Of a stretch of 24,840 nucleotides of DNA, positions 1 to 24,840 are shown piece after piece. The translations under genes and the position numbers were made by a program. How positions within the stretch are numbered: position 1 is the stretch's first letter; each line of letters begins with the position of its first letter. This stretch comes from a virus, in IMG/VR virus record IMGVR_UViG_3300048918_000077, positions 1 through 24,840 of that record, one strand, 5' to 3'. The notes beneath the pieces are model-generated. The model saw nothing but the letters and a program-made list of their open reading frames with translations, did no database searches and was not told where the DNA came from.

Positions 1-166
1 CCTCTGACCAGCCATCCACAAACTTGAAATCGTCAATTGCGCTCTGGAGTGCATCCGGGAGTGCCTTGGCAAGTTTGGGATCGGCCCTGAACAGATACAT
101 CAACACTTGCGTGAGGATGAGAATGACCGTTAGAGCCTCAGCTCTTTCTTCAAACTTCCGCGCCAT
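1..166 (-). CDS. small membrane-anchored phage protein, C-terminal part outside the window
   Basis: Reading leftwards from the ATG at 166, the minus strand stays open to the window edge and gives 55 residues beginning MARKFEERAEALTVILILTQ. Residues 12-26 are a short strongly hydrophobic stretch flanked by charged residues. The rest (LAKALPDALQSAIDDFKF) looks amphipathic helical, so a single-pass or peripheral membrane protein is likely. GAGG lies four bases upstream of the ATG, a usable though slightly close Shine-Dalgarno. I do not recognise the family. The gene is divergent from the plus-strand operon and its first 44 bases overlap the start of the gene at 123. Codon choice is typical of the window, and the opposite frame here is not convincing protein. 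The left end is cut by the window, so total length and function are unknown. Confidence 0.6.
   Translation of the reverse strand, partial: MARKFEERAEALTVILILTQVLMYLFRADPKLAKALPDALQSAIDDFKFVDGWSE
113..116 (+). promoter_or_regulatory. ribosome binding site for the gene at 123
   Basis: GAGG sits six bases before the ATG at 123. It is the best Shine-Dalgarno for this frame and the reason for choosing a start that overlaps the divergent gene. Confidence 0.4.
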
Positions 167-344
167 CCATCCTCACTTGCCGTTGCCCAACTGGCGCCTC
201 GCGGTCTTTACCGCTGTCGGCTGCTTTTGGTTCTCGGCCCTGTATGGGTTAGGGGTATCAACCGGCTTTGATGTCACTGCCGGGTTGATCAGCTTTGTCG
301 GCACCGCTGTTGCGCTCGGTGCATTCTCGGCGGTCCCCCAATGA
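123..344 (+). CDS. small two-helix membrane protein
   Basis: Seventy-three residues from ATG 123. After a polar N-terminus there are two hydrophobic segments, roughly residues 26-45 (RLAVFTAVGCFWFSALYG) and 52-70 (VTAGLISFVGTAVALGAFSA), separated by a short loop, so an integral inner-membrane hairpin is likely. The stop overlaps the next start as ATGA, which supports translation as the first gene of the plus-strand operon. The opposite strand is also open (173-403), but its GTG start lacks a Shine-Dalgarno and it uses poorer codons, so I prefer this strand. The family is not recognised. Holin-like, superinfection-exclusion or simple accessory roles are all possible. The true start could lie further in (TTG 177 or 183), which would remove the divergent overlap. 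Confidence 0.5.
   Translation: MTVRASALSSNFRAIHPHLPLPNWRLAVFTAVGCFWFSALYGLGVSTGFDVTAGLISFVGTAVALGAFSAVPQ
171..176 (-). promoter_or_regulatory. ribosome binding site for the minus-strand gene starting at 166
   Basis: The minus strand reads GTGAGG here, four bases before the ATG at 166. It fixes that start over the out-of-frame ATG at 170, which would give only a few codons. Confidence 0.45.
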
Positions 345-505
345 CCGCCGTATTGCTCGTCTATTTTGCTTTCCAGGCCGGATACTGGTTCTGGCGCCTG
401 CACGCGCAGTCGTTGAGTTGGAGATTGCGTATCGGGTCTGGCGCATTATCGGCGATATCACTCTGGATGCTAATCTGTTCAATCCTCTTCTCGGTGCATT
501 CATGA
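341..505 (+). CDS. 54-aa two-helix membrane protein
   Basis: Short gene joined to both neighbours by ATGA overlaps (341-344 and 502-505). The product begins MTAVLLVYFAFQAGYWFW, has a basic loop (RLHAQSLSWRLR) and a second hydrophobic segment (ALSAISLWMLICSILFSV). It therefore looks like a small membrane hairpin rich in aromatic residues at the boundaries. The pairing of two consecutive mini membrane proteins suggests they work together, but the sequence does not show what they do. One caution: the frame of the downstream gene (502-1032) is also open through this stretch and looks reasonably protein-like, so this frame could be the incidental one. Confidence 0.45.
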   Translation: MTAVLLVYFAFQAGYWFWRLHAQSLSWRLRIGSGALSAISLWMLICSILFSVHS

Positions 506-1032
506 CGGCTGCAACCGCATTGATGCACAACCACACTGGCGGTTTCGCGCTGCAACGCGATATCGCCCACAATTTTAGCCGCAACGTCACCAAGCCTCTG
601 CATGTCGCGGCGGATTACTCTGCACATTCGTCTGTCACTCCGTTCCAACGCCATCAAAAATATGACGTGGAGAACGCAGTGGCTAATACCACCAAGGATA
701 GAACCTTCAAGCAACCCGCGCCGATCGACAAAATCACTGAACGCCAGTTCGCGCAAATCGTCAGCGATGCATTGCAGGCGCATTACGGGCCGATGAAAGG
801 CTCTGCCAAGTGTTGCGCCAATGATGCCGGCGCTTCAGTTGCAACAGCAAAGAACTGGCTCTCCGGGCTGTGCCCGCCATCGTCTGTCTATCTCAAGCGG
901 CTTGAATCGAAAGTGCCAGGCTTGGCAGCAGAAATGCGCCGACTCACTGCGATGGAGGCCGAGCAGAGTGCTGATTTTCAACAGCAATTGTCATTGTTGA
1001 TGACCATGCTGCAACAGATTGAGTTACCTTGA
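502..1032 (+). CDS. phage protein with probable DNA-binding C-terminal domain
   Basis: From ATG 502 the product is 176 residues. The C-terminal hundred look like a small helical regulator family seen next to replication genes in rhizobial-type prophages: ITERQFAQIVSDALQAHYG, then GSAKCCANDAGASVATAKNWLSG, a helix-turn-helix-like arrangement, then LKRLESKVPGLAAEMRRL. DNA binding is inference from this pattern. Start choice is uncertain. ATG 502 keeps the ATGA-overlap pattern of the operon but has a weak Shine-Dalgarno. GTG 679 has GGAGAA five to ten bases upstream and would give a 117-aa protein closer to the size I expect for the family. The stop overlaps the rusA start (TGATG). Confidence 0.6.
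   Translation: MTAATALMHNHTGGFALQRDIAHNFSRNVTKPLHVAADYSAHSSVTPFQRHQKYDVENAVANTTKDRTFKQPAPIDKITERQFAQIVSDALQAHYGPMKGSAKCCANDAGASVATAKNWLSGLCPPSSVYLKRLESKVPGLAAEMRRLTAMEAEQSADFQQQLSLLMTMLQQIELP
669..674 (+). promoter_or_regulatory. strong ribosome binding site before an alternative GTG start at 679
   Basis: GGAGAA followed four bases later by GTG 679, in frame with the gene at 502-1032. It may mark the true start, or an internal start producing a shorter second form. Confidence 0.35.
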
Positions 1033-1442
1033 TGGACCCCATTACGATCTCACTTCCTGGACCGCCGCACGGCAAAGGACGCCCGCGTTTCGCGCCGGGC
1101 GGCCGCGTCTATACCGACCAGAAGACACAAGCCTATGAGCAAGCGCTGGCGTGGCAGGCCAAGAAAGAAATGGCCGGCAAGACACCGTTTGAAGGCCCGA
1201 TTTCTGTTTCGGTTGGCGCATTCATCGCGATCCCGGAAAGCTGGTCCGAGAAGAAGAAGCAAGCTGCGATCCGCGGCGAGATAAAGGCCGTCTGTGTGCC
1301 GGATGCCGACAACCTGATCAAGAGCGCGCTCGATGGCCTGAACGGCATCGTCTTCAAGGATGATCGGCAGGTTATCGAGGTCATGGCGATCAAGAAGTTT
1401 TCAGTGCAACCATCCCTCGTTGTGACAGTGAGGTCAGCATGA
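1032..1442 (+). CDS. rusA: RusA-family crossover junction endodeoxyribonuclease
   Basis: A 136-aa Holliday junction resolvase of the RusA family, which cuts four-way junctions symmetrically as a dimer. In phages it is thought to resolve recombination or replication intermediates before packaging. Visible hallmarks are the N-terminal PGPPHGKGRPRF stretch (residues 9-20), the acidic site PDADN at 90-94 followed by K97 and D101, and the DD pair at 110-111 (FKDDRQV). These match the catalytic aspartates and lysine known from E. coli RusA in spacing and order. Length fits the family (about 120-140). ATG 1032 overlaps the preceding TGA. A TTG three bases upstream is an unlikely alternative. The stop overlaps the next gene by ATGA. 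Confidence 0.92.
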   Translation: MDPITISLPGPPHGKGRPRFAPGGRVYTDQKTQAYEQALAWQAKKEMAGKTPFEGPISVSVGAFIAIPESWSEKKKQAAIRGEIKAVCVPDADNLIKSALDGLNGIVFKDDRQVIEVMAIKKFSVQPSLVVTVRSA

Positions 1443-1603
1443 AAAGCACCGCAAATTATCTGACCACCGAAGAACGCAGCTATGCCGCCAAAATAGCACA
1501 TCGGCAGAAGAAGTATCTGCTTGCCCCTCATGGCGAACGCCTGAAGCGCCTGGCCGTGCTGCGGGAGATGACCACCCAGGAACTGAGACGGGAGATGCAT
1601 TGA
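1439..1603 (+). CDS. 54-aa charged hypothetical protein
   Basis: Tiny gene linked to rusA by an ATGA overlap at 1439-1442 and to the next gene by TGATG at 1601-1605. The product begins MKSTANYLTTEERSYAAKIA and is basic and helical, with no hydrophobic segment, signal or cysteine pattern. Codon choice (CTG, CGC, GAG, ACC) matches its neighbours, and the two tight junctions are the main evidence that it is translated. The family is not recognised. Its place between the resolvase and a helix-turn-helix protein suggests a small nucleic-acid-associated or accessory replication factor, but that is inference. Confidence 0.6.
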   Translation: MKSTANYLTTEERSYAAKIAHRQKKYLLAPHGERLKRLAVLREMTTQELRREMH

Positions 1604-1947
1604 TGACGCAGAAGGCGAACGCCAGCTTAGTTAAATCCCCATTCAAGCCACGCCGCTTTGCATGGGATGCCGAGCAACTTTATGAGATGCGCCAAGTCAA
1701 GCGCATGAGTTTTCCTCAGATCGCGCGTCGTTTCGGATGTGACCACGCCACCGTTATGTGGGCGTTTCATCGGCTCGGTGTGCCTACAAAATTGCCGCTT
1801 CAGCGAGCTGTGGATGGGCTAGTTGGCGGGTTTGTAGACATCGAATTCGAACCTGAAGAACGATCGAGGGTCGAACCGGTAGCGATGCCTGAGACAGCGG
1901 GACAAGCCGATATGTGGAAAGCCTTAATGAACGCAGCCCGGCGCTAG
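1603..1947 (+). CDS. helix-turn-helix DNA-binding protein
   Basis: A 114-aa protein with a clear helix-turn-helix at about residues 24-60: EQLYEMRQVKRMSFPQIARRF followed by GCDHATVMWAFHRLGV. This is the arrangement of sigma-region-4 or resolvase-type HTHs in which a short family-specific tail recognises DNA. The C-terminal half is acidic and probably flexible. It could be a transcriptional regulator of the late genes or a DNA-recognition component for replication or packaging. The sequence does not decide. ATG 1603 overlaps the TGA of the 54-aa gene. A 93-base non-coding gap follows, the longest break in this operon. Confidence 0.75.
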   Translation: MTQKANASLVKSPFKPRRFAWDAEQLYEMRQVKRMSFPQIARRFGCDHATVMWAFHRLGVPTKLPLQRAVDGLVGGFVDIEFEPEERSRVEPVAMPETAGQADMWKALMNAARR

Positions 1948-2040
1948 ATAAGTGCATTAAGAGCGTAATCCACAGCCGATGGCGGCTTGTTGCTCTGGTA
2001 AAATATGCGGGATTTGAACGCATCGTTGTTTGAGGAAATT
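1948..2040. other. 93-base intergenic gap inside the replication operon
   Basis: The only sizeable spacer between 123 and 3548. It is AT-richer than its surroundings and contains TAAAAT near 1999, but there is no acceptable -35 at the usual distance. GAGGAA near 2031 serves as the ribosome binding site of the next gene. I see no terminator hairpin. Confidence 0.4.
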
Positions 2041-2940
2041 ATGGCCCGCATCCGCTCTGTCCATCCTGGTCTAGCCACTGACGAAGCTTTCATGGCTCTC
2101 ACGGTGGAATGCCCGGTCGCTATCGCTCTGCTACTGGGGTTGTGGTCTGAATCAGATGACCACGGCATCTTTGAATGGAAGCCGCTGACCCTCAAGGCTC
2201 GCTCAGTGCCGGCAATCACAACACCCATTGATGAGCTATTGGCTTGCTTGGAGCGCCACCGGTTCATCAAGAAGTTTGAATTGAACGGCAAGAGTTACGG
2301 AGCGGTTCGGAACTTCATGCGGTTTCAGCGTCCTAAAAAGCCGAACTACACCCACCCTGTGACTGATGAAGTTCTCCTCTATGTCGGAACCGGAGATGCG
2401 CCATGCGACGATAATTCCGAACCAGTTCCGAACCAGTTCCCCACCAGTGGGGAAAAGTCTCCGCAGATGAAGGAAGAAGGAGAAGGAAGAAGGAAGAAGG
2501 AGGAAAGGGAAACACCCCCCCAACCCCCCGCGAACTCGGAGGAACCGGTTCGGAAAATTGGTGGGGTGGGTGGATTAGGTTTGATCGAACCTGAACCGGA
2601 AGCGAAGGATTTCGTCCAGGTGATCCAAGCCTTCGACCGAGAGCGCGTGCTGGCCTTTGGCGAAGCGCAGGGCCGCCCTTGGCCGCACCCGAACGATCGC
2701 GGCGATGCTCAGCGCTTCTTGGCCGCTGGCGCTGATTTGCAGCTCTGCCGGGAGGTGTTCCGCGCTGCTTGCCAGAAGCTTGCCGGCCAGTCTGAGCAAC
2801 CGCCAGGATCATTGAAATTCTTCGAGAAACGCATCGCCGACGCCATCGCCTCACGCGATCGGCCGATGCCAGCCGGCCACGCCCGGACGCCCGATTTCGA
2901 CCCCGCAGCCTACATCCGTTCCAGGAGCCAACAGGCATGA
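2041..2940 (+). CDS. replication-initiator-like protein (winged-helix N-terminal domain, lambda O/DnaD-like layout)
   Basis: A 299-aa protein starting MARIRSVHPGLATDEAFMAL, a beginning common to a phage family found upstream of terminase genes in alphaproteobacterial phages. Residues 1-115 look like a winged-helix fold (ALLLGLWSESDDHGIFEWKP; IDELLACLERHRFIKKFEL; YGAVRNFMRFQRPKKPNYTHP). Residues 120-185 are a hydrophilic charged linker, KEEGEGRRKKEERE then proline-rich. Residues 195-285 are a second helical domain (FVQVIQAFDRERVLAFGEA; CREVFRAACQKLAG; LKFFEKRIADAIA). This two-domain-plus-linker plan is that of phage origin-binding initiators, which makes origin recognition a reasonable inference. 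ATG 2041 has GAGGAA six bases upstream, better than ATG 2005. The linker DNA carries the repeat cluster described separately. The stop overlaps the next start by ATGA. Confidence 0.65.
   Translation: MARIRSVHPGLATDEAFMALTVECPVAIALLLGLWSESDDHGIFEWKPLTLKARSVPAITTPIDELLACLERHRFIKKFELNGKSYGAVRNFMRFQRPKKPNYTHPVTDEVLLYVGTGDAPCDDNSEPVPNQFPTSGEKSPQMKEEGEGRRKKEERETPPQPPANSEEPVRKIGGVGGLGLIEPEPEAKDFVQVIQAFDRERVLAFGEAQGRPWPHPNDRGDAQRFLAAGADLQLCREVFRAACQKLAGQSEQPPGSLKFFEKRIADAIASRDRPMPAGHARTPDFDPAAYIRSRSQQA
2415..2447 (+). repeat. three tandem 11-bp repeats (iteron-like)
   Basis: TTCCGAACCAG occurs twice exactly (2415-2425, 2426-2436), followed by TTCCCCACCAG (2437-2447) with two changes. Related pieces lie close by: GGTTCGGAAC at 2304-2313, TCGGAACCGGA at 2384-2394, CCGGTTCGGAA at 2545-2555 and TGAACCGGAAG at 2592-2602. 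Confidence 0.7.
2437..2454. repeat. perfect inverted repeat, 8-bp arms with 2-base centre
   Basis: TTCCCCAC-CA-GTGGGGAA is a perfect dyad starting in the third tandem repeat. It could be a protein-binding operator-like site or a cruciform. It is not followed by a T-run, so it is not a terminator. Confidence 0.65.
2469..2512 (+). repeat. 44-base uninterrupted purine tract followed by C-runs
   Basis: Only A and G from 2469 to 2512, built of GAAGGA/GAAGAAGGA units. Then come C7 at 2515-2521 and C6 at 2524-2529. The tract encodes the charged linker of the initiator-like protein. Such strand-asymmetric tracts can form triplex or easily unwound DNA. Confidence 0.75.
2542..2551. repeat. 10-bp perfect palindrome GAACCGGTTC
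   Basis: A perfect self-complementary site whose half-sites match the core of the nearby 11-bp repeats (GAACC / GGTTC), so it may be a dimer-binding version of the same element. Confidence 0.55.
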
Positions 2941-3548
2941 CGATCGAGGAAATGATCACCGAACTTGCTGGCCTTTTCCCGAGCTATTTCAAGGACCAGA
3001 CCAAGATCGAAGGACGCATTGCGCATTACCGGAAATCGCTCGGCCACCTGAAACCGGATCGGCTGGGACAGGCGTTTGACGACACGATGCGGAACTGGAC
3101 GCGTGACAAGCCACCCATGGCGGCGGACATCCGCGACAACATCAAATCCATGGATTTGAACGACCCTGAAGGCTTCAACTTCAAGCGCATGAACGATGCC
3201 CTGCCAGGCATCATCGCCGACATCAAGGCGAGCTGGTGGCGCATCAACGGCGGCTGGGTCGATCGCCTGGTCGAAGAATTCCAGCGCGCCAATCCCGGCC
3301 ATGACGAGGCCGTCGCCGCGGAGATCCGGATGCGGGTCAAGGACTGCGTCAACACCCGCAGCCACACCTATGCCCAGCGTGTTTACAGGGGCGCGGTGGC
3401 TGTTCCAGACTTCCGGCTCGAGGACAGCGACGTGAACCGCGTCATCTGCAAGCCAGGGCCTTTGGATCCGTATGTGATCGCGATTCGGGAGGGCAGAGAG
3501 CCGCCGCGTCTCCGCCAATTGGCATCGCGCAAGAGCAGGGCGGCGTGA
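2937..3548 (+). CDS. putative replicative helicase loader/inhibitor-like protein
   Basis: A 203-aa protein joined to the initiator-like gene by an ATGA overlap. The N-terminal seventy residues (MTIEEMITELAGLFPSYFKD, then IEGRIAHYRKSLGHLKPDRL, then AFDDTMRNWTRDKPPMAADI) have the spacing of the helical N-terminal domain of G39P-type helicase loader/inhibitor proteins, whose pattern ends in a similar PP-x-x-A-x-I turn. The middle and C-terminus (RRINGG-like region, RVYRGAVAVPDFRLEDSDV, basic tail RLRQLASRKSRAA) are not recognised. The role suggested is recruiting host DnaB to the phage origin together with the preceding protein. This is a pattern-level resemblance and not a certain assignment. 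Confidence 0.5.
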   Translation: MTIEEMITELAGLFPSYFKDQTKIEGRIAHYRKSLGHLKPDRLGQAFDDTMRNWTRDKPPMAADIRDNIKSMDLNDPEGFNFKRMNDALPGIIADIKASWWRINGGWVDRLVEEFQRANPGHDEAVAAEIRMRVKDCVNTRSHTYAQRVYRGAVAVPDFRLEDSDVNRVICKPGPLDPYVIAIREGREPPRLRQLASRKSRAA

Positions 3549-3577
3549 TGATGGGCATCTACAGTAGGAATTTTTAG

Positions 3578-3847
3578 ATGAAGGGAAAGAAAACAGGTGG
3601 CCGCAAGGCTGGGACACCCAACAAGGCGACTGCGAGCGTCAAGGAGGCCCTTTGCGCAGCATTCGAGGGTATGGGTGGGGCTGAAGCTTTGTTGGTCTGG
3701 GGACGCAAGGAACCGGCTGAATTCTACAAGCTCTGGGCCAAGATGCTACCGCAAGAGGTCAAGAGCGAGATCAGCGGCAAGGATGGGGCACCTTTGGTGC
3801 CGGTGTTGAATGTCACAATTGGCGCTGGATCTAAACCTACATCCTAA
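3578..3847 (+). CDS. probable small terminase subunit or terminase-associated DNA-binding protein
   Basis: An 89-aa basic protein beginning MKGKKTGGRKAGTPNKATAS. The GGRKxGTPNK opening is common in phage proteins encoded directly upstream of the large terminase. It is followed by a helical region (VKEALCAAFEGMGGAEALLV; EPAEFYKLWAKMLPQE). It ends in a beta-prone tail (PLVPVLNVTIGAGS). It overlaps terL by 38 bases, which supports a coupled packaging role. It is short for a canonical TerS (usually 100-180 aa) and lacks an obvious separate oligomerisation domain, so another small DNA-binding function is possible. AGGAA at 3566-3570, seven bases before ATG 3578, supports the start. Confidence 0.6.
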   Translation: MKGKKTGGRKAGTPNKATASVKEALCAAFEGMGGAEALLVWGRKEPAEFYKLWAKMLPQEVKSEISGKDGAPLVPVLNVTIGAGSKPTS

Positions 3848-5258
3848 GCAGGGCGTTGCTCTGCTCAGCAAAGCCACCGAAATCCTCTATGGCGGTGCTG
3901 CGGGCGGTGGCAAGTCGTTCCTGATGCGCGTCATGGCCATCATGTTCTGCTCGGCTATCCCCGGCCTGCAGGTCTACATCTTCCGCCGCATCAGCGCCGA
4001 TCTGATCAAAAACCACATGGAAGGCCCTAAGGGCTTGCGTGCCATGCTGGCGCCCTGGGTCATGCAGGGCTTTGTCACGATCGTCGAGAGCGAAATTCGC
4101 TTCTGGAATGGCAGCAAGATCTATCTCTGCCACTGCGAGCATGAGAAGAATATCTATAACTATCAAGGCGCTGAGATTCATCTTCTGCTGATCGACGAGA
4201 TCACGCATTTCACCGAGAGCATGTATCGGTTCCTGCGTAATCGCGTGCGCATGGTTGGGATCACGGTTCCCCCGCAATATGCCGGGATGTTTCCGCGCAT
4301 CCTGTGTGGCGGCAATCCTGGCAATATCGGCCATCTCTGGGTCAAGGCTGCCTTTGTCGATGCCGGCGCGGAGATGCAACTGCGCCGGATGCCAGCCAAT
4401 GAGGGCGGCATGCTGCGCCAGTACATCCCGGCCAGGCTCGAGGATAACCCCAGCATGGCGGATGACGATCCTGGCTATGAGGGACGCCTTGAGGGCTTGG
4501 GATCGGCAGCGCTGGTCAAGGCCATGCGCTTTGGCGACTGGAACGTGATCGAGGGGGCTTATTTCGATTGCTGGGACCCCGAGAAGCACGTCATCAGGCC
4601 ATTCGAGATCCCCAAGCACTGGTTCAGGTTCCGTGGGTTCGATTGGGGCTCATCCAAGCCGTTTGCGACGCTCTGGCTGGCTGTGAGCGATGGATCGGTG
4701 CCCAGCATTCCCAAGGGCGCCCTGGTGGCGTACCGGGAGTATTACGGGGCATCGGCACCGAATGTCGGCCTGAAGATGCAGCTGGAAGACGTCGCCCGGG
4801 CAATCCTGGCCAAGGAGTTGGGTGATGCCGATGACCAGGGCCGCAAACCGTTAGGCGTGGCCGACCCGGCGATCTTTGCCGAGGACGGAGGACCGAGCCA
4901 GGCCGAAACCATGGCCCGCGTCGGCTGCCAATGGAAGCGCGGGGATAACAAGCGGGTGCCAGGCTGGTCGCAAGTACGCGACAGACTACTTGGCGAAGAC
5001 GGACGGCCCATGTTATACTTTTTCAGTAATTGCGTAAACGTGATCAGAACGCTTCCTGCGTTACAGCACGACGAGAACAGGCCGGAGGATGTCGATACTG
5101 ACGGTGAGGACCATATCGCGGATGCCCTGCGCTACGCCTGCATGGCCAGGCCCTATCTGCGGACGACCTCACCCAAGGAAACGATGCGCGGATTGCCTGA
5201 CATGACGATGGACGAGCTTTGGCAGAAATCGGGGACGCGCCGGGAAACGCGCATCTAG
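3810..5258 (+). CDS. terL: terminase large subunit (packaging ATPase-nuclease)
   Basis: A 482-aa DNA packaging motor. The N-terminal ATPase has Walker A GGAAGGGKS at residues 28-36, Walker B HLLLIDE at 124-130 with the catalytic glutamate E130, and a coupling-type motif CGGNPGN near 167-172. The C-terminal RNase-H-like nuclease shows the expected acidic residues: D278 in FRGFDWG, D352 in GVADPAIF, and D434/D438 in DGEDHIADALRY. Length and order are complete. It translocates DNA into the prohead through the portal and cuts the concatemer. The start overlaps the preceding gene. A local AT-rich patch at 5011-5040 within the gene contains a possible promoter. The ATPase motifs are close to those of P22/Sf6-like podovirus terminases. 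The packaging type (headful or cos) cannot be read from the protein. Confidence 0.97.
   Translation: MSQLALDLNLHPKQGVALLSKATEILYGGAAGGGKSFLMRVMAIMFCSAIPGLQVYIFRRISADLIKNHMEGPKGLRAMLAPWVMQGFVTIVESEIRFWNGSKIYLCHCEHEKNIYNYQGAEIHLLLIDEITHFTESMYRFLRNRVRMVGITVPPQYAGMFPRILCGGNPGNIGHLWVKAAFVDAGAEMQLRRMPANEGGMLRQYIPARLEDNPSMADDDPGYEGRLEGLGSAALVKAMRFGDWNVIEGAYFDCWDPEKHVIRPFEIPKHWFRFRGFDWGSSKPFATLWLAVSDGSVPSIPKGALVAYREYYGASAPNVGLKMQLEDVARAILAKELGDADDQGRKPLGVADPAIFAEDGGPSQAETMARVGCQWKRGDNKRVPGWSQVRDRLLGEDGRPMLYFFSNCVNVIRTLPALQHDENRPEDVDTDGEDHIADALRYACMARPYLRTTSPKETMRGLPDMTMDELWQKSGTRRETRI
4990..5019 (+). promoter_or_regulatory. possible sigma70-type promoter inside terL
   Basis: TTGGCG (4990-4995), an 18-base spacer, then TATACT (5014-5019): four and five matches to consensus. 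It lies in an unusually AT-rich patch of an otherwise GC-rich gene and would drive the portal-to-capsid genes. Seen by eye only. Confidence 0.25.
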
Positions 5259-5267
5259 GAGGGTGGC

Positions 5268-5546
5268 ATGTCAATCGGTAATCTGAACGCAGGCCAAGGC
5301 AAAGTCGTCTCGGCCTCGGGCAACGTCAAAGCAAGCCAGGGCGCATTGCTTGGCATTTTCGTCTCAGCCGCAAGTGCTACCCCGACAATCACCATTTACG
5401 ACGATGCGGCGACCGGCACATCGATCCCGCTGGTGAGCGTGTTCACGCCCGTCGCCGGTACCTGGTACACGATCCCCACCGGCTTTGCGAATGGCCTCAA
5501 CGTGGTCATCGGCGGCACAGTCTCCTGCACAGTGGTGTATGCGTGA
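5268..5546 (+). CDS. small beta-rich structural-type protein
   Basis: A 92-aa product composed of small and beta-forming residues (VVSASGNVKASQGALLGIFV; ATPTITIYDDAATGTSIPLV; TWYTIPTGFANGLNVVIGGT), with no charged helices. It looks like a compact beta-sandwich of the kind used as head decoration or fibre-capping proteins. It has a strong ribosome binding site (AGGAGG just before ATG 5268), better than most genes here, which implies abundant product. It sits between terL and portal, and its stop overlaps the portal GTG start as GTGA. The exact virion role is unknown. A capsid-surface accessory protein is the most natural inference. Confidence 0.7.
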   Translation: MSIGNLNAGQGKVVSASGNVKASQGALLGIFVSAASATPTITIYDDAATGTSIPLVSVFTPVAGTWYTIPTGFANGLNVVIGGTVSCTVVYA

Positions 5547-7951
5547 GCGATGCGATCATCCCGCAGTTTGACGACACGCCATTAGACGACGCCACCCCGC
5601 AGGAAGTCGCCCGGCGTTTCGTTAACGAGATCGATAATAGTGAAAAAGCGTTCGATGCGTATTGGAAGCGCTGCCGCAAAATCAATAAGCGTTACCTCGA
5701 CGAGCGGCCCGATGCCAACGAGATAACACCCAAGCGTAAGTATAATATCCTGTGGTCCAACATTCAGACCGCCAAGCCAGCTGTTTACAGCCAGACACCG
5801 AAACCAGAGATCGAACGCAGGTTTCGGGACGCCGATCCGGTCGGCCGCGCCGCCTCGCAAATGTTGGAGCGGTGCAGCGTCTACAGCCTGAGTTGCGATG
5901 ACTTCGACGGCAAGATGGGCAATTCGGCCCTGGATTATCTGCTGTTCGGCCGGGCCTGCGCCTGGGTGCGCTATAAGCCGTTCTTCGCCCCGATGGATGA
6001 GACCAAAGCGCCGCCCGACGGCGCAACGCCGGATCCGGCTTCTATGGGTGCGACGGAGAATGCCGCGGCTGGATCCGATCTGGCCGATGATGTTCAATCC
6101 AACCAGCAACTGGCCTACGAGGAAGCACCGTTCGATTACATCCACCGCGAGGACTTCATCCATTCGATCGCGCGGTCATGGAACGAGGTCTGGTGGGTCG
6201 CGCGCAAGGTCTATCTGACGCGCCAGGAATGCATCGAGCGCTTCGGCGAGGAGATCGGCAAGAAGCTGCAGCTGGACAGTTTCCCGGAATCGCTGAGTGA
6301 TACGGAGCGCAACTCCGGCAAATTCAATTACATGAAGAAGGCTCGGATCTATGAGCTGTGGTGCAAATCCAACCGCACCGTCTACTGGCTGAGCCGCAAT
6401 TACCAAGATGGCTATCTCGACAGCAAGCCTGACTGGTTGAACCTCAAAGACTTCTTCCCATGCCCGCGCCCGGCCTATGGCACGATCGGCAATGATACCC
6501 TGATCCCCACACCTGACTTTGCCGAGTATCAGGACCAGGCTGATGAGATGGACGATCTCAGCCAGCGGATCAAGATGCTGACCAAGGCATTGAAAGCTGC
6601 TGGTGTCTATGATGGCTCGGCTACTGGCCTCAAGGAGCTGATGAACGAGGGGCAGGACTTCACGCTGATCCCCATCGAGAACTGGGCGATGTTCGCCGAG
6701 AAGGGCGGCATTAACGGCGTTGTCAGTTGGTGGCCGGTCGATCAGGTATCGAAGGTGCTGATCGATCTCTTCCAGGCGCGCGATGCCTGCAAGCAGGAAA
6801 TCTACGAGATCACCGGCTTCAGCGATATCATGCGCGGTGCCAGCGATGCGAGCGAGACGGCGACGGCGCAGAATATCAAGTCGCAATACGGCTCGATGCG
6901 GTTGCGGGATAAGCAGAAGGAAATCCAGCGCTTTGCCCGCGATATCCTGCGCTTGAAGTGCGAGATCATCGCCGAGCATTTCAGCCCGCAGACCTTGCAG
7001 TTGATGAGCAATCTCAACCTGCCATCGAAGCCGACACCCGAGCAGGCCCAGCAATATCAACAAGCTTCCATGGCGGCACAACAGCAGGGGGCACCGCCGC
7101 CACCCCCGTTACCAGAAGGCCCGTATATCGAGGATGTGATTGCTCTCCTGCGCAACGATGGCTTGCGTGGCTTCCGCATCGATATCGAGACCGACAGCAC
7201 GATCCTTGCCGATCAGCAGCAGGAAAAGCAGCTACGCACAGAGTTTCTGACAGCCGTTGGCTCGTTCCTGACCGCCGCTGTTCCGCTGGGCGAGCAGGTG
7301 CCGGCGATTATGCCGTTGCTGGGCCAGATGTTGATGTTTGGTGTCCGTGGCTTTGGCGGCTCGACGCGCACCCTTGAGCAGCCATTCGAGGACGCGCTGT
7401 CCCAGATGGAACAGGCAGCCAAGCAGCCGCAGCCGCCGAAGGTTGATCCCGCCGTTCAGGTGGCACAGATCAACGCCAAGACAGATGAGGCGAAGCAGGC
7501 GGCGCAGCAGCAGAGCGATCAGCAGAAGCTGGCGGCTAATCAGGCGCAGTCGCAAGAGCAGATCAAGGCCGATCTCATCAAGAATCAGGCACAGATCCAG
7601 GCGGACAAAGAAAAGCACGCCATGTCGATTGATGCAGATTTGCAGAAGCATCAGATGACCACAGCTGTCAACGAGCGCCTAGGTCAGCAGAAGCTGCAAG
7701 CCAGTTCCAAGCCGGCCGCCAATATCAATGTTAATGCTGAAGATGGCCTGACCAATATCGTGAAACAGATCACGGATCAATTCGGCGTTCAGCAGCAGCA
7801 ACAGCAGCAATCAACCGAGATGATCGCCAGTGCGTTGACGCAGCTTGGCGCGTCAATCCAGCAGGCACTTGTGGCGATGAACGCGCCGAAGCAGGTCATG
7901 CGAGGCCCTGATGGCAAGGTCATGGGTGTTTCGACTATGAGCGTGCAATGA
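5543..7951 (+). CDS. portal protein (P22-like podovirus type)
   Basis: An 802-aa protein following terL, in the size range of P22-like portals (P22 gp1 is 725 aa). The N-terminus (EVARRFVNEIDNSEKAFDAY; KRKYNILWSNIQTAKPAVYS) is the typical helical start of this family. The centre holds EIYEITGFSDIMRGASDASE, the characteristic motif near the tunnel helix that precedes a helical region ending in the clip-to-crown transition. The C-terminal 170 residues are glutamine- and alanine-rich and predicted coiled coil, with a run of seven Q at 750-756, and probably form an extended barrel. It would form the ring through which DNA enters and leaves and on which the neck assembles. Translation starts at GTG 5543 in a GTGA overlap, and the stop overlaps the next ATG. 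Confidence 0.93.
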   Translation: MSDAIIPQFDDTPLDDATPQEVARRFVNEIDNSEKAFDAYWKRCRKINKRYLDERPDANEITPKRKYNILWSNIQTAKPAVYSQTPKPEIERRFRDADPVGRAASQMLERCSVYSLSCDDFDGKMGNSALDYLLFGRACAWVRYKPFFAPMDETKAPPDGATPDPASMGATENAAAGSDLADDVQSNQQLAYEEAPFDYIHREDFIHSIARSWNEVWWVARKVYLTRQECIERFGEEIGKKLQLDSFPESLSDTERNSGKFNYMKKARIYELWCKSNRTVYWLSRNYQDGYLDSKPDWLNLKDFFPCPRPAYGTIGNDTLIPTPDFAEYQDQADEMDDLSQRIKMLTKALKAAGVYDGSATGLKELMNEGQDFTLIPIENWAMFAEKGGINGVVSWWPVDQVSKVLIDLFQARDACKQEIYEITGFSDIMRGASDASETATAQNIKSQYGSMRLRDKQKEIQRFARDILRLKCEIIAEHFSPQTLQLMSNLNLPSKPTPEQAQQYQQASMAAQQQGAPPPPPLPEGPYIEDVIALLRNDGLRGFRIDIETDSTILADQQQEKQLRTEFLTAVGSFLTAAVPLGEQVPAIMPLLGQMLMFGVRGFGGSTRTLEQPFEDALSQMEQAAKQPQPPKVDPAVQVAQINAKTDEAKQAAQQQSDQQKLAANQAQSQEQIKADLIKNQAQIQADKEKHAMSIDADLQKHQMTTAVNERLGQQKLQASSKPAANINVNAEDGLTNIVKQITDQFGVQQQQQQQSTEMIASALTQLGASIQQALVAMNAPKQVMRGPDGKVMGVSTMSVQ

Positions 7952-10056
7952 CAGGTTCGATCAAGCACAAATTCACCAGCGCAATCCCCGATGATCCAGC
8001 CGCTGTCACTGCCGGCGAGATTGTGCCCAGCAATTGGAACGATCAGCATGATTTCTCGCTGTCGTCGGCAGATATCAGCGATTTCACCACTGCGGCTGCT
8101 ACCGCGGCGCCGGTTCAGTCCGTCAATGGGCACACAGGCACTGTTAGCTTGTCAGCATCTGACGTTTCCGCCGTTCCAACCACGCGCACCGTCAATGGCC
8201 ATGCGCTGTCCACCAACGTCACAGTGACGGCAAGCGACGTAAGCGCCGTTCCAATCTCTGGCGGAACGATGACAGGGTTACTTGTTTTAAGCGCCGATCC
8301 GACGGCACCCTTAGGCGCGGCAAGCAAGCAATACGTCGATGCCGTGATCAATGGCCTTAGTCCGAAGCAGGCATGTCTTGTCGCCTCGACTGGTAACCTC
8401 ACGCTTCTTGGCGAGCAGACAATTGATGGTATCTTAACGAGCTCCAGCCGCGTACTTGTCAAGGATCAATCTTTGCCGGCAACCAACGGCATTTATCTGA
8501 CTGGTGCTGGTGCTTGGACGCGCACGACAGATGCAGATACATGGAGCGAACTCGTTGGCGCCTATCTTCCGATTGAGGAAGGCACTACAAATGCCGATAA
8601 GTTCTTTGTCTGTACATCAGACCCAGGCGGAACGTTAGGCGTCACTGCGGTTACGTTCGTTGCGTTTGGAGCCAGTGGCATCACGCAGTTGACTGGTGAT
8701 GTTACGGCTGGACCTGGTAGCGGGTCGCAGGTCGCTACCCTGGCTAACACTGCCGTTACTCCGGGCAGCTATACCAGCGCTAACATCACGGTAGATGCTA
8801 AGGGCCGTATTACTGCTGCGGCGAACGGTTCTGGTGGCGGCTCCCCCGGCGGCTCGAACAAGCAGGTTCAGTTTAATGATGCCGGCGGGTTCGGCGGCGA
8901 TGCTGGGTTTACCTATGATCCAGCGACCGAGACAGTGAAGATTGGCACCGATTCTTCTGGCCCCATACTAGCAGCTGCAGACGGGTCGTCTGCTAATCCT
9001 GCTGGACCGAATTTCAATTTCTCCGGCGGCGCTCCTTTTGATGATGGAACTCCGCAGCCGGGGGGCAGCGGCATTTTTTCATTAAAGGCTGGCGTCAACG
9101 GGGGGTCTGGTGGAAGTTGGGATTTCGAATCCGGATCTAGCCCGGATGGATTTGGCGGAAGTGTTTCGTTCTCTACTGGCAATTCTGGCGCCAGCATTCC
9201 ATCAGGCGCAGCTGGAGATTTTGTCATTGATTTAGGTTCTAATGCTGACGGTGTTCCCGGGAATTTCTTTCCGATAGGTTTAAGTAAAATTGATCCTCAA
9301 ATGGATCAAGCAACCTTCAATGACACTGGTGTGATGACCTTCAGCGGCCACCCCGGCGCCTATATTGCCGATGCATCTGTCAGGCACGCGCAGGTATCAC
9401 CGACAACCTCTACTAGTGCGCCGAGCGTCTGGGGTATGGCGGGGACCAGCGGATCGTCAACCACCGTCGGCTCAAGCTCCACAAACGCAACAACCAGGCA
9501 GGTGCGCACGAACTACGCCACAGCAGCATCTGCGGGTGCAAATAACGGCTGGTTTGCGACGACACGGAATATTTATGTATCCAGCACAGCCGGTCAGGGT
9601 GGTTGCTGGTCGAGCACAATTGGCTCTCTTGGAACGAACACAACTGGTCATCAGGCATTTTTCGGGCAGGCGTCTATCGGTGCGCTGATCAGCGGTGATC
9701 CTTCAGCCATGACCAATTTCATCGGCATTGGCTTCGATGCTGCTGATCTGAGTACCGGCAACTGGTGGATCATGCATAACGACGGGTCGGGAACCGCGAC
9801 GCGCGTCGATACCGGAATTGCTCGCGGAGTGGATGCAGGCATCAAGCTCGATCTCCAGAACATCATTGGTACGCTGAATTGGAATGTCACAGTCACCGAC
9901 ATAAACAGCGCCGCTGTTTTCACCTATCAGGCAACCAGCAATACGCCGGTCACCGCGACGGAACTGGGCTTCGTTATTGCTTGCCGGACAGGGGCCCTGA
10001 CCAGCGCTTGCAACATTCGCCTCCTCAACCACGTGCAAAAATGGTGGATCAATTGA
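7948..10056 (+). CDS. tail fibre / receptor-binding structural protein
   Basis: A 702-aa fibre-like protein. The N-terminus MTGSIKHKFTSAIPDDPAAV... then PSNWNDQHDF is a frequent opening of phage fibres. Residues about 55-105 contain a repeated module (VNGHTGTVSLSASDVSAVP; VNGHALSTNVTVTASDVSAV). Then come QACLVASTGNLT, RVLVKDQS and TGDVTAGPGSGSQVATLA with SANITVDAKGRITA, all typical of trimeric fibre shafts. Residues 295-430 are glycine/serine rich. The C-terminal 250 residues contain beta-rich sequence (NWWIMHNDGSGTATRVDTGI; KLDLQNIIGTLNWNVTVTD) that may be a lectin-like receptor-binding domain. The position between portal and scaffold is unusual for a fibre. The middle section is AT-richer than its flanks, suggesting recombination. 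Confidence 0.8.
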   Translation: MTGSIKHKFTSAIPDDPAAVTAGEIVPSNWNDQHDFSLSSADISDFTTAAATAAPVQSVNGHTGTVSLSASDVSAVPTTRTVNGHALSTNVTVTASDVSAVPISGGTMTGLLVLSADPTAPLGAASKQYVDAVINGLSPKQACLVASTGNLTLLGEQTIDGILTSSSRVLVKDQSLPATNGIYLTGAGAWTRTTDADTWSELVGAYLPIEEGTTNADKFFVCTSDPGGTLGVTAVTFVAFGASGITQLTGDVTAGPGSGSQVATLANTAVTPGSYTSANITVDAKGRITAAANGSGGGSPGGSNKQVQFNDAGGFGGDAGFTYDPATETVKIGTDSSGPILAAADGSSANPAGPNFNFSGGAPFDDGTPQPGGSGIFSLKAGVNGGSGGSWDFESGSSPDGFGGSVSFSTGNSGASIPSGAAGDFVIDLGSNADGVPGNFFPIGLSKIDPQMDQATFNDTGVMTFSGHPGAYIADASVRHAQVSPTTSTSAPSVWGMAGTSGSSTTVGSSSTNATTRQVRTNYATAASAGANNGWFATTRNIYVSSTAGQGGCWSSTIGSLGTNTTGHQAFFGQASIGALISGDPSAMTNFIGIGFDAADLSTGNWWIMHNDGSGTATRVDTGIARGVDAGIKLDLQNIIGTLNWNVTVTDINSAAVFTYQATSNTPVTATELGFVIACRTGALTSACNIRLLNHVQKWWIN

Positions 10057-10280
10057 CGACAGCCGATCTCGAAACGCTCCTGACACCGTATTGGTACAAT
10101 TACCTGTCGGTGGTTCTCGGCAGCAATACGCCGATGTATATGCTCTACCACGCGATCTGGATTCAGAAGCGTACCTGCGGGCATGATGATTTCGCGGCGC
10201 TGATGCAGGCATGTGTCGATAACGATATCTTCGACGCCGCCCAACAAGTCATCTTCATGGCGCAACAGCCGGCAGCCTGA
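10041..10280 (+). CDS. 79-aa hypothetical protein
   Basis: Starts at ATG 10041, overlapping the fibre's end by 16 bases. Ends in a TGATG junction with the next gene. The product (MVDQLTTADLETLLTPYWYN; SVVLGSNTPMYMLYHAIWIQ; GHDDFAALMQACVDNDIFDA) is helical with aromatic residues and no clear membrane segment. Phages of this type often encode such small proteins among the head genes, but I do not recognise the family. The ribosome binding site is weak, so translation may depend on coupling with the fibre gene. Confidence 0.6.
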   Translation: MVDQLTTADLETLLTPYWYNYLSVVLGSNTPMYMLYHAIWIQKRTCGHDDFAALMQACVDNDIFDAAQQVIFMAQQPAA

Positions 10281-10690
10281 TGCGCGCCTTTCAACAAAAC
10301 GCGTTTCAAAATAATGCGTTTCAGATGGGCGAGACGCCAACTCCCCCCATCGATACGCATGATGGCGTCGGCTGGGTTGAGCCATCTCTCAAGAAAAAGC
10401 ACATCGATCCGTTTGACCGCCGCGGCATCCTGCGGGCGATCGAACTAGCTGCTGGGCTAATCAGCGAAGAGGAGCCGGAGAATGCGGGTCAGGCTGAGGC
10501 GATTGCGACCCAGATACGTGCGGAGATTGAACGGCCGGAAGTCGATCCACTGCTGCTGGCGGCGGAAATAGAGCAATTAGCAGCGCTAAGTCGCGGAATC
10601 GAAGGGATTTACGCTGAACTTTACCGCATAACGGAAAATCTGTATAATGACCAGGATGAGGAAGACGCCATCCTGGTGTTGCTGATGTGA
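10280..10690 (+). CDS. FQxNAFQ-repeat phage protein
   Basis: A 136-aa acidic protein with a distinctive opening, RAFQQNAFQNNAFQMG, in which FQxNA repeats every five residues (encoded by two imperfect 15-base direct repeats at 10289-10318). I know similar short FQ-N-A-FQ openings from proteins of alphaproteobacterial phages and gene transfer regions, where their role is undescribed. The rest is helical (RGILRAIELAAGLISEEEPE; LLLAAEIEQLAALSRGIEGI) and ends in an acidic tail. It overlaps the preceding stop (TGATG). A minor virion or assembly protein is likely, but unproven. Confidence 0.65.
   Translation: MRAFQQNAFQNNAFQMGETPTPPIDTHDGVGWVEPSLKKKHIDPFDRRGILRAIELAAGLISEEEPENAGQAEAIATQIRAEIERPEVDPLLLAAEIEQLAALSRGIEGIYAELYRITENLYNDQDEEDAILVLLM
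10289..10318 (+). repeat. two imperfect 15-bp tandem repeats
   Basis: TTTCAACAAAACGCG followed by TTTCAAAATAATGCG, then a further TTTCAG. They encode the FQxNA peptide repeats at the start of the 136-aa protein. Confidence 0.7.
10620..10648 (+). promoter_or_regulatory. possible sigma70-type promoter upstream of the glycine-rich gene
   Basis: TTTACC (10620-10625), a 17-base spacer, then TATAAT (10643-10648): four and six matches to consensus at ideal spacing, about 50 bases before ATG 10697. It lies in coding DNA, and Tyr-Asn codons give TATAAT by chance, so confidence is modest. Confidence 0.3.
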
Positions 10691-10696
10691 GGCGCG

Positions 10697-11845
10697 ATGA
10701 CAAAGCCCAATCCCAACCTGGTGAAAGCGGTCGCGAATATTCAGCGACATGGCCTCGTCAGCCCGATTACCGGCGAAAAAGACAGCGTCGTTGTCCAGAT
10801 GAATCCCCGACAGGCGCGAGCACTGCCGCAGCTTCTAGGTGAGACACCCTCCATCAATCCAGCAACAGGCGCGCTGTCATTCGCCTTCGGTGGCGGTCAT
10901 GGACCAAGCGGAAACGCCGGCTCACATAGCGGCGGTGGCGGCGGCAATTCAACTGGTGGCGGCGGTGGCGGAGGAACGGGCACGACAGCTGGCGGCGGAT
11001 CTCAGCACAGCCCAGAAGGTGGATTTGGTGGTGGCGAGCGCGGTTCGCCGGCTGGGCCTAGTGGTACCGGGCCTGCTGGCGGTGGTCCTAGCATGTCATC
11101 GGGTGCTTTACGCGATATGTCACCGCAGACGAGCCCGAATGTCTCGATCAGCCGGACCGCGACAGGCATCTCTCCTGACCAAGCGGCGCGGGATGAAAGA
11201 AGCCAGATGGACAATCCAAACCGGGGAGAAATCTCCGGTTCGTATGGCCCCACAAGTCTTGGTCAGCGAGCGCTGAAGGCTGCGAATATCGGGCTGAATG
11301 CACTCGGCGTAAACTTCAGTCCCAATATCACCGGAGTCAGCACCGTCAACCCGGACGGCACAGTCAGTACTGTCGGAACGATGGACCGGGTGTCGGTGGA
11401 CCCCGCCAAGGCAGCGCTTGGTCTTGCGTCATTAGCGCCGGGGCCGCTAGGAATGGCTGCTACACTTGGTGGCCTTGCCTATAGCGGCGCTAAGAACCTT
11501 GGCCTTACCGATGGCGTCCACAACGTCGGCATCAGTATCGATCACGACGGCGGCATTGGTGATCCTGATAGCGGCAGATCTACGGGTACGCAGGGCGCCG
11601 GCCATACCGGCAATAACGGCGGCGGCGGCCAGACGACGCACGATCTCGCGGCTGCTCTGACCGCAAATACGCCGACATCAGTCGGAACAGGCGCCACACC
11701 CGCAGGCCTGCCAGCGCTCTACGCGCCCCCGCCCAACGTCTTCCAGGGCCAGGCAGTCCCGCTGAACACGTTTTCAGGCACACCCTGGCCGACTTATCCG
11801 GCGAATATCTGGGCCGGCGGCGGTAGCGGATCGAGGCCATTCTGA
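10697..11845 (+). CDS. glycine-rich phage protein, probably virion-associated
   Basis: A 382-aa product. Residues 1-60 form a compact-looking start (NLVKAVANIQRHGLVSPITG; MNPRQARALPQLLG). Residues 65-140 are a low-complexity glycine/serine segment with runs of six to seven glycines. Then comes a region with a hydrophobic glycine-zipper-like stretch at about 235-262 (PAKAALGLASLAPGPLGMAA, then GGLAYSGAKNLG). It ends with another glycine-rich part and a proline-rich tail. Glycine-zipper segments occur in phage ejection proteins that enter the envelope, which is one possible role. No enzymatic motif is visible. GAGG just before ATG 10697 and TGATG at the end (11843-11847) support the limits. Confidence 0.65.
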   Translation: MTKPNPNLVKAVANIQRHGLVSPITGEKDSVVVQMNPRQARALPQLLGETPSINPATGALSFAFGGGHGPSGNAGSHSGGGGGNSTGGGGGGGTGTTAGGGSQHSPEGGFGGGERGSPAGPSGTGPAGGGPSMSSGALRDMSPQTSPNVSISRTATGISPDQAARDERSQMDNPNRGEISGSYGPTSLGQRALKAANIGLNALGVNFSPNITGVSTVNPDGTVSTVGTMDRVSVDPAKAALGLASLAPGPLGMAATLGGLAYSGAKNLGLTDGVHNVGISIDHDGGIGDPDSGRSTGTQGAGHTGNNGGGGQTTHDLAAALTANTPTSVGTGATPAGLPALYAPPPNVFQGQAVPLNTFSGTPWPTYPANIWAGGGSGSRPF

Positions 11846-12183
11846 TGAGAAAGCATTTTGTCTGGCACAAGGGCGACTGGGTCGAATATGTGCCGGTAAA
11901 AGGTCAGAAGCGCGGACCTATTCTGTTACGCGATACGCGTGGATACCATAACGTAATTGACGGTAAATGGATCGATGGCCGGGCCGAGCACCGGGAGTTT
12001 TTGCGCCGCAATAACGTGCATGAAGTGGGCACTGAGCCTATTTCCACCAAGCCTGCAGAGCCGTCTTACGCAGAGAAGAAAGATTTGCGTGAAGATATAG
12101 GAAAAGCGTATAATATGATCTCCGAGGGGTACCAACCGGAGCCGGCCATGTCGGAATCCGCGTTCAGGGCGATAGGAGATTAA
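11845..12183 (+). CDS. conserved podovirus-type hypothetical protein upstream of scaffold
   Basis: A 112-aa protein with a basic, aromatic N-terminus (MRKHFVWHKGDWVEYVPVKG), a central motif (GKWIDGRAEHREFLRRNNVH, then EVGTEP) and a charged helical C-terminus (YAEKKDLREDIGKAYNMISE). I recognise the DGRxxHReflrrn-x-x-EvG pattern as recurring in small phage proteins encoded just before scaffolding genes, where it has no assigned function. The start overlaps the previous stop (TGATG). The stop abuts the scaffold ATG directly. A role in head assembly is inferred from position only. Confidence 0.65.
   Translation: MRKHFVWHKGDWVEYVPVKGQKRGPILLRDTRGYHNVIDGKWIDGRAEHREFLRRNNVHEVGTEPISTKPAEPSYAEKKDLREDIGKAYNMISEGYQPEPAMSESAFRAIGD
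12085..12114 (+). promoter_or_regulatory. weak candidate promoter ahead of scaffold and capsid genes
   Basis: A perfect -10 hexamer TATAAT at 12109-12114 with TTGCGT (12085-12090) 18 bases upstream, about 70 bases before the scaffold start. The -35 is poor, so this is only a candidate. Confidence 0.2.
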
Positions 12184-13245
12184 ATGTCTGACGATCTCAG
12201 CTTGCGGGACGAACTCATTCAGGCTTCCGGCCTGCAATCGGAGCAATCGATCCCGGCTGAGCGCGCAGCACCCGAAACCCAGGAAGCCCACGTCGAGAAA
12301 GACACGCCAACCGAGGGAACGCCGCGTGAGCGCGCGCCGGATGGCAAATTCGTTAAGAAGGCAGCTGCAGAAGCGCCGGACACCCAGATTACAGACCAGC
12401 CTGCGGATGAGAAAGCGGTTGAAGCGGCGAAAGAGCCGGTCATCAAGACGCCGACATCCTGGTCTGCCGAGTACAAGGCCAAGTTCATCGCTCTTCCCAA
12501 AGAGGTTCAGGATTATATCCTGAAGCGGGAGGGTGAAGCTGAAAGCCTGATCGGTAAAAAAGGCACCGAAGCGGCACAGGCACAAAAGCAATTTGCCGAG
12601 ATCAACGAAGTCGTAGACCCCTATCGCGATCAGATCGCGCTTTCTGGCAGAACGCCGGCTCAGCATTTCCGCAGCCTGCTCGAAGCTGAAAGGGTTTTGC
12701 AGCAGAATCCCCAGTACGGGATTCAATGGCTGGCGAAATCATACGGTATCGACCTCGCGAGTTTCGCGCAGCGTCAACAGCCTCAGCCTGGGTCGAACTT
12801 ACCCCCGGAACTCCAACCGCTCCAGCAGCAGGTTGGTCAGTTGACTTCCTACATTCAGCAGCAACAGCAAGCCGTTCAGCAGCAGGCCTATTCCGCCGCT
12901 GAGCAAGAAATCATTGCTTTTGCGCAGACTGCCGAGCATTACCGAGACGTCGAGGCGGATCTTGTCCCCTTGGTCGCGCAGATCAAGCAGGCCAATCCGG
13001 CCATTTCGTCACGCGATGCATTGAAGCAGGCTTATGAGAAGGCCATCTGGGCCAATCCGCATACCCGCGCACTCGAGATTGCCAAGCAAGACGAGGCACG
13101 CAAAGCGGAAGCAGCCAGACTGGCCAAGGAAGCACAGCGCAAGAATCTCGGCCTGACCGGTGCACCCACCGGCATGCCTGGGACGGCGGCGCCTGACACG
13201 ATCCGGGGAACGATTGAAGCGGCCATGCGTGCGTCCCGCGCGTGA
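12184..13245 (+). CDS. head scaffolding protein
   Basis: A 353-aa, highly charged and glutamine-rich protein directly upstream of the major capsid gene, the classical scaffold position. The N-terminal hundred residues are acidic and disordered-looking. They are followed by PTSWSAEYKAKFIALPKEVQ and DYILKREGEAESLIGKKGTE, a motif typical of podovirus scaffolds. A helical body follows (AQHFRSLLEAERVLQQNPQY; AKSYGIDLASFAQRQQ), then polyglutamine coiled coil (about 215-240), and a basic helical C-terminus (AKQDEARKAEAARLAKEAQR), the kind of segment that docks scaffold onto coat in P22. It would be transient in proheads. AGGAG precedes ATG 12184. Confidence 0.85.
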   Translation: MSDDLSLRDELIQASGLQSEQSIPAERAAPETQEAHVEKDTPTEGTPRERAPDGKFVKKAAAEAPDTQITDQPADEKAVEAAKEPVIKTPTSWSAEYKAKFIALPKEVQDYILKREGEAESLIGKKGTEAAQAQKQFAEINEVVDPYRDQIALSGRTPAQHFRSLLEAERVLQQNPQYGIQWLAKSYGIDLASFAQRQQPQPGSNLPPELQPLQQQVGQLTSYIQQQQQAVQQQAYSAAEQEIIAFAQTAEHYRDVEADLVPLVAQIKQANPAISSRDALKQAYEKAIWANPHTRALEIAKQDEARKAEAARLAKEAQRKNLGLTGAPTGMPGTAAPDTIRGTIEAAMRASRA

Positions 13246-13268
13246 TGGTCATGTCTGACAATCTTTCC

Positions 13269-13274
13269 AAGGAG
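13269..13274 (+). promoter_or_regulatory. strong ribosome binding site of the major capsid gene
   Basis: AAGGAG eight bases before ATG 13283, one of the best Shine-Dalgarno sites in the window, fitting the very high expression expected of coat protein. Confidence 0.6.
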
Positions 13275-13282
13275 CAGCCATT

Positions 13283-14254
13283 ATGGCATCCCCCAACCTG
13301 AACGAAATCACCACGACGACCTTGCGTAATCGTTCCGGCAAGCTTGCCGATAGCGTCAGCAAGAACAACGCTCTCCTGTTGCGTCTCTCCAAGAAGGGCA
13401 AGCAGAAGCCCGTCACGGGTGGCCGCACGATCGTGCAAGAGATCGAATATGCCGAGAACAGCACCTACAAGCGCTACAGCGGCTATGACGTGCTGAACAT
13501 CAACCCGTCCGACGTCATGACGGCGGCGGAATATAACTATGCCCAGGCGGCGGTTGCCGTCAGCATCTCCGGCCTCGAGCAGCTGCAGAACAGCGGTGAA
13601 TGGCAGGTGATCGACCTGCTGGAAAGCCGCATCGGCAATGCCGAGCGCACCATGCGCAACAACATCTCGCTGGACTGCTACAGCAATGGCACGGCGGATG
13701 GCGGCAAGCAGATCGGCGGGTTGCAGTTGCTTGTGGCCGATACGCCGGGTTCCGGCACTGTCGGCGGCATCGATCGCGGTACCTGGGCCTTCTGGCGCAA
13801 TATCAGCTTCGATGCGACCACGGATGGCGGTGCTGCCGCAACCGCGCTCAACATCCAGAGCTACATGAACCGCGTCTGGCTGCAGCTGGTACGCGGCCCG
13901 GATGCGCCTGACCTGATCGTGGCGGACAACAACTATTACCGCCTCTATCTGGAAAGCCTGCAGGCGATCCAGCGTATCCAGTCGGACGAGATGGCGCAGG
14001 CCGGCTTCCAGTCGCTGAAATATATGGGTGCCGATGTGGTGCTCGATGGCGGCTACGGTGGCGGCTCGCCGGTCAACCACATGTACTTCCTGAATACGGA
14101 CTACATCTACTACCGTCCGCATTCGGATCGCAACATGGTCCCACTGACCCCCGATCGCTACAGCGTCAATCAGGATGCCATGGTCCACCTCGTTGGCTGG
14201 GCCGGCAACATGACGCTGTCGAACGCATTCCTGCAGGGCGTCTTGAAAGATTGA
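13283..14254 (+). CDS. major capsid protein
   Basis: A 323-aa coat protein following the scaffold. It begins MASPNLNEITTTTLRNRSGK and contains KPVTGGRTIVQEIEYAENST and YKRYSGYDVLNINPSDVMTA, which matches a podovirus/siphovirus coat family with no N-terminal delta domain. The centre has ERTMRNNISLDCYSNGT, and the C-terminal half has PDLIVADNNYYRLYLESLQA and KYMGADVVLDGGYGGGSPVN, a beta-hinge typical of HK97-fold coats. Codon use is the most biased in the window toward C/G endings, as expected for the most abundant protein. It stands 37 bases after the scaffold and is followed by the decoration-like protein and then the terminator. The HK97 fold is known for the family in general, and here it is inferred. 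Confidence 0.9.
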   Translation: MASPNLNEITTTTLRNRSGKLADSVSKNNALLLRLSKKGKQKPVTGGRTIVQEIEYAENSTYKRYSGYDVLNINPSDVMTAAEYNYAQAAVAVSISGLEQLQNSGEWQVIDLLESRIGNAERTMRNNISLDCYSNGTADGGKQIGGLQLLVADTPGSGTVGGIDRGTWAFWRNISFDATTDGGAAATALNIQSYMNRVWLQLVRGPDAPDLIVADNNYYRLYLESLQAIQRIQSDEMAQAGFQSLKYMGADVVLDGGYGGGSPVNHMYFLNTDYIYYRPHSDRNMVPLTPDRYSVNQDAMVHLVGWAGNMTLSNAFLQGVLKD

Positions 14255-14283
14255 TACCAGTCTCGTGAGAAAGGATTAAGAGC

Positions 14284-14778
14284 ATGGCTTACACAATCTC
14301 AACCCCGACGCTGGGTTATCAGGATATTGCGGCGACCAGCACGACGCAGAACAGTCCGCTCGGCACCATCGTCCAGGCCTATGATCCGGTCTATGGCGGT
14401 GGCGAGTTCATCTACCTGAAGGGCATCGGCAGCACTGTCGTCGGATCGATGGTCGATTTTGACTCGTATCTCGGCACGACCGCGCTGTCGCCGGCAACTG
14501 GTGGCGCTGGCCCGGTGGCGGTCGCGATGTCCGCGAATGTCGCTAGCCAGTATGGCTGGTACCAGATCGCCGGTATCGCTGCGGTCAAGGCCCCGAACGC
14601 CATGGTGCCCGGTGCCGAAATCTTCTCGCTGGCGGCGACGCCCGGCAGCGTCGATGACGCGGCTGTTGCCGGTGAGCAGATCCTCAATGCCAAGGCATCA
14701 ACCACGACCGGCACGCCGGCAACGGGTCTTGCCTTGATCGAGATCAACCGGCCATTCCATCAGGGCCAGATTACCTAA
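14284..14778 (+). CDS. head decoration-like structural protein
   Basis: A 164-aa protein rich in alanine, glycine, threonine and beta-forming residues (TISTPTLGYQDIAATSTTQN; LGTIVQAYDPVYGGGEFIYL; ASQYGWYQIAGIAAVKAPNA). It lacks cysteine, strong helices or catalytic motifs. Placement immediately after the major capsid gene and before a terminator is that of capsid-stabilising decoration proteins. Codon bias is strong, like the coat gene, consistent with high copy. The AAAGGA-containing leader before ATG 14284 is a fair ribosome binding site. A head-tail joining protein is an alternative. Confidence 0.75.
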   Translation: MAYTISTPTLGYQDIAATSTTQNSPLGTIVQAYDPVYGGGEFIYLKGIGSTVVGSMVDFDSYLGTTALSPATGGAGPVAVAMSANVASQYGWYQIAGIAAVKAPNAMVPGAEIFSLAATPGSVDDAAVAGEQILNAKASTTTGTPATGLALIEINRPFHQGQIT

Positions 14779-14797
14779 TCTCTTAGCGGCCTACCTG

Positions 14798-14821
14798 GAG
14801 GGGCTTCGGCCCCTCTCTTTT
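14798..14821 (+). terminator. rho-independent terminator with UUCG loop
   Basis: Perfect 7-bp stem GAGGGGC/GCCCCTC closed by a TTCG tetraloop and followed by TCTTTT, 20 bases after the decoration-like gene. It would end or attenuate the highly expressed scaffold-capsid-decoration transcript before the neck genes. Confidence 0.9.
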
Positions 14822-14837
14822 CATCGGAGAAAGCTTT

Positions 14838-15572
14838 ATGGACGCAATTGCCAAGATCAACCGCGATTTATCTGTGTCTCACGGTGACGACCAAGGTTTG
14901 TTCGTCGTCTTTGAGCGCAAGGCGGTCCAGAACAAGGTGAAGTCGGAAGCGGCCGGTCGGCCGATCTTCGATGAATTCGATTATATCGAGATCACCATCC
15001 CCGGCGGCAAGACTAAAGTCGTCGAGAAGGTGACCGATCATCACAAGCAGCGCTTTCCGAAGCATTGGGAACTGCACCAGAAGATGCTGGACGGCAAGAC
15101 CGGCGCGTCTTTGATCGGCACGCCTCTCGATCAATGGCCGGCGATGTCAGTTTCCCAAGTCCATGAAATGAGGGCGCTCGGCATCCACACCGTTGATCAG
15201 TTGGCGCATCTCAACGAAAACGGTATCTCTGCAATCGGCAGGGGGGGGCGTGAGTTGAAGGCCAAGGCGGCGGCATTCATCGCCCAGGCAAGCGGTGACG
15301 CTGAAGCCGAAGCGCTGGCGGCCGAGAATATCCGCCAGGCTGACGAAATCACCGATCTCCGTAATCAGATCGCCCAGCTCGCTGAGCAAATGCGGCAGAT
15401 GCAGAACGCCAAGAGCAACCCGGCGTCCGTTGAACAGCCTGCCTATGTCGCGGCTGATGAAGGCTTACAGCATCCGCAAGTGCCGGCGCCGACATTCCAG
15501 CCCGGCACGTTGTCAGATCCGCATGAGATCGCCATTCCGGCCCGTCGCGGCCGGCCGCCCAAGCAAGGATAA
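14838..15572 (+). CDS. conserved phage protein with helix-hairpin-helix-like and coiled-coil segments
   Basis: A 244-aa protein. The N-terminal ninety residues include a beta-like region (GLFVVFERKAVQ; FDYIEITIPGGKTKVVEKVT). They are followed by GTPLDQWPAMSVSQVHEMRA and LGIHTVDQLAHLNENGISAI, a helix-hairpin-helix-like arrangement I know from conserved phage head/neck region proteins. Residues about 160-200 are coiled coil (AEALAAENIRQADEITDLRN; QIAQLAEQMRQMQNA). The C-terminus is proline-rich with a basic AT-hook-like end (ARRGRPPKQG). DNA binding inside the head is a possible role. GGAG before ATG 14838 supports the start. An eight-G run lies at 15241-15248. Confidence 0.7.
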   Translation: MDAIAKINRDLSVSHGDDQGLFVVFERKAVQNKVKSEAAGRPIFDEFDYIEITIPGGKTKVVEKVTDHHKQRFPKHWELHQKMLDGKTGASLIGTPLDQWPAMSVSQVHEMRALGIHTVDQLAHLNENGISAIGRGGRELKAKAAAFIAQASGDAEAEALAAENIRQADEITDLRNQIAQLAEQMRQMQNAKSNPASVEQPAYVAADEGLQHPQVPAPTFQPGTLSDPHEIAIPARRGRPPKQG

Positions 15573-15575
15573 GCT

Positions 15576-16301
15576 ATGTCTCTTTTGACGATGATGCAGC
15601 AGATCGCGCCGGAACTGAATCTGGCCATCCCATCGGCCGTCATCTCGTCCCAGGATCAGACGGTCAAGCAGCTGCTGGCGCTGGCAAATCGTGAAGGCCA
15701 GCAATTGGCCAAGAATTACGACTGGCCGGTGCTGCAGAGCGAATATACCTTCAATCTCGTCAACACCCAGGCGTCCTACGCTTTCCCGGACGATTACGAC
15801 CGGCAGATCAACCGCACGCAATGGGATCGCACCAATCATTGGCCGCTGGTCGGGCCGATGTCGCCGCAGGAATACCAATGGCGGGTGAGCGGCATCACGG
15901 TTTCAACGCCGCGGCGCCGCTGGCGCATCATGGGCAATGGCCCGCGCGAGTTCTACATCTACCCGGTGCCGGATGCGACCTCATCCGGTGGGCTGATGGT
16001 GTTCGAGTATATCAGCAAGAACTGGTGCCAATCTGCCACCGGAACGGGCCAGACAACCTGGATGGCCGACAACGATACCGGCATCCTCGATGAAGACCTG
16101 ATGACAATGGGGATCAAGTGGCGGTTCCTGAAGGCAAAGGGGCTGAATTACGACGAAGAGTACCGCGAATATCAGGCCTCCTGTGATCGCAACTTCGCCC
16201 AGGCCGGCGGCGGTATGACGCTCAGCATCAGCAACCGGTCAACCACGATCGTTGGCCTGACGCCGCTCAATATCCCAGACGCGAATTGGCCCGGCCCGTA
16301 A
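15576..16301 (+). CDS. head-tail adaptor / neck protein
   Basis: A 241-aa protein placed between the capsid block and the gp10-like gene, where P22-like phages encode the portal-binding adaptor (gp4 family by position). The N-terminal helical part (DQTVKQLLALANREGQQLAK, then NYDWPVLQSEYTF) and the following ASYAFPDDYDRQINRTQWDR pattern are recurrent in podovirus adaptor/tail-accessory proteins. The rest is beta-rich (RRRWRIMGNGPREFYIYPVP; SSGGLMVFEYISKNWCQ), ending in a helical segment (LMTMGIKWRFLKAKGLNYDE). It would form a ring under the portal and help retain packaged DNA. AAGGA in the end of the previous gene serves ATG 15576. The stop and next start share TAATG. Confidence 0.75.
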   Translation: MSLLTMMQQIAPELNLAIPSAVISSQDQTVKQLLALANREGQQLAKNYDWPVLQSEYTFNLVNTQASYAFPDDYDRQINRTQWDRTNHWPLVGPMSPQEYQWRVSGITVSTPRRRWRIMGNGPREFYIYPVPDATSSGGLMVFEYISKNWCQSATGTGQTTWMADNDTGILDEDLMTMGIKWRFLKAKGLNYDEEYREYQASCDRNFAQAGGGMTLSISNRSTTIVGLTPLNIPDANWPGP

Positions 16302-17839
16302 TGGCGCGGATCCCACTCAAGCAGCCGTTACGCGGCGCCAACCGGCAGAAGACAGCATCAAGCATTTCCATTCCTGCCGGCACTGGTGGTTTGAATGGCA
16401 AAGACCCCTGGGACCAGATGAAGCCAGAGGATGCGATCATCCTCGATAACTGGATTCCCATCCCCGGCAAATGCGTGATGCGCAATGGCTATATCCCCTG
16501 GTCAACCGGGCTTGGCGGCCAGGTGGAGACATTGGAGGAATGGGCGGGCCCAACCTCACGCAAGATGATCGCGGGCGCCAATGGCCATTTGTGGGACGCA
16601 TCGGCGCAAGGAGCGGCGACGTCGCTGAAAAGCGGGCTGAGCTCCAATCGCTGGCAGGGCATCAATTTCAAGGGCCGGCTGTTCCTCGGCAATGGCGTCG
16701 ATGCGCCGCAGGATTTTAACGGCACGACCATGTCCACGACGGCCTGGACCGGGCCCGGCGCTAACACCGCCTTGATCCAGCCAAACGCCTATCGGTCTCG
16801 GCTCTATTGGGTCGAGGAGGGAACGACGGTCGTTTGGTATGGTGGTGTTGAAGCTATTCAAGGCGCTTTGACGAGCTTCGATATCGGCAGTGTCATGCGC
16901 CAAGGTGGCGCGCTTCTATTCACTGCGACATGGTCCCGCGATACCGGCGCCGGGTCGGCTGAATATCTGGTGTTCGTGACGACGACCGGTGAAGTGCTGG
17001 TCTATAACGGCGCGTTCCCGAGCGATGACAGTTGGACCATTATTGCCCAGTTTCAGATCGGCGCGCCGCTCAGTATTCGCGCTGCCTGCAATATAGGCCC
17101 CGAACTGACGCTGCTCACCTATGATGGCCTTGTCCAGTTCAGCAAGCTGCTCTCTGTCGGCCGGGCGACACCTGACACGCAGGTATCCGACAAGCTCGGT
17201 ACCAAGATCAGCGATATGATCCAGGAGTTCGGGGTTCAATTCGGTTGGGAGACGCTCGTTTATCCCAATGGCAACCTGATCATCGTCAACGCGCCCGCCA
17301 CGACCGGCAATCTGCAATACCAGTTCGTCATGCAGACGGTCAGCAAGGGTTGGTGCCGCTTTGTCGGCCTGAACGCCAACACGTTCTCGCTGTTCAATAA
17401 TCTGCTGTATTTCGGTGGCACGGATGGGGTGGTTTACCGCGCCGATCAGGGGCAGGCGGATAACGGCTCAAACATCTCGTCGGATATCCAGACCGCCTAT
17501 AATTACTGTGGGGCCCGGTCCAGCAATAAGAGCTTCGACCTGATCCGGCCGATCATTTTCTCTGACGGCAACATCATGCCAGCCATCAGCCTGGAGACTG
17601 ATTTCCAGAGTTTCCCGCCGAATTCGTCGCCGAGCTTCAGCGGTACGGGCGGTACGCAATGGGACGTCGGTCAGTGGGACACCTTCCAATGGGCCGGCGG
17701 CTTGACCCTCCAAAGCAACTGGATCGGCGTCAACGGCCTGGGCTATTCGGCTTCGATCCGCATGCAGGTCGCCAGCAAAGCGCTGCGCTGTGAGGTGCAG
17801 AGCTTCGATATCGTCTTCCAGCGGGGAGATTTCCTATGA
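16301..17839 (+). CDS. gp10-like packaged-DNA stabilisation / tail closure protein
   Basis: A 512-aa beta-rich protein. After a basic start (RIPLKQPLRGANRQKTASSI) come SIPAGTGGLNGKDPWDQMKP and EDAIILDNWIPIPGKCVMRN, typical of podovirus tail-hub proteins related in role to P22 gp10. Regularly spaced beta segments follow (FKGRLFLGNGVDAPQDFNG; AYRSRLYWVEEGTTVVWYGG; YLVFVTTTGEVLVYNGAFPS; NLLYFGGTDGVVYRADQG), suggesting a beta-propeller. It would plug the neck after packaging and carry the tail. ATG 16301 overlaps the previous TAA. A TTG at 16286 is an unlikely alternative. The stop overlaps the acetyltransferase start by ATGA. Functional naming rests on position plus pattern. Confidence 0.75.
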   Translation: MARIPLKQPLRGANRQKTASSISIPAGTGGLNGKDPWDQMKPEDAIILDNWIPIPGKCVMRNGYIPWSTGLGGQVETLEEWAGPTSRKMIAGANGHLWDASAQGAATSLKSGLSSNRWQGINFKGRLFLGNGVDAPQDFNGTTMSTTAWTGPGANTALIQPNAYRSRLYWVEEGTTVVWYGGVEAIQGALTSFDIGSVMRQGGALLFTATWSRDTGAGSAEYLVFVTTTGEVLVYNGAFPSDDSWTIIAQFQIGAPLSIRAACNIGPELTLLTYDGLVQFSKLLSVGRATPDTQVSDKLGTKISDMIQEFGVQFGWETLVYPNGNLIIVNAPATTGNLQYQFVMQTVSKGWCRFVGLNANTFSLFNNLLYFGGTDGVVYRADQGQADNGSNISSDIQTAYNYCGARSSNKSFDLIRPIIFSDGNIMPAISLETDFQSFPPNSSPSFSGTGGTQWDVGQWDTFQWAGGLTLQSNWIGVNGLGYSASIRMQVASKALRCEVQSFDIVFQRGDFL

Positions 17840-18291
17840 ACCTCGTCTTTGAGCCGCGCGAATTGATGATGCAGTGGGCGATCGCCAAGATCCCCGGCGG
17901 CACGCCGATGAAACAAAGCCAGGATTGGCAGGTGATCGGCCTGGCGGACGAAACCCGGCTGCGCTGCGTCGCCCTCTATCACGACTTCCGCGACAACAGC
18001 ATCGAGATGTCGATCGCCGCCGATACGCCGAAATGGGCCTCGCGCGGCAATATCCGCGCCTTCCTGCATTACCCGTTTTGTCAGCTTGGCGTCGGCCATG
18101 TCCGGGCGGTCATCCGGGTCGATAACAAGCGCTCGCGAAAGATGGTCGAGCGGCTGGGATTTAAACTGGAAGGTGTGCTGCGCCATGCGGCAAAAGATGG
18201 AAAAAACCTAATTCTTTATGGTATGATCCGTAAAGAGGCGAATAGGTGGCTAAATGACAAGCAAGAGTTCCGGACAGTCAAAAGCGCCTGA
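17836..18291 (+). CDS. GNAT-family N-acetyltransferase
   Basis: A 151-aa protein of the GNAT superfamily, which transfers acetyl groups from acetyl-CoA to amines. Residues 85-116 carry the best evidence: GVGHVRAVIRVDNKRSRKMV followed by ERLGFKLEGVLRHA, matching the RimJ/RimL-type pattern N-x-x-S-x-x-x-x-E-x-x-GF-x-x-EG-x-x-R, and then ILYGMIRKEANRW, the usual last strand and helix. The acetyl-CoA pyrophosphate loop (normally Q/RxxGxG/A) should lie before this, and only a degenerate GVGH remains, so cofactor binding or activity may be altered. It is fused to the virion operon by ATGA at 17836 and overlaps the next gene by 38 bases. Substrate unknown. Confidence 0.85.
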   Translation: MNLVFEPRELMMQWAIAKIPGGTPMKQSQDWQVIGLADETRLRCVALYHDFRDNSIEMSIAADTPKWASRGNIRAFLHYPFCQLGVGHVRAVIRVDNKRSRKMVERLGFKLEGVLRHAAKDGKNLILYGMIRKEANRWLNDKQEFRTVKSA

Positions 18292-19117
18292 TCCGACCGT
18301 TACGGCCGACGCGCAGGGCGCTGTCAACGCCGACACGGCGCGGTTGAACGCCCAGTTGAACCGGGTCAATCAATATGGCCCGGGCGGCTCCGTCACCTAT
18401 TCCAATAACGGCGATAACTGGACCCAGAGTACACAGCTCAGCCCGGCCCAGCAGCAGATCTACGGATTGCAGCAAGGCATTGATACGCAATCATTAGCGC
18501 TGGGTCAGCAAGAGCTGCAGCGGGTCGGAGATTCGCTGGCGACGCCGTTCAATTACGACGGCATCGCCTATGCGCCGAACACCTACGATTTCAGCGCCGA
18601 CCGTGACAAGGTTGAGCAAGATTATTACAACCGAGGCGCCAAGACGCTGGACGATCAGTACGACCGGCAGGATCAACAGCTGCAGCAGAACTTGGCCGAT
18701 CGAGGCATCGGCATGGGCAATGCCGGCTATACTCAGGCCTATAAGGACTTCGATACAAATAGGGATAATGCGTACGACAACCTGCGCTCGGATGCGATCC
18801 AGCAGGGTGGCGCGGAACAGTCCCGGCTGTATGGCCTGGCGCAGTCTTCGCGGCAGGAAGCGATCCAGGAACGCGCCTATCAGCAGAACCTGCCCTTGCA
18901 GCAGCTGGCGACGATCCTCGGATATTCAGGTGGGGTGCAGATGCCGCAGTTCTCATCCGTTCCGCAGACCCAGGCACAGGCGCCGGATTACCAGGGCGCG
19001 GTCTACAACTCGGCGCAGGTCACCGGCAACAATGCGGCCTTGCAGGCCAGCCAGCAGAACGCCCTCTACGGCGGCTTGGCTGGCTTGGGCGCTGCCAGCA
19101 TCTATGCGTTAGCGTGA
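18254..19117 (+). CDS. conserved podovirus virion-associated protein
   Basis: A 287-aa glutamine- and asparagine-rich protein. It opens with KAPDPTVTADAQGAVNADTA, then NRVNQYGPGGSVTYSNNGDN and TQLSPAQQQIYGLQQGIDTQ, a pattern (APDP...N-x-V-x-x-x-G-x-x-TY...LSPxQQ) that I recognise from small-tailed phage proteins encoded next to the ejection proteins. A helical middle follows (DQYDRQDQQLQQNLADRGIG). The C-terminus has a glycine/alanine hydrophobic end (LYGGLAGLGAASIYALA) that could insert in membranes. It is probably an internal or tail-needle-proximal protein. The start at ATG 18254 is inside the acetyltransferase gene, with AGGTGG close upstream. Confidence 0.65.
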   Translation: MTSKSSGQSKAPDPTVTADAQGAVNADTARLNAQLNRVNQYGPGGSVTYSNNGDNWTQSTQLSPAQQQIYGLQQGIDTQSLALGQQELQRVGDSLATPFNYDGIAYAPNTYDFSADRDKVEQDYYNRGAKTLDDQYDRQDQQLQQNLADRGIGMGNAGYTQAYKDFDTNRDNAYDNLRSDAIQQGGAEQSRLYGLAQSSRQEAIQERAYQQNLPLQQLATILGYSGGVQMPQFSSVPQTQAQAPDYQGAVYNSAQVTGNNAALQASQQNALYGGLAGLGAASIYALA

Positions 19118-19121
19118 CGCC

Positions 19122-20633
19122 ATGACATACAAGGTTCAGCCTCTTCCCGGATACCTGCAGCAAGCCTATAGCAGTGATCCCGACGCCAATATCTCGCAGG
19201 GGCTTATCCAGTCCGGCATGTCAACGGCGCCGATCCAGAGCTGGTCGCAGGGTCTTGCCCGGCTCGCCCAGACATTGGCCGGCGTCTACAAGGGCAATCA
19301 AGTCCGCCAGGGCTACCAGACCCAGGCAGATGATTACCGCAAGCAGTTGGCGACGGCGCTGAGCAGTAAGGACCCGACTGCTTTCCTGTCGCAGTCGGAC
19401 AATCCCGAATTGCAGCAGATGGGCCTGCAATATCAGATGCAGAAAGCCGCGCGCGAACCAGCCGTCAGCTATTCGCCGGTATCGCCACAGGAAGCTGCAC
19501 AGTTTGGCCTCGACCCGCACGGCACCTATCAGAAAAGCAGCACCGGCCAAATCAGCGTGTTGCAGGCGCCGCAAAAGCCGATCGTGCAGGATGGCTTCGT
19601 CATTGATCCCAATGACCCGGCACACCCGCAAAAGATCGCCGGATATTTGGAACAGAAAGAAGCCTTGGCAGCCGCCAGCCGTCCGCCGACGCAAGGCCCG
19701 GAGACATGGTCAACGGTCACGGGGCCTGATGGCAAGGCGCTCTACCAGGTCAGCAATCGCGGTGAACGGAAGGCGGCGGTCGGGACTGGGGCAGATGGCT
19801 TCGGCGGTACGGGCCTCGAAAATCAGGCCTGGAATATTGTGCTCGCCGCCACCAAGGATCCCTCTGTTGCGTCATCGTCTTCTTACGCGGCAGCTTATCA
19901 GATCCTGGCACAGCCCAAGGTGACGCTGGACCAGCAGACCGGCCAGATGACCAGCATTGCGCCTGACATGTCGAAATTCCCCAAGCCTGCCTATGGTCAG
20001 CAGCCGGCGGCGCCAATCGCACCACCGGGCGGTCAAGCTGGCGGTCCTCCGGCTCCGCAGGGAGCGCCTATCGTTCCGCCACAAGCATCCGGTGGATTGC
20101 CGGCACCTCAGCCGCCTGTCTCGCAAGGGCCGGCAGCTGGTGGCATGCCTGCACCGCAACAGGTCGCGCCGGGCGTAACGACGCAACAAGTCATGCCGCC
20201 TAAGCAGCAGCCTTTGACGGAAGACCAGGCGAAGGCGACGGGTTTCTATGACCGCATGCAGAATTCAGAGCCGCTGATCGAAAAGTATGGCGATGCTGGC
20301 ACGTCGTATTTGCAGAATATGTATTCGCAGGTCCCGAGCATCGGCAATTCGCTCATTTCAGATGCAAAGCAGCAGCTCAATCAAGCCCAACTTGACTGGC
20401 TGACGGCTCAGTTGCGTCGGGAATCCGGTGCCGCGATTGGGGCATCTGAAATTGCCACTGCGCAGCGTCAATATTTCCCGCAGCCGGGCGATAGCAAGGA
20501 AACGTTGGCCCAGAAAGCGATTAATCGCAAGGTCGCCATGGAAGCGATGGGTAAGGCGACGGGCGCCAAAGCGCAGAGTAACGTCCAGAAATGGGGTCGT
20601 GACGCGCAAGGAAATCCGGTGCCATTGCCATGA
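19122..20633 (+). CDS. internal virion / DNA ejection protein
   Basis: A 503-aa protein with helical N-terminal half (SWSQGLARLAQTLAGVYKGN), a long proline/glutamine/glycine-rich linker (about residues 290-370), and a C-terminal helical domain with ESGAAIGASEIATAQRQYFP followed by QPGDSKETLAQKAINRKVAM. That last segment is a motif found in many podovirus internal virion proteins thought to be injected with the DNA. The order (virion protein, this protein, larger ejection protein) parallels the gp7-gp20-gp16 block of P22, although the sequences are not obviously the same. The start follows the preceding gene by four bases, and the stop overlaps the next gene by ATGA. Confidence 0.7.
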   Translation: MTYKVQPLPGYLQQAYSSDPDANISQGLIQSGMSTAPIQSWSQGLARLAQTLAGVYKGNQVRQGYQTQADDYRKQLATALSSKDPTAFLSQSDNPELQQMGLQYQMQKAAREPAVSYSPVSPQEAAQFGLDPHGTYQKSSTGQISVLQAPQKPIVQDGFVIDPNDPAHPQKIAGYLEQKEALAAASRPPTQGPETWSTVTGPDGKALYQVSNRGERKAAVGTGADGFGGTGLENQAWNIVLAATKDPSVASSSSYAAAYQILAQPKVTLDQQTGQMTSIAPDMSKFPKPAYGQQPAAPIAPPGGQAGGPPAPQGAPIVPPQASGGLPAPQPPVSQGPAAGGMPAPQQVAPGVTTQQVMPPKQQPLTEDQAKATGFYDRMQNSEPLIEKYGDAGTSYLQNMYSQVPSIGNSLISDAKQQLNQAQLDWLTAQLRRESGAAIGASEIATAQRQYFPQPGDSKETLAQKAINRKVAMEAMGKATGAKAQSNVQKWGRDAQGNPVPLP

Positions 20634-22927
20634 CACAGCGCGTAGATTTTGACGGTCAGGTACATGAATTCCCGGATGATTTTACGCCGCAGGATATCCA
20701 GAAGGCGCTAGCTTCGACCGATCAGAAAAGGGTCGCTGATGTTGTCACGTCGCCTGATTTCCTTTCAGGTCTGGCCGGCGACATGTCGAAGGGCAATTAT
20801 CAGCCGGCCGTTGACCCCGGGTTTTTTGAGCGCCTCAATCAGCGTGGCGCGCAGACGCTGAACGGCACGCAAGCGCCACCGCTCCAGGCGAGCGCTGGCT
20901 TTGGCAGTAAAGCGGCTGACACGGTTGCCAATATCGAAGATCTGATCAATGGCATTTCTGCTGCTGGATCACGCGGGTACACATTCGGTACATCCGATGA
21001 AGCCGACGCCTTGGCGGCTACCCTGAAAAGCTATTTGAAGACCCCGCAGTTGCAAGATGTTGTCTTGCGAGCAGCAACCGGGCAGCAAGAGCCTTCATTC
21101 GGCGATCGGTTCCTGGCAGCCGATAAGGAGGCCAATAAGCGGATAGCTGATTTCAAGGATGCCCATCCGATCATCGGGAATGCTGCCGAGATAACCGGCA
21201 TGGTTACATCGCCGATAGGCAATGCTGGAACCGGCTTCATTCAGCGCGGCGCGAATATTGCCACCAGGGCGCTGAGGGCTGGCACGGTCGGCGCGACTCT
21301 TGGCGGTGCTGCTGGTGTAGCGCAAAGCGATGGAACTATCCCCGAACGGTTGGAATCTGGCGCGGTCGGAGCGGGTACCGGGGCCATTCTTGGCGGCACT
21401 ATCACACCAGCAATTGAGGCGCTGACAGGTGCAGGTCGGGTTGCTTATGACACGATCCGCAACCAGATCCGCGCACATCAAGACCCCACTGGGCAGGCTC
21501 AGCGGCTGGTTGCTAATGCATTGCTGCGAGATAACCAGACGGTCCCGCAAGCCGTCGCCACCTTACAAGCCAATCCGGCTGCGGCTGTGCTCGATGCCAG
21601 TGGCCCGAATATGGTGGCGCTTGGGCGCCAGGCCACGGTAGCGCCTGGACCGGCGCGCCAGGTTGCGCGCGATTTCCTGGAAGGCCGGCAAGCCGATCAA
21701 GCGGCGCGCTTCCAGCAAGGTCTCGCCCCCGTGGGTAATGGCGCAAATTATCAGCAGCAGATCCAGAATTTGATGGATCAACGCAGCGTGGCTTCCAGGC
21801 CGTTCTATCAAGCGCTGGAGGGTATCGATCCTGAGCGTCTGGATACTCCGTTCTTTCAGAACCTGCTGCATAGCGGCCCCGGCCAGCAGCTTCTTGGCCG
21901 CGCTCGTGAGATTGCAGCGCTTGAGCATGCGAGGGGGGCGACGCCCGTCAACCTGATGGAGCCTTTGCTTGATCAGGAAGGCAATTTGCGCACGGCGACG
22001 GTGCCTAATTTCCGCGCCATGGACTATGTCAAGCAAGCAGCTGACGATATCACCGCCAGCCATATGAATCAGACGACGGGGCGGATTGAAGGCCCGGTTG
22101 GTTATAATTGGGATCAGCTGCGCCGCGCGATCGTTAGCAATCTCGATCAGGCCGCAGAGAATACCGGGCCGAACGGTGAGAACCTTTACCAGGCAGCGCG
22201 AGGCGCCTATGCCGGCCCCTCTCGAACCATGGAAGCGATGCATGAAGGGCGCGCCTTCTTCGGCGATAACCAGGCCGAGGATGCTATTCATTCATTCCGC
22301 CAGCTGTCGCCGGCAGAACAGGATGCTTTCCGCATTGGCGTCGCCAGCGATCTTGCCGGTAAGCTTGGCAATAAAGCCGATAACGCGAACGCTTATAACC
22401 TGCTGATGAATTCGCCCAATAAACGGGCCAAGTTACAGGCTGTCTTTCCGGATCAGGAGTCATTTGATCGGTTCCTGGCGCAGAGCCAGCAAGAAAACCG
22501 CATGTTCCAGAACGCTCAGACCGTGACCGGCGGCTCGCCAACTGCACGCATCGAGGCGGATAAAGATGATGCCATGCAGCAGATTGGCGATCGGGTCAAT
22601 CTGATCCGTCAATTGATCATGGGGCCGCGTATTCAGGCTTTGGCAACGGCTGTTACGCGCGGCACCAATGTGCGCAGAGGCTTATCTGAGCCTGTAGCGA
22701 CCGAACTTGGTAACATCCTGTTTAATGGCAACACGCCTCAGAATATCCAGCGCCTTCAGGCCTTAAATGGGAATGGTGTTAATCCTGGACTCTTGCAGGT
22801 CTTAACACAGGGTCAAAACAGAGCGCGTGCGATCGGTCGAGGCGGGACAGCATTGCTATCGAATGCTTTGGCCCAAGGGTCTGGAACAGCTTCCAGCGCC
22901 CTTGTTAACGCATTGTCATCTCAATGA
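20630..22927 (+). CDS. large internal virion / ejection protein
   Basis: A 765-aa protein, the largest of the ejection block. It starts VDFDGQVHEFPDDFTPQDIQ then KALAS, an opening seen in phage internal proteins. Residues about 180-275 contain alternating glycine/alanine-rich hydrophobic segments (AEITGMVTSPIGNAGTGFIQ; TVGATLGGAAGVAQSDG; SGAVGAGTGAILGGTITPAI) resembling glycine zippers that span membranes. The remainder is long alpha-helical and glutamine-rich (QQIQNLMDQRSVASRPFYQA; LNDAADDITASHM-like region), with no lytic enzyme motif that I can identify. The inferred role is to form part of the trans-envelope channel for DNA entry. It ends in seven bases of convergent overlap with the minus-strand gene. 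Confidence 0.75.
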   Translation: MTQRVDFDGQVHEFPDDFTPQDIQKALASTDQKRVADVVTSPDFLSGLAGDMSKGNYQPAVDPGFFERLNQRGAQTLNGTQAPPLQASAGFGSKAADTVANIEDLINGISAAGSRGYTFGTSDEADALAATLKSYLKTPQLQDVVLRAATGQQEPSFGDRFLAADKEANKRIADFKDAHPIIGNAAEITGMVTSPIGNAGTGFIQRGANIATRALRAGTVGATLGGAAGVAQSDGTIPERLESGAVGAGTGAILGGTITPAIEALTGAGRVAYDTIRNQIRAHQDPTGQAQRLVANALLRDNQTVPQAVATLQANPAAAVLDASGPNMVALGRQATVAPGPARQVARDFLEGRQADQAARFQQGLAPVGNGANYQQQIQNLMDQRSVASRPFYQALEGIDPERLDTPFFQNLLHSGPGQQLLGRAREIAALEHARGATPVNLMEPLLDQEGNLRTATVPNFRAMDYVKQAADDITASHMNQTTGRIEGPVGYNWDQLRRAIVSNLDQAAENTGPNGENLYQAARGAYAGPSRTMEAMHEGRAFFGDNQAEDAIHSFRQLSPAEQDAFRIGVASDLAGKLGNKADNANAYNLLMNSPNKRAKLQAVFPDQESFDRFLAQSQQENRMFQNAQTVTGGSPTARIEADKDDAMQQIGDRVNLIRQLIMGPRIQALATAVTRGTNVRRGLSEPVATELGNILFNGNTPQNIQRLQALNGNGVNPGLLQVLTQGQNRARAIGRGGTALLSNALAQGSGTASSALVNALSSQ

Positions 22928-23097
22928 GCGCAGGTGAGGTAATGGGACCAGCAACCGAGACGCCATGCGACAATGATCAGGCTAACAACCCAGCCAAACC
23001 AGAAGAAATAGATTTCAGCCGGTTTGTTACGCCACCCATAGACGATAGCGCTAATGAGCATGAAGGCCATCAGCGTTCCGGCGGCTTGATCCATCAT
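22921..23097 (-). CDS. 58-aa two-helix membrane protein, holin-like candidate
   Basis: On the minus strand ATG 23097 (or the adjacent ATG 23094) opens a short gene ending at TGA 22923-22921. The product has two hydrophobic helices: AGTLMAFMLISAIVYGW (about 6-22) and YFFWFGWVVSLIIVAWRL (about 30-47), joined by a short basic loop RNKPAE. Codons are the favoured ones of the window (ATC, GTC, CTC, CTG, GGC, CGT). The plus-strand frame through the same DNA has an ATGA overlap at 22924 but uses many rare codons (ATA, GTA, AGA). Its start overlaps the stop of the upstream mini gene. A holin or antiholin is a plausible role in a phage late region, and no lysin is nearby to confirm it. Confidence 0.65.
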   Translation of the reverse strand: MMDQAAGTLMAFMLISAIVYGWRNKPAEIYFFWFGWVVSLIIVAWRLGCWSHYLTCAH

Positions 23098-23177
23098 TTG
23101 CGGAAGACCTTGGCGAGCTTTTTCAAGCCTTCATATGTAAGCAGCAGAGCAACGCCAATTATAGCACCAGTTAACAC
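23094..23177 (-). CDS. 27-aa single-helix membrane peptide
   Basis: From GTG 23177 the minus strand encodes VLTGAIIGVALLLTYEGLKK followed by LAKVFRK. This is one transmembrane helix with a strongly basic amphipathic tail. GGAG at 23186-23189, eight bases upstream, supports this start. The frame remains open upstream to ATG 23282, but there is no better ribosome binding site there. The stop overlaps the next start as ATGA, so the two would be translationally coupled. Peptides of this shape include small holins, antiholins and membrane-depolarising toxins. I cannot tell these apart from sequence alone. Confidence 0.45.
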   Translation of the reverse strand: MLTGAIIGVALLLTYEGLKKLAKVFRK

Positions 23178-23271
23178 GGCACTTTCTCCATGGGGATGTG
23201 CTGTGAAGAAAGTAAGTCCTCTCGGCCATTCTTGCAATGACCGAAGTATGGTTAAGTGGGAGTGAAGTAAG
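23178..23271. other. divergent intergenic region
   Basis: Ninety-four bases between the minus-strand mini genes and the plus-strand fibre gene. It must hold the minus-strand promoter unless transcription starts within the fibre gene. I found no convincing -35/-10 pair on either strand. GGGAG at 23258-23262 is the probable ribosome binding site for the fibre start. Confidence 0.4.
23186..23189 (-). promoter_or_regulatory. ribosome binding site for the 27-aa membrane peptide
   Basis: The minus strand reads GGAG here, eight bases before GTG 23177. It decides the short start over longer options in the same frame. Confidence 0.4.
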
Positions 23272-24840
23272 ATGCCATTCAACGGAAGTGGGGTGTTCGT
23301 TCGCGTCTACAACTGGGCAACCGATCGCGCCAATGCGATTCCGGTCAGCGCTGATCGCGTTGATGCGGAAGATAACGGCTTTGCGGCCGGCCTTAGCGAC
23401 ACAATCTGTCGTGACGGGCAATCGACGATCACCAACGATATTCCGTTCGCTAACCATAAGATCACCGGCCTCGGGAGCGCCACGACGCGCACGGATGCAG
23501 CCAATTACGGCCAGGTGCAGGATAGCGCAGCACAATGGTCAGGCGTGACGGCGGGAACGGCAAATGCGATCACCATCAGCCCAACGCCAGCGATCACGGC
23601 CTATGCTGCCGGCCAGACATTCCGGTTTACAGCGACTGCGGCAAATACCGATGCCGCAACGATCGCTGTTTCCGGGTTGTCCGCGAAAAGCCTCGAAAGC
23701 AGTGGTAACCCCCTGGCGGCCAATGCGATCGTCAGTGGTGCAACATATGAGGTTACTTATGACGGTACTGCTTTCCAGCTAATTGGGGCTATCTCGCAGA
23801 CGGACCCGACCTTCTTTAATTCTCTAACAATTACGTCAACAAATGCGAGTTCCGACGCTTTCCCGATAATTGATATGTATCGAGATAGCGCAACGCCAGC
23901 GAGCGCCGACCTGCTCGGCGAGATGACCTGGAGCGGCCAGAACTCGACGCCCGCAAAAGTCACCTATTCTTTTGAATCGACACGGCTGGATGATCCCGCC
24001 GCAGGCAGCGAAGATGCGACACGGTTGTGGGGCGTTACGCGCGCCGGTTCATCTGCCGTCCGCATGGCGCTTGCCGATGGGTTGCTTGTTGGTGCCGCCA
24101 CTGGCGGTGATAAAGGCGCCGGGACGGTGAATGCCGCGGGTCTCTATGTCAACGGCAACCAGATCTCTCAGGCTCCCTACATCACCGGTCTGTTGCCCAC
24201 GGCGATCAGCGGCACCAGCACGACAGCGGCAGTGACGATCTCGGCCGGTTCCTGCACCGATAGCACCGGCACGCAAGTCCTGACGGGCGCCGGCTTTAGC
24301 TGGGCTGTCAGCAACGGCAACGCGGCCAACGGCTATGACGGCGGCACGACGCTGCCCAATAGCTCCACAATCCATTTCTTCATCATGAACGGCACCAGTG
24401 GCACAGCAAGCTTTGCCAGCACATCGCTGACGCCGACACTGCCCACGGGTTACACGTTCTATCGACGCATGTTCTCGGTCCCGACGAATGCAAGCGGCGT
24501 GCTGCTGCTGAAGTCCGCTATCGAAAGCTACGGCGGCAGCATCATTTGTTACCTGACGGCCCAGATTTTAGATCTCAACTTGACGGCACCGACTGCCTCT
24601 CGATCCCTCAAAGCATTGACCGTTCCAACAGGGATCAAGGTTCAGCCGATTGGACGCGCCGGCCAGGTATCGAATAGCGCCATTTATTTGATCTTCACCA
24701 GTCCAGACGAAGCAGACGTTGCCCCATCCACAGTCATGACGACGGTTCCGGGATACGATTCGCTGGGCAATACGACCCTTACTGGCAGCACGAACGGAAC
24801 AGTCATCTCGCCATTCTTGACCACGGATACATCAGGGCAG
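23272..24840 (+). CDS. second tail fibre protein, N-terminal 523 residues, truncated by window end
   Basis: ATG 23272 opens a frame that runs without a stop to the last base of the window. The N-terminus MPFNGSGVFVRVYNWATDRA then NAIPVSADRVDAEDNGFAAG, followed by DGQSTITNDIPFANHKITGL, is a virion-attachment domain shared by many podovirus tail fibres. Next come AITISPTPAITAYAAGQTFR and ATYEVTYDGTAFQLIGAI, a common fibre shaft module, and then serine/threonine/glycine-rich beta sequence up to the edge. It is expected to trimerise, attach to the tail by its N-terminus and bind the host by its missing C-terminus. GGGAG upstream supports the start. It has no evident relation in sequence to the fibre at 7948 beyond composition. 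Confidence 0.88.
   Translation, partial: MPFNGSGVFVRVYNWATDRANAIPVSADRVDAEDNGFAAGLSDTICRDGQSTITNDIPFANHKITGLGSATTRTDAANYGQVQDSAAQWSGVTAGTANAITISPTPAITAYAAGQTFRFTATAANTDAATIAVSGLSAKSLESSGNPLAANAIVSGATYEVTYDGTAFQLIGAISQTDPTFFNSLTITSTNASSDAFPIIDMYRDSATPASADLLGEMTWSGQNSTPAKVTYSFESTRLDDPAAGSEDATRLWGVTRAGSSAVRMALADGLLVGAATGGDKGAGTVNAAGLYVNGNQISQAPYITGLLPTAISGTSTTAAVTISAGSCTDSTGTQVLTGAGFSWAVSNGNAANGYDGGTTLPNSSTIHFFIMNGTSGTASFASTSLTPTLPTGYTFYRRMFSVPTNASGVLLLKSAIESYGGSIICYLTAQILDLNLTAPTASRSLKALTVPTGIKVQPIGRAGQVSNSAIYLIFTSPDEADVAPSTVMTTVPGYDSLGNTTLTGSTNGTVISPFLTTDTSGQ

Follow-up and report, generated by a model that had tools for sequence, protein, structure and literature searches.

A replication origin that lies inside the gene for its own initiator is a known kind of arrangement, represented by lambda O, SPP1 gene 38 and pSK41 rep. 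The origin in lambda O, which is a proven one, comprises four iterons next to a melting region (PMC6022878). One strand of this melting region is made almost entirely of purines, and this asymmetry of the lambda opening region has been presented as a paradox, given the greater stiffness of such DNA (review, PMC5043065). We find that the purine strand of lambda is the coding strand and that it lies just after the iterons. SPP1 gene 38, which encodes the replisome organizer, contains oriL with direct repeats (PMC6316719). In pSK41 rep, the origin DNA encodes the linker that joins the winged-helix domain to a C-terminal domain specific to the host (PMC5703833), and the boxes of the pSK41 type are semi-palindromes around poly-A (PMC7145576).

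Here we describe a locus in a virus record of 24,840 bases, which is classed as linear and is probably a fragment; this whole stretch of DNA is referred to as the window. Judging from its sequence and from the systems above, the segment at 2415-2512 is very probably the core of a lambda-like replication origin embedded in an initiator gene, since its layout matches that of the proven embedded origins and since, in several cultured relatives, the gene in the initiator slot has genes for P-like or DnaC-like loaders, or for DnaB-like helicases, as its neighbours. An embedded origin had been proposed here by analogy with lambda in a first-pass annotation. The analogy holds in that the origins of lambda and P22 occupy the corresponding position within the genes of their own initiators, and the proposal gains support from the layout kept in relatives, from which we infer origin function.

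Comparison with described origins

As in lambda O and P22 gene 18, the repeated candidate initiator sites of the window are in the gene, between the regions for the DNA-binding and C-terminal domains, and as in lambda the iterons are followed by a region with purines on the coding strand. On the other hand, the iterons of lambda are 18-bp dyads about 20-24 bp apart, and its melting region is AT-rich, whereas the tract in the window has a GC content of 45%. The window shares with the RepA_N protein of pSK41 a winged-helix N-terminal domain, a central (here putative) origin in the linker and an exchangeable C-terminal domain, although the pSK41 boxes differ from 11-bp tandem iterons followed by a purine tract. 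SPP1 resembles the window in having a direct-repeat origin inside an initiator-type gene, but differs in its AT-rich unwinding element and in its second origin, oriR. The phages of PHROG 1408 ('replication initiation protein') have an initiator of the same protein family as the window, and no origin is annotated in the phage records of this type that were examined. The iteron-plus-purine module was not found described in a literature search that covered few subscription journals. What appears to be new is the phasing of 11-bp iterons to a GC-neutral purine tract, an arrangement that is widespread and apparently unannotated. One relative was met in a plasmid record, but this record turned out to hold the genome of a P22-like phage and so adds nothing in favour of plasmid replication.

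The initiator gene and its protein

The gene and the parts of its product are as follows.

2041-2940, + strand: winged-helix replication initiator gene (PHROG matches, start of relatives, AlphaFold2 model)
2041-2325, + strand: winged-helix DNA-binding domain, residues 1-95, proposed reader of the iterons (AlphaFold2)
2389-2601, + strand: disordered linker, residues 117-187, which holds the putative origin module (pLDDT below 60 in AlphaFold2)
2608-2865, + strand: exchangeable C-terminal helical domain, residues about 190-275 (confident AlphaFold2 model)

The open frame extends over 2005-2940 (+) from an ATG at 2005, but the ATG at 2041 is taken as the start because relatives begin at MARIRS, in a conserved MARIRSVHPG. 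The product had been called initiator-like from its letters, and this is borne out by a match to phrog_1408 ('replication initiation protein'), which covers residues 13-179 of the 311-aa frame at E 1.1e-20; four further 'replication initiation' PHROGs are also matched. No Pfam family matches the window initiator at E 0.1, and the wing domains of 11 relatives have no Pfam match at E 1, Phage_rep_O (PF04492) and RepA_N (PF06970) included, whereas Phage_rep_O, which is the N-terminal domain of lambda O, is matched by lambda O at 6e-36 and by P22 18 at 7e-38. By sequence, the window initiator belongs neither to the lambda O family (Phage_rep_O) nor to RepA_N; by analogy, it would work like both.

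The wing domain is modelled by AlphaFold2 with pLDDT mostly above 90, in the order helix-strand-helix-helix-strand-strand. Its structural matches are not above noise: the plasmid initiators 4pt7, 5kbj and 4pta score Z 6.4-6.8 (rmsd 3.2-3.7, 86-92 residues aligned) and are tied with unrelated winged helices, while 4pql scores Z 7.7, so that the similarity to 4pt7/4pta on the RepA_N side is weak. No convincing sequence relative with a solved structure was found. The linker is charged (K/E/R/G), and its disorder, which had also been suggested at first reading, is confirmed by pLDDT, which falls below 50 over most of residues 120-181. The C-terminal domain, which may be the contact for a helicase or loader, is shared with only three fetched loci. 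An assignment of its fold was dropped: the best Z was 6.0, and two candidates of interest, the DnaB-bound lambda P 9oa1 (75 residues aligned at Z 5.4, rmsd 3.5) and the DnaD domain 2i5u (67 residues aligned at Z 5.2, rmsd 2.5), were tied with unrelated AAA+ lids.

Iterons and purine tract

The DNA features of the module and its outlying sites are listed below.

2304-2312, - strand: outlying copy of GGTTCGGAA, which encodes the conserved AVRNF of the wing domain
2415-2425, + strand: iteron 1, TTCCGAACCAG (11-bp period in relatives)
2426-2436, + strand: iteron 2, TTCCGAACCAG, an exact copy (sequence)
2437-2447, + strand: iteron 3, TTCCCCACCAG, 82% (variant also common in relatives)
2447-2454, - strand: inverted fourth unit GTGGGGAA, forming a dyad with 2437-2444 (present in the consensus of relatives)
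2459-2468, + strand: conserved junction CTCCGCAGAT, at a fixed distance from the last iteron unit (alignment of relatives)
2469-2512, + strand: all-purine tract on the coding strand, 45% GC, proposed opening region (sequence, codon resampling, stability)
2541-2555, no strand assigned: outlying GGAACCGGTTCGGAA, which holds a 10-bp palindrome, of uncertain membership (sequence)

The three tandem 11-mers, two of them exact, are present at 2415-2447 as the first-pass annotation had it. Its perfect 18-bp dyad has perfect 8-bp arms (TTCCCCAC at 2437-2444 and GTGGGGAA at 2447-2454), but it is not a strict palindrome; the dyad at 2437-2454 is hyphenated because a 2-base centre separates the arms. GTGGGGAA is retained in the linkers of 24 of 71 relatives. 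The sole strict 18-bp palindrome of the window, TCAAATCCATGGATTTGA at 3142-3159, is also its longest strict palindrome and lies in the ORF at 2937-3548.

Other sites around the iterons had also been grouped with them. The 10-bp palindrome GAACCGGTTC does occur at 2542-2551, but its membership of the module is uncertain, and alone it is uninformative because the window contains dozens of perfect palindromes of at least 10 bp. Likewise, the scattered copies of TTCCGAACC/GGTTCGGAA number four in 24.8 kb and all fall within 2304-2555, while the assignment of the outlying ones to the module is uncertain. Of 60 windows simulated with a Markov-2 model, 1 had four copies of a non-purine 9-mer packed into 260 nt, and by itself the cluster is only mildly unusual. 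The copy at 2304-2312 does not count as independent evidence for a site, because conservation of the protein (AVRNF) can explain it.

The 44-nt tract at 2469-2512 is the only purine/pyrimidine run of at least 18 nt in the window. Tracts of relatives have a mean GC content of 54%. The earlier remark that the opening region would be purine and not AT-rich agrees with the 45% GC of the tract, but its stability is nevertheless lower than that of most of the DNA around it: by nearest-neighbour energies, only 2.9% of the 40-bp stretches of the window are as unstable or more so. The medians of the same measure are 4% and 13% in the window's clade and in a second clade described below. This low stability is partly due to a GC content below that of the locus. 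The purine tracts are themselves periodic, at 7 bp in the clade of the window (GGATGGA) and at 5 bp in the second. The C-runs after the tract (2515-2521 and 2524-2529) exist, but they are not part of the core and show a weak excess in relatives (20/71 and 12/40 in the two clades, against 17% and 14% of control windows). P22 gene 18 (L152:960-985) has CCCCCTTACCCCC after its origin, and the same string follows the purine tract in the linker of the relative L042; the window shows its C7/C6 runs at a comparable position.

Conservation of the layout in relatives

In an exact search of 2.9 million viral contigs for two tandem copies of TTCCGAACCAG, five contigs were found, and every match was in the linker of a related initiator. 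A profile search gave 80 loci of the window's clade, which together with earlier loci yielded 71 representatives of less than 85% identity. In 62 genes, the bases over about 67 nt ahead of the tract agree at lag 11 with a value of 0.41, as against 0.26 in shuffles (z 20; this and the other z-scores given here are inflated and overstate independence, since relatives share ancestry), with further peaks at lags 22 and 33. About a third of the relatives have no significant 11-bp run when taken singly. A CAGA-anchored alignment is gap-free to agTtCcGaAcCaGTTCCgaACCAGTTCCCcACcgGTggGGAAAa..CtCCGCAGATGGAGGATGGAGGAGG in 61 of the 71 genes, and in 45 of these 61 the spacing from the last GGAA element to CAGA is 14 nt; the iterons and the tract are therefore phase-locked. 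In 59/71, it is the linker that holds the best purine/pyrimidine tract of the locus, and this tract is on the coding strand. Stenotrophomonas phage SOVA965 is one cultured relative that shares the layout.

A second clade of wing domains, of the MARIRTVKPEFW type, is represented by 40 loci. Its iterons, TCGnCGAr, are again 11 bp long with letters unlike those of the first clade, and its junction is TCACCCCCGGAAGGGAAGGG. The z-score at lag 11 is 19, or 12.5 against synonymous shuffles, and in 34/40 the best tract of the locus is in the linker on the coding strand. Thus the repeats are kept in relatives, in that the 11-bp period, the order of iterons, spacer and tract, and the place between the two domains persist across two divergent clades, while the linker protein and the letters of the iterons drift, as an alignment of relatives proposed at the outset now shows. 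Iterons, tract and gene have the same orientation in all compared loci.

Plasmid iterons also have control roles. The repeats, which sit inside a transcribed gene, might accordingly be an operator or copy-control site, restraining their own gene or pairing origins, with the true origin elsewhere in the phage. Such a site has no need for a purine tract at a fixed phase, operators are usually found at promoters, and the intragenic repeats of lambda, SPP1 and pSK41 are the origin itself; we consider a control site improbable.

In a third clade (HK639, F10, JBD44), the linkers have AAGCACCATGC-like 11-mers and CTGATTC repeats, and strong purine tracts occur in some members only, so the iteron-plus-tract rule is weaker there. 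The 7-bp CTGATTC repeats, which encode DSLNLIPDSL, are seen with or without a purine tract in the linkers of L139, L141, L142, L145 and L146 of the HK639/F10 clade. Phage HK639 (L139:2501-3364) has a winged-helix initiator with a lambda O-like tail (28 residues, 57% identical, NTDWxYGV) and adjoins a gene for a P-like loader, which makes it a natural swap of the DNA-binding half of lambda O.

Constraint at the DNA level

A charged, disordered linker of K/E/R/G residues could give purine-rich codons and chance repeats as a by-product, with no function at the DNA level. When codons were resampled for the same protein, however, the mean purine score fell to about half (observed 25.3 and 26.2, resampled 13.4 and 14.3, in the first and second clades), and the 11-bp periodicity was lower. 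The purine score is above the codon null at p<=0.05 in 55/71 and 32/40 genes. The window itself exceeds the null on both signals, period and purines (p<=0.005), with a purine score of 44 against a mean of 17. A purine score of at least 20 is reached by 68% and 63% of linkers in the two clades, whereas control windows seldom reach it (0.1% and 0.9%), and pyrimidine tracts with a score of at least 20 are absent from the linkers of both clades. Codon counts within the tract were excluded, because the tract is defined by its purines and the count is biased by construction. The iterons start in the three frames almost equally (14/20/19 in the first clade, 31/26/24 in the second). These signals, which exceed same-protein resampling and run through all frames, indicate that the constraint acts on DNA; a by-product of low-complexity protein is rejected by the resampling and is hardly credible. 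At the junction CTCCGCAGATGG, which is in a single reading frame in 42 of 44 matches, there may be a constraint on the protein.

The purine tract might alternatively act in the mRNA, where it is rich in GGAGGA and lies on the coding strand: RBS-like GGAGG could slow ribosomes between the domains or start a shorter C-terminal product. This explanation leaves aside the phase-locked iterons, as well as A-rich tracts such as that of lambda, and the chance that it holds is very small. Internal starts after the tract show no in-frame excess, 10 being found where 9.0 are expected in one clade and 1 where 3.0 are expected in the other (expectations taken from the other frames).

The module is specific to its gene. 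All 44 exact matches of CTCCGCAGATGGAGGATGGAGGA are in this type of initiator gene or are cut at a contig end. The 23-mer of the first-clade junction occurs in 44 contigs, of which 43 have a wing domain upstream and one ends too early to show it. A 20-mer of the second clade occurs in 73 contigs; its own wing domain precedes it in 70 of them, and the other three are truncated there by the contig end. Behind the module, 10 and 17 unrelated clusters of C-terminal domains are found in the two clades, as against a single N-terminal cluster in each. In these sequences, the wing domain and its iterons are shown to stay together while C-terminal domains are exchanged freely. The same counts would suit a recombination seam, in which the DNA is conserved because it helps phages to exchange C-terminal domains. 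For a seam, the letters themselves would have to be shared, but here the 11-bp period persists where they differ; and exchange is foreseen in any case when an origin moves together with the domain that binds it, as described for RepA_N plasmids (PMC5703833). A seam deserves scarcely any credence.

Proposed mechanism of opening

With 2415-2512 read as an origin core, copies of the initiator would bind side by side to the 11-bp iterons through their winged-helix domains, approximately one per helical turn. By analogy with lambda, the resulting nucleoprotein complex would strain the adjoining purine tract, which would open, and one strand would be captured for helicase loading. The C-terminal domain presumably recruits the helicase or its loader. 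The origin DNA would be free to evolve at this place because it codes only for a flexible linker.

The feature that the lambda origin and these putative origins share is purine asymmetry on the coding strand and not AT-richness. It is conceivable, as a tentative extension, that in a large, unannotated class of phage origins, with a purine tract held at fixed phase to 11-bp iterons, purine asymmetry, rather than AT-richness, is what opening requires, via strand capture or an RNA-DNA hybrid formed when the tract is transcribed; if so, the AT-rich region of lambda would be one special case of purine-asymmetric opening. A purine tract without AT-richness bears on the paradox of the lambda opening region stated in PMC5043065. 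A sequence rule that may locate unannotated phage origins follows: in the linker region of a gene for a winged-helix initiator, an 11-bp period is combined with a purine tract on the coding strand. The specificity of initiators for their origins becomes open to testing, as iterons and wing domains come in pairs whose letters differ.

Gene neighbourhood

Upstream of the initiator is a RusA-like gene, and downstream are terminase and portal genes. The ORF at 2937-3548 directly follows the initiator in the position of a loader; no family in Pfam, PHROGs or NCBIfam matches it and no clear relative was found, and its assignment as a helicase loader is therefore unsupported. The GC skew, which had been suggested as a check, drifts with gene direction in this one-directional 24.8-kb fragment and is not diagnostic of an origin. 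As for DnaA boxes, the whole window has two sites at one mismatch from the E. coli box; one of them, TAATCCACA at 1966-1974, is about 440 bp upstream of the iterons. This site sits between the initiator gene and a small ORF just upstream (1600-1947), which has a weak match, below the cut-off, to the C-terminal helix-turn-helix of DnaA (Pfam E 2e-4).
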